This document shows positions 1 through 64,000 of a DNA stretch of 64,000 nucleotides, piece after piece. Under the pieces are notes generated by a model. The model was not told the origin of the DNA, did not search any database, and saw nothing but the letters and a program-made list of their open reading frames with translations. The stretch covers positions 682,001-746,000 of the forward strand of contig NZ_CP053084.1 in assembly GCF_013004065.1 (NCBI RefSeq), read 5' to 3'. Position 1 is the stretch's first letter, and every line of letters starts with the position of its first letter. Source of the stretch: Limnobacter sp. SAORIC-580 (GTDB taxonomy: Bacteria; Pseudomonadota; Gammaproteobacteria; Burkholderiales; Burkholderiaceae_B). A program made the translations under genes and the position numbers.

Positions 1-1
1 T

Positions 2-427
2 GAATACATTCACAGTGACGCACTCATAGCGCCGATTACTCGTATAGAAATGATTCAGGGCAAATCGTTCAATGAAGTGGGCGATATTCAGCGAATTACA
101 TTCAAGGGCGGTGCTGTTATTGATGAAGAAGTGTTGGCCTTTGTGCCAAATCGCCAGTTTGTATACAAGGGTACGGGCTTTAGCCAACCCCTGTTGAATT
201 GGCTTGATCATGCCAAAGGCTCATTTGAATTTGAGAAGGATGGCGACGGCACTTTGGTGACCTGGCGCTACCTGTTTTATTTAAAACCCGGCTTGGGCAT
301 TGGGCCCAAGCGACTCGTATTCAAGGCGGCGGTAGTTGATTTGATCTGGAACCGGATGATGACCAAAACTTTGGTTAATCTCACCCAAATCATCACCCTG
401 CGCGCCTTGCAGGCAGGAAAAAGATGA
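2..427 (+). CDS. SRPBCC (START/Bet v 1-like) family protein, 5' end missing
   Basis: The reading frame is open to the left edge of the window, so the true start lies outside and only the last 141 codons are seen. Alternating short strands (RITFKGG, RQFVYKGTGF, KGSFEFEKDGDGTLVTWRY) followed by a long amphipathic C-terminal helix resemble the SRPBCC/polyketide-cyclase fold, which binds lipids or hydrophobic ligands. No catalytic residue can be assigned. Its TGA stop overlaps the ATG of the next gene (ATGA), so the two are probably translationally coupled. The family assignment rests on fold-like patterns and is moderate; the substrate is unknown. Confidence 0.6.
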   Translation, partial: EYIHSDALIAPITRIEMIQGKSFNEVGDIQRITFKGGAVIDEEVLAFVPNRQFVYKGTGFSQPLLNWLDHAKGSFEFEKDGDGTLVTWRYLFYLKPGLGIGPKRLVFKAAVVDLIWNRMMTKTLVNLTQIITLRALQAGKR

Positions 428-1503
428 TGAATCCGTGTGTAAAAAACAGCCTGCGAATTGCGGCTGTTTTCAGTTTGATGATGTTGGTTTTTCTGGGTTT
501 CCAGAGTACGGCGCGCGCTCAAACAGTGAGCGGAAAAGAGCCTGATATTTGTGTATTCGACTTACTTGGTGCCAAAGGACCAATTTTTAATTTGGCTCAG
601 GAATATGCCCTTGAGGGCCGAAAAAACGGCTACGGCTTTAAACCTGTGGTGTACACCAATGAATCGGTTGCCGCCAAAGACTTTGAAATTGGTGTGTGCG
701 ATGGCCTGGTGGCCACTGGCATTCGCACCCGAAAATACAACAGCTTTACCGGCAGTCTGGATGCGATTGGTGGCTTGCCCAACTACGATGCAGTGTTGCT
801 GGCTTTGAAGTCAATGGGCAGCCCCCAATTGCAAAGTGTGATGCAGCAAAGTGACTTTGAGGTGGGTGGTGTATTGCCCTTCGGTACAGCTTATGTGTTT
901 GTGCGCGATCGCGAAATCAATTCACTGGCCAAGGCTGCGGGCAAGCGGGTTGCGGCTTTGTCGCACGATGAATCGCAGCGCAGGCTGATTGAGCAGGTTG
1001 GCGCACAACCGATTGCTGCGGACGTATCCAATTACGGTTCCATGTTCAACAACGGCGCTGTGGATATTATCGTGGCCCCTTCGATTGCCTACTCACCTCT
1101 TGAGCTTTACAAGGGCCTGGGCAGGCGTGGCGCAATTATTCAGTTGCCTGTGGCCATGGTCACTTATCAAATCATTTTGCGAAAGTCGAAGTTTCAGCCG
1201 GGTTCAGGCCAGAAATTGCGGGCTTTTGTCGCGCAGGAAATGCCCAAGGCCTTGGAAGCCGTGAAAAAAATTGATCGACAAATTCCAGACAAAGCCTGGC
1301 TGAAAATGATGGATGCAGACAAGGTGGAATACACCACCATGATGCGTGAAGCCCGAATCAGCTTGAGTAAAGATGGCGTGTACGATGGTTGTGCCTTGCG
1401 TCTGCTGAAAAAGGTGCGTTGCTCAATCGATGGCAAAGCCTCTGAGTGCAGTTTGCCCGAGGGCTACACAGTGCCCAAGAGTTGCCCGATTCAGGCCATG
1501 TAA
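424..1503 (+). CDS. Putative periplasmic solute-binding protein (DUF6091/AdeT-like)
   Basis: A 359-residue protein with a cleavable signal peptide (a hydrophobic stretch near residues 10-27 followed by STARA|Q). The mature part looks like a periplasmic binding protein: an early strand with ICVFDLLGAKGP, an internal EIGVCDGLVATGIRTR segment, and YGSMFNNGAVDIIVAPSIAY reminiscent of TRAP-type binding proteins. Several cysteines near the C terminus (CALRLLKKVRC, ECSLPEG) could form disulfides in the periplasm. It matches my memory of putative solute-binding proteins annotated DUF6091 or AdeT-like. No membrane transporter lies next to it, so ligand and partner are unknown. The start at 424 has a purine-rich Shine-Dalgarno (GGAAAAAG) and overlaps the upstream stop. 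Confidence 0.6.
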   Translation: MMNPCVKNSLRIAAVFSLMMLVFLGFQSTARAQTVSGKEPDICVFDLLGAKGPIFNLAQEYALEGRKNGYGFKPVVYTNESVAAKDFEIGVCDGLVATGIRTRKYNSFTGSLDAIGGLPNYDAVLLALKSMGSPQLQSVMQQSDFEVGGVLPFGTAYVFVRDREINSLAKAAGKRVAALSHDESQRRLIEQVGAQPIAADVSNYGSMFNNGAVDIIVAPSIAYSPLELYKGLGRRGAIIQLPVAMVTYQIILRKSKFQPGSGQKLRAFVAQEMPKALEAVKKIDRQIPDKAWLKMMDADKVEYTTMMREARISLSKDGVYDGCALRLLKKVRCSIDGKASECSLPEGYTVPKSCPIQAM

Positions 1504-1518
1504 GCCGGCGCTTCTGGT

Positions 1519-2028
1519 TTAGCCAATCACCACCGGGGTGTCGGGAAGTTCATTCTTGCCGCCCCCACTGTGCGGAAAGTGCTCAATCAATTTTGTGCTG
1601 ACCGCATCAATACTGTTCATCACCCCAGCCTCGAATTGTCCTTGGGCAAACGACTGCTCAATTTGGTGGCATAGCACTTCCCAGTAAGCGTTGCCAACCT
1701 TGGCGTGAATACCCCGGTCTGCCACAATTTCGATGGCATGGTCCGCCAGCAGTACATAAATGAGCACTCCGTTGTTGAGCTCGGTGTCCCACACATGCAA
1801 TTCACTGAATACCTCAATGGCGCGTTGACGGGGCGTTTGCGCCTGCAACAGGGGGTGTAGTTCGAGCGCGCTTTCCACCGCGAATCGAATTTCACCGGAA
1901 TGCTGGCTTTCGCTGGCGCTTATGGCCTGCGCGATGTGTTGCAGGTGTGAGGGCGAGAATGTTTTCCGCACATCGCGCTCGGTGGTTATCAGGTGTTTTA
2001 CTACACGTTTGAAATTCATGGTTACCAC
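1519..2028 (-). CDS. TPM domain protein (second TPM gene of the lemA cluster)
   Basis: A 169-residue protein without a signal peptide. Residues about 15-150 form a TPM domain (SESQHSGEIRFAVES, AIEVFSELHVWDTELNNGVLIYVLLADHAIEIVADRGI, then an amphipathic helix containing FEAGVMNSIDAVSTKL). TPM domains occur in plant TLP18.3/Psb32-type acid phosphatases and bacterial YgcG-like proteins; the biochemical role in bacteria is not settled. It is the third gene of a leftward lemA-TPM-TPM operon, overlapping the previous TPM gene by 7 bases. The stop faces the solute-binding protein gene with only 15 bases between. Confidence 0.8.
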   Translation of the reverse strand: MVTMNFKRVVKHLITTERDVRKTFSPSHLQHIAQAISASESQHSGEIRFAVESALELHPLLQAQTPRQRAIEVFSELHVWDTELNNGVLIYVLLADHAIEIVADRGIHAKVGNAYWEVLCHQIEQSFAQGQFEAGVMNSIDAVSTKLIEHFPHSGGGKNELPDTPVVIG

Positions 2029-2906
2029 CTACCCGAAGCGCCACCGCCTCCAAAACCGCCGCCTCCACCACTGAAGCCGCCACCGCTTCCAAAACCGCTG
2101 CCACCGCGACCGAAGCCACCACGGCCGCCACCCATGCCACCCACCGAATTGCCAAACAGGGTGAGCAGCGCAGCCACTACAGCAGCAAGCACGGCAAAAA
2201 CCACGGCGCCAGCGAACAACCAAGCCACCACGAACACCAAACCGCCAGTGGCCAATGCTGCGGGCAATTTGCCGATGGTTTTGCGCAGAAACCCACCCAC
2301 GAAAAGCGAGAGCATGAACAGCACAGGTGCAATGTCTTCAATGGTGCTTGAGTTGTTTGCTGTTTGCTGCGCAACCGGCTCTGGCAGGGGTTCGCCTTCA
2401 ATTACCTTGATCATTTGGTCCACACCGGCTGCCACCCCACCTGCAAAATCGCCCTGGCGAAACTGCGGCACAATAATCTCTTCAATAATTCGTTTGGAGG
2501 TAATGTCGGTAAGGGCACCTTCCAAGCCGTAGCCCACTTCGATGCGCAGTGTACGGTCCTGCAGGGCCACCACCAAAATTGCGCCATCGTCCACATTTTT
2601 GCGGCCAATTTTCCAATTCTCGGCCACACGCAATGCATATTGCTCAATGGTTTCTGGCTGGGTGCTTGGCACCAGCAACACAGCAATCTGGCTGCCTTTG
2701 GTGGCTTCAAATGTCTGCAATTTTTGAATCAGTGCAGTTCTCTGTTCCGGGCTTAGCGTGCCCGTTGTGTCGACCACTTGGGCATTCAAGGGGGGCACAG
2801 GTACGTCTTGAGCCGACAACACGCCAGGCACTGGAATCAACAGCACCAGCGCCAGCAGCTTACTTAGCCAAAACCGGGCAATTGAATTGCACATGGTGTG
2901 CATCAC
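2022..2906 (-). CDS. TPM domain membrane protein with glycine-rich tail (YgcG-like)
   Basis: 294 residues: a signal peptide (residues 1-33, ending VLSAQ), a TPM domain (about 40-165; TTGTLSPEQRTALIQKL, GSQIAVLLVP, RNVDDGAILVVALQDRTLRIEVGYGLEG), two hydrophobic helices (about 190-250) and a tail built almost only of glycine with phenylalanine, arginine and serine, ending GASGRW. This is the usual YgcG architecture: a periplasmic TPM domain tethered to the inner membrane. The start overlaps the lemA stop by 4 bases. Partnership with LemA is inferred from the very common lemA-ygcG pairing. Confidence 0.85.
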   Translation of the reverse strand: MMHTMCNSIARFWLSKLLALVLLIPVPGVLSAQDVPVPPLNAQVVDTTGTLSPEQRTALIQKLQTFEATKGSQIAVLLVPSTQPETIEQYALRVAENWKIGRKNVDDGAILVVALQDRTLRIEVGYGLEGALTDITSKRIIEEIIVPQFRQGDFAGGVAAGVDQMIKVIEGEPLPEPVAQQTANNSSTIEDIAPVLFMLSLFVGGFLRKTIGKLPAALATGGLVFVVAWLFAGAVVFAVLAAVVAALLTLFGNSVGGMGGGRGGFGRGGSGFGSGGGFSGGGGGFGGGGASGRW

Positions 2907-3496
2907 TTGGTGCCAAAGTCCACGGTGGGTGGTTTGGAAATAGCGGCTTCGTTTTCAACCGTGAAGCTGGGCTTCACTTCGTAGCCCATCACCATCGCGG
3001 TCAGGTTGTTGGGAAATGAACGCACTGTCACGTTGTACTCCTGAACCGATTTAATGTAGCGGTTGCGCGCCACGGTAATTCGGTTTTCTGTGCCCTCAAG
3101 CTGCGTTTGCAAATCACGAAAACCTTGATTGGCTTTCAGATTGGGGTAGTTCTCGGTAATCAACAACAGCCGCGACAAAGCACCACTCAGCTCACCTTGC
3201 GCCTGCTGAAATTTGTTGAAGGCTTCCGGGTCGTTGATCAGTTCCGGAGTGGCTTGAATCGACGTTGCTTTTGAGCGCGCTTCAACCACCTGCGTCAGTG
3301 TTTCCTGCTCAAAATTGGCTTCGGCCTTCACCACATTCACCAAATTGGGCACCAGGTCGGCCCGGCGCTGGTACTGGTTTAACACCTCGGCCCAGGCCGC
3401 TTTCACTTGTTCATCCGTGGTTTGAATGGTGTTATACCCGCAGCCGCTGAGTAGCAGCGCAAACATGAGTGTGAGCAGGGAAAAAACGCGATTCAT
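2903..3496 (-). CDS. lemA: LemA family lipoprotein
   Basis: A 197-residue LemA family protein. The N terminus is a lipoprotein signal with lipobox LLSG|C at about residues 16-19, followed by the family signature of an amphipathic helix (TDEQVKAAWAEVLNQYQRRADLVPNLVNVVK), then ATSIQATPELINDPEAF and ARNRYIKSVQEYN. LemA proteins are membrane-associated four-helix-bundle proteins of uncertain function, typically linked to TPM proteins, as here. It is the first gene of the leftward lemA-TPM-TPM operon. About 40 bases separate its start from the rho terminator. Confidence 0.92.
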   Translation of the reverse strand: MNRVFSLLTLMFALLLSGCGYNTIQTTDEQVKAAWAEVLNQYQRRADLVPNLVNVVKAEANFEQETLTQVVEARSKATSIQATPELINDPEAFNKFQQAQGELSGALSRLLLITENYPNLKANQGFRDLQTQLEGTENRITVARNRYIKSVQEYNVTVRSFPNNLTAMVMGYEVKPSFTVENEAAISKPPTVDFGTK

Positions 3497-3536
3497 TGGG
3501 GCGCTCCTAGGTGGGTTGTTGACTGATTGTGCAATT

Positions 3537-3571
3537 AAAAAAGCCCACGGTGCAACTGCAGCATGGGCTTT
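3537..3571 (-). terminator. Rho-independent terminator of the rho gene
   Basis: On the minus strand an 8-bp perfect stem (arms at 3540-3547 and 3564-3571, AAAGCCCA/TGGGCTTT) with a 16-base loop runs into a T-rich tract. It lies just after the rho stop and before lemA, so it probably ends the trxA-rho transcript. Confidence 0.75.
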
Positions 3572-3592
3572 GGTCAGAAAAAATGATCTGAT

Positions 3593-4849
3593 TTACTTCT
3601 TCATCATTTCGAAGAACTCTGCGTTGTTCTTGGTCTGGCGGATCTTGTCCATCAGGAATTCCATCGCAGCAATTTCGTCCATGTCGTGCAGCAAGCGGCG
3701 CAGTACCCAAATCTTTTGCAGCAAATCGGGCTTGATCAGCAGTTCTTCGCGACGTGTTGAAGAACGGTTGATGTTGATGGCAGGGTACACACGCTTTTCC
3801 GCCATGCGGCGTTCCATGTGAATTTCCATGTTGCCGGTGCCCTTGAATTCTTCGTAAATCACTTCATCCATGCGGCTGCCGGTGTCGACCAGTGCAGTGG
3901 CGATAATAGTGAGCGATCCACCTTCTTCAATGTTACGGGCGGCACCGAAGAATCGCTTGGGGCGATGCAGGGCATTGGCGTCTACACCACCGGTCAGCAC
4001 TTTGCCAGAAGACGGCACGACCGTGTTGTACGCTCGAGCCAAACGGGTAATGGAGTCGAGCAGAATGACCACGTCGCGTTTGTGCTCAACCAGGCGCTTG
4101 GCCTTTTCAATCACCATTTCTGCAACTTGCACGTGGCGGGTTGCGGGTTCATCGAATGTGGAGGCGATTACTTCGCCACGCACTGAGCGCATCATTTCCG
4201 TGACTTCTTCGGGGCGTTCATCGATCAGCAACACAATCAAGGTGATGTCGGGGTGATTGGCGGTAATCGCGTGTGCAATGTGTTGCAGCATCACGGTTTT
4301 ACCCGATTTCGGTGGGGCCACCAGCAAACCACGCTGGCCTTTACCAATGGGTGCCACCAGGTCGATGATACGGCCAGTGTTGTTTTCTTCGCCGCGCATG
4401 TCGCGTTCCAGCTTCAAAGGCTGGTTCGGGTGCAGCGGTGTCAGGTTTTCAAACAGAATTTTGTGTTTGCTGGCTTCAGGCGCTTCGCCGTTCACCTTGT
4501 CTACTTTCACCAGCGCAAAGTAACGCTCACCGTCTTTGGGGGTGCGTACTTCACCTTCGATGCTGTCACCCGTGTGCAGGTTAAAGCGGCGAATCTGGCT
4601 GGGAGAAATGTAAATGTCGTCCGGGCTGGCCAGGTACGAGGTTTCAGGTGAGCGCAGGAAGCCAAAGCCATCAGGCAGCACTTCGAGCACACCATCACCA
4701 AAAATTTGCTCACCGTTTTTGGCACGTTTTTTCAGGATTGCGAACATCAATTCCTGTTTGCGCATGCGGTTGGCGTTTTCAATTTCAAGGCCACCAGCCA
4801 CTTCAAGCAGGGCAGAGACGTGTTGCGTTTTTAGTTCAGATAGATACAT
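3593..4849 (-). CDS. rho: Transcription termination factor Rho
   Basis: 418 residues, essentially the length of E. coli Rho (419). N-terminal helical Rho_N segment (residues 1-45), cold-shock-like primary RNA-binding domain around residues 50-120 with the RNP motif DGFGFLRS, then the hexameric RecA-type ATPase: Walker A PPKSGKT near 180, Walker B region [17 protein letters not shown]-loop/R-loop region [30 protein letters not shown], and C-terminal [16 protein letters not shown]. Rho loads on C-rich, G-poor RNA and terminates transcription. It lies downstream of trxA, the same gene order as in E. coli, with a C-rich leader that may serve autoregulation. Confidence 0.98.
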
Positions 4850-4879
4850 GTTTGGCTATTTGTGTAGGTGGCGAACGCC

Positions 4880-4953
4880 GCGAGGTAAACAGGTTAACAA
4901 AGGGTGGGGGTTGTACTGCAGTGAGGGGGTTCGATGCCCGGCACGTGCCGGGC
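4880..4953 (-). promoter_or_regulatory. rho leader: perfect 18-bp palindrome and C-rich rut-like stretch
   Basis: Between trxA and rho the minus-strand RNA first carries a perfect 18-base palindrome (4936-4953, GCCCGGCACGTGCCGGGC) without a following U tract. About 56 bases (4935-4880) then follow that are roughly 43% C and 11% G by my count, including runs of five and six C. C-rich, G-poor unstructured RNA is what Rho binds. Rho genes are classically autoregulated by Rho-dependent attenuation in the leader, so this is a candidate rut site. The functional reading is inference. Confidence 0.45.
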
Positions 4954-4971
4954 GACTCAATCAATATTGTA

Positions 4972-5301
4972 TTACAGGTGGCTGTCGATAAAGGCGGCCA
5001 GCTGTGATTTGGACAACGCGCCCACTTTCGTGGCCACTACGGCACCGTTCTTGAACAACATCAAGGTTGGAATGCCGCGAATGCCATACTTGGCAGGCGT
5101 TTCAGAATTCTCGTCCACGTTCATCTTGGCGATTTGCAGTTTGCCGTTGTATTCAGAGGACAAGTCATCAAGAATCGGCGCAATCATTTTGCAAGGACCA
5201 CACCATTCAGCCCAGTAATCCACCAGCACAGGGCCGTCGGTTTTCAAAACATCGCTGTCGAAAGATGCGTCACTGACGTGTTTGATCAGGTCACTGCTCA
5301 T
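4972..5301 (-). CDS. trxA: Thioredoxin
   Basis: A 109-residue classical thioredoxin with the active site WCGPC at about residues 33-37 ([17 protein letters not shown]), the buried Asp of LVDYWAEW, the conserved cis-Pro loop ([15 protein letters not shown]) and the C-terminal helix. It is the cytosolic dithiol reductant for ribonucleotide reductase, PAPS reductase and Msr enzymes. It is oriented with rho downstream (122-base spacer), the arrangement known from E. coli. Confidence 0.98.
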
Positions 5302-5494
5302 TTAAATCCTCAAGTGGGTAATTGCTTTGGAGGGTATTCACAAAGCGTGTCCGGGTGATTAAAGCACACGCGCAGACCATGAAAGTTCTTCATTTAAGAA
5401 AATGCTATTCTGAATGGTACAGCGAAATTGAACTGAAACACAAACCCGCGCACGTTTTAATCGACTTAACAACATACATTAGCCTTTACACGTT
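5302..5494. promoter_or_regulatory. Divergent intergenic region trxA / addB-like
   Basis: 193 bases hold the promoters for leftward trxA-rho and the rightward nuclease genes. AT-rich stretches (around 5390-5420 and 5460-5490) fit promoter elements, but I cannot assign -35/-10 boxes with confidence. No ORF, RNA gene or strong hairpin was seen. Confidence 0.35.
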
Positions 5495-8011
5495 TTGACC
5501 CAACAACCTGTTTCTGTCGATCCTTTTCTAGCCACCCCATTTGCGGCGGCATTTGACTGGCTAAGCCGATCGGGGCTGGATGCCCGCCAGGTGTTGTGGG
5601 TGATGCCCCGCATAGAAACCGTGGGCAGCTTTAAGCGGCATTGGGCGCAGCACCACGCGGGCCTTGCCACGCTAGGGCCTTGGGTTCAAACAGCGGACCG
5701 TTTAAGCCAGCCAGCCGCCATGGGCCCCTGGTTGGCCTTGCAAGCCGATTTGGTGGGGGTGTTGCGGCAATTGCCTTTGTTGGGCGGTGGTTCATCGCCC
5801 TCGCAATTGTGGGGTTTGGCCCAGGAATACCTGGAGTTGGCTTTGCGACAGGTTTTGGTGCAAAAACGCAACACAAGTGCGCTTGCCCAGTATTGTGAGA
5901 ACAACACTTTTGCTGCTGAAGAGGCTCAAGTGGTGGCCACATTGGCCCAAACCTATGCGACCGAGCTCATGGACCTGTTGCCCAAGCCAGCCGAACCTGG
6001 GGGCAGTCCGCCCGTGCAGGTGGTGTGGTTTGATGATGGCGAAACTGTGCCAGGCCTTTGGCTTGATCTGTTTTACCCCGAGGTGCCGTTGCAGGTGTTC
6101 AGGCTTCCTGCCATTGAGGGGCCACAACCCTGGCAACAATTGGGCGCGAAGCGTTTTAACACCCAGCCCAGCCCCTTGGTGTTGCAGGTGGCGCCCGACG
6201 AAACCACGCAGGCCCAGCAGGCCGCACACCAAATTCTGGAATGGTTGCGAGAAGACCCGGTCAGCGAAATTGCTGTGGCGGTACTTGATCGCTTGGCTGC
6301 GCGCCGTATGGTGGGGCTGCTGGCTGAAGTGGGTGTGTTGGTAGATGACCGCACCGGGTGGCGTTTGTCCACATCGAATGTGGCGGGCTGGTTTGACCAC
6401 CTGTTGCAACAGTTTGTAGAGCAGGGCCAGCTTACTGCCATTGCTCAGCCCTTTACCGGCTTGCCGCTTGAACACCTGGAGCCTTGGGCTTTCGGTAAAA
6501 CAGGGAACCGTTACACGCTGGCGCAGTGGGCAGGCGCTTTCATGGCCCTGTTTGAAAAATATGATCTGGACACGGCCTTGCAGCCTGACGAAGCGGGGCA
6601 GCAGTTGCTGACCGTGCTGGGTTTGATGCGGCAGGTGCCTGCGCAAACCGAATTTGATTCACACGAATTTTTGGCAGCCTGGCGCAGCTGGGCTGAGTCA
6701 CAACGTTTTCGCCCTCTCGACATTGAAAGCCCTGTGCGAATGGTGCCCTTGTTGAGCACGCGCATGCGGCAATTCAGGCGTGTGTTGGTGTTGGGTTGTG
6801 CACAGTCCCATTTTCAGGAAAGCCCACCCGGTTTGTTACCACCTGCTGTGGCGCAGGAATTGGGTTTTCCCGGCCCGCGCCTGGCTCGCATTCAAAAAAT
6901 ATCTGCGTTGTACGAGTTGCTGTTGCACAGCAATGAGGTGACCTTGGTACACAGCGCACAGGTGGCAGGCAAATCCGAAATGTTGTTGCCTGAATTGATG
7001 TGGCTGGACATTGTGTTGCGGGATTCCGAAAGCCACACCCAACATTGGGCCAGCTTGTGGCACCACACGCCTTCCAGTCTTGAAATCGAAGTGCGCGAGG
7101 CACCCGAGCAGGCTTTGCAACTGACCGCCTTGAGCAATTCGGGTTCAATGCCTGATTCTTTAAGAGTGACAGCGCTGGACGACTGGAAGGCATGTCGCCT
7201 TCGGTTTGGCTTGAAACACGCTTTGCCCTGGCCACCTCAGCGTGATGAGGGTGCCATGCGTTATGAGCAATTGCGCGGAGTGTTTGTGCACAAGGTGCTG
7301 GAAAAAACAGCACAGCACATGGCCTTGCCTGGCCAGCCCGTGAATCAGTTGCAAGCGTGGAAACAAACACTGCTGGACCAGGCCCAGCTTGTGTGGAACA
7401 CGCTGGAGTTGGACGATCGCGCAACTGTTTACCCCTTCCTGAAGTTTTTTGATCAAATTGTGCCGCGCCTGGCCGGTAAATTGATGGAACGTCAAATTCA
7501 GGGGTGGCAGTTCAAGGGTGCAGAGCAGCAGGTTGAACACACACTTGTATTGCAACCCAGCGGAGCCTCGCTTGCATTGAAAGGCCGCGTGGACAGGTTG
7601 GATACCCGGGGTGGCGCACTGGCGATTTCAGACATTAAATTTACCAACCCTGCCGTGTTGAAAAAAAGACTGGCCGATCCTTTGAGCCAGCCTCAATTGC
7701 CCGCCTATCAGGCCATGTTGAACAGCCCTGGTGCGCAACTTGATTTCCTGGGCTTGCACAAAGACAAAGTGGATTGGGTGAGTTTTCCGCCCTTGAGCGA
7801 TGAGTACCGTGAACAGGGTTTTCAGTCCTGGGGGGAGGTGTTGCTCAGTGAACTGGTCAGTGAACTGAATTCGTTTTTTGAAGGCAAGGCGGTGTGGCAA
7901 GCCAACCCAGGTGACGCCTGTGAATACTGCGCCGTGCGTGGCGTGTGCAGGCCCGAAACCCACCCTGCTTTTCACGAAGGAATGAACGGCGAGGAGGGCG
8001 ACGATGACTGA
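5495..8011 (+). CDS. AddB-like PD-(D/E)XK nuclease (probable DNA repair protein, TIGR03623 type)
   Basis: 838 residues resembling the betaproteobacterial AddB-like subunit. The N-terminal half looks like an inactivated helicase scaffold (no Walker A seen). The C-terminal part holds a PD-(D/E)XK nuclease: HKVLEKTAQ, GRVDRLD, then LAISDIKF and QLPAYQAML (QxxxY-like). Four cysteines fit an AddB-type 4Fe-4S clamp: one at about residue 567 (DDWKACRLRF) and three near the end (Cys809, 812, 818; CEYCAVRGVC). The frame opens with TTG at 5495, just after an in-frame stop at 5480; no ATG fits, so the start is uncertain. It overlaps the AddA-like gene by 8 bases, so a heterodimeric recombination helicase-nuclease for double-strand-break repair is likely. 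Confidence 0.85.
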   Translation: MTQQPVSVDPFLATPFAAAFDWLSRSGLDARQVLWVMPRIETVGSFKRHWAQHHAGLATLGPWVQTADRLSQPAAMGPWLALQADLVGVLRQLPLLGGGSSPSQLWGLAQEYLELALRQVLVQKRNTSALAQYCENNTFAAEEAQVVATLAQTYATELMDLLPKPAEPGGSPPVQVVWFDDGETVPGLWLDLFYPEVPLQVFRLPAIEGPQPWQQLGAKRFNTQPSPLVLQVAPDETTQAQQAAHQILEWLREDPVSEIAVAVLDRLAARRMVGLLAEVGVLVDDRTGWRLSTSNVAGWFDHLLQQFVEQGQLTAIAQPFTGLPLEHLEPWAFGKTGNRYTLAQWAGAFMALFEKYDLDTALQPDEAGQQLLTVLGLMRQVPAQTEFDSHEFLAAWRSWAESQRFRPLDIESPVRMVPLLSTRMRQFRRVLVLGCAQSHFQESPPGLLPPAVAQELGFPGPRLARIQKISALYELLLHSNEVTLVHSAQVAGKSEMLLPELMWLDIVLRDSESHTQHWASLWHHTPSSLEIEVREAPEQALQLTALSNSGSMPDSLRVTALDDWKACRLRFGLKHALPWPPQRDEGAMRYEQLRGVFVHKVLEKTAQHMALPGQPVNQLQAWKQTLLDQAQLVWNTLELDDRATVYPFLKFFDQIVPRLAGKLMERQIQGWQFKGAEQQVEHTLVLQPSGASLALKGRVDRLDTRGGALAISDIKFTNPAVLKKRLADPLSQPQLPAYQAMLNSPGAQLDFLGLHKDKVDWVSFPPLSDEYREQGFQSWGEVLLSELVSELNSFFEGKAVWQANPGDACEYCAVRGVCRPETHPAFHEGMNGEEGDDD

Positions 8012-11000
8012 TTCGCCCACCAACAAGTCGCCCAACGACTTCACATCGATTGCCTGCAACCCGGCCAACAGCGTTGTTGTGGAGGCTTGCGCAGGCAGTG
8101 GTAAAACCTGGTTGCTCACCGCACGCCTGTTTCGTTTGCTGTTAAGTGGGGCAAGGCCTGATCAAATTTTGGCGATTACCTTCACACGCAAAGCCGCGCA
8201 AGAAATGCAGGAACGCCTGTTTGGTTTGTTGCGTGAATGTGCCTTGTTGAGTGACGACAAGCTGAGCGCTTTGTTGACCGAACGCGGTGCCGTGGCCAAT
8301 GAGACCAACCTGAGCAAGGCGCGTGCGCTTGCGGGCGAGGTGCTGACCAATTCACGTGGGGTGACCATCGACACGTTCCATGGCTGGTTCGCGTCTTTGT
8401 GCCAAATGGCACCCTTGGCCAGTGGCTTTTCAAGGCAAAGCGAACCCACCGATCAAACCGGGTTCTGGATGGACATGGCCATTGATGTGTTCACAGCCAA
8501 TTTGCTGAACGATCAATCGGAATTGCTGCCAGCCTTTGACACGCTGGCCTCACAAATGGACCGTGCCGTGGTGCGCCAGGTGTTGCAGCATGCGTTGACC
8601 AATCGCGTGGCTTGCAGCCTGTGGTTGCACAACAGCGAAGCGCCACCGTTGAACTTGGTGTTTGGCATTGATGAAGGCGAACAATGGCCTGTTGAAGTGT
8701 TGAACAACAAGCATTATCTAGAGCAATGGCAACAAGCTGCACGCTGGCTGGCCTTGGGCACGGCGAAGCAACAGGGCCATGCTGTGGAAATTGAAAAGGC
8801 ACTGACTGCATTGCGGGAAGGTGGCGATGCAGGGGATGTTTTTGAGCAGCTGAAAGCGGTTTGTTTGACCGCAAAAAATGAACCGAGCAAAAACTTTTTC
8901 AAGATCACTGCGGGCCAGAAAACAGCGGTGGATGAAACAGACTATGTGCAAACCTTGGAGGGCTTGGCCCTGCAAACAGCACAGGCCTTGCAATTTGAAA
9001 AAGACCAGCTCGACATGCAGGCCACAGCTGCTTTGGCGCAATTGATTGAGCCCTTGTTTGACACGTACAAATCAATCAAGCTTGAGCAGGGTTTGTGCGA
9101 TTTCGATGACCTTGAAGCCACCGCATTGCGCATGTTGATGAATGATGAACAGCGCGCTTACATGCAGCAAAAACTGGACACGCGCGTGCGTCATTTGTTG
9201 GTGGATGAATTTCAAGACACCAACCCGGTGCAATGGAATATCTTGAAACTTTGGTTGCAAGACTACAGTGGTGATGACAAGCCCAGCGTGTTTTTGGTGG
9301 GCGACCCGAAACAATCAATTTACCGTTTTCGACGGGCCGAAGCGCGCTTGTTCAACCACGCGCGCACCTGGCTTGTGGAAAACTTCGCAGCCAAAACTTT
9401 GGAATCGGATTCAACACGGCGTTGTGCGCAGTCTGTGGTTAATGTGGTCAACACCGTGTTCGAGCCGGGGCAAACGCGGGGGCAAACTGCCTTTCGCACA
9501 CACACCAGTTTGGCTGGAAAAAGTGAATCCACGCTGAGCGGCTTGAATGTTTATCCCAAACTGCTCAAAGAAGAGCAAGGCCCCGATGAAGCGCAGCGTG
9601 TGGTGCACACTCTGCAACAGTGGCTGGCCAATGGCAGCATCCAGAATTTGAGTGAAGTGATGGTGCTGGTGCGCGCCCACAAAAGTGGCGTGCCCCTCAT
9701 GGCTGCTCTGCGTGAAGCCGGTTTGGCTTACACCATCAAAGACAAAGGCGAGCGTTACACCTCGCAGGTATGGGGTGACACCATTGCACTACTGGGTTTT
9801 CTGAATGACCCACATGCCAATTTGCACCTGCTGCAATTGTTGCGTTGCCCCCTCATTGGGCTTTCTTCGCCGCAATTTCAGGCGCTGATTCAAGCGGGTA
9901 AAACAACCCGGACCACCACTGGGGCCAACACCGTGTGGAGTACGCTGGAGGCCTTGGCCGGGCAACATGAGAGACCATGGGCGAACTTGCATGCGCAATT
10001 GTCGGAATGGCTGCGCATGGCGCGCGCCTTGCCGCTGTTTGAAACCCTGTCCAAAGTTGTTACCGATACCAAGGCCTCTGAAAAATATTTGAATTCAGCG
10101 TCACCGCGCCAGCGGGTCATGATGGCTGAGCACTGGGATTGGTTAAAAGCTTGGGCACTGGGTTTGAACAAGGGTCGTTTTCCAAGCCTGCAGCACGCTT
10201 TGGATGAGGCTGTGAAACTGCAAACCTATGCCAGCTCCGACAGCGAAGGCGCAGCCAACAACCCGGATGTCTTGCGCATCATGACCGTGCATTCAGCCAA
10301 GGGTTTGGAGGCAAACCACGTGTGGCTGTTCGATGCAAACTCGTCGCCCAAACCCGGTGGCAGCAATGCGGGTTTGCTGATCGATTGGGCTTTGGGTGAA
10401 TCGCACCCCAACTCAGTCACAGTGATGGGCAATTTGAGCAACCCCAGCCCAGGCCGTGCATCTGCTCAAACCATTGAGCAACAAGCTTATGCCGATGAGG
10501 AAGACCACTTGCTGTATGTGGCGCTAACCCGCGCCCGGTATTCCATTCACTTAAGTGGCAGTGAAAAGCGTGGGGCCAACAAGGGCTGGTATGAACGCTT
10601 GCTGCCTTTTGCCTCGCTAGTGCACAACACTTGGCCAACTTTTGAAAGTGCAATAAATGCATCCGATGAAGCCAGGCAAGGGCCCGCCCAAATTGAATTG
10701 GCTGGGCTGTTCGATCCCCCCGCCGTGTGGGTACGCCCGCAGTTTCCGGTACTGAAAGCATTGAATGCGCCTGTGGGCAAGGTGGTGCCTCGTATTACCA
10801 CGCCCGAATTGCGAAAAGGCACAGCCTGGCATGCTGCGCTTGAATGGGTTGACGAGCTGTTTGATGTGCCTTTCGACACTTGGTGGGCGCGGGTGTTGGT
10901 GCGCTGCGAGGCGGTGTTTCGACCCCTGCGGGACGATGAATTGCTGCATGTGGAGCAAGCCTGCCGTTTGCTGGTGGATAAGGCTGACTTGCAGCCCTGG

Positions 11001-11288
11001 TTGCAAAGTGCTGTGGTCAGCAACAACCGTGTGTTCAATGAACTGGAATGGGTGCTGGGCGATGGTCGGTCGCTTCGGGCTGACCGGGTGCTTGAGTTGT
11101 CCGACCGTTTTCTGGTGCTGGACTACAAATGGGCAGTAAATGCAGGAAATTTGGAAGGCTATACCCAGCAAGTGCTTGAATACGTGGGTTTAGTTGACCT
11201 CACCCTGAACAAGGGCAATAAACTGGCGTCCACACAAGCTGCACTGATTGACCGGCATGGCGAGGTTCACTGGCTGACTTCGGTGTAG
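8004..11288 (+). CDS. AddA-like UvrD/REP helicase-nuclease
   Basis: A 1094-residue superfamily 1A helicase. Motif I is AGSGKT (residues 30-35), motif Ia ITFTRKAAQEMQERL, motif II VDEFQDTN at about 400, motif III VGDPKQSIYRFR at about 435, motif V TVHSAKGLE at about 760 and motif VI LLYVALTRAR at about 835. The C terminus carries a PD-(D/E)XK nuclease (RADRVLEL, VLDYKWA, QQVLEY, about residues 1025-1060). This is the AddA layout; with the overlapping upstream gene it should form an AddAB-type complex that resects broken ends and loads RecA. Symbol withheld because the family is annotated inconsistently. Confidence 0.9.
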   Translation: MTDSPTNKSPNDFTSIACNPANSVVVEACAGSGKTWLLTARLFRLLLSGARPDQILAITFTRKAAQEMQERLFGLLRECALLSDDKLSALLTERGAVANETNLSKARALAGEVLTNSRGVTIDTFHGWFASLCQMAPLASGFSRQSEPTDQTGFWMDMAIDVFTANLLNDQSELLPAFDTLASQMDRAVVRQVLQHALTNRVACSLWLHNSEAPPLNLVFGIDEGEQWPVEVLNNKHYLEQWQQAARWLALGTAKQQGHAVEIEKALTALREGGDAGDVFEQLKAVCLTAKNEPSKNFFKITAGQKTAVDETDYVQTLEGLALQTAQALQFEKDQLDMQATAALAQLIEPLFDTYKSIKLEQGLCDFDDLEATALRMLMNDEQRAYMQQKLDTRVRHLLVDEFQDTNPVQWNILKLWLQDYSGDDKPSVFLVGDPKQSIYRFRRAEARLFNHARTWLVENFAAKTLESDSTRRCAQSVVNVVNTVFEPGQTRGQTAFRTHTSLAGKSESTLSGLNVYPKLLKEEQGPDEAQRVVHTLQQWLANGSIQNLSEVMVLVRAHKSGVPLMAALREAGLAYTIKDKGERYTSQVWGDTIALLGFLNDPHANLHLLQLLRCPLIGLSSPQFQALIQAGKTTRTTTGANTVWSTLEALAGQHERPWANLHAQLSEWLRMARALPLFETLSKVVTDTKASEKYLNSASPRQRVMMAEHWDWLKAWALGLNKGRFPSLQHALDEAVKLQTYASSDSEGAANNPDVLRIMTVHSAKGLEANHVWLFDANSSPKPGGSNAGLLIDWALGESHPNSVTVMGNLSNPSPGRASAQTIEQQAYADEEDHLLYVALTRARYSIHLSGSEKRGANKGWYERLLPFASLVHNTWPTFESAINASDEARQGPAQIELAGLFDPPAVWVRPQFPVLKALNAPVGKVVPRITTPELRKGTAWHAALEWVDELFDVPFDTWWARVLVRCEAVFRPLRDDELLHVEQACRLLVDKADLQPWLQSAVVSNNRVFNELEWVLGDGRSLRADRVLELSDRFLVLDYKWAVNAGNLEGYTQQVLEYVGLVDLTLNKGNKLASTQAALIDRHGEVHWLTSV

Positions 11289-11297
11289 AATTCAGTC

Positions 11298-11394
11298 TGG
11301 CGGGCCTCCCCGCATGGCGTAGCGGCCAACCTGGTCAGGTCCGGAAGGAAGCAGCCACAACCGTGAAGTCAGTGCCGGGGTTCTGGCTCGCCTC
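11298..11394 (+). ncRNA. ffs: 4.5S / small signal recognition particle RNA
   Basis: Contains the near-invariant bacterial SRP RNA core GGTCAGGTCCGGAAGGAAGC and the matching 3' strand with AGTGCCGGGG. The ends pair as a closing stem (11299-11306 with 11385-11392, one G.U pair), giving a hairpin of about 97 nt, followed by a T-rich tail. This RNA scaffolds Ffh for co-translational targeting. ffs directly upstream of dnaX is a recurrent arrangement in proteobacteria. End positions are from base pairing and could be off by a few bases. Confidence 0.96.
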
Positions 11395-11452
11395 TTAATT
11401 TGTTGGACCCAGCGCGGAATCAACCGTGGACACAAACGTGGACCCAATCTGA

Positions 11453-13291
11453 ATGAATCAAACCGTATCTCAGGCTTTGGCACGAAAATGGCGACCGCGA
11501 GACTTTGATTCTCTGGTGGGCCAGGCCCATGTGGTTAAAGCCCTCTCCCACGCGCTCGACAATCAACGCCTGCACCATGCCTATTTGTTCACCGGCACCC
11601 GCGGTGTAGGCAAAACCACCATTGCCCGAATTCTGGCCCGCGCCGTGAACTGCGAGCAGGGTATTAGCCGCACGCCTTGTGGCAAGTGCCAGGCTTGTGT
11701 CGAAATCAGCCAGGGCCGGTTTGTCGATTTGCTGGAAGTGGATGCAGCCACCAACACGCGCGTGGATGAGATGCGTGCCTTGCTTGAGAACGCCATGTAC
11801 GCGCCCACCGCAGGCCGCTACAAGGTGTATGTCATCGACGAAGTGCACATGCTGTCGACCAGTGCATTCAACGCCATGCTGAAAACGCTGGAAGAGCCAC
11901 CAGGCCATGTGCTGTTTATTTTGGCCACCACCGATCCGCAAAAAATTCCAGCCACGGTGTTGTCGCGTTGCCTGCAGTTTGCCTTGCGCCAATTGCCGCC
12001 CGACCAGCTTGCAGACCACCTGGCCCACATTCTGACGGAAGAGAAAATTGCCTTTGAGCCCGGTGCGCTGCGCCTCTTGGCCAAGGCCGCACGTGGCAGT
12101 GTGCGTGATGCACTTTCACTGACTGACCAGGCCATTGCCTACAGCGCAGGCCATGTGGGTGAAGAAACCGTACGAACCATGCTGGGCGCTGTGGATCAGC
12201 AAGTAGTGCATCAGTTGCTGCAAGCCCTGGCTGTTGGCGATGGCAAGGCTTTGCTTGAATTGAGCAATGCGCTGGCCACAGCCAGTGCGCCATTTGGCGC
12301 CATTCTCGACGAACTGGCCGCCATTGCTTACCGGCTTTCGGTTGCGCACTTTGCCGGTGAACTTGATGCTGATGACCCCGACCAGGCGGCGCTACAACAC
12401 CCGCAAGGTGCTTTTGGTGCCGAAGATTTGCAACTGATTTATCAAATTGCCACCCATGCCCGTGCTGAATTGCATTTGGCCCCAGAGGAACACATTGGGT
12501 TCTCCATGGCGCTGGTGCGCATGTTGGCCTTCAAGCCGGGTGGGCAAGTTGCGGTGGGCCGTACCATGCCCTTGGCTCCAGCAGCCATCAAAGCGACCGT
12601 TCCCCTGTTGGCAGCCAAACCCGCTGCGGCTAAACCAGTGGTGGCTGCTGTGCCTTCAATGCCTGTTGAGGTTTCCGCTGAGGTCCCTGCTGCGCCTGTC
12701 ATGGAGTCGACCACACCCAAGGGCCCATCGCCTGCGCTTGTGGAGGAATTCGACGAATCACCACCCTGGGACACCGCCGATGATTTGCCTGTGGCCCAAT
12801 CGAAGCCCGTTGTGCCTGCATCTGCATCAGCGTCGGAATTTAAACCGCAACCGGCTTATACCCAATCAGCCAATGGCAATTTGCCCAGTGCGGCCAACTG
12901 GCCGCAGGTGTCTCAAGAAGTGCCCGCCAAGGGTTTGACCCGCCAGGCGCTTGTGCAGGCCGAACTGGTTGAGGCCAGTCGGGATGGCGAGGTGCTGCAC
13001 ATTGTTTTGCGCACAGCAATTAAAGCCTACACCGAACCCAGCATGGCGGCCCGTCTTGAGAGCGCACTGGGCCAGTACTATGGAAGCACTGTCCGTTTGC
13101 AAATGCAGTTTGGTGAGGCGCAGCAAACCGCGCATGCGGTGCAAAGTGAAACCCGCAGGCAAGCCCTTGAAGGCGCCAAGCAAGCCTTGCAGGAAGACCC
13201 GTTTTTAAAAGACATTCAGAACTTGATGGGCGCAACTGTGGTCTCAGGTTCAGAACGCACGCTGAGCAATACAGGCCCAGCCGATATTTGA
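11453..13291 (+). CDS. dnaX: DNA polymerase III subunit tau/gamma
   Basis: 612 residues. The AAA+ clamp-loader domain begins [15 protein letters not shown] with Walker [10 protein letters not shown] (residues 48-56), a zinc module ([16 protein letters not shown]), DEVH Walker B near 125 and sensor ATTDPQKIP. Residues beyond about 370 are an Ala/Pro/Val-rich linker followed by the tau-specific C-terminal domain that contacts polymerase alpha and DnaB. I found no A6G slippery site with a nearby -1 stop like that used to make gamma in E. coli, so gamma production is not predicted here. ybaB and recR follow within 20 bases, the usual order. Confidence 0.97.
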
Positions 13292-13307
13292 CAGGAGAGA
13301 TTTCGAC

Positions 13308-13640
13308 ATGAACATGATGAAAGGCCAACTGGCCGGCTTGATGAAACAAGCCCAGCAAATGCAGGAAAAGATGGCCAAGATGCAGGCCGAAATTGGTGCC
13401 CTGGAAGTGGAGGGGCAATCGGGCGGTGGTATGGTGAAAGTGGTGATGACCTGCAAGCACGATTGCAAGCGCATTACCATTGACCCCTCGCTGTTGGGCG
13501 AAGACAAGGACATGCTGGAAGATTTGGTTGCCGCAGCATTCAACGACGCTGTGCGCAAAGCCGAAGCCACCATGACTGAAAAAATGTCCTCAGTCACGGC
13601 CGGTTTCCCAATGCCCCCCGGCTTCAAAATGCCATTTTAA
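13308..13640 (+). CDS. ybaB: YbaB/EbfC nucleoid-associated protein
   Basis: 110 residues with the family pattern: a Met/Gln-rich N-terminal helix ([23 protein letters not shown]), a central strand region ([48 protein letters not shown]) and a Met/Pro-rich tail. These dimeric proteins bind DNA with little sequence preference. It sits between dnaX and recR, as in most proteobacteria, with an AGGAGA ribosome binding site just upstream. Confidence 0.95.
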
Positions 13641-13649
13641 TTTTCACAC

Positions 13650-14285
13650 ATGAGCCGTTCCGCGTTTGACGCCTTTGATGGCCTCGACCCTTTGGTTGAT
13701 CTGGTGCAGGCGCTCAAGCGCTTGCCCGGCGTGGGGCCAAAGTCGGCGCAACGCCTGGCTTTTCATTTGTTGCAAAATGATCGCCAGGCCGCCACGGCGC
13801 TTGGTGAATCGCTACTGAAAGCAGTGGCGGAAATACGCCACTGCAGCATGTGCAACAATTTTTGCCATGCCGATGTGTGCTCTATTTGCAGCGACACCCG
13901 TCGCAATCCAGGTTTATTGTGTGTGGTTGAAACACCTGCTGACCTTGCTGCCATTGAGGCCACGCAAACCTATCGCGGTTACTACTACGTGTTGATGGGC
14001 CGTGCCTCGCCATTGGATGGTGTGCGCCCTGAGTCCTTGGACTGGCCCAAGTTAAGCCAGCGCCTGGACGACAGCGAAGTGAAGGAAGTGATTCTGGCCA
14101 CCAACTTCACCAACGAGGGCGAGGCCACGGCCGTGTTTCTCACCGATCGAATTCGCCGTATGGCACTGAAGGTGAGTCGCCTTGCCCGTGGCGTGCCTAT
14201 AGGTGGCGAGCTTGAATACACCGACCCCAGCACCGTGGCGCGGGCTTTGTTGGACCGTCGCCAGTTGGGCTCTGACCCGGAATAA
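13650..14285 (+). CDS. recR: Recombination protein RecR
   Basis: 211 residues. An N-terminal helix-hairpin-helix ([20 protein letters not shown]), a four-cysteine zinc motif ([16 protein letters not shown], about residues 62-77), a Toprim domain ([15 protein letters not shown]) and the C-terminal region ([24 protein letters not shown]). RecR works with RecF/RecO to load RecA on SSB-coated gaps. It starts 9 bases after the ybaB stop and is co-transcribed with dnaX-ybaB. Confidence 0.97.
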
Positions 14286-14312
14286 CTCTTTTATTTTTGC
14301 CAGCGGCTTTCC

Positions 14313-15533
14313 ATGACCAATCCTTCTGAGCAATCTTCCACCACCAACCTTGGTCCTTTGGCGGGCATCCGTGTGCTTGAATTGGGTTCACTGATTGCCG
14401 GGCCGTTTGCCAGCCGAATGCTCGGCGAATTCGGTGCCGAAGTCATCAAGGTTGAAACCCCAGGCAGTGGCGACCCCATTCGCAAATGGCGTGTGCTGCA
14501 CGAGGGCAATTCCCTGTGGTGGGCTGTGCAGGCCCGCAACAAAAAATCGATCACGCTGAACTTAAAAGCCGAGGAAGGGCTGGCTGTATTGCGCAAGCTG
14601 ATTGAAAGCGCCGACATGCTGGTGGAAAATTTCCGCCCAGGCCAACTCGAAAAGTGGGGCTTAAGCCCAGAACAATTGCAGACTATGAACCCGGGCCTGA
14701 TTGTGGTTCGCCTGAGCGGCTTTGGCCAAACTGGCCCCTACAAAGACCGCCCCGGTTTTGGTGCCATTGCGGAATCGATTGGTGGCATGCGGTTTTTAAG
14801 TGGCGACACCGACCGCCCGCCTGTGCGTGTGGGTATTTCGATTGGTGATTCACTGGCCGGTTTGCATGCAGTAATCGGTGCGCTGATGGCCTTGCAGCAT
14901 CGCCACAAAACAGGCAAGGGGCAGGTTGTGGACGTGGCGCTGTATGAATCGGTGTTCAACATGATGGAAAGCCTGCTGCCCGAATATGACTTTGCAGGTG
15001 TGGTTCGCAAACGTTCCGGTGCAAGTTTGCCGGGCATTGTGCCATCGAACACTTACACCTGCGGTTGCGGCGGATTCATTGTGATTGGTGGCAATGGTGA
15101 CGCCATTTTCAAGCGCCTGATGGTGGCAATTGGTCGAAGCGATTTCTCAGAAAACCCCGACATGGCCAGCAACGATGGCAGAGTTCGCCACACCGAGTTG
15201 ATTGACAGCACCATTGCCCAGTGGTGCAAGGAACGCAGCATTGACGAGGCGCTTGAAGTGCTCGAAAAAGCCGATGTGCCTGTCAGCAAAATTTACAGCA
15301 TTGAAGACATTGTGCGCGACCCGCAATTCGCTGCACGCGGCATGATTGAAGAACATGCCTTTGGCGACGACCGTACTTTGAAAGTGCCGGGTATTGTGCC
15401 CAAGTTAAGCGATACACCCGGCCAAACCCGTTGGCTAGGGCCCAAGCTGGGTGAGCACAATGCGCAAGTGTTGGCAGGGCTTGGTTATTCGGCTGAAGAG
15501 ATTCAGCAGATGAAGGATGGTGGGGTGATTTGA
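14313..15533 (+). CDS. Class III CoA-transferase (CaiB/BaiF family)
   Basis: A 406-residue family III CoA-transferase: N-terminal LAGIRVLELGSLIAGPFASRMLGEFGAEVIKVE, the ARNKKSITLNL segment, VENFRPG, SGFGQTGPYKDRPGFG, and the likely catalytic Asp in SIGDSLAGLHA near residue 187. These enzymes move CoA between carboxylic acids (formyl-CoA/oxalate, succinyl-CoA/acid, carnitine and aromatic acids). The substrate cannot be told from sequence and no pathway gene adjoins it. It follows recR after 27 bases; the next gene is convergent. Confidence 0.9.
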   Translation: MTNPSEQSSTTNLGPLAGIRVLELGSLIAGPFASRMLGEFGAEVIKVETPGSGDPIRKWRVLHEGNSLWWAVQARNKKSITLNLKAEEGLAVLRKLIESADMLVENFRPGQLEKWGLSPEQLQTMNPGLIVVRLSGFGQTGPYKDRPGFGAIAESIGGMRFLSGDTDRPPVRVGISIGDSLAGLHAVIGALMALQHRHKTGKGQVVDVALYESVFNMMESLLPEYDFAGVVRKRSGASLPGIVPSNTYTCGCGGFIVIGGNGDAIFKRLMVAIGRSDFSENPDMASNDGRVRHTELIDSTIAQWCKERSIDEALEVLEKADVPVSKIYSIEDIVRDPQFAARGMIEEHAFGDDRTLKVPGIVPKLSDTPGQTRWLGPKLGEHNAQVLAGLGYSAEEIQQMKDGGVI

Positions 15534-15587
15534 ATTGTGGGGAGTTGAAGCGTTGCTGGCTCTGCAAATCTGCGCCTCACCAACACC

Positions 15588-16538
15588 TTATGCCTTCAAC
15601 AACCCATCCAGCGTAACCGAATCTTTCACAAATGCTCGAATGCCTTCCGCCAGTTTCTCTGTGCCCATGGCATCGGCATTCAATTCAAAGCGAAAAGCCG
15701 CTTCGCCGTCGGGGAATGTTTCACGTGGCTGAGCAAGTGCCCAATCAATGCCCAGGTCGACCTTCAGTGGCGCATCGTCCGCCCGCAGTTCAGCCAACAA
15801 CTCAGGGCTGATGGTAAGCAGGTCGCAACCTGCCAGCGCCTTGATTTGCCCCGCATTGCGAAAGCTGGCCCCCATTACTTCCGTGCGAATTTCATTTTGT
15901 TTGTAGTAGGCGTAAATGCGGCGCACCGATTGCACGCCAGGGTCGTTCACGCCCGCATTGGCAGCTTCATCCCAATTGCTACCAGCCGATTTTTTGTACC
16001 AGTCATAAATTCGACCCACAAAAGGTGAAATCAATTGAACACCGGCTTTGGCGCAAGCATGCGCTTGAATGGGCGAGAACAGGAGTGTGAGGTTGCAATG
16101 AATGCCCTCTGCTTCAAGGGCTTTCGCTGCTTGAATGCCTTCCCAGGTGGAGGCAATTTTGATCAACAGGCGTTTTTCTGTCGCAATGCCTTCAGCCCGG
16201 TACAGGGACACAATTCGCTTGGCGCGGGCAATGGTGGCCTCTGTGTCAAAGCTAAGCCTCGCATCCACTTCGGTGGAAACACGACCAGGAATAATTTTCA
16301 GAATTTCAGTGCCAAAAGCCACCAACAGGCGATCGGTTTGCAGCTCAAGCGGCTCATGGCCATATGCAACCTTGATTTGCTCCAGCAGGGGCAAATATTG
16401 TGGTTTTTGAACTGCTTTTAAAATCAGCGATGGGTTGGTGGTGGCGTCTTGGGGAAGAAAGGCGGCAATCGCCTGAAAGTCACCCGTGTCAGCCACCACA
16501 GTGGTGGCTTGTTTCAGTTGTTCTAATGCGTTGCTCAT
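15588..16538 (-). CDS. tal: Transaldolase
   Basis: 316 residues from the ATG at 16538 ([21 protein letters not shown]), which matches the start of TalB-type transaldolases; a longer TTG-initiated version (from 16562) is less likely. Seen: [10 protein letters not shown], the Schiff-base lysine in [15 protein letters not shown] (about residue 130), [35 protein letters not shown], and [28 protein letters not shown]. It transfers dihydroxyacetone units between sedoheptulose-7-phosphate and glyceraldehyde-3-phosphate in the pentose phosphate pathway. It stands alone, convergent with the CoA-transferase. Confidence 0.96.
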
Positions 16539-16666
16539 GGCTTGATGGTGGCGAAAATTCAACGAAGTACGCTTCAGTATAGGCTTTTAAGGCATTTATT
16601 TGATGAATGAAATAGTATCCTTTGAACAGGAATTAAAAAAAACACAACAAACAATGAGTACTCGCC

Positions 16667-17020
16667 ATGTATTCTGAACAAGAATTGGAACAACAACCCT
16701 TGATTGATGATGATCAATGGGGACGCCTCGAGAGTGAATTGGGGCTTGAAATGCTGCAGGAATTCGCACAAGAGTTTTTCGAAGAAACGCGTGAAATCTG
16801 GTTTGTGCCTGGTTTTGATCCTTTCTCCATCGAGGAAAAAGCGTTTAAATCCATGGCGCACCGAAGCGCGGGTGCAGCGGGCACCATCGGTTTCAAAAAA
16901 CTCAGGTTCGCTTTTTTGTGCATGGAGCACAATCCGCTTGGGGATGAAACCCGGCATTACCTGTCGGCCATGGCCACTATTTTTCAATCGACCCAGGACT
17001 GGGTGCAAAGCAAGCAATAA
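16667..17020 (+). CDS. Hpt-like (histidine phosphotransfer) domain protein, Lys of the motif missing
   Basis: A 117-residue, mainly helical acidic protein. Residues about 60-85 read KAFKSMAHRSAGAAGTIGFKKLRFAFLCME, which resembles the Hpt motif (HxxKGSAxxxGAxxL) with the phospho-accepting His kept but the following Lys replaced by Ala (HRSAG). The length fits a stand-alone Hpt module. No kinase is directly adjacent; a soluble histidine kinase and a degenerate HD-GYP protein lie 2-3 kb downstream. It precedes dsbB by 3 bases and probably shares its transcript. A coincidental likeness cannot be excluded. Confidence 0.55.
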   Translation: MYSEQELEQQPLIDDDQWGRLESELGLEMLQEFAQEFFEETREIWFVPGFDPFSIEEKAFKSMAHRSAGAAGTIGFKKLRFAFLCMEHNPLGDETRHYLSAMATIFQSTQDWVQSKQ

Positions 17021-17023
17021 ATC

Positions 17024-17527
17024 ATGCAATATTCTTCAGCACGGCCCTGGGCAAGCCTGGGCCTGGCAATTAGTCTTGGTGCGTTGGGTTTGGCACTGTT
17101 CTTTCAAATCAGCAAAGAATGGTTTCCGTGCCCGTTGTGCATTATTCAGCGTTATGCCTACCTTGCAACTGCCTTTGGCTTTTTGGGTATTGGTTTGACC
17201 AGTCGAAAAAGTATGTGGTCAGCGGTGTTTGTGTTGTTGGCACTGCTTGGCTTTGTGGCGGGTGCGGGGGTGGCTTTCTACCATGTGTGGGTGTTGTCGA
17301 ACCCGGCTCAAACCTGCGGCGTTGACCCCCTGCAAAACACTTTGAATGCTTTACCCTGGGTTCAGTATTGGCCCGATATGTTCGTTGCCGACGGTTTGTG
17401 TACCGATGAATATCCACCTTTGTGGGGTTTGTCATTGCCCATGTGGAGCGGGCTTGGTTTTCTGGCGCAAGGCCTTGTGTTGTTGATTGCCGTTCGTACC
17501 CGGCAGTACGTCAAAGGCTCATGGTAA
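17024..17527 (+). CDS. dsbB: Disulfide bond formation protein DsbB
   Basis: A 167-residue inner-membrane protein with four transmembrane helices. The first periplasmic loop carries the redox pair CPLC (about residues 36-39, EWFPCPLCIIQRYAY); the second carries the pair in TCGVDPLQ and ADGLCTDE. The Arg of QRYAY that contacts quinone is present. DsbB reoxidises DsbA and passes electrons to ubiquinone. No dsbA is seen in the window. Confidence 0.93.
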   Translation: MQYSSARPWASLGLAISLGALGLALFFQISKEWFPCPLCIIQRYAYLATAFGFLGIGLTSRKSMWSAVFVLLALLGFVAGAGVAFYHVWVLSNPAQTCGVDPLQNTLNALPWVQYWPDMFVADGLCTDEYPPLWGLSLPMWSGLGFLAQGLVLLIAVRTRQYVKGSW

Positions 17528-17828
17528 TTGGGTTGGCCAGGGTCACCCAGTTCTGGGTGCTTTGGCTGGCCATTTGCTTTCTTTCCAGGGTTTCCATGTA
17601 GCCAAGCAAGGCACCCAGTGCGTCCATGGCATGCGGGTTTTTGCTCTGCCTGACAGCGTGCAAAACCACGGCCAGTGCATCGTCAAGATTGGCGTCGCTG
17701 TCCTGCAAAGGAGCGGCCATTTGAAGCTCAACAGTTTCCGGGAAACGGAAGTCGTGTTTGGGTGTGGCGTGCAGTTGTATGGTTTGCATGGTGGTGAACC
17801 TGGATCTGACTTGATCCAAGAATCTCAT
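17511..17828 (-). CDS. Small hypothetical protein
   Basis: About 105 residues from the ATG at 17828 (a GTG six codons upstream is possible). It starts MRFLDQVRSRF and contains a charged helical middle (DANLDDALAVVLHAVRQSKNPHAMDALGALLGYMETLERKQMA). I recognise no family, signal peptide or membrane segment. It overlaps the 3' end of dsbB by 17 bases on the other strand. In support, the 440-base space between dsbB and the HD-GYP-like gene has no better ORF and the composition looks like real protein. Moderate doubt remains. Confidence 0.45.
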   Translation of the reverse strand: MRFLDQVRSRFTTMQTIQLHATPKHDFRFPETVELQMAAPLQDSDANLDDALAVVLHAVRQSKNPHAMDALGALLGYMETLERKQMASQSTQNWVTLANPITMSL

Positions 17829-17967
17829 CTTTGCCGCTGTGCCCACTTTCTGAATAAACCACTTTTTTTGATCCAGTTCAGCAGATCCCCGAAACGGACC
17901 CCACCGATCGGGCGATCATTTTTTTGGCAGTCCGCTCGTTATGTATTAGACGAATAGGAGTCTGCCC

Positions 17968-19053
17968 ATGTTGATCAATATTTCAGATGCCCAGGTCGTG
18001 CAACCTTTGTTGCAACGCAAATCCCTGTCGCCCGAGCATTTGTATCTTTATTCCGGCAAACATTACAACCCGGGTACGCGCGTGGCCGGGGAAAGCCTGG
18101 TGGCGCTGGAAACTGAACTGACCCAGTCCACTTTGCTGTACCTTCAGGCGCAGGATCTGTTTGAAGAACTGGATTGTTGTTACAAGGTGCTGTCCAAAGC
18201 ATTGGTGGATGAAGAACCAGAGACTTTTGTGCTGGTGATGGACGAGCTTGCAGGGCGGTTCAAGCACATTGCCATTCATCACTTCGACCTTGCTTATGCC
18301 TACCTGGCCTGGCACACGGCAGACGATTACCCGGTGATGCACCACATGCTGGTGGCTTTGACCCTGTTTCGGGTGGGTTTGTGCAGCAATCGGTTTTCCG
18401 ATGAAGAACTGACCTCGCATTTGAAAGCCGCATTGACCATGAACATCAGCATGTTGACCTTGCAGGCACGTTTGCGGGCTCAAACCGAACCGCTGTCGCG
18501 CGATCAGCGGGAAACAATTCGCAAGCACCCGGAGCAAAGCGCCAACAAGTTGAAGTTGCTGGGTGTGAAAGATGAAATCTGGATTGAATCGGTGCGCATG
18601 CACCACGAGTTGCCCGATGGTTCGGGGTATCCAAACCAGGTACCGAACAACAATGTAGGTTCTGTGCTGTTGAGTGTGTGCGATTCGTTCAATGCAAGAA
18701 TGGCCCAGCGTGACTACCGCAGCAATTTCACGGCGGAGCAGGCTGTGAAAGACCTGTTTGCCCATGCCGATCACTTGTACAGCTGCTTCACGGCCATCAT
18801 TCTTGAAGAGTTGGGAATTTACCCGGCTGGCAGTTTGGTGCAATTGACAGGCAGTCAAATTGGCTGCAGCCTGATTCGGGGTGAAACTGCAATCAGCCCT
18901 GTGGTGCTTGTGTTTCGCAATTTGCCCAGCCCGGGCCCGGGGGCAGCCTTGGTGGACACCTCAACCGATGGCCACAAAGTACGCAACGCCCTGCCCAGGC
19001 GAGACCTTGGCAAATTGCCAGGCTTGCTGGAGCTGCTGTCCAAGGTGGTTTAG
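17968..19053 (+). CDS. Degenerate HD-GYP domain protein
   Basis: 361 residues. Residues about 130-290 align by eye with an HD-GYP c-di-GMP phosphodiesterase: LSRDQRETIRKHPEQSANKLKLLGV, HHELPDGSGYP (about 212-222), then VLLSVCDSFNARMAQRDYR. The metal-binding HD pair (HDIGK in active enzymes) is absent: the equivalent stretch reads LTMNISMLTLQARL. It may bind c-di-GMP or proteins without hydrolysing. The N-terminal region (HLYLYSGKHYNPGTRV) looks like the N domain of HD-GYP regulators. It is convergent with the kinase gene, the stops overlapping by 4 bases. Confidence 0.75.
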   Translation: MLINISDAQVVQPLLQRKSLSPEHLYLYSGKHYNPGTRVAGESLVALETELTQSTLLYLQAQDLFEELDCCYKVLSKALVDEEPETFVLVMDELAGRFKHIAIHHFDLAYAYLAWHTADDYPVMHHMLVALTLFRVGLCSNRFSDEELTSHLKAALTMNISMLTLQARLRAQTEPLSRDQRETIRKHPEQSANKLKLLGVKDEIWIESVRMHHELPDGSGYPNQVPNNNVGSVLLSVCDSFNARMAQRDYRSNFTAEQAVKDLFAHADHLYSCFTAIILEELGIYPAGSLVQLTGSQIGCSLIRGETAISPVVLVFRNLPSPGPGAALVDTSTDGHKVRNALPRRDLGKLPGLLELLSKVV

Positions 19054-20033
19054 AACGATCCGCGTTCAGGCAATTGAAGGCTGGCGACCGTTTGATTGCC
19101 CACGCGGTTTAATTTCAGGGTGATGTGGTGGCGAGAGGCGATGCGCTCGGCGGTGGCCAGGCCAATGCCTTCGCCTTCAAATTCGTCGTTGCCGTGCATG
19201 CGGTGAAACAGCTGAAATTTTTGGGCATCGTGAGTTTCCGAGAAGCCCACGCCATTGTCGATGATTTCCAGGTTGCTCGGGCTGCTCTGCCGAACAATGA
19301 TTTTTGGAGATTCAACCGGTTTGGAGAATTTCACGGCATTGTCGAGCAACTCTTTGAATGCTTTCATCATCATTGGCTTGTCAAAACGCCATTTGCCCTG
19401 CACCTGAATTTCAATCGGTACGGGCGAAAAGCCGAAATGCTCGTTCACCACTTGCAGAAGTGTCTCGTTCAGGTCGTGCAGTTGAACATTCAATGGGCAA
19501 ACACCCAGGCGCAGGTATTCAATCAGGGCGTCCAGCAACACACCCATGCGTTTGCCATTTCGGCGAATTTCTTCAAGTGATTTGCTGGCCTCGGGGGGCG
19601 CATTTTCGCCGAGGTCGTCGGCGAGGAAAAAGGAGTAGGCGTCAATGGCGCGAAGCGGTGCCCTGAAGTCGTGTGCAATGGTTCCAGACAACCAGTTCAA
19701 CTGGCTGAGCAAATCATTGTTCTCTTTCATTTGTCGCTGCGTTTCTATGTCGACACTCAGATTGAGTTGGCCCAATGCCTCTTTCAGGCTGTCAATTTCA
19801 GACTGCTGGGCAAGCAGCATTTGTTCATGTGACTTTTGGGTTTCTTTCAACTGCTCGCGCGCCAGGGCCTGTTGGCGTTTCATTTCGCTGCGCAATTTGC
19901 TGGACAGCGATTCCAGCGCAGTCTGCTTGCTGCGCAGGTCGTTGAGTTCAAGTTGTTGGCTGGCGGCCTGCTCGGGTGTCAGCAGCCGTTGGCCGGTGAC
20001 AAAAGACAGCAGTTTAAGCAGCAGGCGCAGCAC
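19050..20033 (-). CDS. Soluble sensor histidine kinase with N-terminal coiled coil
   Basis: 327 residues with no membrane segment beyond a weak N-terminal hydrophobic stretch. Residues about 20-100 form a long charged coiled coil, then comes the HisKA H-box (GTIAHDFRAPLRAID, phospho-His near 120) and the HATPase: N-box KELLDNAVKFS, G1 IIDNGVGFS, F-box KFQLFHRMH, G2 GEGIGLATAERI. The lineage resembles phytochrome-type kinases but lacks a recognisable sensor domain. It begins 8 bases after the DUF3613 gene, so it may be the last gene of the tad operon. No response regulator is adjacent. Confidence 0.85.
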   Translation of the reverse strand: MLRLLLKLLSFVTGQRLLTPEQAASQQLELNDLRSKQTALESLSSKLRSEMKRQQALAREQLKETQKSHEQMLLAQQSEIDSLKEALGQLNLSVDIETQRQMKENNDLLSQLNWLSGTIAHDFRAPLRAIDAYSFFLADDLGENAPPEASKSLEEIRRNGKRMGVLLDALIEYLRLGVCPLNVQLHDLNETLLQVVNEHFGFSPVPIEIQVQGKWRFDKPMMMKAFKELLDNAVKFSKPVESPKIIVRQSSPSNLEIIDNGVGFSETHDAQKFQLFHRMHGNDEFEGEGIGLATAERIASRHHITLKLNRVGNQTVASLQLPERGSF

Positions 20034-20041
20034 GTGAAAAT

Positions 20042-20347
20042 TTAGTTGGTCTTGATGGTTGAAACTTGGGACACGGGCGCTTTCTGGTCTTTTGCACCAA
20101 TGGAGTCGGTGTAAGCCCGGTAGGCTTTGCCTGCCGATTCAGCCCTGTAGGCTTCGACTTCACCCCGGTTAATGCCCTCGGCCTGCTCTTTCAGCCAGGT
20201 ACGGGTGCTCAAGCCAGTTTCAGCATCGGTTGTGCCGGAAATGTGTGATGAGCCCTGATTCGTGTTGGCAGTGCTGTCTTGTGCGCTAGCCAGCAGGGGA
20301 GAGGCGCATAACAAAGCGGCCATTATCCACGGAGTGTTTGAGTTCAT
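20042..20347 (-). CDS. DUF3613 secreted protein of the tad locus
   Basis: 101 residues: a signal peptide (ends LLASAQ, about residue 22), then a Ser/Thr-rich linker and the short helical DUF3613-like segment TRTWLKEQAEGINRGEVEAYRAESAGKAYRAYTDSI. Proteins of this kind are found at the end of tad pilus operons, as here, and their role is unknown. The start overlaps the tadD stop by 4 bases (ATGA). Confidence 0.65.
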   Translation of the reverse strand: MNSNTPWIMAALLCASPLLASAQDSTANTNQGSSHISGTTDAETGLSTRTWLKEQAEGINRGEVEAYRAESAGKAYRAYTDSIGAKDQKAPVSQVSTIKTN

Positions 20348-21180
20348 TGGGTATTTCCTTTGGCGTCAAAACGCCTTTTGATGGAATTGGCTTGCGACAT
20401 CACCTGGTTGCGAGTGTTGTCAGACCACTGCAGGCGATCTGCGATGTCCATGGCCATGTTGAAATCGTCAAATACCAAGCCCCACAAGGCGAGGTTGGCC
20501 ATGATCTTCGAATCGCCACTGGCCAGCTGATTGGCTTTCATCAGCGTGTTGTAAGCCGGTTCTTTCTGGCCTTCCAGCAAGTAAACCAAACCCAGGTCCG
20601 AGTAGGCATTGATGTTCAGCGGGTCCACTTGAATGGATTTCTCCAGTCGGGTTGCCGCGGTTTTCAAGTCGCCACGTTCAATGGCCACTTTGCCCAAGCC
20701 GTACCAAACCGGCCCGCTTTTTTGTTGACCTTGACCGCTCAGCAATGATTTGTAGACAAGCTCGGCCTGGTCCAACTGGCTGGTTTTTCGCAGCGAATCG
20801 GCGCGCAGTTGCTTGCTTTGCCGGTCCGATCCCCATTTCTGGTCATAAGCATCCAGGTGAGCCAGGGCCGCGTAAGCGTTGTCTTGTTCAATCATGGTTT
20901 GAACAAGTTTCAGGTGCAGGTTCTTCTCGCGTTCAGCGCGGGCTTTTCGGGTTTGTTCGTCTTCCCGGTCAAGTTCTTTGCGTTCGGCTTCGATCAGTGC
21001 GTCTTGGGTGGGGCTTGTGGCACTGATATTGGGCGCACTGGGCGTAGTAGCAGGTTCGGGGGCTGGCGCAGGTGCATTGGGTGCCTGCTGCGGTGTTGCA
21101 CACGCAGCAAGAACCAAGGGCAAGGCCAACATGGCCAGTTGCCGACTGAATTGTCCTGAAATTAGACGACTGCTCAACAC
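20344..21180 (-). CDS. tadD: TadD-like TPR lipoprotein
   Basis: 278 residues. Lipobox LVLAA|C at about residue 27, a Pro/Ala-rich linker, then tetratricopeptide repeats (AYAALAHLDAYDQKW, AELVYKSLLSGQG, KTAATRLEKSIQVDPLNINAYSDLGLVYLLEGQKEPAYNTLMKANQLA). TadD is the outer-membrane pilotin-like TPR protein of the tight-adherence secretion system. It follows tadC after 2 bases. Confidence 0.85.
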   Translation of the reverse strand: MLSSRLISGQFSRQLAMLALPLVLAACATPQQAPNAPAPAPEPATTPSAPNISATSPTQDALIEAERKELDREDEQTRKARAEREKNLHLKLVQTMIEQDNAYAALAHLDAYDQKWGSDRQSKQLRADSLRKTSQLDQAELVYKSLLSGQGQQKSGPVWYGLGKVAIERGDLKTAATRLEKSIQVDPLNINAYSDLGLVYLLEGQKEPAYNTLMKANQLASGDSKIMANLALWGLVFDDFNMAMDIADRLQWSDNTRNQVMSQANSIKRRFDAKGNTQ

Positions 21181-21182
21181 GC

Positions 21183-22136
21183 TTAACCTCCAACCCGTTC
21201 AAATGCACGAATAATGGAGATGATACCGGGACCGCCGGTCATGATCAGCAAGGCCGGCAGCATGGTAATCACCATCACACCAGTCAGTTTAACAGTCAGT
21301 TTGCCCATTGTTTCTTTGGCGTTGGCTCTTTCTTTTTCGACAAGTCGATCTGAGAACTGTTTCAATGGTTCTTGAACAGCACCACCAAACTTCTCAATTT
21401 GCTCCAAAACCTGCACAAATGATTTGAATTCGTCGCTTGAATACATGTTGCTCATTCGTTTCAACATGACAATCCAGGGCACGCCAGACTTCACTTGAGC
21501 GCGAGATCGGCGCAACATGCGGCCCGTGATGGGTACAAGGTCGTACAGTTGCGAGGTCATGACTTCAATGGATTGATCAACGCTCAAGCCTACGCCTTGC
21601 AACAAACGCATCACGTCAACCACAGCCACCAGTTCTCGCTCGAAAGCGGCTTCACGGCCTTCTCCAACCGTTTTCAGGTACCACTTGGGTGCCATGAAAC
21701 CGATGCCGGTCACTGCAATGACCTGAATCATGGGAATGGCACCAAAGCCTGCATCCCAGTTCAGGAAAAGCCCGATGGTCAAACCAAGAAGCCCAAGTGC
21801 AATGCGGATCAGTACAAACCGGCTCAGGTCTTCTTCACGCCCAAAACCCGCCCGGCCCAACAGTTTTTTGTCTTCTTCTTCTACAAAATAGGTGAATGCC
21901 TTTGTTTTGCTGAATTGTTGGCCAAGCCGCTCAATGCGGCCTGTGAGCACGCTGGTTGGAACCTGATTTCGCATGTTCGCCGAGCTTTGCACCTTGCGAC
22001 GAAGTTCAGTGTATTCATCAATACGCGCCAGCGCTTTTTCTTTGCGGCTGGTTTGGCTCAGAAGGCTCCACGCCAGACCGACAAAACCCAGACCCAGCAA
22101 GAAGATGCCGATTGCCAGTAATGTGTTCATGTCCAT
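21183..22136 (-). CDS. tadC: Tad platform protein TadC (type II secretion F domain)
   Basis: About 317 residues from the ATG at 22136, which has an AAGGG Shine-Dalgarno 7 bases upstream; an upstream extension of that frame has no such site. Hydrophobic segments at the N terminus and mid-protein flank a cytoplasmic GspF/T2SSF domain (LVAVVDVMRLLQGVGLSVDQSIEVMT, VLEQIEKFGGAVQEPLKQFSDRLVEKERANAKE), with a C-terminal hydrophobic end. TadB and TadC form the inner-membrane platform on which TadA drives pilus assembly. Confidence 0.9.
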   Translation of the reverse strand: MDMNTLLAIGIFLLGLGFVGLAWSLLSQTSRKEKALARIDEYTELRRKVQSSANMRNQVPTSVLTGRIERLGQQFSKTKAFTYFVEEEDKKLLGRAGFGREEDLSRFVLIRIALGLLGLTIGLFLNWDAGFGAIPMIQVIAVTGIGFMAPKWYLKTVGEGREAAFERELVAVVDVMRLLQGVGLSVDQSIEVMTSQLYDLVPITGRMLRRSRAQVKSGVPWIVMLKRMSNMYSSDEFKSFVQVLEQIEKFGGAVQEPLKQFSDRLVEKERANAKETMGKLTVKLTGVMVITMLPALLIMTGGPGIISIIRAFERVGG

Positions 22137-22146
22137 GATGGCGCCC

Positions 22147-23055
22147 TTAAATGCTCTTGACCATGCGATAGATGATCGCAGCGCCAGCAATTTGCAAGAT
22201 ACCTGCGACAAACAGCAGCATGCGGCCGGTGTCGTCATTCCACATGGTGCCCAGGTATGCCGGGTTCAGCGTCAAGATAATGCCGGCCAGCGCGGGTGTT
22301 AAGCAGCACATGAAAACGGCCGACATGCGGGCCTCTGATGACATTGCCAGCATTTCCTGATGGTGTTGCTCACGATCGCGCAGGTACTGTGCAAGGCGAC
22401 CCAGCAAAATGTCGCTTTTACCACCGTAGTTCAGTGCCAGTGCCACAACGGATGCAATCAATTTGAATTCGCTCAGCCCATACACCCGCGCAAGGCGGTG
22501 CATGGCCTGGTCCAGTTCCAGGCCTGCATACTGCATTTGAACAGCCAGGCCAAGCGCTTCTTTCAAGGGTTGTTCGGCGTTTTCAAGCGCGGTATTGAAT
22601 GACACGGTCAGGCTGTAGCCCACCGCGCTGACACGCACTACGCCGTCCAGAAAGTTGGGCAACTGCCCCAGCATTTGAAGCCTGCGTTTGCGTTGGCGAT
22701 ACAGCACATAAGCGGCAATGCCCAGAATGGCGAGAATGAGTGCGCCGGCAGCGCTGGCTGCACCTCGAAAAACGAAGGCTGCAAGTGAAGGTATCAAGGT
22801 AACCATTGCCACGCGAATGCCCAAGGTGCGGTCAATCGTGAGGCCCGCTGAAATCAGGCTGTCGGTGATCCATTGCGGAATGTATTTTTTGCGCAGGGGG
22901 TCTTTTTCCAGCGCCAGTGGATCTCGGGACTTGCTCAGGGCCACGTCCAGTCGGCTTTCCGCCAGTTTGCGGTTTTGTTCTTCAGCACCCCGGCCCAGTA
23001 ATAGCAGGGCCAGAGAAATGAATACCAAGGCAGCGGCGATCAGTCCGAATGTCAT
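22147..23055 (-). CDS. tadB: Tad platform protein TadB (type II secretion F domain)
   Basis: About 302 residues from the ATG at 23055, which overlaps the tadA stop (ATGA). An N-terminal membrane helix (LIAAALVFISLALLLLG), a central hydrophobic pair, and the T2SSF domain (LPNFLDGVVRVSAVGYSLTVSFNTALENAEQPLKEALGLAVQMQYAGLELDQAMHRLARVYG), ending with two more helices. It pairs with TadC as the assembly platform. Confidence 0.9.
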   Translation of the reverse strand: MTFGLIAAALVFISLALLLLGRGAEEQNRKLAESRLDVALSKSRDPLALEKDPLRKKYIPQWITDSLISAGLTIDRTLGIRVAMVTLIPSLAAFVFRGAASAAGALILAILGIAAYVLYRQRKRRLQMLGQLPNFLDGVVRVSAVGYSLTVSFNTALENAEQPLKEALGLAVQMQYAGLELDQAMHRLARVYGLSEFKLIASVVALALNYGGKSDILLGRLAQYLRDREQHHQEMLAMSSEARMSAVFMCCLTPALAGIILTLNPAYLGTMWNDDTGRMLLFVAGILQIAGAAIIYRMVKSI

Positions 23056-24425
23056 GTCAGGCGGATATGCGAGATTTTCGGGTTTTTGGGGTAGGGCACT
23101 ACAGGCACCCAATTGTCCAGTTCCTGGCCATCAGGTCCGAGTCGGCTTTCATGGCGATACAGGTCTTGAAGCAGAATATTGTCGTCTACAATGCCCGCCA
23201 CTTCCGTGATGCTGTAAATGCGGCGCTTGCCCGAGGGCAGGCGAACAATTTGAACAATCAGGTCGAGCGCCGAGGCAATTTGCCGGCGCAAACTCATTTC
23301 ATTGCCGGTGAAGCCAGCAAAGCCTGACAACATTTCAAGGCGGTGCAAACAATCGCGAGGCGTCGAGGCGTGAATGGTTCCCATAGAACCATCGTGGCCA
23401 GTGCTCATGGCCTGCAACATGTCAAGTACCTCAGCGCCGCGTACCTCGCCTACCACCACGCGGTCGGGGCGCATACGCAGGCTGTTTTTGACCAGGTCGC
23501 GAATTGAAATTGCACCGGCCCCTTCGTGACCGCCGGGGCGGCTTTCAAGCCGAACCACATGGTGGTGGTTCAGTTGTAATTCAGCTGTGTCTTCAATGGT
23601 AATCAAACGTTCACCGGCTGGAATGAATTCAGCCAGCACGTTGAGCATGGATGTTTTGCCGGTGGATGTTGCACCGCTCACCACCAAGTTGCAGCGTTTG
23701 CGAACAGCTTCCTGCATCAATTCATACACGCGAGCATCAAAGGTACCCAGGCCCATCAGGTCTTCGGCGCGCAATGGTGTACTTCTGAATTTGCGAATGG
23801 ACACCACCACGCCATCGCGTGCGAGTGGGGAAATAATGACGTTGATCCGGCTGCCATCGGGCAGGCGGGCATCCACCATGGGGCTTGATTCATCGAGCCT
23901 GCGACCCAGTGGTGCCAGAATACGGCGAACGATACGCAGCAGGTGGGCATTGTCGACGAAGCGGGCCTGAACACGTTCCATGCGGCCCATTTTGGACACA
24001 TACACGTCCTTGTAGCCGTTGATCATCACGTCTTCAACATTGGGGTCTGCCAGCAAGTCTTCGAGAGGGCCAAAGCCCGCAATTTCCTTGTACAGCGAGT
24101 CGGCCACGAAGGCCACTTCAGAATCGTTCAGCGGAATCTGCTTGCCATAGATCAGGCTTTGCACTTCGCCCTGAATGAATTTTTCAAGGGCGCTGTTGTC
24201 CATTTTGGCAAAGGTAGCGCCTTTCTTTTCGATAATGGCCAAAATGTGTTCATGGGCCATTTCTTTCACGTCGGCCAGCACGGCAGAGTCCATGTCGTTG
24301 ACTTTGGCAGTGGCAAACTGCAAGTCCTCTACGGCGTTGGCTGCGTTGGGCAAGGAACCGGCAAGGTGCTCAGGTTCTTTGGGTGTTGGGAGCGGCGCTT
24401 CCTGGCCGAAAATGATGTCACTCAT
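23052..24425 (-). CDS. tadA: Tad secretion ATPase TadA/CpaF
   Basis: 457 residues from the ATG at 24425, which overlaps the tadZ stop as ATGA; an ATG four codons upstream exists but lies inside tadZ. Seen: an N-terminal helical region, MINGYKDVYVSK, Walker A SGATSTGKTS near residue 245, Asp box ERLITIEDTAELQL, Walker B RPDRVVVGEVRGAEVLDMLQAMSTGHDGSMGTIHA and the C-terminal VQIVRLPSGKRRIYSITEV. This hexameric ATPase powers Flp pilus polymerisation. Confidence 0.95.
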   Translation of the reverse strand: MSDIIFGQEAPLPTPKEPEHLAGSLPNAANAVEDLQFATAKVNDMDSAVLADVKEMAHEHILAIIEKKGATFAKMDNSALEKFIQGEVQSLIYGKQIPLNDSEVAFVADSLYKEIAGFGPLEDLLADPNVEDVMINGYKDVYVSKMGRMERVQARFVDNAHLLRIVRRILAPLGRRLDESSPMVDARLPDGSRINVIISPLARDGVVVSIRKFRSTPLRAEDLMGLGTFDARVYELMQEAVRKRCNLVVSGATSTGKTSMLNVLAEFIPAGERLITIEDTAELQLNHHHVVRLESRPGGHEGAGAISIRDLVKNSLRMRPDRVVVGEVRGAEVLDMLQAMSTGHDGSMGTIHASTPRDCLHRLEMLSGFAGFTGNEMSLRRQIASALDLIVQIVRLPSGKRRIYSITEVAGIVDDNILLQDLYRHESRLGPDGQELDNWVPVVPYPKNPKISHIRLT

Positions 24426-25621
24426 TTGTTGAACCATTTCTTGAATGTACCTGCAAGGCCGCCCTGGCCATCACGGTGTTTGCGGTTCGCATTCACTTTG
24501 TCGAGCAACTGGGCCACTGCTTTGGCGTACGGGTCTTTCGAGTCAGCAGCAGACAACACCTGGCCACCATTGACTGCATTAATCAGCGGCGCTCGTCGGT
24601 CGGGCAGGGTGTGTACTGTTTCAATGTTCAGTTTCTTGGCTATCGATTCTGCGTCCAGCGCAACATCTTTGTGATAAGGCGTGACCACCAGGTCAAATGT
24701 CTGGGTTGCAATGCCTTTGTCGTTCAGGCTTTTGATCAACTCGGCGGCGGTCACAATGCCCGGCACCGACTGTGGTGTAAGCACCATGGTGGCATCGGCG
24801 CTTCGCAACAGGCTGGCCACAAATTCAATATTCGAGAACCCGCACAAATCAATCACGATATTCTCGAAAAATGATTTGATCAGATTCAAAAACTTCAGCG
24901 CATCGGATGCGGAAATATCACGCAAGTCCGCCAGGTTTCGTGGCAGTGAAAGTATTGCCACGCCAGTGGCATTGTTGCGGCGAAAGGCGGTTTTCGCCAA
25001 GGTGGCATCAAAGCGTTTCAGGTTGCGCACGCATTCTACAAAGTCCATTGCGCCTTGCTTGTCTTCGGCGGGCAAGTGCACCAGGCCGTCGCCCAAAGGC
25101 AAACCAAAATCAAGCAGCAAGGTACTGTCCTTGTTTTGTTTGGCCAATTGCACGGCCAGGTTGACTGCCAGTGTGGTGGAGCCCACTCCTTGCCGTCCAC
25201 CCAGTACCACCAAGGCGTACCCCTTGCGTTCATTGCTTTGCTTGGGTGCTTTTTCAACCACGCCTGTCAGAATTTTTGTAACTTCGCCAGCGCTTGAATC
25301 AAGGCTTAAAAAGTCTTTCACACCCGAGCGCAAGGCATTGACCACGTCTTCGGTGGAGTCTTTCGAACCCATGGCCACCACCGGTAAGTCGGGTGCCAGT
25401 TCGCGCAATTCTTTGACGATCAGGCTGGCGTCCAAACCCACCTGGGGCGAGTAATCCACCACGGCCATGCTGGGCGATACCAAGCCCACGCGTTTGGTAA
25501 TTTCGCTGAATGTGCCAGATTCGCGCACCAGCATGAAGCGGTCACCCACTGCGTCTGACAGCCAAAGCCAATTGGCGTCAGACCCACTGATGAACAATAT
25601 TCGGGGCATGCTTTGTTGCAT
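24422..25621 (-). CDS. tadZ: Tad localisation protein TadZ/CpaE (ParA/MinD-like)
   Basis: 399 residues. An N-terminal receiver-like domain (PRILFISGSDANWLWL, VVDYSPQ, LPVVAMGSKDSTEDVVNALRSGVKDFL) is followed by a MinD/ParA ATPase domain with a deviant Walker A (LGGRQGVGSTTLAVNLAVQLA), LLLDFGLPLGD, and VIDLCGFSNIEFVASLLRSADATMVLTPQSVPG. CpaE/TadZ places the pilus machinery at the pole. It lies between the secretin and tadA genes. Confidence 0.9.
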   Translation of the reverse strand: MQQSMPRILFISGSDANWLWLSDAVGDRFMLVRESGTFSEITKRVGLVSPSMAVVDYSPQVGLDASLIVKELRELAPDLPVVAMGSKDSTEDVVNALRSGVKDFLSLDSSAGEVTKILTGVVEKAPKQSNERKGYALVVLGGRQGVGSTTLAVNLAVQLAKQNKDSTLLLDFGLPLGDGLVHLPAEDKQGAMDFVECVRNLKRFDATLAKTAFRRNNATGVAILSLPRNLADLRDISASDALKFLNLIKSFFENIVIDLCGFSNIEFVASLLRSADATMVLTPQSVPGIVTAAELIKSLNDKGIATQTFDLVVTPYHKDVALDAESIAKKLNIETVHTLPDRRAPLINAVNGGQVLSAADSKDPYAKAVAQLLDKVNANRKHRDGQGGLAGTFKKWFNK

Positions 25622-25633
25622 CGCTAATTCCCC

Positions 25634-27070
25634 TTAATTGGTGGTGAAGCCGGGAACAGGCTCTTTTGCGGAAGGCAGGAAGAGTTGGCCCCACACGCTG
25701 CGCGGGCGCATGCCCACGTTCTGACCGGGAAGGGCCAAAGCGGGTGCGTCTGCTGCACGGGGTTTTACAAATCGCGGTGTCACAATAATCAGCAGTTCCT
25801 TGTCTTCCCGGCTGTAGGTGTTGCCTTTGAAGAAGGCACCCAGAATCGGAATTTCAGACAACCAGGGCACACGGTTGGCGTTTGCAATAATGTTTCGGCT
25901 GATCAAGCCGCCGATGACAAAGCTTTGGTTTTCGCCCAGTTCAACCGTGGTGCTTGCACGGCGAGTCAAAATGGCGGGAACCAGCACACCTTGAATGGAG
26001 GTGCCGCGAGAGAAGTCGAGATCGCTGACTTCAGGCGACACTTTCAAGGCAATTGTTTTGTTCGACAAAATGGTGGGCGTGAAACTTAAACCCACACCAA
26101 ACTTTTTGTATTCAATACCAATAGTTCCGTTGCCGGAGGGCACGGGAATTGGAATCTCGCCACCCGCCAGAAATGATGCATCCTGGCCAGATTGGGCGAT
26201 CAGTGAAGGTTCGGCGAGAACTTTGGCATAGCCGTCGGCTTGGAGGACATTCAATCCGGATACCAGATCACAGGTAAGTGGTCCAACAGGTTGTCCTTGA
26301 AATAAAGCACTGGTAACCGCACCAACCGCCGCACCGCCTACACACCCTGCACCATTAAAAGCCAAAGAGAATGCATTCGATACACCGCCCGAACCGCTCA
26401 CACTTGCCGGCCCCGCAATTGAGTATGTGAATCCACCACCATTAACTTGACCTGTCAGGTTAATCCCCAAGCGTTGCAATTCACTGCGGGTGAATTCAAC
26501 CACTTTCACATCCACCTGCACAGTGCCAGACGTTTGAATGGTGGCCTGGTCAATCAGTTCTGCAGGTTTGCCGTCACTACCGGGCTTGATCAAACTCTCG
26601 CGCGCTTGCTGATAGGTGCTCACATTCGGTGTTGAACCCGAAAGTTTCAATACCTGCCCCTCGGTTTCAAGGTTCAAGTCTTTCAAGTTGGAGATCGTTT
26701 CAGCCGCCTTGCCAGTGACTGCCACAGTGATCACCCGGGCCATGCTGGCACCGCGGTCCCAAATCAGCAGCGACGTGGAACCTGTTTTCAAACCAGTGAC
26801 CAGCACGCCTGCATTCTTGCCGCCGCGGTCAGTGGGTTTGAGTACGGTGACTGAGGCAATCGTGGGGTCTCCAATCGACACCCGTGCCGGAATACCTGGC
26901 AAGCTGATGACTTTTTGAAAACCAGTGCTCAAGGTGAGCACAAAAGGTGCTGCGCTGCTGGGTGCAGCAGGCGTTTGCCCCACAGCCATCTGGGGGCTGA
27001 TTAGCCCTGCGCAGGCCACCAATGAAATTGCTGCAACCACGCTTTTCAAAGTGATGTTGTTCTTGTTCAT
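25634..27070 (-). CDS. cpaC: Tad outer-membrane secretin RcpA/CpaC
   Basis: 478 residues with a signal peptide (residues 1-31), an N-terminal BON-like/POTRA-like part (QKVISLPGIPARVSIGDPTIASV) and the secretin core: QTSGTVQVDVKVVEFTRSELQRLGI, EPSLIAQSGQDASFLAGGEIPIPV, YKKFGVGLSFTPTILSNKTIALKVSPEVSDLD, ENQSFVIGGLISRN, VPWLSEIPILGAFFKG and ELLIIVTPRFV. It forms the outer-membrane channel for the Flp pilus. The start overlaps the cpaB stop by 4 bases. Confidence 0.94.
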   Translation of the reverse strand: MNKNNITLKSVVAAISLVACAGLISPQMAVGQTPAAPSSAAPFVLTLSTGFQKVISLPGIPARVSIGDPTIASVTVLKPTDRGGKNAGVLVTGLKTGSTSLLIWDRGASMARVITVAVTGKAAETISNLKDLNLETEGQVLKLSGSTPNVSTYQQARESLIKPGSDGKPAELIDQATIQTSGTVQVDVKVVEFTRSELQRLGINLTGQVNGGGFTYSIAGPASVSGSGGVSNAFSLAFNGAGCVGGAAVGAVTSALFQGQPVGPLTCDLVSGLNVLQADGYAKVLAEPSLIAQSGQDASFLAGGEIPIPVPSGNGTIGIEYKKFGVGLSFTPTILSNKTIALKVSPEVSDLDFSRGTSIQGVLVPAILTRRASTTVELGENQSFVIGGLISRNIIANANRVPWLSEIPILGAFFKGNTYSREDKELLIIVTPRFVKPRAADAPALALPGQNVGMRPRSVWGQLFLPSAKEPVPGFTTN

Positions 27071-28032
27071 CGCGCTGTTTCCCGGGTTGTTTCTCCGCCG
27101 CGAATTACTTCAACAGTGGCCGGTTCGGCCGTGCGTTGGGTAGTTTGCGCGGGTTTTTTGTTGTCTTTTGTGTTGCCGCTACCAGGCAGCACTGTGTTGC
27201 CCAACGACGTTCCCGCAAATGCTTTGTCACTTGGGCTTAGTTCAATCGGTGGTTGCACTTTTAGTACTTTGCCATCAGGCCCCTTGACCGGAAGCGGCTT
27301 CAGTACGGTGTCCGGTTGAGGGTACTTGCTCATGTCAGGAAGTTCCTCTTCCTCTGGGCTGCGCAACACCACAAACAATTCGCCTTGGGTTTGCGCAATG
27401 GCCAAGGTGTTGATGTCGCCAGTGGGTACTTCAACCATCATGGCTTTCAAGCGCACAGGGCGATTGTTCACGTCTTTTTCATTGGCGGCATTCGTTGTTT
27501 CTGGCGCATTCACCAGTTGCGAGCCCACCGAGAGAACGCGCAGCTTGGGCATGATCAATCGAGAAATTGTTTCTTCAATGTCTCGGCTGTTGGATTTGAA
27601 AATCGAGAACACATCAACGTAATCTCCGGCCTTGATCTTGGCTGTGGCCACGTTGTTTTCATCAAGGCGCAAGGCAAAGGCGCGGTAACCTTCACGCACT
27701 TCAGCAGCCACGGCACCAGATTCAAAATATTGATTCGTCACTGGCAAACCCTTGCCAATGTTGAACAAAGGCTTTTTGCCAATTACATCGCCAATGTCGG
27801 TGAAAGCACCGCTGGGTGCAATTGCAAATTTTTCCACCTTCAGCATCTCGGGGGTGACAGGCTTGCCGAATTGGATTTCAACTGTGCTGACCACCACCGG
27901 AAAACGCTCAAGTGCGGTTTTGATGGCTTCTCCGCCTTTCTTCACGTTTTGTCCGGATAGAAAAGCCATCACCATGAAAATCAATCCGATTCCCAATAGC
28001 AGCAGTGCGAATATTTTTGTTTTTCCTGACAT
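27067..28032 (-). CDS. cpaB: Flp pilus assembly protein CpaB/RcpC
   Basis: 321 residues. One N-terminal membrane helix (IFALLLLGIGLIFMVMAFLSG), then an SAF-like domain (VVSTVEIQFGKPVTPEMLKVEKFAI, DVIGKKPLFNIGKGLPVTNQYF) and the RcpC/CpaB domain (EGYRAFALRLDENNVATAKIKAGDYVDVFSIFK). The C-terminal 80 residues are Pro/Lys/Thr-rich and look disordered. It acts in the periplasm with the secretin CpaC, whose gene follows with an ATGA overlap. Confidence 0.92.
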   Translation of the reverse strand: MSGKTKIFALLLLGIGLIFMVMAFLSGQNVKKGGEAIKTALERFPVVVSTVEIQFGKPVTPEMLKVEKFAIAPSGAFTDIGDVIGKKPLFNIGKGLPVTNQYFESGAVAAEVREGYRAFALRLDENNVATAKIKAGDYVDVFSIFKSNSRDIEETISRLIMPKLRVLSVGSQLVNAPETTNAANEKDVNNRPVRLKAMMVEVPTGDINTLAIAQTQGELFVVLRSPEEEELPDMSKYPQPDTVLKPLPVKGPDGKVLKVQPPIELSPSDKAFAGTSLGNTVLPGSGNTKDNKKPAQTTQRTAEPATVEVIRGGETTRETAR

Positions 28033-28056
28033 GTCGCGAAGGGCCCCCGGAAGAAA

Positions 28057-28551
28057 TTACAGTGCGTCGGTGTTCTGGTACAGAACCACAGCGCTGGCGC
28101 TGAGTTGTTCTGGAAAAAAAGTATCTGCAAAAGGAATGTTGGACAAAAACGGATTCTCGGAAGTATTAAAAACTCCCCGAAATTCCAGGCAACTGAGGGC
28201 TGGGTTGGTGCCCGCGCCCAAGGCGTTGCCACAATCTGCTGCACCGGCCAATTGGTCGGTCGAAAAACTAAAGCCTGCGGGGTACATCGCGCTGGGCAGG
28301 GAATTCAACAACAATTGCCTGGCCGCAGCTTCCGGATCGGCAGTACTACCCGCAACAGCCACGCTTCGCGCAGCTTGAGATACGGCTGAGCTCAGCGTGT
28401 GTTGCACCATGAACAAGAGGCTGTAACCCACAATCGCAAAAATGACAGTGAGAACAACCGGCAACATCAAGGCCAACTCCACAAGCTGGGCACCGCGCTG
28501 TTGTTCAGCGCGGTTGGCGAATGAAGAGAGAGCCCGAGTGGCTGTATTCAT
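28057..28551 (-). CDS. TadE-like pseudopilin
   Basis: About 164 residues from the ATG at 28551 (a GTG two codons upstream is possible). The N terminus has the TadE signature: a short leader ending RGAQLVELALMLPVVLTVIFAIVGYSLLFM, where the Glu after the cleavage region is typical of type IVb prepilin-like proteins. The remainder is periplasmic, with two cysteines (ADCGNALG, LSCLEF). Only one TadE/F/G-like gene is present in this operon. Confidence 0.82.
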   Translation of the reverse strand: MNTATRALSSFANRAEQQRGAQLVELALMLPVVLTVIFAIVGYSLLFMVQHTLSSAVSQAARSVAVAGSTADPEAAARQLLLNSLPSAMYPAGFSFSTDQLAGAADCGNALGAGTNPALSCLEFRGVFNTSENPFLSNIPFADTFFPEQLSASAVVLYQNTDAL

Positions 28552-28572
28552 GATCACTTCATCGTGAGAGTT

Positions 28573-28758
28573 TTACTCTCCGCCACCGGTCAGGGAGTTC
28601 ACGATGTTGGTGAATGCAGTATCCAAACCGTCACCCAAAGTCGCAAAACCAGCCACTGCAAGTGCTACTACCAAGGCCGCGATTACTGCGTACTCGATCA
28701 AGGAGGCACCTTCTTCCTTACGTTTCAAAACCAACTGCTTGTTTGCTGCTTTGCTCAT
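28573..28758 (-). CDS. flp: Flp family type IVb pilin
   Basis: A 61-residue prepilin from the ATG at 28758, 8 bases after an AGGAG site; a GTG three codons upstream sits too close to that site. The leader MSKAANKQLVLKRKEEG precedes the Flp motif ASLIEYAVIAALVVALAVAGFATLG; cleavage after Gly by a TadV-type prepilin peptidase is expected. It is the major subunit of the Flp pilus and first gene of the tad operon. No tadV/cpaA peptidase gene is in the window. Confidence 0.93.
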   Translation of the reverse strand: MSKAANKQLVLKRKEEGASLIEYAVIAALVVALAVAGFATLGDGLDTAFTNIVNSLTGGGE

Positions 28759-29008
28759 GACATTCACTCCTGTGTGAAAACATCGAACTCTAGATCGAAT
28801 TCCCCCATATTAGGGGTACTCCAAATGGATCAAAACCACAATCAGACCGTGAATTGCACCATCTATTCACAATTTTGACCCCAAGGACCACAGCAATCCT
28901 AGGGAAATACCCCCAAACTGATTACTCCTTGTGAGTTACGATAGTAAACCAAGTCTGTGACTTGTTGATTAGTACTATTAGAAACAATTTGCCTTTGATG
29001 AATTATTC
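28759..29008. promoter_or_regulatory. Divergent upstream region of the tad operon and the EcsC-like gene
   Basis: 250 AT-rich bases with no ORF. An inverted repeat GTGAAT-N10-ATTCAC lies at 28849-28870 and a smaller CCCC-N6-GGGG at 28803-28816, both 45-110 bases upstream of the flp start. These may be operator sites for pilus control; spacing does not fit a CRP box. I cannot fix -35/-10 boxes or see a sigma-54 consensus. Confidence 0.4.
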
Positions 29009-29725
29009 ATGCAAAAGACCAATTTACCCAGAGCCCTAATGGGGCCCCTGCATGCCGTAATCGGTCTAGTCACCGGTGGAGTGCCCGTTTCCAAAGAGCC
29101 GGGCAAGGCCAGGCGTCCCTATGAACGCTCGAAAGAAATTACGCAGAAGGCCTGCGCGAAGGCAGCTGCAGTGTCAGGCAGCTTGGCTTTGCCCGTGGGC
29201 CCCCTGGGCATGCTCACCGTGTTGCCCGACCTTATTATTGTGTGGCGTATTCAGGCACAAATGGTTGCTGATATTGCTGTGGCTTTTGGTCACAAAAAAC
29301 CGTTGACCGAGCAAGATTTGATGACGTGCCTGTTTAGCCATGTCGCGGGAACGGCTGTGCGTGAGTACGAAAGATCAATTCCCTTGGAGCATGAAGAGAG
29401 ATCGGGTAAGTCGGTCCTTGATTTGATCGACCGCTTCACTCGCAGTGGCAGCCGTGATGTGGCCACTCGGGTCACCAAACAAATTGGGCAGGTGGTATTT
29501 GAGCGAGTGGCCAAACGCACCGCGTCCCGAATTGTGCCTTTGGCCGGCGCAGCTGTTGTGTCTGCCTATGCTGCGCTGGATACCAAAGAAGTTGCGCGCA
29601 CTGCGGTTGAAATGTTTTCTGGTGAAAAATTGCCAGCCCGCAAAACCAAGAAAAGTTACCCAAGGCCAGAGGAAATGTTCAACGTGGACAATGTGAAAGA
29701 AATTCAACCCGACCAAGGGGCTTGA
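29009..29725 (+). CDS. EcsC-like protein
   Basis: 238 residues. The central part (SGSLALPVGPLGMLTVLPDLIIVWRIQAQMVADIAVAFGHKKPLTEQDLM) resembles the EcsC family core, where a Gly-rich hydrophobic helix is followed by a helix with Arg, Gln and Asp; SRIVPLAGAAVVSAYAAL near the end is the usual second hydrophobic segment. EcsC proteins are poorly characterised and membrane-associated in some cases. It is divergent from the tad operon. Confidence 0.6.
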   Translation: MQKTNLPRALMGPLHAVIGLVTGGVPVSKEPGKARRPYERSKEITQKACAKAAAVSGSLALPVGPLGMLTVLPDLIIVWRIQAQMVADIAVAFGHKKPLTEQDLMTCLFSHVAGTAVREYERSIPLEHEERSGKSVLDLIDRFTRSGSRDVATRVTKQIGQVVFERVAKRTASRIVPLAGAAVVSAYAALDTKEVARTAVEMFSGEKLPARKTKKSYPRPEEMFNVDNVKEIQPDQGA

Positions 29726-29734
29726 ACGCTCGCG

Positions 29735-29761
29735 GGCTCTGTGTAACACTCAGACAGAGCC
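29735..29761 (+). terminator. Weak terminator-like hairpin after the EcsC-like gene
   Basis: An 8-bp perfect stem GGCTCTGT/ACAGAGCC (29735-29742 with 29754-29761) with an 11-base loop, 10 bases after the stop codon. There is no U tract, so it may be a 3'-end hairpin rather than an intrinsic terminator. Confidence 0.35.
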
Positions 29762-29836
29762 TCGTGTTGCTCACAAGGCAAACCCAAGGCACCTCGCACT
29801 CGCAGAAACGCATCAGTTTCGTGGAGGAAAGTGGTC

Positions 29837-32800
29837 ATGAATGCCCCTCAGTACCCGCTGCACCGCGCAGTCACGCTCAGTGACAAATACACCCTCTCCC
29901 AAGGAAAAATTTACCTGACAGGCACGCAAGCCCTGGTGCGACTCATGTTGCTTCAGTCACAGCTGGATCGCATGAATGGCTTGAACACTGGCGGATTCGT
30001 GTCGGGTTATCGGGGGTCACCCCTCGGGGGTGTGGACCAGGCATTTTGGGCGGCACAACAATTTTTGAGGCCTGCTAACATTCACTTTCAGGCCGGTGTG
30101 AATGAAGACCTCGCCGCCACTGCCGTGTGGGGCAGTCAGCAACTTAACCTGTTTCAAGGCGCAACCGTCGATGGTGTTTTTGGCCTTTGGTATGGCAAAG
30201 GGCCGGGTGTGGACCGAAGCCTTGATGTGTTCAAACATGCCAATGCAGCAGGCACCTCCAAACACGGTGGCGTGTTACTGGTGGCGGGCGATGACCACGC
30301 CGCGAAAAGCTCCACCTTGCCGCACCAGTCTGACCATGTGCTGAAAGCGGCCATGATTCCGGTGCTGTTTCCAAGCAATGTGCAGGAAATTCTCGACTTC
30401 GGTGTGCTCGGATACACGATGAGTCGCTATGCCGGTGTATGGGTTGGCATGAAGACGGTGGCCGATGTGGTGGAGTGCTCTGCTACTGTGGATATTGACC
30501 CCGACCGACACCGGTTTGTGTTGCCCACTGATTTCGACATGCCTGAGGGCGGTTTGAATATTCGCTGGCCCGATACAGCCTTGGCCCAGGAAGCCCGTTT
30601 GATTGATCACAAGTTGTATGCCGCGCTGGCTTTTTGCAGGGCCAATGGCATTAACAAAACCGTGATTGATTCGCCCTCGGCGCGTTTTGGCATCGTGGCC
30701 ACCGGCAAAGCATTTCAGGACACTTTGCAGGCCTTGAATGATTTGGGTTTGAACCCGCAACGTTGTGCAGAAATAGGTTTGCGGGTTTATAAAGTAGGCA
30801 TGGTGTGGCCGCTGGATGCCGTAGGCATAAGGGAATTTGCCAAGGGTTTGCAAGAAATTCTCGTGATTGAAGAAAAGCGCCAGTTGGTGGAATACCAGAT
30901 TAAAGAGGAACTGTACGCTTGGCGCGAGGATGTACGCCCCAAGGTGTACGGCAAGTTTGATGAAAGGCTCTCGGAGGACGGTCGCGAAGGCGGGGAGTGG
31001 TCCCTGCCACAAGGCAATTGGTTGTTGCCCAGTCACTACGAGCTAGACCCCGCATTGATTGCTCAGGCCATTGCCAAACGCCTGCGGCACGTGCAGTTGC
31101 CTGCCGATATCAAAACCAGAATTGATCAGCGGATCGGCGCCATTGCGCACAGCCATGACGTGGGTCATTCAACGCATTTACCCGTGGAACGCAAACCCTA
31201 TTTTTGCTCGGGGTGCCCACACAACACCTCGACGAAAGTACCTGAGGGCAGCCGTGCCATGGCCGGCATTGGTTGCCATTACATGGCCGTGTGGATGGAC
31301 CGGAATACCCAAACCTACACACAAATGGGCGGCGAGGGTGTGCCCTGGATAGGGCAGGCACCTTTTACACAAACCCAACATGTGTTTGCCAACCTGGGCG
31401 ATGGCACCTATTTCCACTCGGGTATTCTGGCCATTCGGGCCAGCGTTTCAGCAGGCGTGAATATCACCTACAAGTTGCTGTACAACGATGCCGTCGCCAT
31501 GACCGGCGGACAACATCTGGATGGCACACTCACCGTGCCACAACTAACCCGCCAGCTGGCTGCTGAAGGCGTTGCCAAAATTGTAATTGTCAGTGACAAC
31601 CCCGCGCCACACCTGCGCAATGTGCCGGACGACCCAAAGGCCGAGGGCATTGAAGTGTTTCACCGCCGGGACATGGACACCGTGCAAAAATTGCTGCGCG
31701 ACATCAAAGGCACCACAGTGCTTGTGTATGAGCAAACCTGTGCCTCGGAAAAACGCCGCAGGCGCAAGCGCACCGACCCGGCCACGGGCCAATTGCAGTT
31801 CCCGAACCCTGCAAAGCGCGTGTTGATTAACCCGCGAGTCTGCGAGGGCTGCGGTGACTGCTCCAAACATTCCAATTGTTTGTCGATCGAGCCCGTATCA
31901 ACGCCCTGGGGTGTCAAACGCACCATTAACCAATCCACCTGCAACAAAGACTACAGCTGCCTTGAAGGGCTTTGCCCAAGCCTGGTGACGGTGGAAGGCG
32001 GTGAGTTGCGAAAGCCCGATACTTCAGCGCACCACAGCGCGCTTACCAAAGCTTGCGCCAGTCTTGTTGAGCCTCATTTTCACATTCATCCTGATGAACT
32101 GACTCAACGCCATGCCGTGCTGATCAATGGCGTGGGTGGCACCGGTGTGGTCACTATTGGCGCATGGCTGGGCATGGCCGCGCATTTGCAGGGTATGGAA
32201 GCTTTGGCACTGGACATGGCCGGGTTGGCGCAAAAGGGCGGTGCCGTGTTTTCGCATGTGCAGTTTGCCCCGGCGGGCAACGCTTTGGCATCTTCCAAAA
32301 TTCCCGTGGGCGAGGCTGATTTGATGATCGGCGGCGACCTGATCGTGTCTGCGCATGAAAAAACACTGGAACTACTGAACAGCGCTGCATTTGTGGTGGT
32401 GAATACCGACACGCCACCCACAGCCGATTTTATTGCCCAGCGCGACTGGTGCGCGCCCGTTAAACAAATGCACACCGATATTGCACGGGCCTTGAATAAC
32501 CCCGAGCAGCATTACACGCCGATTCGGGCCCAGTGGTTGGCCCAGAGGCTGTTTGGCGACACCGTGTATGCCAATGCACTGCTGCTGGGCGCCGCCTGGC
32601 AACGCGGTTGTTTGCCCTTGCACCTGGCTGCCCTGCGCCAAGCCATTGAATTGAATGGCGTGAAGGTGACTGAAAACCTGCTTGCCTTTGATGCGGGTCG
32701 TGTGGCGGTGTCAAAGCCTGGTTTGCTTGAGCAGATGTTGGAAAAGAATATTGCACCCAACAGTCAGTTTGAAAGTGATGACGAGAAGCTGATGCGTTAT

Positions 32801-33427
32801 CAAGCTGAATTGACGCAGTATCAAAACAGTCAACTGGCAGAGCGCTTCAAAGCCAGGGTGTTGCCCTTGCGCGCCGGGTTTGATTCTCAGGGTTTGAACC
32901 ACCAGTGGATGCGCCTGTGCAGCACCTATTTCAAATTACTGGCCTTCAAGGACGAGTTTGAGGTGGCCCGCTTGCACACCAATCCCGAGTGGAAACGGCA
33001 GACCATGGCGCAATTTGAACCGGGTGCGAAGTTGTATTTTCACTTTGCCCCCACTTGGCTGGCTGGGCATGGCAACCGGCCGCGGAAAATAAAACTGGGC
33101 CCCTGGATTGACCCGGTGCTCAGGGTTTTGGCGGGAATGCGCCACTTGAGAAACACGATATTTGATCCATTTAGAGGAAGTTTAGAGCGTAAAAACCAGA
33201 CTTTACTGGTGACTTGGTTTGAAACCTGGTTGGAACTGATGCACAATAATCCTTCAATGTTGCAGCACAGCAAACAGACCGATCACCTTCTTGACCTGTT
33301 TAATCAGGTGAAAGGATTCGGTCAGGTTCGTGCCCAATCATTTGAACAAGTGCGGTTCGAGATTCAAAAGTCCGTGGAAAACAAGCACAACCTGGATCAG
33401 CATGACCAAAGCAGACAACAAACCTGA
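29837..33427 (+). CDS. Fused indolepyruvate ferredoxin oxidoreductase (IorAB type)
   Basis: 1196 residues from the ATG at 29837, with GGAGGAAA six bases upstream; the GTG at 29831 is too close to it. N-terminal IorA part: GFVSGYRGSPLGGVDQAFW, a TPP-binding half (FANLGDGTYFHSGILAIRAS, YKLLYNDAVAMTGGQ) preceded by a Cys motif (PYFCSGCPHNTS). Then ferredoxin-type cysteines (CEGCGDCSKHSNC, CNKDYSCLEGLCPS) and the IorB gamma domain (INGVGGTGVVTIGAWLGMAAHLQGMEALALDMAGLAQKGG). It oxidatively decarboxylates arylpyruvates to aryl-acyl-CoA in aromatic amino-acid breakdown. Its end overlaps PPK2 by 26 bases. Confidence 0.93.
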   Translation: MNAPQYPLHRAVTLSDKYTLSQGKIYLTGTQALVRLMLLQSQLDRMNGLNTGGFVSGYRGSPLGGVDQAFWAAQQFLRPANIHFQAGVNEDLAATAVWGSQQLNLFQGATVDGVFGLWYGKGPGVDRSLDVFKHANAAGTSKHGGVLLVAGDDHAAKSSTLPHQSDHVLKAAMIPVLFPSNVQEILDFGVLGYTMSRYAGVWVGMKTVADVVECSATVDIDPDRHRFVLPTDFDMPEGGLNIRWPDTALAQEARLIDHKLYAALAFCRANGINKTVIDSPSARFGIVATGKAFQDTLQALNDLGLNPQRCAEIGLRVYKVGMVWPLDAVGIREFAKGLQEILVIEEKRQLVEYQIKEELYAWREDVRPKVYGKFDERLSEDGREGGEWSLPQGNWLLPSHYELDPALIAQAIAKRLRHVQLPADIKTRIDQRIGAIAHSHDVGHSTHLPVERKPYFCSGCPHNTSTKVPEGSRAMAGIGCHYMAVWMDRNTQTYTQMGGEGVPWIGQAPFTQTQHVFANLGDGTYFHSGILAIRASVSAGVNITYKLLYNDAVAMTGGQHLDGTLTVPQLTRQLAAEGVAKIVIVSDNPAPHLRNVPDDPKAEGIEVFHRRDMDTVQKLLRDIKGTTVLVYEQTCASEKRRRRKRTDPATGQLQFPNPAKRVLINPRVCEGCGDCSKHSNCLSIEPVSTPWGVKRTINQSTCNKDYSCLEGLCPSLVTVEGGELRKPDTSAHHSALTKACASLVEPHFHIHPDELTQRHAVLINGVGGTGVVTIGAWLGMAAHLQGMEALALDMAGLAQKGGAVFSHVQFAPAGNALASSKIPVGEADLMIGGDLIVSAHEKTLELLNSAAFVVVNTDTPPTADFIAQRDWCAPVKQMHTDIARALNNPEQHYTPIRAQWLAQRLFGDTVYANALLLGAAWQRGCLPLHLAALRQAIELNGVKVTENLLAFDAGRVAVSKPGLLEQMLEKNIAPNSQFESDDEKLMRYQAELTQYQNSQLAERFKARVLPLRAGFDSQGLNHQWMRLCSTYFKLLAFKDEFEVARLHTNPEWKRQTMAQFEPGAKLYFHFAPTWLAGHGNRPRKIKLGPWIDPVLRVLAGMRHLRNTIFDPFRGSLERKNQTLLVTWFETWLELMHNNPSMLQHSKQTDHLLDLFNQVKGFGQVRAQSFEQVRFEIQKSVENKHNLDQHDQSRQQT

Positions 33428-34337
33428 AACCAAAGTCACCAAACGCAAAGAAACCAAGCGCTCTGAAAAAGTGTTACCCGATGCCTTGGTGCCCGAGAGC
33501 CAGTGGGAAATTTTAGGCCAGGCCTGCATGGTCAACGGCAAGGCAGTTCGCTTGCGACAATGGCCAACGCGTTATGGCGACATGCCTTCCAAAGAAGACA
33601 TGCACGAGCGGGTCGATCAATTGTCGGAGCGCTTAAACCACCTGCTGACCTGTCTGTATGCGCAAGGCGAACACAAACTGCTTGTCATTTTGCAGGGCAT
33701 GGACACTGCAGGAAAAGACGGCGCTGCCCGTGCCATTATGCGTTCAGTGCACCCCATGGCTTTGCGCATGGTGTCGTTCAAAGAGCCCTCCGAGCAAGAA
33801 GCAGCGCATGATTTTTTGTGGCGGGTTCACCCCCATGTACCGGGCGCAGGCCAGTCGGTCATTTTCAACCGTTCACATTACGACGGCATCATCATGCCGA
33901 TTATTCAAGACAATGTATCGGCCACCTGGCTTGACGAACGCATTCGCCAAGCCAACGACTTTGAACGTCTCCTGGTTGAAACCGGCACCACAGTCTTGAA
34001 AATATTCTTGAATATTTCCCGTGAAGAACAACACCAGCGCATGATTGAACGTTGGGAAACCCCCGACAAGCGCTGGAAGTTGACCGAAAAAGATCTTCAC
34101 TGTGGCGAAAACTACAGCATGTATGCCAATGCCTATGAACAGGTGCTGGAAAAAACCTGCACCAAGCAGGCACCCTGGTGGATTATCCCCGCCGATCACA
34201 AAGGATTCCGGAACATGCTGGTGGCCGAAATTTTGGTCGGTACGCTTGAGCGTATGGGCCTGGCTTGGCCCGAGCCCGATCCGGCTGTAGCCAAAAGCGA
34301 GTTCTGGAAAAAGCCGTCAACCGGCCAGGCAACATGA
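33402..34337 (+). CDS. Polyphosphate kinase 2 family protein
   Basis: About 311 residues from the ATG at 33402 (MTKADNKPETKVTKRKETKR); upstream codons of the open frame overlap the previous gene and look non-native. PPK2 core: Walker A LQGMDTAGKDGAARAIMRSVHP, SFKEPSEQEAAHDFLWRVHPHVP, Walker B-like SVIFNRSHYDGIIMP, lid ERLLVETGTTVLKIFLNISREEQHQRMIERWETPDKRWKLTEKDL and WWIIPADHKGFRNMLVAEIL. It uses polyphosphate to phosphorylate nucleotides; which nucleotide cannot be told. The Arg/Lys-rich N terminus is family-typical. Confidence 0.92.
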   Translation: MTKADNKPETKVTKRKETKRSEKVLPDALVPESQWEILGQACMVNGKAVRLRQWPTRYGDMPSKEDMHERVDQLSERLNHLLTCLYAQGEHKLLVILQGMDTAGKDGAARAIMRSVHPMALRMVSFKEPSEQEAAHDFLWRVHPHVPGAGQSVIFNRSHYDGIIMPIIQDNVSATWLDERIRQANDFERLLVETGTTVLKIFLNISREEQHQRMIERWETPDKRWKLTEKDLHCGENYSMYANAYEQVLEKTCTKQAPWWIIPADHKGFRNMLVAEILVGTLERMGLAWPEPDPAVAKSEFWKKPSTGQAT

Positions 34338-34382
34338 CCGTTATTTGGGTTCCCAAACAACATTCGATAGGGGACCTTAACC

Positions 34383-34769
34383 ATGAATAAAAATACATTG
34401 AAACTTGCCGTGCTCAGCAGTGCCCTGATGTTTTCTGCCTCCGCCATGGCGGTGGGCTTGGGGGTGAACACAGGTGTTGGCGTGAAAGCTGAAGTGCCCG
34501 GTGTTTCCTTGAATGCAGACGCCAAGGCAAAAGCAGATGCCAACGCAAACGCCAATGCCGATTTGAAAGGCAAGTCCAGTGCGGCCGTGAAAGGCGCAAA
34601 GTCTCAAGGCGATGAAATGCGCAGTGAAGCTGGTGCCTTGCATTCCGAGGCCAAAGGCGAGGTGGGCAAGCGTACGGGTCAACTTGAATCTGCTGCCGAT
34701 GTGAAAGCCAAAGCTGACGTGAAAGCCGATGTGAAGGCCGGCGGCAATCTGAAGGCTGACAAGAAGTAA
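34383..34769 (+). CDS. Secreted Ala/Lys/Asp-rich repetitive protein
   Basis: 128 residues. A clear signal peptide (residues 1-23, ending SASAMA|V), then GLGVNTGVGVKAE and a tail of low-complexity repeats of Lys-Ala-Asp type (DAKAKADANANANADLKGK, DVKAKADVKADVKAG) that should form charged helices. No enzyme family is recognised. Base composition follows its neighbours, so it looks native. It is a single gene with a strong terminator 30 bases after the stop. A stress- or envelope-associated protein is possible, but no function can be claimed. Confidence 0.75.
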   Translation: MNKNTLKLAVLSSALMFSASAMAVGLGVNTGVGVKAEVPGVSLNADAKAKADANANANADLKGKSSAAVKGAKSQGDEMRSEAGALHSEAKGEVGKRTGQLESAADVKAKADVKADVKAGGNLKADKK

Positions 34770-34800
34770 TAGTCTGTTTAACTCGGTTTACAAAAGCTTG

Positions 34801-34826
34801 AAAATGCCCCCTCGGGGGCATTTTTG
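34801..34826. terminator. Strong bidirectional-looking intrinsic terminator
   Basis: AAAATGCCCC-CTCG-GGGGCATTTTT: a GC-rich perfect stem with a 4-base loop, followed by a T run on the plus strand and preceded by an A run. It ends the transcript of the repetitive secreted protein gene and lies before mscS; an mscS start upstream of it is therefore unlikely. Confidence 0.9.
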
Positions 34827-34874
34827 CTGTTCAGGTTCTCTACACTGTTCCTTTCAATTCAAACAAAAGTAGTC

Positions 34875-36014
34875 ATGAATTTTTCCAGCCTGCAAGAATG
34901 GCTTGTCAACCTGGGTGTACCCAGCGGTGTTTTTACTTACAACACCTGGGTATATCAGGTTTTCATGGTGGTATTTCTCACACTCCTGGTCAGCTATACC
35001 GTGGGTTTGATTTTCAACCGCCTGGGTCGGTTTGCTGAAAAATCGAACAACCCCTGGGACGATGTGTTCCTGGAAAGTGCCCGCAAACCCCTGAAAATTC
35101 TGATCTGGTTGCTGGGCATTTCCTGGGCCGCCAGAATTACCCATACCGCAAACAATGCGGAAATATTCGAATTCATCGATCCTGTTCGCAGGGTGGGTGT
35201 GATTGTGTTGATTACCTGGTTCCTGTTTGGTTTGGCCAAGCGATTCGAGCTTGCACTTCAAAGCCCGGATAGAGTGAAAGAACCGCTGGACGCCACCACA
35301 GCCAGCGCCATCGGCAAGTTGCTTCGCGCCTCCATTGTCATCACCGCTGCCTTGGTTATTCTTCAAAACCTCGGGTTCAGTATTTCTGGTGTGCTGGCGT
35401 TTGGTGGTGTGGGTGGCATTGCTGTGGGTTTTGCTGCGAAAGATTTGCTGGCGAATTTTTTCGGTGGCCTCACCGTATACATGGACCGCCCCTTTGTGGT
35501 GGGCGACTGGGTGCGTTCACCTGACAAAAATATTGAGGGCACTGTCGAACACATCGGCTGGCGACTCACGCGCATACGCACTTTTGACAAGCGCCCGCTG
35601 TATGTACCCAACGCCACTTTCAGCACCATTTCACTGGAGAACCCCTCGCGCATGACGCACCGTCGAATTCAGGAAACAATTGGCGTGCGATATGAGGACC
35701 TGCAACAGGTGCGCAGTATTGTTGATGCGGTCAAGCGCATGTTGATTGAGCACGCCGAAATTGATGACAATCAAACCCTGATTGTGAATTTGAATCAGTT
35801 TGCAGACTCAAGCGTGAACTTGATGGTGTATACGTTTACGAAAACAACAATTTGGGTGAAGTACCACGAGGTGAAGCAGGATGTGTTGTTGAAAATCGCC
35901 GAGATTATTGAGCAGCACGGCGCTGAAATTGCGTTCCCCACCACCACATTGCACGTGGCCAGCCTGCCAGAACAGTTTGCACAGGCAGGCGTTGCGCCAG
36001 CCACCAAGCCTTAA
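34875..36014 (+). CDS. MscS family mechanosensitive channel
   Basis: 379 residues from the ATG at 34875, chosen because an upstream in-frame start would overlap the terminator. Several N-terminal membrane helices (about residues 20-130), then the pore helix and beta domain signature ISGVLAFGGVGGIAVGFAAKDLLANFFGGLTVYMDRPFVVGDWV (about 170-215), EGTVEHIGWRLTRIRTFDKRPLYVPNATF and the alpha/beta C-terminal domain. It releases solutes under hypo-osmotic shock. The stop overlaps that of the convergent adenylyltransferase by 4 bases. Confidence 0.92.
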   Translation: MNFSSLQEWLVNLGVPSGVFTYNTWVYQVFMVVFLTLLVSYTVGLIFNRLGRFAEKSNNPWDDVFLESARKPLKILIWLLGISWAARITHTANNAEIFEFIDPVRRVGVIVLITWFLFGLAKRFELALQSPDRVKEPLDATTASAIGKLLRASIVITAALVILQNLGFSISGVLAFGGVGGIAVGFAAKDLLANFFGGLTVYMDRPFVVGDWVRSPDKNIEGTVEHIGWRLTRIRTFDKRPLYVPNATFSTISLENPSRMTHRRIQETIGVRYEDLQQVRSIVDAVKRMLIEHAEIDDNQTLIVNLNQFADSSVNLMVYTFTKTTIWVKYHEVKQDVLLKIAEIIEQHGAEIAFPTTTLHVASLPEQFAQAGVAPATKP

Positions 36015-36505
36015 AGTTTGCGTATTTTCTCGAGCGTGGCGGTGGTGCTGCGCTCGTGTTCAAACGCGATGGACAGCGCTGTGCCCCCCCAACTTTGAAC
36101 TTCTTTGGCTCCCACCATTTTTTCAACAGGCCAATCGCCACCTTTCACCAGCACATCCGGGCGTGCCGCCAGAATGGCGTTCAAAGGCGTGTCTTCTTCG
36201 AAGTAAGTAACCAAGGCTACGCACTCCAGTGCAGCCAGAACATGCATGCGATCAACTTGGGTGTTGATGGGGCGGTCTGGGCCTTTGCCCAGGCGTTTGA
36301 CTGATTCGTCAGAATTCACAGCCACAATCAGGCTTTGCCCTTCTTGCGCGGCTTGGTCCAGATAAGTGACGTGTCCACGGTGCAACAAATCAAAAACCCC
36401 GTTGGTAAACACCACGGGGCCTTTGAGTTGTTTTGCGCGCTCGGCAAGCTCGCTGGGGTGGCACACCTTTTTTTCAAAGCGAGCCGGTTTTCCGGTTGTT
36501 GTCAT
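36011..36505 (-). CDS. rfaE2: D-glycero-beta-D-manno-heptose 1-phosphate adenylyltransferase
   Basis: 164 residues, a stand-alone nucleotidyltransferase half of HldE/RfaE. Seen: VVFTNGVFDLLHRGHVTYLDQAA, with the HxGH-type motif (HRGH), NSDESVKRLGKGPDRPI, and VLVKGGDWPVEKMVGAKEV. It makes ADP-heptose for LPS inner core; the kinase half would be encoded elsewhere, as in Burkholderia and other split-gene species. It follows the ferritin-like gene after 12 bases on the same strand. Confidence 0.93.
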   Translation of the reverse strand: MTTTGKPARFEKKVCHPSELAERAKQLKGPVVFTNGVFDLLHRGHVTYLDQAAQEGQSLIVAVNSDESVKRLGKGPDRPINTQVDRMHVLAALECVALVTYFEEDTPLNAILAARPDVLVKGGDWPVEKMVGAKEVQSWGGTALSIAFEHERSTTATLEKIRKL

Positions 36506-36517
36506 GGTGCAATCAAA

Positions 36518-37381
36518 TCAGGCAGCGTTGCCAACGGGCGGTTCGGTTGCGCCCAAACGCGCCATCACTTCCTTGCGGTAGCGGTTCAGGTCTTGTACCG
36601 ATTCAAAAGTGCGTTCAAACAACAAGCTCATGTTGTGCAAAATGCGGTCAACCACTTTCTTTTCCCAATCGGCGTCAAAGCGAATTTGACCATCCAGCCA
36701 GTTTTCCAGCCAATCGGGATCGGGCAGGCGGCTTTGCACCGTGTCGTTGGGGAACAGGTCTTTGTTCACATGCAAATTGGTGGGGTGCAAAGGTTTTTGG
36801 GTGCGGCGGGCCGAAGCCATGAGCACGCCAATTTTGCTGAATGCAGCACGTGCACCATCGCCCACTTCCACCAAGGCTTTTTTCATGTAACGCAGGTAAG
36901 CGCCACCGTGGCGTGCCTCGTCATGCGAAATGATTTTGTAGATTTGTTTGATGACCGGCTCGGTGTGCCAATCCGAGGCGCAACGGTACCAGTGATTCAA
37001 GCGTATTTCACCGCAGAAGTGCAGCATCAGTGTTTCAAGGGGCGGTGCCGGGTCGAATTCAAATCGCACGGCATGCAGTTCTTCTTCGGTGGGCAGCAGG
37101 TCGGGGCGGAAACGGCGCAAGTATTCCATCAAGACCAGCGAGTGCTTTTGCTCTTCAAAAAACCAGATGGACATGAAGGCCGAGAAGTCGCTGTCGTGTT
37201 TGTTGTCACGCAAGAACATTTCTGTGGCGGGCAAGGCCGACCACTCGGTAATTGCGTTCATTTTGATGGTTTGGGCCTGCTCTTCAGACAACTTGGAGGC
37301 ATCAAACTGATCCCAGTTGATGTCCTTTTCCATGTTCCAACGAACGGACTCCAATGACCTGAATAACTCTGGATACAACAT
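36518..37381 (-). CDS. Ferritin-like / acyl-ACP desaturase-type diiron protein
   Basis: 287 residues with a full set of candidate diiron ligands spaced as in the ferritin/acyl-ACP desaturase superfamily: EWSALPATEM (about residue 46), FEEQKH (about 76-80), FCGEIRLNHWY (about 123) and HDEARHGG (about 153-158). The pairs EExxH and DExRH are the desaturase-type motifs. The C-terminal third is charged and helical. Substrate unknown; an oxygen-using lipid or other hydrocarbon reaction is inferred only from family. It has its own upstream region with two palindromes and sits next to the lipid-modifying cluster. Confidence 0.75.
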   Translation of the reverse strand: MLYPELFRSLESVRWNMEKDINWDQFDASKLSEEQAQTIKMNAITEWSALPATEMFLRDNKHDSDFSAFMSIWFFEEQKHSLVLMEYLRRFRPDLLPTEEELHAVRFEFDPAPPLETLMLHFCGEIRLNHWYRCASDWHTEPVIKQIYKIISHDEARHGGAYLRYMKKALVEVGDGARAAFSKIGVLMASARRTQKPLHPTNLHVNKDLFPNDTVQSRLPDPDWLENWLDGQIRFDADWEKKVVDRILHNMSLLFERTFESVQDLNRYRKEVMARLGATEPPVGNAA

Positions 37382-37512
37382 GTTGCTCCACCTTCACTGA
37401 ATAGATTTGACTTTGTGATTTTAACAAGACATGTCATGAAGCGCATGAAGATTTGGTGACACGGGGCATTTATGTGCACATGTGTACGCCGAAACAGGTC
37501 TGATTCCTGCTT
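37382..37512 (-). promoter_or_regulatory. Upstream region of the ferritin-like gene with two palindromes
   Basis: The 131-base gap holds an 8-bp palindrome GACATGTC (37428-37435) and a 10-bp palindrome ATGTGCACAT (37472-37481), about 50 and 95 bases from the ferritin-like start. They may be operator sites. No terminator with a U tract was found after the NTF2-like gene, so read-through is also possible. Confidence 0.35.
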
Positions 37513-38001
37513 TTAGCCTGCCTGTTTTTTCAACCAGCGCATCAGTCCCCCCAGCATCGGGATCTTCTCGTACAGCTCCTCAGCCGTGTCCCAATAGTCT
37601 CTGTGTGACTGCACAAGGCCGTTTTGGTTCAACTGCAGGTGCGACGACCCTTTGATGCACTGCACTTGTCCCACCTTGAAACGCTTCATCTCGAACAGGA
37701 AGTCCCAAGCCATAAACACTTGTTGCCCCGATTGAAATGCAGTGTGCACCACAAAGCGCGGGTTATTAACCTGATGAAACATCTCGCCAAAAATACGGGC
37801 GATGTCCTCTACCCGGTTCACTTCGTTGAACGGGTCTTTGAAATAAGCGTCACCCGCATAAAACCTGGGCATGTCAGCCACGGTTTGCTCGGTCAGGTGC
37901 TCAAAAAAATCGATTAGTCTGCGCAGGGGTTCAGACAATTGCTGGCGATCCAGCGGGGCCAAGCCACCTGTTTTGTTGGCGGTGTTATTTGCTTTGCTCA
38001 T
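37513..38001 (-). CDS. NTF2-like (SnoaL-type) protein of the lipid cluster
   Basis: 162 residues from the ATG at 38001 (MSKANNTANKTGG). The fold pattern is NTF2/SnoaL: RRLIDFFEHLTEQTVADMPRFYAGDAYFKDPFNEV, RIFGEMFHQVNNPRFVVHTAFQSGQQVFMAWDFLFEM, GSSHLQLNQNGLVQSHRDYWDTAEELYEKIP. Proteins of this kind occur next to SDR, FAD-oxidoreductase, DUF1365 and CFA genes in light- or singlet-oxygen-responsive clusters. It is the last gene of the leftward run, overlapping the SDR gene by 17 bases. Confidence 0.8.
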   Translation of the reverse strand: MSKANNTANKTGGLAPLDRQQLSEPLRRLIDFFEHLTEQTVADMPRFYAGDAYFKDPFNEVNRVEDIARIFGEMFHQVNNPRFVVHTAFQSGQQVFMAWDFLFEMKRFKVGQVQCIKGSSHLQLNQNGLVQSHRDYWDTAEELYEKIPMLGGLMRWLKKQAG

Positions 38002-38794
38002 GGCCCAGTTCCGCCTTGTTTTTGTTCGCAGTAATTTTACGCACTGCAGCAAAGTACAGTGAATACGGCAGTATGCGCAGTGTGCGCAAGGTGCGGGTGA
38101 ATGCCTTGGGGAAATGGATTTCGAACTCGCCCTTTTCTAGACCGGTAATAATTTCCTGTGCAGCTTTTTCAGCAGTAATCAGAAATGGCATGGGAAACGT
38201 GTTTTTGCGGGTCAGCGGTGTGTCTACAAAGCCCGGGTTCACCACGCTGACGCCCACGTGGTGGGGCTGTAACTCCACATGCAAGGCCTCAGCCAGGTTG
38301 ATCAATGCAGCTTTGGTGGGGCCGTAGGCCAGTGAATTTGGCAATCCCCGATAACCCGCCACACTCGAGACGATGGCCAGGTGCCCCGACTTTTGTTCAA
38401 GTAGCTTGGGTAGCGCATTGGCCAGCACATACATGGTGCCGTTGAGGTTCACATCAATTTGTTGTTTTACTTTTTCAATGTCGAACTCAGCAACTGACAT
38501 CTCGGAATAAGTGCCTGCCATCAACACAATCAAATCAACGCCACCCCAAGCGGCCATAACGTTGTCGAAAGCCGTTTTCACAGCAGCTTGTTGGGTAATG
38601 TCCAGGGGCAGGGCAGTGGCATGCTGCAATTCTCCGGCCAGTGTGGTCAGTTTGTCCGCACTGCGCGCCGACAACATTTGTTTGCAGCCGAGTTGGTCCA
38701 ACTGGCGGGCCAAGGCCTCACCAATGCCGGTAGAAGCGCCCACCAGCCACACCCGCTTGTTTTGCCACTGGGTCAGTTTCGGGTTAAAGCTCAT
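37985..38794 (-). CDS. Short-chain dehydrogenase/reductase
   Basis: A 269-residue classical SDR: cofactor motif LVGASTGIGEALAR (about 17-30), VLMAGTYSEM in place of the usual NNAG, catalytic Ser (VSSVAGYRGLP), YGPTKAA (Tyr-x-x-x-Lys), VNPGFVDTPLT. A C-terminal helical extension ends with a hydrophobic stretch (ILPYSLYFAAV). It likely uses NADP(H) to oxidise or reduce a lipid-like substrate; the substrate is unknown. It lies 12 bases after the DUF3833 gene. Confidence 0.9.
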   Translation of the reverse strand: MSFNPKLTQWQNKRVWLVGASTGIGEALARQLDQLGCKQMLSARSADKLTTLAGELQHATALPLDITQQAAVKTAFDNVMAAWGGVDLIVLMAGTYSEMSVAEFDIEKVKQQIDVNLNGTMYVLANALPKLLEQKSGHLAIVSSVAGYRGLPNSLAYGPTKAALINLAEALHVELQPHHVGVSVVNPGFVDTPLTRKNTFPMPFLITAEKAAQEIITGLEKGEFEIHFPKAFTRTLRTLRILPYSLYFAAVRKITANKNKAELGHEQSK

Positions 38795-38806
38795 GCGGGT
38801 TCCTTC

Positions 38807-39373
38807 TTAATCTCGTTTGCGAAAGCTCAATAGCACCTCGCCCAATTCAATTCCGAATTTGCTCATGGTGGCACGGTTAAGCATCACCTTGTCATCCATC
38901 TGGTACATCCAGTCATCGAACTGCACTTCATAGGTGGTGCCGTCGACTGGCAGCAGCATGGTGTATTTCCATTGAAATGCATTGCCTGAAGTTTCGCCAT
39001 TGGCTTGCCCCAGCACATCGCCGGCGGTGCCGGTGTACTTGTTGCCGTCTTTTTTCAATGTCCACACCCGTTTTTGGGTGGTGCCATCGGAGTAAGTAAA
39101 GTCTTCATCCAGCACGCCGGTGTTGCCATCCCAGGTGCACTTCATGACCACGGTGAAACGCTTCACCACTTTACCCGAGCGGTCTTGAAACACACCCCAT
39201 GCATCAATGGTGCCATTGAAATATTCTTTTAAGTCGAGCACCGGTTTTTCCTGTGCATAGTCTGCGGGTTGCGGGCTTGCGCAAGCGGTTAAAACCAACG
39301 CACCTGCCAGGGCTAGGAAAGCCAGTTGCAGTTTGCGTGCCCATTGTTTTACCCATTGCTTTGCGATAGTCAT
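38807..39373 (-). CDS. DUF3833 lipoprotein
   Basis: 188 residues from the ATG at 39373, which overlaps the MFS stop as ATGA. A lipobox (LVLTA|C, about residue 30) is followed by the DUF3833 pattern: YFNGTIDAWGVFQDRSGKVVKRFTVVMKCTWDGNTGVLDEDFTYSDG, RVWTLKKDGNKYTGTAGDVLGQANGETSGNAFQWKYTMLLPVDGTTYEVQFDDWMYQMDDKVMLNRATMSKFG. A beta-rich, lipocalin-like lipoprotein found with CFA-type operons; it may present lipid at the periplasmic face (inference). Confidence 0.88.
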   Translation of the reverse strand: MTIAKQWVKQWARKLQLAFLALAGALVLTACASPQPADYAQEKPVLDLKEYFNGTIDAWGVFQDRSGKVVKRFTVVMKCTWDGNTGVLDEDFTYSDGTTQKRVWTLKKDGNKYTGTAGDVLGQANGETSGNAFQWKYTMLLPVDGTTYEVQFDDWMYQMDDKVMLNRATMSKFGIELGEVLLSFRKRD

Positions 39374-40755
39374 GCTGTACTCCCAATTGCGGTGTTGCTT
39401 GTTGTTCGGTTCAGGCTGGCCAGGCCACTGCGGCCCAATAGCACAATGGCCAGCAACTTCAAGGCGCAGGGCACCAAGGCATAAACCCACAGTAGTGGGT
39501 CGTTGGCCAGTTGTTGCAGCAAGCCCATGTTTTGGTAAGACTCGGTTTTTGCCATGTCGGCTGAATAGCTGAACCACTGCAAGGTGCCCAGCGCAAAGCT
39601 GGGTGCCAATGCCAGGTTGAATTTGTTGATCCAGTTCCAGAGTCCAAAGTAAGTGCCTTCAGTTTTGCCACGTTCACCGTTTTCTTCAATCAGGCGGGCC
39701 ACCAGGGCTGCGGGTAGTGACAAATCGGCGCCCAAGGCAAAGCCGGTGACTACGCATACAAACAGATAGCCTGCCAAGTCACCTTCACCCAGCACAACCA
39801 CAATGATGAAGGCAGGTATGGACAACACCATGCCCAATAACCATGAGCGCGCCAGGCCAATTTTACTGGCCAGCCATACCCAGAATACTGTGGATGCAGC
39901 ACCCACTAAAAAGTACACAGCCAGCACCCATTGATCCGAATCGCCCAAGCCAAGGCGATCGCGCATGTAAAAAGGCACCAGTGTGGCAGGCAGTGCAGCG
40001 GCCAGACCGTTGCACAGAAACACACCCATTAACTTGCGAAAGTTTTTTCGACGCAAGGGTTGCACAATGTCGGCAAAGCCTTTGCGAATCGCAGCGGCCG
40101 CGCTGGCCTGCGCGTTGTTGAAAGTTTCAGCAAACGGGCTCGCGGCTTGTTGTGCTGTTCGGTCGGGTTTGGGTGAAAACTTAAGCAATAAAAACATGCC
40201 CAACACCAGCATTACCGCGAATACTGTGAATATCAGTCCCGCATTCGTTTCAAGTGCCAGCGACACGGCAAACACCACACCCAGAATACCCACGCCTTCA
40301 CGCACTGCCACATAGGTTGAGCGTTCCTTGTCGGTGTGCCCAAGTTCAGCCCCCCAGGCCTGGTAAGCAATGCTGGCGAAGCTGTAGCCAAGGTGCACCA
40401 CGATCAAGCTTACCATCAGGCTGGCTGCATATTCAGTGGGTGTATTGCCCACCGGGAAAAACACACCTGCCATGCCCAGCAACAACAAAGGTACAGCCAG
40501 GAGCAAGGGCAGGGCGTAGCGGTTTCCCTGTCCGCTGCGTCGGTCAACCCACAAGCCGATGGCAGGGTCAAGCACTGCATCGAGCAGGCGCGACAACAGC
40601 AGGATGATACCCACCCAAGCGGACGGTACTTCGTAAATGCGGGAGTACAGGTAGGGCACCTGAATGTAGATGGGCACGGCCACCGCGCCCAGGGCCCAGC
40701 CCAGAAGGCCGTAGTTCAGCAGATCTTTGGCGCTGGTGCGGGGCAGTTGGTTCAT
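39370..40755 (-). CDS. MFS transporter of the MFS_2/GPH type
   Basis: 461 residues, about 12 membrane helices. The family signature near the N terminus is SRLLDAVLDPAIGLWVDRRSG (MelB-like D-DP-G-D pattern). Other features: AWGAELGHTDKERSTYVAVREGVGILG and the C-terminal LWNWINKFNLALAPSFALG, also family-typical. The substrate is unknown. Within the eight-gene run it sits between the chalcone-isomerase-like and DUF3833 genes, overlapping the latter by 4 bases, so a lipid or lipid precursor is a plausible cargo (inference). Confidence 0.87.
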   Translation of the reverse strand: MNQLPRTSAKDLLNYGLLGWALGAVAVPIYIQVPYLYSRIYEVPSAWVGIILLLSRLLDAVLDPAIGLWVDRRSGQGNRYALPLLLAVPLLLLGMAGVFFPVGNTPTEYAASLMVSLIVVHLGYSFASIAYQAWGAELGHTDKERSTYVAVREGVGILGVVFAVSLALETNAGLIFTVFAVMLVLGMFLLLKFSPKPDRTAQQAASPFAETFNNAQASAAAAIRKGFADIVQPLRRKNFRKLMGVFLCNGLAAALPATLVPFYMRDRLGLGDSDQWVLAVYFLVGAASTVFWVWLASKIGLARSWLLGMVLSIPAFIIVVVLGEGDLAGYLFVCVVTGFALGADLSLPAALVARLIEENGERGKTEGTYFGLWNWINKFNLALAPSFALGTLQWFSYSADMAKTESYQNMGLLQQLANDPLLWVYALVPCALKLLAIVLLGRSGLASLNRTTSNTAIGSTA

Positions 40756-40770
40756 GTCGGCGAGGCCGTA

Positions 40771-41340
40771 TCAGCGCTTCAAGCCAATCAATTCGCGGCG
40801 CATTTCAGGCGCAGAAGTTTTTGGGTCCAACCAAATACCCATGAAAGCCTCGGCAAGTTCCGGGTCGTCCACTTTGGCCAGTGGCAAACCGTTGCGGAAA
40901 AATTGAACTCCCTTGCCCGGTGTAAAAAGGGCACTCAAGGTGTGGCCTTTTTTCACATCCGGAAAAATCTCATTCAGCTTTACCAGCCAACCTTGGCGTT
41001 GCACCTCAGTACCAGCGCCAATTTCTTCCATTTCATCAATGCTGCGCTCGGCAATGTCGCTGCCTTCAAAATCGCGGGCGTATTTCAGTTCAAGCCAAGA
41101 GGGGTCACGTTTGTAGTTAAATCCTTCGGGGTCGGCGTTCGACCACAATTGCCCGTCATACACCCGCAAACCGAACCAGCGCAGTGTACCGTAGCCCATC
41201 AGCTTTGCATTCTCAATGGTTTGCGTGACCTGTTTGGGCGGGGCATTCAAGTTGCTGTTGGCCAGCGCGAAGGGTGCAGTGCCCAGCAGGACCAGACACA
41301 ACAATGCGCGTTGAATGAACTGAACCGGAAACAACTTCAT
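40771..41340 (-). CDS. Chalcone isomerase-like periplasmic protein
   Basis: 189 residues with a signal peptide (residues 1-27, ending FALA|N) and a chalcone-isomerase-like domain (MGYGTLRWFGLRVYDGQLWSN, LELKYARDFEGSDIAERSIDEM, FPDVKKGHTLSALFTPGKGVQFFRNGLPLAKVDDPELAEAFMGIWLDP). Bacterial members are usually not true chalcone isomerases; fatty-acid-binding-like folds have been proposed. It is secreted, unlike the plant enzyme. Start overlaps the CFA-type gene stop by 4 bases. Confidence 0.88.
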   Translation of the reverse strand: MKLFPVQFIQRALLCLVLLGTAPFALANSNLNAPPKQVTQTIENAKLMGYGTLRWFGLRVYDGQLWSNADPEGFNYKRDPSWLELKYARDFEGSDIAERSIDEMEEIGAGTEVQRQGWLVKLNEIFPDVKKGHTLSALFTPGKGVQFFRNGLPLAKVDDPELAEAFMGIWLDPKTSAPEMRRELIGLKR

Positions 41341-42563
41341 TGATTCTCCACTTTCTCGAGATAAAACTGAATGACATCGGTGCTTTCATATTCAAAGCCG
41401 GCTTCACAGTAAGCCAGGTAAAACTCCCAGGTACGAATGAACGGATCATCAAAGCCCTGGTTTTTCACCTGTTCCAGTGTTTTCATGAATTGCACTCGCC
41501 ACCGGCGCAATGTTTCAGCATAGTCTTTTCCAAAGGCTTTTTCCGACACCACACGCAAACCATGCTTTTCTGCCATGGCTCTGAACTTGGCGGGCGAGGG
41601 CAACATGCCGCCCGGGAAAATATATTGCTGAATAAAATCGGTGCCTTTGCGGTAACGGTCAAACAATTCGTCTTGAATCACGATGGTTTGAATGGCCGCT
41701 TTGCCGCCCGTCTTCAGAAGGCGGTTCACCGACTGAAAATACGCTGGCCAGTATTCTTCGCCCACAGCTTCAAACATTTCAATCGATGCAATGTGGTCAA
41801 ACTGGCCACGGCAATCCCGGTAATCTTGCAGGCGGAAGTCGGCTTGTTCTGCAAAACCCTGTTTGGCCAAGCGCGTCTTGGCGTAGGCCAGTTGCTCCGT
41901 TGACAAGGTCAGGCCCACCAGGTTTGCACCTGCGGCACATGCTTTTTCTGCAAAACCACCCCATCCGCATCCAATTTCCAGAACTTGCTCACCAGCCTTG
42001 GGGCTCAGGTAGTTGAGCATGGCTTGGTATTTGGCGTGTTGGGCCTGTTCCAAACTCAAGCTGGTGTCACCGTCAAACAGTGCACTGGAGTAGGTCATTG
42101 TGGGGTCTAGCCACAACTGGTAAAACGGATTGCCCAAATCGTAATGGGCATGAATGTTTTTCTTGGCCTGTGCTTTGGTGTTGCGGTTTAGCAGGTGTTT
42201 GATTTTGTAGGCAATGCTGCCCAGAAAACTGCCATAAATAACGGTTTCTACTGCTTTGCGGTTTTCCAGAAACACGCCAAGAATGGAGGCTATGTCGTGC
42301 GTTTCCCATTCACCCGCAATGTAGGCTTCAGCAAAACCAATATCGCCTGCCTTCAAGGCTCGCTGGCACACAGCCCACGAGTTCAGCTTGATTTTCGCGC
42401 TGGGCTGGTCTTCTTCGCCACCAAACAACAGGTGTACGCCTTCTGGAGTCACAATCTCCAGGCGGCCTTTTTTCAGTTTGGTCAGCAATTTCAGGGTCCA
42501 CTGTGCCGACGAGGGTGCGTGGCTGGGCAGTTGGAACTGGGAAAAAGTAATGGCTTGAGTCAT
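41337..42563 (-). CDS. Cyclopropane-fatty-acyl-phospholipid synthase family methyltransferase
   Basis: 408 residues. An N-terminal CFA domain (LKKGRLEIVTPEGVHLLFGG, GDIGFAEAYIAGEWETHDIASIL) and SAM-dependent methyltransferase: HAHYDLGNPFYQLWLDPTMTYSSALFDGD, LEIGCGWGGFAEKACAAGANLVGLTLS, GQFDHIASIEMFEAVGEEYWPAYFQSVNRLLKTGG. It adds a methyl(ene) group to unsaturated acyl chains; relatives in light regulons include the furan-fatty-acid methylase UfaM, so cyclopropane formation is not certain. It lies between DUF1365 and the chalcone-isomerase-like gene, with 4-base overlaps on both sides. Confidence 0.93.
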   Translation of the reverse strand: MTQAITFSQFQLPSHAPSSAQWTLKLLTKLKKGRLEIVTPEGVHLLFGGEEDQPSAKIKLNSWAVCQRALKAGDIGFAEAYIAGEWETHDIASILGVFLENRKAVETVIYGSFLGSIAYKIKHLLNRNTKAQAKKNIHAHYDLGNPFYQLWLDPTMTYSSALFDGDTSLSLEQAQHAKYQAMLNYLSPKAGEQVLEIGCGWGGFAEKACAAGANLVGLTLSTEQLAYAKTRLAKQGFAEQADFRLQDYRDCRGQFDHIASIEMFEAVGEEYWPAYFQSVNRLLKTGGKAAIQTIVIQDELFDRYRKGTDFIQQYIFPGGMLPSPAKFRAMAEKHGLRVVSEKAFGKDYAETLRRWRVQFMKTLEQVKNQGFDDPFIRTWEFYLAYCEAGFEYESTDVIQFYLEKVENQ

Positions 42564-43378
42564 GCTTCGAGTTCAGTCTGCGTAATTGTTTGACGGGGTG
42601 GTGCTGGCTTGCCGTGAAACTTTGCGCCTTTCAGCAGAAGTTTCACCGCTTGCCAATGAATTTTTGCGATCACGGCCAATGTAAACCAACCGTATTTCAA
42701 TAAGGTTTTACCCCAAAGCAGGGTGCTTGGATGCATCAGTTCTCCGCTCACGCTGGTGCTGAGCTGTTGAACTTGTTCTTCAAAATAGTTAATGCGCGCC
42801 AGTGAGTGGTCTGCACTGCTGACAAACCGGAACTCATAACGACCCGACACCGGGAAAAAAGGTGACACATGAAATTCTTTCCTGGCATGCAGCAGCATGC
42901 CTTTGTTCAATGGGGCCTTGCTTTCCGGGGCCGTTAGCAAATAGAAGTGTCGTTCACCAAAGGTATTGTTCACCTCGCACATCACGGCACGGCACTGTTG
43001 CGCCTCATCGTGGAAATACCAAAAACTGACCGGGTTGAATACGTAGCCCAGCACCTTGGGGAAGGTGTGCAAATGCACAGGGCCTTGAAGTGCCAAGCCT
43101 GTTTCCAATTCAACCTTGCGCACCAAATTACAAACAAACTCGGGAAACTTCAGCGTGTGCGCCTCGAACCCGTAATTGTGTGCCGACACCGACACCAAAC
43201 CCTTGCCGTCAATTACCGGGTAAGCATGTGTGGGTTTTGAATCGGATTGAGTCGAGAAAACAAGACGAACAAAGCAGGCGCCCGTGGTAAAACCGTTTGC
43301 TTTGGGAAGTGCCCGGTGATGTTTCACCATGCCCCAAGCCAGTTTCACTTCATTGAGTTGAAAACGCCCTCGCGCCAT
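42560..43378 (-). CDS. DUF1365 protein
   Basis: 272 residues from the ATG at 43378, whose A is shared with the previous stop (TGATG). Motifs typical of DUF1365: TFPKVLGYVFNPVSFWYFHDE, CRAVMCEVNNTFGERHFYLL, KEFHVSPFFPVSGRYEFRF. Function unknown; almost always sits between an FAD oxidoreductase and a CFA-type methyltransferase, as here, so it probably handles the same acyl substrates. Confidence 0.93.
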   Translation of the reverse strand: MARGRFQLNEVKLAWGMVKHHRALPKANGFTTGACFVRLVFSTQSDSKPTHAYPVIDGKGLVSVSAHNYGFEAHTLKFPEFVCNLVRKVELETGLALQGPVHLHTFPKVLGYVFNPVSFWYFHDEAQQCRAVMCEVNNTFGERHFYLLTAPESKAPLNKGMLLHARKEFHVSPFFPVSGRYEFRFVSSADHSLARINYFEEQVQQLSTSVSGELMHPSTLLWGKTLLKYGWFTLAVIAKIHWQAVKLLLKGAKFHGKPAPPRQTITQTELEA

Positions 43379-44691
43379 CAAGCCGCCTTTTGTGTGGTTT
43401 TCGTCAACTTGTCGATCACCGCCCGCGCGGCATTCAAGCCAGACGTATGTCCATCTTCGTGAAAACCATATTTCATCCACGCACCTGCCAGGTAGACATT
43501 GTTCAAGCCCTGAAGTTCGGCCAATGCTTGTTGGGCCTGAACCGCTGGCACATCAAAAACGGGGTGCGAATAATGAATTTCCCTGAACACCTGCTTTGGG
43601 TCGGGCTGAATAATCGGGTTCAGTGTCACGAAAATTGGCGTTTTCACTGGCAGTGGTTGAAGCAGATTGCTCCAGTAGGTAACCGATACGCTGGGTTGAG
43701 GATTCAGCACATCACTCAAATAATTCCAGGATGACCATGTGCTGCGGGTTTTGGGCATCAGTTTTACATCGGTGTGCAGGTACGCCACGTTGGCTTGGTA
43801 CTTGATGTGTTGCAACTGGTGTTTCTGGGCTTCGTTGCCTTTGAGCATTCCCAACGCTTCATCACTGTGGCAGGCCAAAATCACATAATCAAATTCCTGC
43901 TCGCCCAATTTTGTTTTTAGGGTGGGTTTTGTACCTGTGGAATTTACTTCCAGCACAGGGGTGCTCTGGTGCACCTCGTCGACAAAAGGCAATATTTTTT
44001 GCACGTAATTGCGCGCGCCGTTCTTAACGGTGAACCACTTGGGCCTGTCGTTCACCTGCAACAATCCGTGGTTGTGGCAAAACTGAATGAATGTGGCCAA
44101 AGGGAAGGCAAGCATTTGTTCGCTGGGGCAAGACCAAATTGCGGCGGCCATCGGGATCAAATACCAGTCTCTGAATTCTGCGCTGTATTTTTCCTCGACC
44201 AGGTAGTCGCCCAAATGCATTTTCGCCTTGCTTTGGAAAAGTGCCGCACGCCCCGCATCGGCCACCATGGCGGTGGCCTCTTTGTTAAAGCGCAAAATAT
44301 CCAGCAGCATGCGAATAAAACGTGGGCGTAACAAATTGCGGCGTTGCGCAAACACCGTGTTCAGGTTTGTGCCTGCCCATTCAATATTCAATTCAGGCAA
44401 ACACACTGAAAAGGACATATCCGATTCCACGGTTTCTACCGAAAGTTCGTCGAACAGGCGAATCAGGTTGGGGTAGGTGCGCTCGTTGTACACCAGAAAG
44501 CCGGTGTCCACCGCCACCTGCTTGCCTTCCACTTCGATGTCCACCGTGTTGGTGTGGCCCCCAATGTAATCATTGGCCTCGAACAGGGTGGTGTGGGCAT
44601 GGCCGCGCAGTGCATAGGCAGCGGTCAGGCCGGAAATTCCGCCACCCACAATGGCAACTTTGGGCAGTAATTCTTTTGAATTCTTGATCAT
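43378..44691 (-). CDS. FAD-dependent amine-oxidase-like oxidoreductase
   Basis: 437 residues. Rossmann FAD motif VAIVGGGISGLTAAYALRG (residues 12-30), TTLFEANDYIGGHTNTVD, VDTGFLVYNERTYPNL and the C-terminal VYLAGAWMKYGFHEDGHTSGLNAARAV, which closes the flavin site. It belongs to the amine-oxidase/phytoene-desaturase-like group paired with DUF1365 and CFA methyltransferases; a desaturation or oxidation of acyl chains is inferred. It is first in the leftward run, with its own upstream region separated from folE2 by a terminator. Confidence 0.92.
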   Translation of the reverse strand: MIKNSKELLPKVAIVGGGISGLTAAYALRGHAHTTLFEANDYIGGHTNTVDIEVEGKQVAVDTGFLVYNERTYPNLIRLFDELSVETVESDMSFSVCLPELNIEWAGTNLNTVFAQRRNLLRPRFIRMLLDILRFNKEATAMVADAGRAALFQSKAKMHLGDYLVEEKYSAEFRDWYLIPMAAAIWSCPSEQMLAFPLATFIQFCHNHGLLQVNDRPKWFTVKNGARNYVQKILPFVDEVHQSTPVLEVNSTGTKPTLKTKLGEQEFDYVILACHSDEALGMLKGNEAQKHQLQHIKYQANVAYLHTDVKLMPKTRSTWSSWNYLSDVLNPQPSVSVTYWSNLLQPLPVKTPIFVTLNPIIQPDPKQVFREIHYSHPVFDVPAVQAQQALAELQGLNNVYLAGAWMKYGFHEDGHTSGLNAARAVIDKLTKTTQKAA

Positions 44692-44765
44692 GTGTACTCA
44701 GGGTTAAAAAAAGCAAGGGTATTCACTAGCATCCTAACCTTTTATTTACTGCAGTAAGTGAAATT
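44692..44765 (-). promoter_or_regulatory. Upstream region of the FAD oxidoreductase operon with a 12-bp palindrome
   Basis: A perfect 12-bp palindrome TTACTGCAGTAA (44746-44757) lies about 55-65 bases before the start codon, between the folE2 terminator and the operon. It is a candidate operator or promoter element. I looked for a T(G/A)TACA-type direct repeat known for Pseudomonas LitR-like regulators and did not find one. Confidence 0.4.
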
Positions 44766-44790
44766 GGTTCTGGCTTTTTGAGCCAGAACC
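44766..44790 (-). terminator. Terminator hairpin of folE2
   Basis: A perfect 10-bp stem (GGTTCTGGCT/AGCCAGAACC) with a 5-base loop lies 10 bases past the folE2 stop on the minus strand, followed by AATTTC. The U tract is short, but the stem is strong and the position fits. Confidence 0.7.
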
Positions 44791-44800
44791 AGCTTACGGA

Positions 44801-45604
44801 TTAATTTTGTTTGCGTTTGTCTTCTTCAATCCAGGCCACGGCAGAATGGTTGTGGATCGATTCAAAGTTTTCGCTTTCAATGCGGTAAGCCAAAACTTTC
44901 TTGCTGGCCCTCAGGCGAATGGCAACATCACGTACCAGGTCTTCAACAAACTTGGGATTGTCGTAGGCGCGCTCTGTCACATATTTTTCGTCAGGGCGCT
45001 TCAGCAAGCCCCACAATTCACACGAGGCCGATTCTTCCGCCATGCGGATCAGTTCTTCCACGGTGATGCCGTCTGCCACCAGTGCTCGAATCGTAATGTG
45101 GCTGCGCTGGTTGTGCGCACCATACTCGGAAATTTTCTTGGAGCAGGGGCACAGGCTGGTCACGGGCACCACCACCGTCATAAACACATCTGTGCTTGCA
45201 CCATTGTTGTCGGCTTCCAAAGTCACTTCATAGTCCAGCAGGCTGGCTACACCCGATACGGGTGCAACTTTGCGCACGAAGTAAGGAAACTTCATCGTGA
45301 TGGTTCCCGCATTCGAATCCAGGCGTTGAAGCATGTCGCGCATCATTTGTTTCATGCCCGCAGGCGTCAATGCACTTTCCTGGGTTTGAAGAATTTCAAG
45401 GAAACGCGACATGTGCGTTCCTTTCACATCGCCGGGCAGGAACACCGACATGTCGATGGTGGCCACTGAAGGTTGTGGGCCTTCCAGTGTTTCCACAATG
45501 ATCGGGTGTTTAATTGCGCGCACCCCCACGCGTTGGATGGCGATGTTGCGCTTGTCTGCGCGTGATTGTTCGTCAGGTAAAAAAAGTCCGTCCGGTGCAT
45601 TCAT
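44801..45604 (-). CDS. folE2: GTP cyclohydrolase I type 2 (FolE2)
   Basis: 267 residues from the ATG at 45604 ([13 protein letters not shown]) with GGAG 9 bases upstream; a TTG extension of five codons is less likely. FolE2 signatures: [59 protein letters not shown] (metal-binding CPC), [35 protein letters not shown]. It makes dihydroneopterin triphosphate from GTP with relaxed metal use. In many genomes it backs up FolE under zinc limitation; here it is divergent from the LitR-like regulator, so a link to pterin supply in the light response is inferred. No Zur box was recognised upstream. Confidence 0.95.
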
Positions 45605-45924
45605 GATGAAGCGCTCCAATAATAGTTACTACTTTGTGATTGGATGTGCATCGAGTGCACGGCGAAATACTTGCTTGGTTTGTGCATGGGTCTGTACTGG
45701 CGCCTTGGTCCCAAGGTTTTCCCGGACTGGACTAGACAGACGCTTGTCTTTACAATGCACTTTATTCACTTGAATGTCTCTATATGTGTGGTTAAATCTC
45801 AGCCAATATGCTAATTTGATTGGCAATCAGGCTTTGAGTTCCATTATTATTCGTTCAGTGTGGCAAGTCAATTTGTCTAGGACAAAACAAAGATGTTGAA
45901 GTTTCACCGTGGTCAGGTTCAGGT
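45605..45924. promoter_or_regulatory. Divergent 320-base control region folE2 / LitR-like gene
   Basis: No ORF. It holds several dyads: GTGCA-N5-TGCAC (45646-45660) in the folE2 leader, CCTTGG-N2-CCAAGG near 45700-45720, AGACA/TGTCT arms near 45735-45750, GCCAAT-N11-ATTGGC (45802-45824), and TTTGTC-TAG-GACAAA (45872-45886) 40-55 bases before the regulator start. TTGGCA (45820-45825) and TATTAT (45845-45850) are separated by 19 bases, the long spacer typical of MerR-activated promoters. Assignments are by eye and unverified. Confidence 0.45.
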
Positions 45925-46866
45925 ATGAATGAGCGTGCAGATCTAAGTCAACCCTCATTTTCTATTGCAGCAGTCGAGCGGGACACCGGCTTGCCCAAAG
46001 ACACTTTGCGTGTCTGGGAAAAACGCTACAACTTTCCACAACCCGGTAGGGATTCATTCGGCGAGCGTATTTATTCCATTGATCAAGTTGAAAAACTGCG
46101 AGTCATCAAGCGTCTTCTCGATGGCGGGCATCGTCCGGGAAAAATCATTGGTTTGAGCATTGACGAGCTGGTGAAACTGGCCGAGGTCAGCAGCGCTGGG
46201 TCGCGCATGAATGTGGCGCCTGACAGCCTGGACGAGCTGAACAGTTACATGGAACTGATCAAGCGGCACGATGCCGAAGAATTCCGCCAAACCATGTCGC
46301 GCCTTGCGCTGACGATGGGGCTGCATCGTTTCGTGGTAGAGGTGGTTGCACCCATGAACGCAATGGTGGGCGATGCCTGGGCGCGTGGTTATTTTGAAAT
46401 TTTTGAAGAGCACATCTACACCGAAACCATTCAGGTGGTGTTGCGCAATGCCTTAAACACCATTCCGTCCACACGCAAAGGCCCGCGCGTGTTGCTGACC
46501 ACACTGCCCAACGAATTACATGGTTTGGGATTGCTGATGGCTGAGTGCATTTTTTCCATGGAGGGCGCACAGTGTATTTCTTTGGGCACTCAAACCCCGA
46601 TTTACGACATTGTGTTGGCCTCGCGCGCGCAGAACATCAATATTGTGGCCCTGTCATTCTCTGTTATTCAAAGTTCGCCCGCAGTGCTGGAAGCAGTGGC
46701 CGAGTTGCGTGAAAAATTGCCTCCGATGGTTGAAATTTGGTGTGGTGGCTCTTCTACAGCATTGCGCAAAAAGCCTTCTGAAGATTTCGTGTTGTTGTCC
46801 AGCCTGGAGTCCATCAGTGAATCAATTGCAGACTGGCGACTGCGCAACAAATTCAATCAGAATTAA
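45925..46866 (+). CDS. LitR/CarH-type MerR regulator with cobalamin-binding light-sensor domain
   Basis: 313 residues. MerR winged helix at 11-75 (FSIAAVERDTGLPKDTLRVWEKRYNFPQP, GERIYSIDQVEKLRVIKRLLDGGHRPG), a helical linker, then a B12-binding domain. The residues that cap the adenosyl group in CarH are kept with exact spacing: Trp152-x9-Glu162-His163 (DAWARGYFEIFEEH). The lower-ligand motif E-x-H-x-x-G is present as ELHGLG with His199. The end carries the Rossmann-like part (LGTQTPIYDIVLASRAQNINIVALSFS). In the dark AdoB12 tetramers repress; light releases them. It is followed after 5 bases by the DUF2256 gene and then the photolyase. Confidence 0.92.
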   Translation: MNERADLSQPSFSIAAVERDTGLPKDTLRVWEKRYNFPQPGRDSFGERIYSIDQVEKLRVIKRLLDGGHRPGKIIGLSIDELVKLAEVSSAGSRMNVAPDSLDELNSYMELIKRHDAEEFRQTMSRLALTMGLHRFVVEVVAPMNAMVGDAWARGYFEIFEEHIYTETIQVVLRNALNTIPSTRKGPRVLLTTLPNELHGLGLLMAECIFSMEGAQCISLGTQTPIYDIVLASRAQNINIVALSFSVIQSSPAVLEAVAELREKLPPMVEIWCGGSSTALRKKPSEDFVLLSSLESISESIADWRLRNKFNQN

Positions 46867-46871
46867 TTTCC

Positions 46872-47042
46872 GTGCCGGATAAGCGGTCTTTCAAAGGCAA
46901 TAAATCTTATTTGCCCAGCAAGCTTTGCACCGTGTGCGGGAAGGAAATGACCTGGCGCAAAAGTTGGGCCAAGAATTGGGATGACGTAAAATATTGCTCA
47001 GAGGCCTGCCGCAAGGCGGCGCCCAGAGCGGGCAGCAAATAA
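46872..47042 (+). CDS. DUF2256 small zinc-finger-like protein
   Basis: A 56-residue gene with a GTG start, 5 bases after the regulator stop. It contains CTVCGKEMTWRKSWAKNWDDVKYCSEACR, the DUF2256 signature (CxxC, WRK, W, VKYCSxxCR), with four cysteines for a probable zinc site, and basic flanks (KRSFKGNK, RKAAPRAGSK). DUF2256 proteins are regularly adjacent to, or fused with, cryptochrome/photolyase genes. It lies 16 bases before the photolyase. Function unknown. Confidence 0.9.
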   Translation: MPDKRSFKGNKSYLPSKLCTVCGKEMTWRKSWAKNWDDVKYCSEACRKAAPRAGSK

Positions 47043-47058
47043 GCAGGCAGTAAATAGC

Positions 47059-48600
47059 ATGAGCAGCAAAACCAAAGCCGTGGTTGTGTTGGGCGATCAA
47101 CTCGACCTGAATAACCCCGCACTTCTGGCCAACCCCCCGAAATTAGCCGATGTGCTCATGGTGGAGTCACCTGTCGAGTCCACCGTGGTGTGGGTTCATA
47201 AGGTTCGAATTGCTTTGTTTCTCAGTGCAATGCGCCATTTTGCTCAAGAGTTGCGCAATGCCGGTTACACCGTGCATTACCGCAGTTTGGGCGATACGGG
47301 CCAACACAGCTTGGCCACGGAAGTGGCAAACCTGTGCAAACAGCACGGGTACACCAGCATCGACATGGCCGAGCCCGGCGAATGGCGCTTGGAGCAAGAC
47401 TTTCTAACGCTCGCCAAATCAGAAAACATCAAGCTTCGCATGCTCGAGGACTCGCATTATTTGTGCAGCCGTGCTGAATTCGCAAAGTGGGCCAGTGGTT
47501 ACAAACAGATGCGCATGGAGTATTTTTATCGCGAAATGCGCAAGCGCACCGGTGTGTTGATGGAGGGTGCTGAACCTGCTGGCGGTAAATGGAATTTTGA
47601 TGCTGACAATCGCAGTGCCTTTCCCAAGGCTGGTCCTGGAGACATTACGCCCCCTGCATTTTTTGAACCCGATGAAATAACACAAACGGTGTTTGCCGAG
47701 GTTGAAGCGAATTTTCCCGGTCACCCGGGCACATTGAAAAATTTCGCGTGGCCAGTTACGCGTCAACAGGCTTTGAAGGCACTCGATGCCTTCATTGAAA
47801 ACCGATTCGTCAACTTTGGCACCTATCAGGACGCCATGTGGACTAACACGCCGTTCGGTTGGCATTCATTGGTTTCGAGCGCAATCAATCTGCATTTGCT
47901 CCATCCGCTCGAGGTGATTGAAAAAGCCGAAGCCGCGTACCGCGCGGGCAAGGTGGATGTAGCCAGTGCAGAAGGGTTTATTCGCCAAATTCTGGGCTGG
48001 CGTGAATTCATGCGCGGGGTGTATTGGCTCGACATGCCGAAGATGCGCGAAGACAATCATTTGCAAGCCAAACTTGATTTGCCCAAATGGTTTTGGACCG
48101 GCAATACCCACATGAACTGTCTGAAAGACTCCATCGGTCAAACGCTGGATTATGGTTATGCGCATCACATTCAACGCCTCATGGTGATCGGCAATTTCGC
48201 CCTGCTCGCAGGCCTCGTTCCACAGCAGGTAGAAGACTGGTTTTTGGCGGTGTATGTGGATGCGGTGGAATGGGTTGAGCTGCCCAATGTGGCCGGCATG
48301 GCCTTGTTTGCAAATGGCGGGCGCTTTACCAGCAAACCCTACATTGCATCGGGTGCTTACATCAAACGCATGAGCAACTACTGCGCCGGTTGCAAATACA
48401 ACCCAGCTGAGAAAACTGGTGACAAGGCCTGCCCATTCACCACGCTGTATTGGGGGTTTCTTGACCAGCATGAAAAAATGCTGTCCGCCAACCCGCGCAC
48501 TGGCCTCATGGCCAAAAACATTGCCCGACTGGATGAAGCCCAACGTCAGGCCCTTCGGCAAAAAGTGGCCGACACCTTCAAGAATCTTGAACAACTGTAA
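47059..48600 (+). CDS. Iron-sulfur bacterial cryptochrome/photolyase (FeS-BCP, PhrB/CryB type)
   Basis: 513 residues. N-terminal alpha/beta antenna domain (VVVLGDQLDLNNPAL, VESPVESTVVWVHKVRIALFLSAMRHFA), helical FAD domain (NFGTYQDAMWTNTPFGWHSLVSSAINLHLLHPLEV, GFIRQILGWREFMRGVYW, VDAVEWVELPNVAGMALFANGG). Cysteines at about 354, 442, 445 and 458 (CLKDS, YCAGCKYNP, KACPF) have the same spacing (88, 3, 13) as the 4Fe-4S ligands I recall for Agrobacterium PhrB. Family members repair (6-4) photoproducts or signal blue light and use a ribityllumazine antenna. It is in one transcription unit with the LitR-like regulator. Confidence 0.95.
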   Translation: MSSKTKAVVVLGDQLDLNNPALLANPPKLADVLMVESPVESTVVWVHKVRIALFLSAMRHFAQELRNAGYTVHYRSLGDTGQHSLATEVANLCKQHGYTSIDMAEPGEWRLEQDFLTLAKSENIKLRMLEDSHYLCSRAEFAKWASGYKQMRMEYFYREMRKRTGVLMEGAEPAGGKWNFDADNRSAFPKAGPGDITPPAFFEPDEITQTVFAEVEANFPGHPGTLKNFAWPVTRQQALKALDAFIENRFVNFGTYQDAMWTNTPFGWHSLVSSAINLHLLHPLEVIEKAEAAYRAGKVDVASAEGFIRQILGWREFMRGVYWLDMPKMREDNHLQAKLDLPKWFWTGNTHMNCLKDSIGQTLDYGYAHHIQRLMVIGNFALLAGLVPQQVEDWFLAVYVDAVEWVELPNVAGMALFANGGRFTSKPYIASGAYIKRMSNYCAGCKYNPAEKTGDKACPFTTLYWGFLDQHEKMLSANPRTGLMAKNIARLDEAQRQALRQKVADTFKNLEQL

Positions 48601-48627
48601 GCCTTTGCTTTGTTAAGGTGAAGGCTT
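48599..48627 (+). terminator. Possible weak terminator after the photolyase gene
   Basis: A 7-bp stem AAGCCTT/AAGGCTT (48599-48605 with 48621-48627) with a 15-base loop begins at the stop codon; only a mixed GTTGTTG follows. Weak support. Confidence 0.3.
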
Positions 48628-48653
48628 GTTGTTGCAGTTCAAGGAGTAATCGC

Positions 48654-49649
48654 ATGGGTTTGTTGGTCGATGGTCAGTGGCAAGACAAGTGGTACGACAC
48701 CAGTTCAAGCGGTGGCAAATTTCAGCGGGAAAGCGCCAAGTTGCGCAACTGGGTGACTGCCGATGGCAGCGCCGGGCCAAGCGGTGTAGGTGGATTCAAG
48801 GCAGAAAGTGGCCGCTATCATTTGTATGTGTCGTTGGCTTGCCCATGGGCGCATCGCACGCTTGTTTTTCGCAAGTTGAAGAATCTGGAGCAGCACATCG
48901 ATGTGTCGGTGGTCAGCCCTGACATGCTCAGCAATGGCTGGACATTCAACACGGATGCAGGCAGCACCGGCGACATGCTTTTCAACAGCGAATTCATGCA
49001 CCAAATTTACACGCGCAACAAAAGCGACTACTCCGGGCGGGTCACCGTGCCCGTGTTGTGGTGTAAAAAAACCAATCAGATTGTCAGCAATGAATCGTCT
49101 GAAATTATTCGCATGTTCAATTCAGCGTTCAATGAAATCACTGGCAATCACGATGATTACTACCCTGAAAACCTGCGTGCCATGATCGATCGGGTCAATG
49201 GCCTGGTGTATGACAACATCAACAACGGTGTATACCGGGCTGGCTTTGCCACTGAGCAGGGCGCTTACGAAGAAGCCTACAACGCCGTGTTCATGGCGCT
49301 AGATTCTGTCGAAAAAATCCTGGAGAACAACCGCTATTTGGTGGGGCCAAGAATTACAGAAGCGGATTGGCGCTTGTTTACCACCTTGATCAGGTTTGAT
49401 GCGGTATACCACGGCCATTTCAAGTGCAATCGCCAAAGGCTTGAAGACTTTCCAAACATTTCCAACTATGTGCGCGAGTTGTATCAGTGGCCTGGCGTGG
49501 CAGAAACCGTTGATATTTATCACATCAAACGCCATTACTACTACAGCCACGACATGATCAACCCCACACGGGTTGTGCCCGCTGGCCCAGCCATCGACTT
49601 CACCCGTGAGCACAACCGCACGCGTTTGCCTGCAAGCCAAGCCGCATAA
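48654..49649 (+). CDS. Glutathionyl-hydroquinone reductase (omega-type GST)
   Basis: 331 residues from the ATG at 48654 with AAGGAG upstream. Seen: FRNWV-like SAKLRNWVTADG, SGRYHLYVSLACPWAHRTLVFRKLKNLEQHIDVSVVSPDM (catalytic Cys in ACPWAHR, about residue 63), VPVLWCKKTNQIVSNESSEIIRMFN and the helical C domain (NNGVYRAGFATEQGAYEEAYNAVFMALDSVEKIL, EADWRLFTTLIRFDAVYHGHFKCN). It reduces glutathionyl-hydroquinones (PcpF/YqjG family). It may be part of the quinone and oxidative defence next to the light-response genes; that link is only positional. Confidence 0.93.
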   Translation: MGLLVDGQWQDKWYDTSSSGGKFQRESAKLRNWVTADGSAGPSGVGGFKAESGRYHLYVSLACPWAHRTLVFRKLKNLEQHIDVSVVSPDMLSNGWTFNTDAGSTGDMLFNSEFMHQIYTRNKSDYSGRVTVPVLWCKKTNQIVSNESSEIIRMFNSAFNEITGNHDDYYPENLRAMIDRVNGLVYDNINNGVYRAGFATEQGAYEEAYNAVFMALDSVEKILENNRYLVGPRITEADWRLFTTLIRFDAVYHGHFKCNRQRLEDFPNISNYVRELYQWPGVAETVDIYHIKRHYYYSHDMINPTRVVPAGPAIDFTREHNRTRLPASQAA

Positions 49650-49690
49650 TTCGGTGGTAATCTTGGGCAACATTCATTCTCGTGTTGCCC

Positions 49691-50863
49691 ATGGCCCGCC
49701 ACCCTGAACTGCAAGGTTTTCAACTCGATTCCGCCATTGAACGATTGCCCGCCCGTGCCAAAGTGTATGTGGTGGGTGGTGCAGTTCGCGATGCGCTGAT
49801 GGGTCGCACCAGCAGCGATAGGGACTGGGTGGTAGTCGGTGCGACCGTGGACAATATGCTGGCTGCTGGTTTTACTCCGGTGGGCTCAGACTTCCCCGTG
49901 TTTTTGCACCCGCGCACCCACGAAGAATATGCCCTGGCCCGCACAGAGCGCAAAAGCGGACACGGCTACAAAGGCTTTACTTTTCACGCAGACCCCTCGG
50001 TTACCCTCGAAGAAGACTTGGCTCGGCGTGATTTCACCGTGAATGCCATGGCCATGAATGCGAAAGGTGATTTAATCGACCCATTTCAGGGGTTCACCGA
50101 CCTTCAAAACAAATGCATGCGCCATGTTAGCCCTGCTTTTTCTGAAGACCCGCTGCGTGTGCTTCGCCTGGCGCGCTTTCTGGCACGTTTTCTCGATTTT
50201 TCAGTGGCCGAGGAAACCATGGACTTGTGCCGGGAATTGCGGGCAAGCGGCGAGTTAAAACACCTTGTGGCCGAGCGTATATACGCCGAGTTGAACAAAG
50301 GCATGGGCGAGGTGAAGCCTTCCCGAATGATCAAATTGATCAGCAAGCTCAATGCCTGGGGTGAGTTGGCACCGAGCTGCCCTGTGCCGTTTTCTGGTTT
50401 TGACAAGCCAGAATACGATCGTCTGAACGGTCTTTCCGCCGCTGAGGCGCGCTGGGTTTATTGCCTTGGATTTTTCCTGGATGTTGCACAGATCAAGGCC
50501 TTGGCCAAGTCATGGCGTTTGCCGCGCAACACCGAAGATTTGGCGATCGTCACGCGTCAGTGCCTTGATTTCCTGGCGCAGTGCACGACCGATTCCAGTA
50601 GTTTTGGCAGGTTTTTCAATCAGGTCGATCTCTACAGAAAGCCAGCCCGTTTGCGGCAGATTAACCAGCTTGTGGCCCAGCTCAGTGGGGAAGGGCCAGT
50701 GCATGTTTTTGTCGAAAAGGCTGTGGCGGAATTGGAACAGGGGCATTACAAAACTTTTGTTGGTGATAAAATTACCAATTCCCAGCCAAGCGAACAGGTG
50801 GCCCAAGTGGCCTCGGAAGCGCGACAGGCTTGGGTCAGTGAATTACATTCCAGATACTTTTGA
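49691..50863 (+). CDS. cca: CCA tRNA nucleotidyltransferase
   Basis: About 390 residues from the ATG at 49691 (GTG at 49682 is an alternative). Class II nucleotidyltransferase head: VYVVGGAVRDALMGRTSSDRDWVVVG (metal-binding DxD as DRD), EYALARTERKSG and LARRDFTVNAMAMN, RHVSPAFSEDPLRVLRLARFLAR. The C terminus lacks a recognisable HD phosphohydrolase domain. It adds or repairs the 3'-CCA of tRNA. Confidence 0.95.
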   Translation: MARHPELQGFQLDSAIERLPARAKVYVVGGAVRDALMGRTSSDRDWVVVGATVDNMLAAGFTPVGSDFPVFLHPRTHEEYALARTERKSGHGYKGFTFHADPSVTLEEDLARRDFTVNAMAMNAKGDLIDPFQGFTDLQNKCMRHVSPAFSEDPLRVLRLARFLARFLDFSVAEETMDLCRELRASGELKHLVAERIYAELNKGMGEVKPSRMIKLISKLNAWGELAPSCPVPFSGFDKPEYDRLNGLSAAEARWVYCLGFFLDVAQIKALAKSWRLPRNTEDLAIVTRQCLDFLAQCTTDSSSFGRFFNQVDLYRKPARLRQINQLVAQLSGEGPVHVFVEKAVAELEQGHYKTFVGDKITNSQPSEQVAQVASEARQAWVSELHSRYF

Positions 50864-50871
50864 TTCTTGAA

Positions 50872-50931
50872 GTGAGGACGACCTCACCGCTCAACCTTCG
50901 ATCGGGGACGGCCCCATTTGCTTGATGGGAG
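50872..50931 (+). promoter_or_regulatory. Guanidine-II (mini-ykkC) riboswitch
   Basis: Two adjacent hairpins with the diagnostic ACGR loops: GTGAGG-ACGA-CCTCAC (50872-50887) and GGGG-ACGG-CCCC (50904-50915), a 16-base linker, then the ribosome binding site GGGAG (50927-50931) 5 bases before the gdx ATG. CCCAT (50913-50917) can alternatively pair with ATGGG (50925-50929), which would hide that site when the second hairpin is open. Guanidine binding to the loops should stabilise the hairpins and expose the site, turning on translation. The gene downstream is a guanidinium exporter, as expected for the class. Confidence 0.93.
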
Positions 50932-50936
50932 TTGTC

Positions 50937-51248
50937 ATGTCCTGGTTAATTTTGTTTGTAGCGGGTCTCTTTGAAATCGTATGGGCCATTGGCCTGAAGT
51001 ACACCGACGGCTTCACCCGTCTGCTTCCCTCTGCCATCACCTTGATTGCCGCCGCAATCAGCTTCGGGCTGTTGGGGTTGGCCATGAAAACCCTGCCGGT
51101 GGGCACCGCGTACAGCGTTTGGGTCGGTATCGGTGCGGCTGGTACGGTGCTCATGGGTATTGTCTTGTTCAACGAGCCTGTCAATGCACTGCGCATTGGC
51201 AGCGTGGTGCTGATTGTGTTGGGTGTATTGGGCTTGAAGCTGTCATGA
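50937..51248 (+). CDS. gdx: Guanidinium exporter Gdx (SugE-type SMR)
   Basis: 103 residues with four membrane helices: [32 protein letters not shown] with Glu13 of the SMR proton/substrate site, then [34 protein letters not shown] and a hydrophobic C terminus. The GLKYT and LPVGTAY-W motifs are those of SugE/Gdx proteins rather than EmrE drug exporters. It exports guanidinium by proton antiport. The start at 50937 is chosen by the riboswitch-adjacent SD; an ATG at 50925 lies within it. Confidence 0.95.
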
Positions 51249-51811
51249 AAAATATTTGTGTGTACTGTGGCTCCAGTGCGGGCAACCGGGTCGAATACAC
51301 CGAAGGTGCCAAGGCCTTGGCCCGTGCATTGGTCGACAACAATTTCGGCTTGGTTTACGGCGGATCTAATTTGGGCTTGATGGGTGTGGTGGCCGAAGAG
51401 GTATTGGCTTTGGGCGGCAATGTCACTGGCATCATTCCTGAATCGCTGGTGACCAAAGAACTGGCGCACCCTGCCTTGGCCGAGTTGATCGTGACCCGCA
51501 ACATGCACGAGCGCAAAGCCCTGATGGCCGAGCGCTCCGATGGCTTTGTCGCATTACCCGGTGGTTTGGGAACTTTCGAAGAACTCTTTGAAATCCTGAC
51601 CTGGGCGCAACTCAGTTTTCACCACAAACCCGTGGGTGTGTTGAATGTAAATGGCTACTACGACGGCCTGCTCGCCTTTCTGGATCATGCTCACCAGGAG
51701 GCATTCATTCGGCCCCAGCACCGCAATATGTTGATGGCAAATACCTGTGCATTCTCGCTGCTCGAAGCTTTCAAAACGTACAGCGCGCCTGCCGTGGTGA
51801 AGTGGGTTTAA
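51245..51811 (+). CDS. LOG family protein (TIGR00730)
   Basis: 188 residues from the ATG at 51245, overlapping the gdx stop as ATGA. Features: [94 protein letters not shown] with the PGGxGTxxE motif. LOG proteins cleave ribose-5-phosphate from N6-modified adenosine monophosphates. It is translationally coupled to the guanidine exporter; a connection in function is not known to me. Confidence 0.93.
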
Positions 51812-51817
51812 CCGGCC

Positions 51818-52366
51818 ATGCAATTCGCCACACGTCCAGCTTTTCAGATTCGGGATGCCACCCTGGCCGACATGCCTGCTGTGCAGGCTTTGTATGCGCA
51901 TTACGTGCTTCATGAGCTGGCCACGTTTGAGCTGGTGCCTCCGACACTGGAGGAAATGTGTTCCCGACGGCAAGCCATACTCGAGTCTGGTTTGCCTTAT
52001 CTGGTTGCACAAATCCGTCATGAGCTTGTTGGTTACGCCTATGCAGCCACTTACAGGCCCAGGCCCGCTTACCGCTACACCGTTGAAGATTCAGTGTATT
52101 TGTCACCAAACCACAAAGGCATGGGCCTGGGTGCGGCTTTGCTTGGTGAGGTCATTCGCCGGTGCGAGCAAGGTCCCTGGCGGCAAATGGTGGCGGTGAT
52201 CACCCAGGGAGGCACAGCAGGTTCGGCCGAGTTGCATCAAAAACTGGGCTTTCTGGAAGTTGGGCGCATGCCGAATGTTGGTTACAAATTCAATCGTTGG
52301 GTGGGCACGCTCATCATGCAACGTGCTTTGGGAGAGGGCGGCAATTCTTCACCCGAACCCTTTTGA
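51818..52366 (+). CDS. GNAT acetyltransferase (phosphinothricin-acetyltransferase-like)
   Basis: 182 residues. FQIRDATLADMPAVQALYAHYVLHELATFELVPPTLEEM, PYLVAQIRHELVGYAYAATYRPRPAYRYTVEDSVYLSPNHKGMGLGAALLGEVIRRCE (acetyl-CoA loop HKGMGLGAAL, about 98-107), NVGYKFNRWVGTLIMQRAL. The YRPRPAYRYTVE segment is characteristic of the PAT/MnaT-like subgroup that acetylates small amines such as phosphinothricin or methionine sulfone/sulfoximine. It starts 6 bases after the LOG gene. Confidence 0.9.
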   Translation: MQFATRPAFQIRDATLADMPAVQALYAHYVLHELATFELVPPTLEEMCSRRQAILESGLPYLVAQIRHELVGYAYAATYRPRPAYRYTVEDSVYLSPNHKGMGLGAALLGEVIRRCEQGPWRQMVAVITQGGTAGSAELHQKLGFLEVGRMPNVGYKFNRWVGTLIMQRALGEGGNSSPEPF

Positions 52367-52370
52367 GGAA

Positions 52371-53123
52371 ATGACTCTGGAAATTAACGACTACACCCTG
52401 ATCGTCGGCTTGGCATTTTTGGTAGCAGGTTTCGTCAAAGGCGTCACAGGCATGGGCCTGCCCCCAATCGCAATTGGTTTGATGGCGGTGGTGGTTGCAC
52501 CAGTGCAGGCGGCCGCGCTCATTGTTGTTCCCTCCATGGTCAGCAATGCGTGGCAAATGCTGATCGGCCCAGGCTTCTTGATTGCCGCGCGCCGTTTCGC
52601 CGGTTTACTTGTCATGGTTTGCATTGGCGCTGCATTCGGTGTGGGCGTATTAACCGGTAGCACGCCTGCGTACGCTACCTTGGCTTTGGGTCTGGTGTTG
52701 TTTGTGTACGCCGTGTTGGGTCTGTTCAAGTTCAACATGCATGTGAACGCAAGCCAGGAACGCTGGGCTTCGCCCCTGGTGGGTGGGCTTACCGGTTTTT
52801 TGGCAGGTGCAACCGGCGTTTCATCGGTGCCTTCCGCACCGTACATGAATTCCTTAGGCATGAACAAAGACGAGTTGTTGCAGGCTTTGGGTTTGGTATT
52901 CACCGTGGGCACTTTTGCGCTCGCCGTGGGCCTGTACCTCAAGGGTCGGTTTGAATTGGCTGCAGCCTGGGAATCTACTTTGTGCCTGATACCCACCATG
53001 GCCGGGGTGCTGGCGGGGCAAAAATGCCGAGCCCTGTTGAGCGCAGAGACTTTCAAAACCGTGTTTTTTCTGGGCTTGCTGCTACTGGGCAGCTACATGA
53101 TTGCCCGTGTGCTTTGGCTGTAG
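52371..53123 (+). CDS. TauE/SafE family sulfite/anion exporter
   Basis: 250 residues from the ATG at 52371 with GAGGA just upstream, 4 bases after the GNAT stop. About eight membrane helices, with the family motif GFVKGVTGMGLPPIAIGLM near the N terminus and GLTGFLAGATGVSSVPSAPYMNSLGM in the second half. Likely exports sulfite, sulfoacetate or other organic anions; substrate unknown. Last gene of the apparent riboswitch-led operon. Confidence 0.88.
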   Translation: MTLEINDYTLIVGLAFLVAGFVKGVTGMGLPPIAIGLMAVVVAPVQAAALIVVPSMVSNAWQMLIGPGFLIAARRFAGLLVMVCIGAAFGVGVLTGSTPAYATLALGLVLFVYAVLGLFKFNMHVNASQERWASPLVGGLTGFLAGATGVSSVPSAPYMNSLGMNKDELLQALGLVFTVGTFALAVGLYLKGRFELAAAWESTLCLIPTMAGVLAGQKCRALLSAETFKTVFFLGLLLLGSYMIARVLWL

Positions 53124-53164
53124 GCTGATATACACTGAAAGCTCAAACTCCTTGGAGGAAAAAC

Positions 53165-53554
53165 ATGCGTCGCATGTGGGTTGCCGTGTGCATGCTGATT
53201 GGGTTTGCTGGTGTGCTCAATCCTGGTCTGGTTCAGGCCGTACCTATCACAGTCGAGAAAGCACATGCCCGTTTGAATCAGGAAGTACAGGTTCAAATGA
53301 AAGTGCGTTCCAGCAAACTGCGCACCGATCGCGATGAAGTCGACCTGAATTCACACACCAGTTTTCGTGATCCAGCCAACTTGACAGTCGTTGTCGATGG
53401 TCGCGTGGCCGCCTGGTATTCCTATCAAGGTATTCACGACTTGCCAAAATTCTTTTTTGGTAAAAATATTGTGGTGTCGGGGATTGTTGAGCAATTCGGC
53501 GATCAAACCCGAATTGTTGTCGTCGATCCAGCCCAAATTCAAATCGTGAAGTAA
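53165..53554 (+). CDS. Small secreted protein, OB-fold-like
   Basis: 129 residues preceded by GGAGGAAA. A signal peptide (residues 1-25, ending VQA|V) and a beta-rich mature part (TVEKAHARLNQEVQVQMKVRSSKLRTDRDEVDLNSHTSFRDPANLTVVVDGRVAAWYSYQG, FFFGKNIVVSGIVEQFGDQTRIVVVDPAQIQIV). The last section looks like the strand pattern of nucleic-acid-type OB folds (KNIVVSGIVEQFGDQTRIVV). No family name is recalled; periplasmic. Confidence 0.7.
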   Translation: MRRMWVAVCMLIGFAGVLNPGLVQAVPITVEKAHARLNQEVQVQMKVRSSKLRTDRDEVDLNSHTSFRDPANLTVVVDGRVAAWYSYQGIHDLPKFFFGKNIVVSGIVEQFGDQTRIVVVDPAQIQIVK

Positions 53555-53558
53555 GCCC

Positions 53559-54191
53559 ATGTATTTGCCCAAGCAGTTTGAGGAAACCTCAATTCCGGTG
53601 TTGTTGAGTTTGATCAAGGCTCACCCCTTGGCCACAGTCATTACGCTGTCAACCTCAGGGCTGAACGCCAACCATATACCCATGGTCGTGGCGGAAAATG
53701 CGGATGCGACAATAGTGTTGCGCGGCCATGTGGCCAGGGCCAACCCAATGCTGGCTGATTTGGCGGTGTCTGCGCAAACCTTGTTGGTGTTTCAAGGTGC
53801 TGAGCATTACATCACACCCTCCTGGTATGCCACCAAAAAAGAAACCGAGAAAGTCGTTCCCACTTGGAATTACGCGGTGGTGCATGTGAAAGGTCAAATG
53901 CGCGTAGTGGATGACGCCGAGTGGTTACACCAGCAACTGGAAGACTTGACCGCGCAACAGGAAAGCAGCCGAAACACGCCTTGGTCAGTGAATGACGCAC
54001 CCGCAGAATTTCTGAATCAAATCAAGCAGGCCATTGTGGGTTTTGAAGTCCAAATCGAGAGCATGGTTGGCAAATGGAAAGTCAGCCAGAACCAGCCGTC
54101 CAAAAACAGGGTCACTGTGGTGCAGGGGCTGGAAGAGGACGGCACAGAAAAAGCCCTTTACATGCGTGATTTGGTGAAAAAACACCTTTAG
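53559..54191 (+). CDS. PaiB-like FMN-binding negative transcriptional regulator
   Basis: 210 residues. PaiB pattern: MYLPKQFEETSIPVLLSLIKAHPLATVITLSTSGLNANHIPMVVAENADATIVLRGHVARANPM, YITPSWYATKKETEKVVPTWNYAVVHVKGQMRVVDD, and QAIVGFEVQIESMVGKWKVSQNQP near the C terminus. Split-barrel FMN-binding proteins; Bacillus PaiB acts on sporulation and protease genes, but proteobacterial members are mostly uncharacterised. It follows the secreted protein after 4 bases. Confidence 0.92.
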   Translation: MYLPKQFEETSIPVLLSLIKAHPLATVITLSTSGLNANHIPMVVAENADATIVLRGHVARANPMLADLAVSAQTLLVFQGAEHYITPSWYATKKETEKVVPTWNYAVVHVKGQMRVVDDAEWLHQQLEDLTAQQESSRNTPWSVNDAPAEFLNQIKQAIVGFEVQIESMVGKWKVSQNQPSKNRVTVVQGLEEDGTEKALYMRDLVKKHL

Positions 54192-54206
54192 CCCATTTGT
54201 TGCACC

Positions 54207-54494
54207 ATGCCTTCGTCCCGGTTAAAAAGCGGTCAGTGTTTGTGTTGTGGGCGTTTTACTGCGCTAACCTTTCATCACCTCATTCCCAAAAAATTACATC
54301 GACGTGCTTTCTATCGAAAAAAGTTTGACAGGGAAACTTTGAACCGGGGTGTCAATATTTGCAGACTTTGTCATGACGGCATTCACGATTTGTACGATGA
54401 AATGCAATTGGCCAAGCAATTTTCAAGCGCCGAAACACTGCTGGCCGATGAGGCCTTGCAAAGGCATTTTGCCTGGGTCGCCAAAAAGAAATAA
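54207..54494 (+). CDS. Small HNH-type protein
   Basis: 95 residues. Two CxxC pairs (CLCCGRF at about 11-14, CRLCHD at about 52-55) bracket a HHLIPKKLHRRAF element; the order C-C...HH...N...C-C-H-D-G-I-H is the HNH nuclease pattern. It is stand-alone with no methylase or specificity subunit. A structural zinc-binding role instead of a nuclease is possible. Confidence 0.75.
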   Translation: MPSSRLKSGQCLCCGRFTALTFHHLIPKKLHRRAFYRKKFDRETLNRGVNICRLCHDGIHDLYDEMQLAKQFSSAETLLADEALQRHFAWVAKKK

Positions 54495-54520
54495 GTCAAT
54501 CCGTTAAAGGGGCTATCGCC

Positions 54521-55774
54521 ATGAATGAAAACTGGTTGTTTTACCTGAACAGAATTCGCGAAAAGCTCTGGGTCAAGCCTTTGGTAATGTGTTTGCTGTC
54601 GATTGTGGCTGCCTTTCTGGCAACCTTGGCTGATCGACCTGGCGTGGGCGACTGGTTACCCACCGTTAGCAAGGAGTCTGTGGAAACCCTGTTGGAGTTG
54701 GTGGCCTCGACTATGTTAGTGATTGCCATGTTTTCCGTGGGCTCAATGGTGTCCGCTTATGCCTCCGCCAGCAGCTCGGCAACACCCAGGTCGTTTCCGC
54801 TAGTGGTTGCTGATGACACCTCACAAAATGCCTTGTCTACGTTTATCGGGGTATTCATTTTCAGCGTGGTGGCCCTGATTGCGCTGAAAAATGATTTCTA
54901 TGAAAAGGCGGGGGTCTTTGCCCTGTTTGTGCTGACGATTTTGGTGTTTGCAATCGTGATTCTTGCGTTCATCCGGTGGGTGGACAGCATTGCCAGGCTA
55001 GGGCGTTTGGGCAATACAATCGACAAAGTTGAAGCTGCCACATCGAACGCCTTCGGGCAGCGTCTCGGTATGCCTTATCTGGGCGGGCAAAAAAGCGATG
55101 GAAAGGTAGCGAATGGGGTACCTGTGGTTCGTTCCTCAATCGCTTACCTGCAGCGAATTGACATGGTCAAATTACAATCACTGGCTGAAAAATTTGATCT
55201 GAAGGTTCATGTTCAATCATTGCCTGGTACCTTTTGTACTCCCAACCGCGCGATCGCCACGGTAGAGCAGCCCTCGCAGGCTGAGGACTTGGCTGAAGAA
55301 TGTTTGCAGGCCATTGCCGAGTGTTTTGTGTTGTCTGACACGCGCACTTTTGATCAGGATCCTAGGTTCGGTTTGGTGGTGTTGTGTGAAATTGCCAGTC
55401 GCGCGCTATCTCCTGCGGTCAATGATCCTGGCACCGCAATTGATGTCATCGGAACTTTGGTTCGTTTGTTTCATCAGTGGGCAGGTGGTCAGCAGGACAA
55501 AGCCCCAGAGGTGCAATACGATCGAATCATGGTGCCGGGTTTGGACGAGCGGGATATGTTTGACGACGCATTTACTGGCATTGCCCGGGATGGCGCGGGT
55601 GCGGTCGAGGTGGCGATTCGCTTGCAAAAAGCGTTTGAAAGCCTCTCAGCGCTTAAGTATCAACCCGTCTCTGAAGCGGCTATCAATCATTCCCGATTGG
55701 CGCTGGCCCGCAACGAACTCGCCATGACCTTGCCGCAAGACATTGAGGCTGTCAGAAGCGCAGCCAGGTTCTAG
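54521..55774 (+). CDS. DUF2254 membrane protein
   Basis: 417 residues. N-terminal membrane helices (about 18-38, 55-80, 108-125, 135-155) and a cytoplasmic or periplasmic domain with the conserved family segments MLVIAMFSVGSMVSAYASASSSATPRSFPLVVADDTSQNALSTFIGVFIFSVVALIAL and DQDPRFGLVVLCEIASRALSPAVNDPGTAIDVIGTLVRL. Function unknown. It is 27 bases after the HNH-type gene. Confidence 0.88.
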   Translation: MNENWLFYLNRIREKLWVKPLVMCLLSIVAAFLATLADRPGVGDWLPTVSKESVETLLELVASTMLVIAMFSVGSMVSAYASASSSATPRSFPLVVADDTSQNALSTFIGVFIFSVVALIALKNDFYEKAGVFALFVLTILVFAIVILAFIRWVDSIARLGRLGNTIDKVEAATSNAFGQRLGMPYLGGQKSDGKVANGVPVVRSSIAYLQRIDMVKLQSLAEKFDLKVHVQSLPGTFCTPNRAIATVEQPSQAEDLAEECLQAIAECFVLSDTRTFDQDPRFGLVVLCEIASRALSPAVNDPGTAIDVIGTLVRLFHQWAGGQQDKAPEVQYDRIMVPGLDERDMFDDAFTGIARDGAGAVEVAIRLQKAFESLSALKYQPVSEAAINHSRLALARNELAMTLPQDIEAVRSAARF

Positions 55775-55830
55775 ACAGGGAATACTTGGTACAATCAGGG
55801 GCTTAGCTCAAACCTGCCTGAACTGTCCCC

Positions 55831-57570
55831 ATGCTTGCCCAACAACGAAATACGCTGATCGCCGCATTTGAAGCGGCCGCTGCCGCTGCCCTGAACCAGC
55901 CTTTTGAGGGTGTGGTTACGCTGGAAAAACCCAAAGATGCCAGTCATGGCGATGTGGCCTGTAACCTGGCCATGCAATTGGCCAAGCCTGCCCGGCGCAA
56001 CCCCCGTGAGCTGGCCCAGCTGCTTGCCGACCATGTCAAAGCCAATGCCGACTGCGCGAATTTGGTCGATGCCGTTGAAATTGCAGGCCCGGGCTTTATC
56101 AACATTCGTTTAAGCCAAAAGGCCCGTGTTGCGGTGGTGGCGCAAGTGCTGGAGCAAGGCGCTGAGTTTGGAAAGTCTCAAGCCCGATCGGGCGACACTG
56201 TCTTGATCGAGTTCGTGTCGGCCAACCCCACGGGGCCCTTGCATGTGGGGCATGGTCGGCAAGCTGCGCTGGGCGATGCAATGGCTGCTGTCATGCAAAC
56301 CCAGGGCTGGAAAGTTCACAAAGAGTTTTATTACAACGACGCAGGCGTGCAAATTCAAACTTTGGCCACGTCCGTTCAGGCCCGCGCCAAAGGGCTTAAG
56401 CCAGGTGACACTGAATGGCCCGAAAGTGCCTACAACGGCGATTACATTGCCGACATCGCAGCCGACTTTCTGGCTGGCAAAGAAGTGAAGGCCGCCGACG
56501 GTGAACCCGTCAAAGGCAGTGGCAACGTGAACGACTTTGAATCCATTCGTGCTTTCGCTGTGGCTTACTTGCGTGCAGAGCAAGATCTTGATTTAAAAGC
56601 CTTTGGTGTCAATTTTGATCAGTTTTACCTGGAAAGCTCCCTGTATTCCGAGGGCAAGGTCGAGCAGGCCGTTGCCCTCATGGTTGCGTCTGGTAAAACT
56701 TTTGAGGAGGGCGGAGCCCTTTGGCTGCGCTCAACCGATTACGGCGATGACAAAGACCGCGTCATGCGCAAATCTGAAGGTGGTTACACCTACTTTGTGC
56801 CCGATGTGGCCTATCACATCCAGAAATTCAAGCGTGGCTTTGGCAAGGTCATCAACATTCAGGGCACCGACCACCACGGCACCATTGCGCGTGTTCGGGC
56901 GGGTTTACAGGCCTGCAATGTTGGCATTCCGCAGGGTTACCCCGATTATGTGTTGCACAAAATGGTCACGGTGATGAAAGGCGGGCAGGAAGTCAAAATT
57001 TCCAAGCGTGCCGGCAGTTACGTGACTGTGCGCGACCTGATTTGCTGGTCGGGCGGTGTGGATGAAAGCCAGCCCATGCTAAGCCAGCCTGAAGCCTTGA
57101 CCAAAGGCCGTGACGCTGTACGCTTCTTCCTGGTCAGCCGCAAGGCGGACACTGAATTCGTGTTTGATGTGGATTTGGCCCTGGCCCAGTCCGATGAAAA
57201 CCCGGTGTATTACGTCCAGTATGCGCACGCCCGCATTCATTCCATTCTGGATCAGGCTGAAATCGACCTGACAGGCTTGAACAATGCAGATTTGAGCCTG
57301 TTGGGCGCACCTTCCGAGCTGGCTTTGCTCAGAACGTTGGTTTCTTACCCGGACATTTTGTCCAAGGCAGCTGAAGAGTTGGCGCCACACCACATCGCGT
57401 TTTACCTGCGTGAACTGGCTGGTGCGTTTCATACTTTTTACAATGCCGAGCGCGTCCGTATCGACGACATAGCCCTTAAAACCGCCCGTGTGGCCTTGCT
57501 GGTGGCTGTGGCTACTGTGTTGGCCAATGGCTTGGCAGTGTTGGGTGTTTCTGCGCCCAAACGAATGTAA
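55831..57570 (+). CDS. argS: Arginyl-tRNA synthetase
   Basis: 579 residues. N-terminal additional domain ([34 protein letters not shown]), signature [27 protein letters not shown] (HIGH as HVGH, about 127-137), [16 protein letters not shown] in place of KMSKS, and the C-terminal DALR anticodon-binding domain ([17 protein letters not shown] through the end). Charges tRNA-Arg. Monocistronic with a terminator behind it. Confidence 0.97.
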
Positions 57571-57593
57571 AAAAGCCGCAGTCAAAAGCTGTC

Positions 57594-57618
57594 AAAACCC
57601 TTGTCGTGTAAGGGTTTT
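57594..57618 (+). terminator. Intrinsic terminator after argS
   Basis: AAAACCCTT-N7-AAGGGTTTT, a 9-bp perfect stem 24 bases after the argS stop, with the T run inside the 3' arm. Confidence 0.7.
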
Positions 57619-57702
57619 GAACGGAAGTTGAGGAGTCGCCACTCTAGGCGCATGTGCCCTGTTTTTGGTACCATGACAAGCTAAGCAGTCAAAAGGTTTT
57701 AC

Positions 57703-60700
57703 ATGAACGCACCCGTCGAATTGAATACATTGAAACCCTCAGCCGGCGAAACCGCGCGGCTGCGGGAAATTCCATACAACTACACCTCGTTTTCGGACCG
57801 TGAAATCGTGATCCGCCTGCTGGGTGAGTCGGCCTGGAACATTCTTCAAGAGCTTCGCCAGGAAAGAAAAACCGGCCGATCCGCCCGCATGTTGTTCGAA
57901 GTATTGGGCGATATTTGGGTGGTTCGCCGCAATCCTTATTTGCAAGACGACTTGCTGGACAACCCCAAGCGCCTGACCGCGCTGATCGAGGCTTTGTTTC
58001 ACCGCTTGAGTGAAATTGATGCCCGCCGGGTTGAGGTGAAAGACGCTGCTGTAGAAACCGACTCTGAGGACCGCAGCGCCAAGGTACGCGAATTGTTGAC
58101 CGTGGCTGAAAAGGCCGTGTTCGAGTTTCAGCGCGAGCTGGAAGCCATGGCAATTTTGCGGGGTCATGCCCGCAAAGCACTGGGTGAGCACACCGCAAAA
58201 GACAACATCAAATACGATGGTTTGTCCCGTGTTTCACATGTAACCGATGCAACCGACTGGCGCGTTGAATACCCCTTCGTGGTGCTCACCCCCGATCGAG
58301 AATCTGAAATTCCCGGTTTGGTGAAAGCCTGTATCGATTTGGGGCTCACCATCATTCCACGTGGGGGCGGCACGGGTTACACCGGTGGCGCAGTGCCACT
58401 CACGGCCATGTCAGCCATTATCAATACCGAAAAGCTGGAGGAACTCGGCCAGGTAAAAATGGAAGTGCTGCCCGGCTTAAGCGAAGAATACGCCACCGTA
58501 TTCTCTGGCGCAGGCGTGGTTACCAAGCGTGTGTCCGAGGCGGCAGAACATGCAGGCCGTGTGTTTGCAGTAGACCCTACGTCGGCTGAGGCCAGCTGTA
58601 TCGGCGGCAATATCGCCATGAATGCGGGCGGCAAGAAAGCCGTGTTGTGGGGCACCGCGCTAGACAACCTGGCCTGGTGGAGAATGGTTGACCCGCAGGG
58701 TGACTGGCTTGAAGTGACCCGCGTGAACCACAACCTGGGCAAAATTCACGACGCACCTTACGCCGAGTTCGACCTGGTGTGGTCCGATGGTCGCCAGGCC
58801 CCGAACGCCAAAATTCTGAAGACCGAACGTTTGACTGTTGAGGGAGCGCGATTCCGCAAAGTGGGGTTGGGCAAAGACGTCACCGACAAGTTTCTGGCCG
58901 GTTTGCCTGGCATTCAGAAAGAAGGTTGCGACGGGCTGATTACATCCGCCAAATGGATTTTGCACCGCATGCCCAAGCACACCCGCACGGTGTGTCTGGA
59001 GTTTTACGGTCAAGCCCGCGATGCAGTGCCCTCGATTGTTGAAATCAAAAATTACCTCGACGGTGAAGGCAAAGCCATGGGCGCCATTCTGGCGGGCCTT
59101 GAGCATCTCGACGAGCGCTATTTGCGTGCGGTGAAATACAGCCCCAAATCCAAGCGTGGTGCCTTCCCGAAAATGGTCTTGTTTGGTGACATCGTGGGCG
59201 ACGATGAAAACGCAGTGGCCCAAGCGGCCTCTGAAGTGGTCCGCTTGTCCAACGGTCGCGCTGGTGAAGGTTTTGTGGCAGTCAGCCCTGAAGCCCGCAA
59301 GAAGTTCTGGCTCGACCGCGCACGCACAGCGGCCATTGCGCGCCACACCAATGCCTTCAAGATCAACGAAGACGTGGTCATCCCCTTGCCGCGCATGGGT
59401 GAATACACCGACGAAATTGAACGCATCAACATTGAACTGTCAATTCGCAACAAGCTGAAGCTGGTTGCGGCATTGCGCTCGTTCTTTGAGAAGCCGCTCA
59501 CCTTGGGCAAGACCGACGAAGTCGATTCAACCAAGTTGTCTGTTGAAGACTTGGTTGGTGATCGTGTGGGTCGCGCTGTTGAATTGCTTGAATCGGTACA
59601 CGAGCGCTGGAGCTGGTTGCTGGGCAATATGAACATGCCTTTGGCACAAGCCAACCCGGTGATGAAAACCATTGGCTTGGGGCACCTGGATGCTGCACTT
59701 GAAAAGCGCCTGGCTGAACAGCCCGAGGCCACGGTGTTTGATGTGCTGCAAGACCGCACCATCCGTGTCAGCTGGAAAACCGAGCTGCGCCACAACCTGA
59801 ATCGCATTTTCGAGGGTGGTGTGTTTGTCCCTGTGATGGAAGAATGCAAGGCCATTCACAAGCAAGTGTTGCGTGGCCGCCTGTTCGTAGCACTGCACAT
59901 GCACGCTGGGGATGGCAATGTGCACACCAACATTCCGGTGAATTCTGACGACTATGAAATGCTGCATGAAGCGGAACACACTGTGGACCGAATCATGCAA
60001 ATTGCCCGCAATCTCGATGGTGTTATTTCCGGCGAACATGGCATTGGTATTACCAAATACCAATACCTGACGAAGGAAGAGTTGCAGCCTTTCCAGGACT
60101 ACAAGCAGCGCATCGACCCGGAAGGTCGATTCAACAAGGGCAAGTTGCTGCCAGGCGGCGATTTGACCAACGCTTACACGCCCAGCTTTAACCTGATGGG
60201 CCATGAAAGCCTGATCATGAGCCAAAGCGACATTGGCTCCATTGCCACTTCAGTGAAAGACTGTCTGCGTTGCGGCAAGTGCAAGCCTGTGTGTTCTACC
60301 CATGTGCCGCGCGCCAACTTGTTGTACAGCCCACGCAATAAAATCTTGGCCACCTCATTGTTGGTTGAGGCCTTCCTGTATGAAGAGCAAACCCGCCGTG
60401 GTGTGTCTATCAAGCATTGGGAAGAATTTGAAGATGTGGCTGACCACTGCACCGTGTGCCACAAGTGCTTGACGCCTTGCCCGGTCGACATTGACTTTGG
60501 CGATGTGTCCATGAACATGCGCGCCTTGTTGCGCAAGATGGACAAGAAAAGCTTTAACCCGGGCACAGCCTTGGCCATGACTTTCCTGAATGCGAAAGAC
60601 CCGGCCACCATCAAGGCCATGCGTGTGGGCATGACCGGTATTGGTTACAAGCTGCAACGCGGCGCATACAAGGTGGCCAAATCGCTGGGCATGTTGAACA

Positions 60701-61683
60701 AGCAAACTGCCAAGCCACCAGCTACCGTCGGCAAGGCACCGATTCGTGAGCAGGTGATTCACTTCATCAACAAACCCATGCCCGGTGGTTTGCCCAAGAA
60801 AACGGCACGTGCGCTGCTTGACATCGAGAACAGCGATTACGTACCGGTTATTCGCAACCCGAAAACCACACAGGCTGACACCGAAGCGGTGTTCTACTTC
60901 CCTGGTTGCGGCTCGGAGCGCTTGTATAGCCAAGTGGGTTTGGCCACGCAAGCCATGTTGTGGAATGTAGGCGTGCAAACCGTGTTGCCACCCGGTTACC
61001 TGTGTTGCGGCTACCCGCAGCGCGGGGCTGGGCAGTACGACAAAGCCGAGAAAATGATTACCGATAACCGTGTGCTGTTCCACCGCGTGGCCAATACACT
61101 GAACTACCTCGATATCAAAACCGTGGTGGTCAGTTGTGGCACGTGTTACGACCAGTTGCAGGGTTATGAATTCGAGAAAATCTTCCCGGGCTGCCGCATC
61201 ATCGACATTCATGAATTCCTGATGGAAAAAGGCGTGAAGCTGGACAACGTGACGGGTACGCAATACATGTACCACGACCCTTGCCACACGCCCATGAAAA
61301 CCTATGATCCGCTGAAGGTCGTGAACCAGTTAATGAACAGCGAATTGCAAGGTCAAAACATCACGAAAAATGACCGTTGCTGTGGCGAGTCAGGCACCTT
61401 CGGTGTGTCACGTCCCGATGTGGCCACGCAGGTTCGATTCCGCAAGGAAGAGGAAATGCGCAAGGGGGCTGACAAGCTGCGCGAGAAAGCGCCTCAGGCG
61501 GACGTGAAAATTCTGACCAGCTGCCCCTCGTGCCTGCAAGGTTTGAGCCGCTACAGCGACGACGCCAATGTCGATGCCGATTATATTGTGGTTGAAATTG
61601 CCAAGAATGTACTGGGCAAGGAATGGCTCCAGAACTACGTGAAAGAAGCCAACGATGGCGGTATCGAGCGTATTTTGGTATGA
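57703..61683 (+). CDS. Giant FAD/Fe-S dehydrogenase with N-terminal DUF3683 domain
   Basis: 1326 residues. DUF3683-type N terminus ([60 protein letters not shown]). FAD_binding_4 domain ([48 protein letters not shown]) and an FAD-linked oxidase C domain ([21 protein letters not shown]). Ferredoxin-type clusters ([28 protein letters not shown]), then two CCG domains (PGCGSERL...[24 protein letters not shown]...[13 protein letters not shown]). Resembles D-lactate/glycolate-oxidase-like membrane dehydrogenases; substrate unknown. The HIT gene is coupled by ATGA. Confidence 0.92.
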
Positions 61684-62165
61684 CGCTGAACAAGTCGGCT
61701 GAAAATATCGTTGATGAAGGTGCTCAACATCCCAATTGCCCCCTGTGTGCCACACCGGGCGGTGATTGGGTTTTCAATTGCAGCAAATTCAGGGTGATTG
61801 AGGCGGTCGACGCAGATTACCCCGGCTTTCTTCGCTTGGTGTGGAACGACCATGTGCGTGAGTTTTCCGATTTAAGCCGTGAAGATCGAATGCTTTGCAT
61901 GGACGCGGTGGTGTTGCTCGAGCAGTTCGTGCTTCGTGTTTTCAAAGCCGACAAGGCAAATATTGCAACGCTGGGTAATGTGGTGCCGCATTTGCACTGG
62001 CACGTCATTCCCCGTTTTACAGACGACAAACACTTTCCTGCGCCCGTGTGGGCTGCAGCCAAACCGGGGGTGTCGCTGTCGCCCCGCCAGCAGTGGGTGC
62101 TTGATTCAAAGCCCAAATGGATGTTGGCGCTGCGTGCTGAATTGCTGGCAGCATTTCCGGGCTGA
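61680..62165 (+). CDS. HIT family protein
   Basis: 161 residues from the ATG at 61680, overlapping the dehydrogenase stop. N-terminal [18 protein letters not shown] (HIT proteins of this group often bear this Cys motif), [25 protein letters not shown], and the histidine triad [11 protein letters not shown] (about residues 99-109). A nucleotide hydrolase/transferase of the HINT/Fhit group; exact substrate unknown. Convergent with phoR. Confidence 0.92.
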
Positions 62166-62213
62166 GGTCGCTCAAATCGAGCATTGCACTCAATGTCTCA
62201 CCGAACGCTACGC

Positions 62214-63560
62214 TCAAACAACCGTCGCTTCAGCAAGCGCAGGCTTGGAAGCCGCGCCAGCCTTCGCCAGCGGCATCAGAATGGTGAAGGTACTGCCTGC
62301 ATTCGGCCTGCTTTGAATGTCCAGTTCACCATCGTGGCGTTGCACCACATGTTTCACAATGGCCAAGCCCAAACCTGTACCGCCGCTTTCGCGTGAACGG
62401 CTGCGGTCTACACGGTAAAACCGCTCGGTCAACCGCGGAATATGTTCTGCTGAAATACCAATGCCTGTGTCGCGCACCACGAAAGCAGCGCAGGCCTTGC
62501 CAATTTCGTTTTCCGCCCGCCTTAGCGTGATCGTAATGTTTCCCTTCTCGGGGGTGTAGCGCACCGCATTGGTCACGATATTCGAGAACGCGCTGAAAAT
62601 TTCGGCCGAATTGCCAAACCCCATCAGGCCTTTTTCCACATCCACGGAAATATTGTGTTTGCCGGCCGACAGCTGTTGTGCTTCATCGCCTGTTTTTTGT
62701 GCAATTCCGCTTAAGTCAACTGGCTCGCCACCTTCGCCTGCGTTGGGCGAGGATTCCAGCGCTGACAAGGCCAACAGGTCCTCCACCAGGTTCTGCATGC
62801 GGTTGGCCTGGGTGTACATCAAATTCAGGTATTCGAGTTGCTGTTCTTTGCTCAAAGGCAGGTCGCGGAAGGTTTCCAGAAAACCGCTCAGTACAGTCAA
62901 CGGTGTTTTCAGTTCATGCGACACGTTGGCGATGAAGTCTCGGCGCATGCGTTCCAGTTTTTCTACCTGGGTTACATCGCGTGAAAGCACCAGCATTTGC
63001 TTGTCTCCGTAGCTCACCAACTGCACCGACAAAACCTTGCTGCGGCTGCGCGGCGCGGTCATGATCAAGGGTTGCTCCCAGGAGCGGCTACGAATGTACT
63101 TGGAGAAGTTCGGGTTACGGACCAGATTAATCAAAGGCTGCCCAATGTCACTGCCCAGCTTTAAGCCAAGGTGGTCTTGCGCAGTGTCGTTGCACCAGGA
63201 AATGTGGCCTTCTGAATCAAGCGTGACTACGCCGTCGGGCAGGGCTTGGGCAGCCGTACGAAATGACACCAAGGCATTGGTGAGTGCCTGTTGTTGGCGC
63301 TGATGTAAACGAAGGTAACGAAACAGCTTCGCGGCCAGGTCGTCCCACCAGCCCGAGACATCGGGCACATTTTCAACCTTGAAGTTGTCCAGCCATTCAA
63401 TAATTCGCAGACCCGAACGCACATGCAGGGCATATATGAAAAGCGAGGCGAAGATAGACCCTGCCACTGCGCCCTTGTGGCCAGCGACCATTTGACCCAC
63501 GATGGCGGCTGCACCTAGCACCATGGCCAACAGTATCAATCGAAAAAAGATGAACGCCAT
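62214..63560 (-). CDS. phoR: Phosphate regulon sensor histidine kinase PhoR
   Basis: 448 residues. Two N-terminal membrane helices (residues about 4-50), a linker of PhoR type (DVSGWWDDLAAKLFRYLRLHQRQQQALTNALVSFRTAAQALPDGVVTLDSEGHISWCNDTAQDHLGL, a PAS domain), H-box FIANVSHELKTPLTVLSGFLETF (about 212-233), N-box FSNIVTNAVRYTPEKGN, G1 VRDTGIGIS, F LTERFYRVDRSRS and G2 ESGGTGLGLAIVKHV. Kinase and phosphatase for PhoB under Pi limitation. It follows phoB after 40 bases on the same strand. No pst or phoU gene is seen in the window. Confidence 0.96.
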   Translation of the reverse strand: MAFIFFRLILLAMVLGAAAIVGQMVAGHKGAVAGSIFASLFIYALHVRSGLRIIEWLDNFKVENVPDVSGWWDDLAAKLFRYLRLHQRQQQALTNALVSFRTAAQALPDGVVTLDSEGHISWCNDTAQDHLGLKLGSDIGQPLINLVRNPNFSKYIRSRSWEQPLIMTAPRSRSKVLSVQLVSYGDKQMLVLSRDVTQVEKLERMRRDFIANVSHELKTPLTVLSGFLETFRDLPLSKEQQLEYLNLMYTQANRMQNLVEDLLALSALESSPNAGEGGEPVDLSGIAQKTGDEAQQLSAGKHNISVDVEKGLMGFGNSAEIFSAFSNIVTNAVRYTPEKGNITITLRRAENEIGKACAAFVVRDTGIGISAEHIPRLTERFYRVDRSRSRESGGTGLGLAIVKHVVQRHDGELDIQSRPNAGSTFTILMPLAKAGAASKPALAEATVV

Positions 63561-63600
63561 AGGTGCGTATTCTAGGGGAATATCCCTTCCAGGGGAGCCC

Positions 63601-64000
63601 TTAGTTTAGTGCACCTTCATTTTGCGTTGCAGTAAAACGGTAGCCGGCACCGCGAACTGTTTCAATCAGGCGGTCATGGCCAGAAATGGTCAAAGCCTGG
63701 CGCAAACGTCGAATGTGTACGTCTACAGTGCGCTCTTCAACAAACACATGGTCCCCCCAAACTTGGTCCAGCAACTGGGTGCGGCTGTGCACGCGCTCTG
63801 GGTGGGTCATGAAGAAGTGCAGCAGGCGGAATTCTGTGGGGCCCATGTCGATGATCTTGTCATGGCCCATGATGCGGTGCGTCACCGGGTCCAGTTTCAG
63901 ACCGTGTACTTCAACAATGTCGTCGGTCAACTGGGGCGCACGGCGGCGCAGCACTGCCTTGATCCGAGCCAGCAATTCCTTGGGCGAGAAGGGCTTGGTG
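63601..64000 (-). CDS. phoB: Phosphate regulon response regulator PhoB, N-terminal part outside the window
   Basis: The C-terminal 132 codons are visible; the frame runs off the right edge. It contains [18 protein letters not shown], the linker, and the winged-helix DNA-binding domain ([62 protein letters not shown]). Activates pho boxes when phosphorylated by PhoR, whose gene follows. Confidence 0.96.

Follow-up and report, generated by a model that had tools for sequence, protein, structure and literature searches.

The window, a stretch of 64,000 nucleotides from Limnobacter (Burkholderiales), carries a light-sensor-like regulator gene, litR, beside lipid, pterin and photolyase genes (Table 1). 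All the genes named in the sequence-only reading of this DNA were found in place, with matching families. folE2 and a leftward operon of eight genes are divergent from litR, DUF2256 and an FeS-BCP photolyase gene. With the ATG starts at 43378 (DUF1365), 39373 (DUF3833) and 38001 (NTF2), neighbours among the eight genes share 1, 4, 4, 4 and 17 bases at five junctions and are separated by gaps of 15 and 12 bases at the other two, so that the earlier limit of 15 bases holds for the gaps and fails for the overlap of 17. Between folE2 and the operon there are 109 bases, which contain a hairpin. Taken as a whole, the layout is a variation on light-response modules described earlier from Pseudomonas.

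Table 1. Features of the litR locus (positions in the window; strand; supporting match or remark).
Feature	Position	Strand	Basis
NTF2/SnoaL-like protein, last gene of the operon	37513..38001	-	SnoaL_2 PF12680 E 2.2e-11; ATG 38001
Short-chain dehydrogenase/reductase (SDR)	37985..38794	-	adh_short E 2.5e-44
DUF3833 lipoprotein	38807..39373	-	PF12915 E 3.4e-72; lipobox LTAC near N-terminus, read by eye
MFS_2 transporter	39370..40755	-	closest solved relatives MFSD2A lysophosphatidylcholine symporters
Chalcone-isomerase-like protein	40771..41340	-	PF16036 E 6.9e-12; signal-peptide-like N-terminus
CFA/UfaM-type fatty-acyl methyltransferase	41337..42563	-	CMAS PF02353 E 2e-83
DUF1365 protein (UfaO family)	42560..43378	-	PF07103 E 6e-56
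FAD-dependent oxidoreductase, UfaD-type position, first gene of the operon	43378..44691	-	Amino_oxidase E 1e-21; ATG 44691
Conserved element AGGTTAGGATGCTAG, putative promoter element upstream of the lipid operon	44726..44740	-
Hairpin between folE2 and the lipid operon	44765..44791	-	weak T tract
folE2, GTP cyclohydrolase IB	44801..45604	-	PF02649 E 2.9e-89
Remnant of a secreted glutathione peroxidase gene (gpx)	45632..45826	-	tblastn with intact relative
Weak rightward promoter-like site TGGACT-17-TACAAT	45728..45756	+
Leftward promoter-like site TTGACT-17-AATAAT, adjoining the operator	45843..45871	-
Probable LitR operator TTGTCTAGGACAA	45873..45885	.	sequence evidence
litR	45925..46866	+	MerR-type HTH and B12-binding domains
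DUF2256 protein	46872..47042	+	PF10013 E 3.6e-20; GTG start
FeS-BCP photolyase, PhrB/CryB-type	47059..48600	+	DPRP E 1.7e-75; 5e-144 to (6-4) photolyase 5kcm

At the Pfam family level the UfaD, UfaO and UfaM families are found together in the leftward operon, although the NCBIfam Cfa models that match the methyltransferase do so under their cut-offs. DUF1365 is the family of UfaO, and the furan pathway of Rhodobacter sphaeroides and Rhodopseudomonas palustris likewise comprises a desaturase (UfaD), a DUF1365 oxygenase (UfaO) and a methylase (UfaM), while the excerpt of PMC7380195 used here names no chalcone-isomerase-like or MFS gene. The eight-gene operon would be expected to produce and process methylated or furan fatty acids, with the FAD desaturase, the methyltransferase and the DUF1365 oxygenase as the enzymes of synthesis. 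The previous statement that the MFS member has no assigned role was too pessimistic, as it resembles MFSD2A (1.7e-19 in profile comparison, versus 1.3e-10 for MelB); its match to the NCBIfam sugar-symporter model gph falls under the cut-off of that model. A search for solved relatives of the chalcone-isomerase-like protein returned none. Matches of DUF3833 to phosphatidylethanolamine-binding proteins were weak (best E 0.07) and were not relied on. The MFSD2A-like transporter, the secreted chalcone-isomerase-like protein and the DUF3833 lipoprotein are probable lipid-trafficking parts.

The photolyase combines homology to PhrB/CryB with cysteines at 354, 442, 445 and 458, which we take to be the four FeS cysteines. 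A search of the host's own genome for a second GTP cyclohydrolase I gave no PF01227 match, and because folE2 is the sole one found it is also a housekeeping gene, which weakens the proposed role of pterins in photoprotection. The gpx remnant retains both ends of the gene and lacks its middle; the gene is intact in several relatives.

The assignment of the regulator to the LitR/CarH type is borne out by its intact B12 signature. LitR matches CarH structures and shares the MerR HTH, Wx9EH and the ExHxxG...GG motif with the class I proteins (CarH) of Thermus, Bacillus and Myxococcus. In all of the 39 aligned LitR rows, which represent 35 distinct loci, W152, E162 and H163 of Wx9EH are present, as are the B12 motif residues E197, H199, G202, S244 and GG274-275. 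The longer motif D/ExHx2G/P-x41-SxT/V-x22-27-GG is present with one conservative departure, S replacing T/V at 246. Two B12 domains with ligand residues separate the protein from class II LitR, which has a four-helix bundle alone and no B12 binding, and its B12-domain-like C-terminus separates it from the class III LitR of Burkholderia, a class described as having a C-terminus unlike the functional domain. The host genome encodes a PduO-type adenosyltransferase and a gene of the AdoCbl-mutase family; a BtuR-type adenosyltransferase was looked for in this genome and is absent. In Thermus CarH the His after Trp is a light-state ligand, whereas none of the 39 rows, Limnobacter LitR included, has His at this position (153). 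This could mean that the regulator responds not to light but to cobalamin, redox state or reactive oxygen, as might VCA0056 of Vibrio cholerae, a MerR protein on which reactive oxygen species have been proposed to act (PMC5241685). We regard this as unlikely, since the B12 motif is kept together with Wx9EH, which contacts the Ado group and is crucial for the photoreceptor activity of CarH (PMC9304148), and the Limnobacter photolyase gene lies directly downstream of litR-DUF2256.

Among 200 Burkholderiales genomes 67 carry this LitR, and 62 of them also carry DUF1365 (Fisher p 4e-23, uncorrected for kinship). Of 27 loci (L002-L028), 25 have lipid genes on the leftward side of litR; none were seen in L028, nor in L013, where the contig stops. 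Contig ends also truncate some of the 25 loci, the chalcone-isomerase-like gene was undetected in L009 and L022, and in L023 it was undetected along with MFS and DUF3833. This orientation and the co-occurrence of LitR with DUF1365 indicate that the gene arrangement is not due to chance. Outside Limnobacter, photolyase and folE2 often do not adjoin litR, and no photolyase was found beside litR in L017-L019 and L021-L025, which weakens the case for DNA photoprotection as a fixed part of the module.

A 13-bp palindrome, TTGTCNNNGACAA, new in this work, is probably the operator of LitR. When at most one mismatch is allowed, 50 of 57 loci (33/37 by clusters of similar upstream DNA) have it upstream of litR and the other 7 lack it, while the best of 19 permuted palindromes reached 6/57. 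A set of 27 LitR loci (479 kb) contains 17 exact boxes, every one of them within 450 bp upstream of litR, and the 10 lipid loci that lack litR (168 kb) hold none; for one-mismatch boxes the figures are 35 of 51 at that position in the LitR loci, and 5 in the 10 litR-less ones. A leftward TTGAC, 1-4 bases beyond the box and followed by a -10-like hexamer, was found in 33/57 loci. Random positions gave an adjoining leftward -35 (TTGACN) 0.2 times on average and 3 times at most, and a rightward TTGAC in the same geometry occurred in none of the 57 loci. Paired boxes spaced by 62-64 bp are present in 27/57 loci, a spacing seen 0 times with the five next best of the 19 permuted palindromes. The window keeps one good box and not the pair, and this box faces folE2, not the lipid operon. 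With up to three mismatches the window gave 51 matches against 45.6 expected, which is chance level, so only the exact box counts here. Genome-wide, TTGTCNNNGACAA has 6 exact matches, two of them TTGTCTAGGACAA, and one-mismatch boxes are not enriched (132 per strand versus 125 for the reversed control). Rfam models gave nothing at the gathering threshold in L016-L022, only irrelevant weak matches being seen in L018.

The box is linked to LitR by sequence evidence, and its form is unlike that of the known CarH operators, which are 11-bp direct repeats with TnnACA (nnnnTnnACAn) and are reported as varied (PMC9304148). The palindrome could accordingly be the site of another regulator co-occurring with litR. 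We consider this very improbable, given the clustering of exact boxes upstream of litR and their absence from litR-less lipid loci; moreover, in the excerpt of PMC9758184, the sites of Pseudomonas LitR have a similar placement, over the -35 and within the 5' leader, albeit with a different operator, T(G/A)TACA-N12-TGTA(C/T)A.

In 16 Limnobacter genomes 37 distinct TTGTCTWRGACAA sites were found, 29 of them at litR (14) or before a gene for a 137-aa orphan protein (15), and 8 elsewhere. A reversed control pattern also matches (15 versus 39), so it is the location of the sites, not their number, that forms the argument. The 137-aa protein has no match in Pfam and 50 homologues, of which the six with organism shown are from Limnobacter or an unclassified gammaproteobacterial MAG; judged by reading, it may be receiver-like.

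No LitR box precedes the lipid operon in the window, even at three mismatches. The AGGTTAGGATGCTAG element, of which the window holds this one exact copy, is common to 8 of 13 aligned loci, with variants in 2. The proposal that a single LitR drives lipid, pterin and DNA protection is supported in part: a conserved operator separates litR from the leftward genes, whereas the lipid operon itself has a different element and no box. LitR could be limited to itself, the photolyase, gpx/folE2 and the orphan gene, with the Limnobacter lipid operon constitutive or under another regulator at AGGTTAGGATGCTAG, and proximity an inherited neighbourhood. The hairpin after folE2 is in accordance with this, as is the presence of DUF1365 without LitR (E 1e-20) in 29 of 91 genomes, which means that the lipid operon can exist without LitR; much or all of it is present in the litR-less loci L135-L141. 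Still, we find this restricted role rather doubtful. In L024, L145 and L148 the box precedes the FAD gene without any intervening gene, from which we infer LitR control of lipid genes; LitR and DUF1365 lie within 12 kb in 54 of the 62 genomes having both; and ufaM and phrB of Pseudomonas mendocina are light-induced 25-33 fold (excerpt of PMC9758184).

The sigma/anti-sigma layer had been described as absent locally, and no ChrR over the cut-off (TIGR02451, with Caulobacter as positive control) was found anywhere in the host genome either. Two sub-cut-off matches, from model position 105 on, fall in one protein of 229 aa with two cupins, which passes Cupin_7. ChrR is also rare across the Burkholderiales as a whole (2/200 over the cut-off). 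When the region ahead of the FAD gene was scanned in 30 loci for promoters of sigma-E type (TGATC..CGTA-like), matches came from L146 and L018 alone, and none had both consensus halves at TGATC-N18-CGTAT spacing.

We therefore favor, as somewhat better than an even bet, a single B12-type LitR acting as a light-released dark repressor at TTGTCNNNGACAA. CarH-like, AdoCbl-bound LitR would sit on the box in the dark and repress; light would destroy the bound adenosylcobalamin and release the protein. The predicted Limnobacter targets are its own litR-DUF2256-photolyase operon, the leader of which contains the box; the leftward gpx/folE2 promoter, which has its -35 directly against the box; and the distant 137-aa orphan gene. 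Complete dark repression of the folE2 promoter would cause folate starvation, unless a second folE2 promoter exists. In some other Burkholderiales this promoter with its box stands directly before the FAD gene. In Limnobacter gpx and folE2 intervene, and transcription of the lipid operon would come from read-through, from a promoter of its own, or from both.

B12-based photoreceptors are known from carotenoid control, and the targets of CarH are carotenoid genes, whereas Limnobacter litR is located beside lipid genes. More similar in content are the Pseudomonas PplR/PmlR systems (class II LitR), where, in the excerpt of PMC9758184, a LitR-family gene lies by phrB, SDR, FAD oxidoreductase and ufaM, folE and cryB are among the light-inducible genes of P. 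putida, and PmlR2 is under control of a LOV protein; those regulators keep one of the two B12 domains, while the Limnobacter B12 motif is intact. The Shewanella RpoE2-ChrR regulon, as excerpted from PMC4336711, also includes a periplasmic glutathione peroxidase (pgpD), a phrB-cfa operon and a photolyase-related phr, but under sigma/anti-sigma control at TGATCC..CGTAAT, and in R. sphaeroides loss of chrR raises furan fatty acid output (excerpt of PMC7380195). MerR-type control is also predicted for VC1123 in the Vibrio PhrR regulon of RegPrecise (excerpt of PMC12971978), and VC1123 neighbours the CFA gene VC1122 (PMC12971978, PMC5241685, both in excerpt); the PhrR of PMC5343134 is a TyrR-family protein and hence unrelated.

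More tentatively, a B12 photoreceptor may be the light switch of furan-lipid remodelling in many Burkholderiales, replacing the sigma-E/ChrR circuit that governs similar effectors in Shewanella and Rhodobacter. The operator would be of a new design, in which a sigma-70 promoter is flanked by two palindromes of 13 bp at a distance of about 63 bp, or six helical turns, so that a single CarH-like tetramer could span both. The operon would contribute a lysophospholipid transporter of MFSD2A type together with its periplasmic partners, and in Limnobacter the switch may also command the orphan receiver-like protein. The locus offers an operator and a regulon that can be tested directly for a B12-type LitR whose neighbours are lipid and not carotenoid genes, and similar photoprotective effectors would thereby answer to two unrelated regulatory systems in different groups of proteobacteria. 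The MFSD2A-like transporter and its secreted partners are candidates for missing parts of bacterial furan-lipid biology.

The window lies in a complete genome of 3.3 Mb and is assigned, from protein identity, to Limnobacter, since the litR product is 100% identical to its counterpart in Limnobacter sp. MED105 and 73-98% identical to those of eleven more related loci, named Limnobacter or nearby MAGs (L003-L012, L015). All gene families named in the sequence-only reading were verified by family searches, and the dense packing of its leftward run of eight minus-strand genes, here the lipid operon, was borne out. folE2 is located 109 bases upstream of this operon, with a hairpin in between, while litR and the genes for DUF2256 and photolyase have the opposite orientation to both. 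By homology the photolyase is of the FeS-BCP (6-4) type, and it possesses four cysteines, at what we take to be the customary positions of that family. The gene pair for a ferritin/AurF-like protein and a heptose-phosphate adenylyltransferase borders the module, now on one flank, now on the other, in many Burkholderiales loci, and the ferritin-like protein, where present, shows unusually high conservation (69-100% identity). A guanidine-II riboswitch precedes a small multidrug-resistance transporter gene.

Coordinates of the module and of associated features (window positions unless a locus or genome is named)
Feature	Position	Strand	Remark
Ferritin/AurF-like and heptose-phosphate adenylyltransferase pair	36011-37381		
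Lipid operon	37513-44691	-	eight genes
AGGTTAGGATGCTAG element	44726-44740		conserved, ahead of lipid operon
folE2	44801-45604	-	
Secreted glutathione peroxidase gene remnant	45632-45826		middle missing
Box	45873-45885		candidate LitR operator
litR	45925-46866	+	
DUF2256	46872-47042	+	
Photolyase	47059-48600	+	
Guanidine-II riboswitch	50870-50916		
Three-way-junction RNA	L018:9285-9394		equivalents in L016, L017, L019, L020, L021, L027
137-aa orphan gene	L065:6371-6784 = G000:C1:1778370-1778783		G000, window's own genome; box 10-19 bases before start

The candidate LitR operator, a palindrome called the box, is present in the window as TTGTCTAGGACAA, 39 bases ahead of litR. As TTGTCNNNGACAA at ≤1 mismatch it was found in 50 of 57 loci, between 1 kb upstream and 60 bases inside litR, while 19 control palindromes that reuse its half-site letters reached at most 6. 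These loci are L002-L028 and L094-L123, the latter being the 30 best LitR matches retrieved as loci, and at least 14 of the 57 are Limnobacter by name or closeness; after grouping by upstream-DNA similarity the box was present in 33 of 37 clusters. All 17 exact copies in L002-L028 are situated upstream of litR, and ten lipid loci lacking litR (eight of them in genomes without a LitR match, two in genome G172) have neither an exact box nor, in the 420 bp ahead of FAD, the first gene of the lipid operon, one at ≤2 mismatches. A second box lies 62-64 bp from the first in 27 of the 57 loci (exactly 63 bp in 18), other spacings occur in at most 3 loci each, and the next-best permuted palindromes gave no pairs; the window retains a single good box. 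In 33 of the 57 loci a -35 TTGAC begins 1-4 bases beyond the box, together with a -10-like hexamer, toward the lipid/glutathione peroxidase/folE2 side, compared with a mean of 0.2 and a maximum of 3 at random positions, and the same test oriented toward litR gave none. This geometry is why we assign the box first to a predicted leftward sigma-70-type promoter; it also falls within the putative litR leader.

The proposal that one LitR-like regulator may drive lipid, pterin and DNA photoprotection is partly supported by the box at the leftward promoter, but less readily for the lipid operon, which in the window has another conserved element and no box at ≤3 mismatches upstream. This AGGTTAGGATGCTAG element recurs in 8 of the 13 loci aligned and, in variant form, in two more, and resembles no recognised promoter type. 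Because folE2 is the sole GTP cyclohydrolase I found in the genome, it should stay on even in the dark. The first gene read from the leftward promoter in several relatives (e.g. L162) encodes a secreted glutathione peroxidase, and folE2 follows about a dozen bases later; in the window only a remnant of the peroxidase gene is left, and as the gene is reduced or missing also in L002, L006, L008 and L011, it was probably lost more than once. In non-Limnobacter relatives a three-way-junction RNA with a CCUCC-repeat loop is conserved between litR and FAD. Of its 25 predicted pairs, 18 vary on both sides in one or more of seven sequences, Rfam gave no match for it in L016-L022, and it is present in 6 of 200 genomes, five from one family. 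As DUF1365 is absent or on a different contig in some of these, it appears to be a small RNA in its own right, its loop resembling an anti-Shine-Dalgarno sequence.

The LitR alignment with CarH covers the DNA-binding and B12 domains. W152, E162-H163, E197, H199, G202, S244 and GG274-275, which belong to the photoreceptor and B12-binding motifs as defined in PMC9304148, are invariant in 39 of 39 LitR rows (35 distinct loci; the window, G113, G209 and G017 were each entered twice), and in none of the rows does His directly follow Trp. AdoCbl is probably available in the cell, because the genome encodes a PduO-type adenosyltransferase and a methylmalonyl-CoA-mutase-family gene. The Pseudomonas class II LitR PmlR2 is described as controlled by a LOV protein (PMC9758184), whereas Limnobacter LitR retains the B12 motifs.

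The first three lipid operon genes encode an FAD oxidoreductase, a DUF1365 protein and a CFA-type methyltransferase, and since these families match the UfaD, UfaO (DUF1365) and UfaM set, described as producing a methylated furan fatty acid in Rhodobacter sphaeroides (PMC7380195), the product is likely a furan or related methylated fatty acid; the likeness is one of family membership, not of direct sequence comparison. A single-sequence PDB search with the MFS protein gave MFSD2A in 4 of 4 matches, and a nine-sequence profile gave 1.7e-19 for MFSD2A versus 1.3e-10 for MelB; judged by such matches, the protein is closer to this lysophosphatidylcholine symporter than to sugar carriers. Against the MFSD2A reading counts a match to the NCBIfam sugar-symporter model gph, far under the model cut-off. 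The chalcone-isomerase-like protein, for which no solved relative was found, has an N-terminus resembling a signal peptide, that of the DUF3833 protein is lipoprotein-like, and the operon parts may form a lipid-handling set spanning the envelope.

In 25 of 29 litR loci (L002-L012, L014-L027, some truncated at contig ends) the lipid genes are found to the left of litR; they were not seen there in L028-L030, and L013 ends too early to show them. The photolyase adjoins litR in L013, L014, L016 and all Limnobacter-like loci extending far enough, and was not found next to it in L017-L019 and L021-L025. Among the 29, folE2 was found beside litR only in L002-L012, L014 and L015, and the other loci that were fetched added L147 and L149. 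In L144-L146 the operon ends with litR. The survey of 200 Burkholderiales genomes (≥90% completeness requested) gave LitR in 67, DUF1365 in 91 and both in 62 (Fisher p = 4e-23, for genomes related to one another). In 54 the two are at most 12 kb apart, with divergent orientation in 40 and a shared strand in 14, and 29 of the 91 DUF1365 genomes lack a LitR match at the threshold used. A ChrR model matched 65 of 200 Burkholderiales genomes at E 0.001, two above cut-off. The search for a regulator swap in relatives, suggested by the sequence-only reading, gave one apparent ChrR-for-LitR example, G203, where an above-cut-off ChrR lies 2.2 kb from DUF1365 and LitR gave no match; G172 has LitR, an above-cut-off ChrR and two DUF1365 genes on separate contigs. 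The window's genome yields only sub-cut-off ChrR matches, all in one two-cupin protein, in agreement with the supposed local absence of a sigma/anti-sigma layer.

On the scale of the genus, TTGTCTWRGACAA is present in 15 of 16 Limnobacter genomes, with 39 matches versus 15 for the reversed control; the sole genome in which none was found has a completeness of 85%. Of the 37 distinct sites, 14 are at litR and 15 precede the gene encoding a 137-aa protein (15 of 16 genomes, 10-19 bases ahead of the start). The remaining 8 include two orthologous sites in front of a gene that matches a Cache domain weakly, and two ahead of SDR genes. Matches of the 137-aa protein extend down to 29% identity, and those with the organism shown are only Limnobacter-like sequences. 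This orphan protein may have a receiver-like sequence pattern.

Among the matches listed from open-access literature nothing concerned this operator or LitR in Limnobacter. Already published are a light-controlled LitR-photolyase-ufaM-folE module in Pseudomonas (PMC9758184) and MerR plus ChrR in Vibrio (PMC5241685), and PMC12971978 refers to a MerR-type PhrR regulon of RegPrecise that includes a lipid-cluster gene. In Shewanella the periplasmic glutathione peroxidase, the phrB-cfa operon and the photolyase-related phr are described as RpoE2-ChrR targets, partly predicted (PMC4336711), which is why the Limnobacter module appears to share a similar effector set with that system under a different control.
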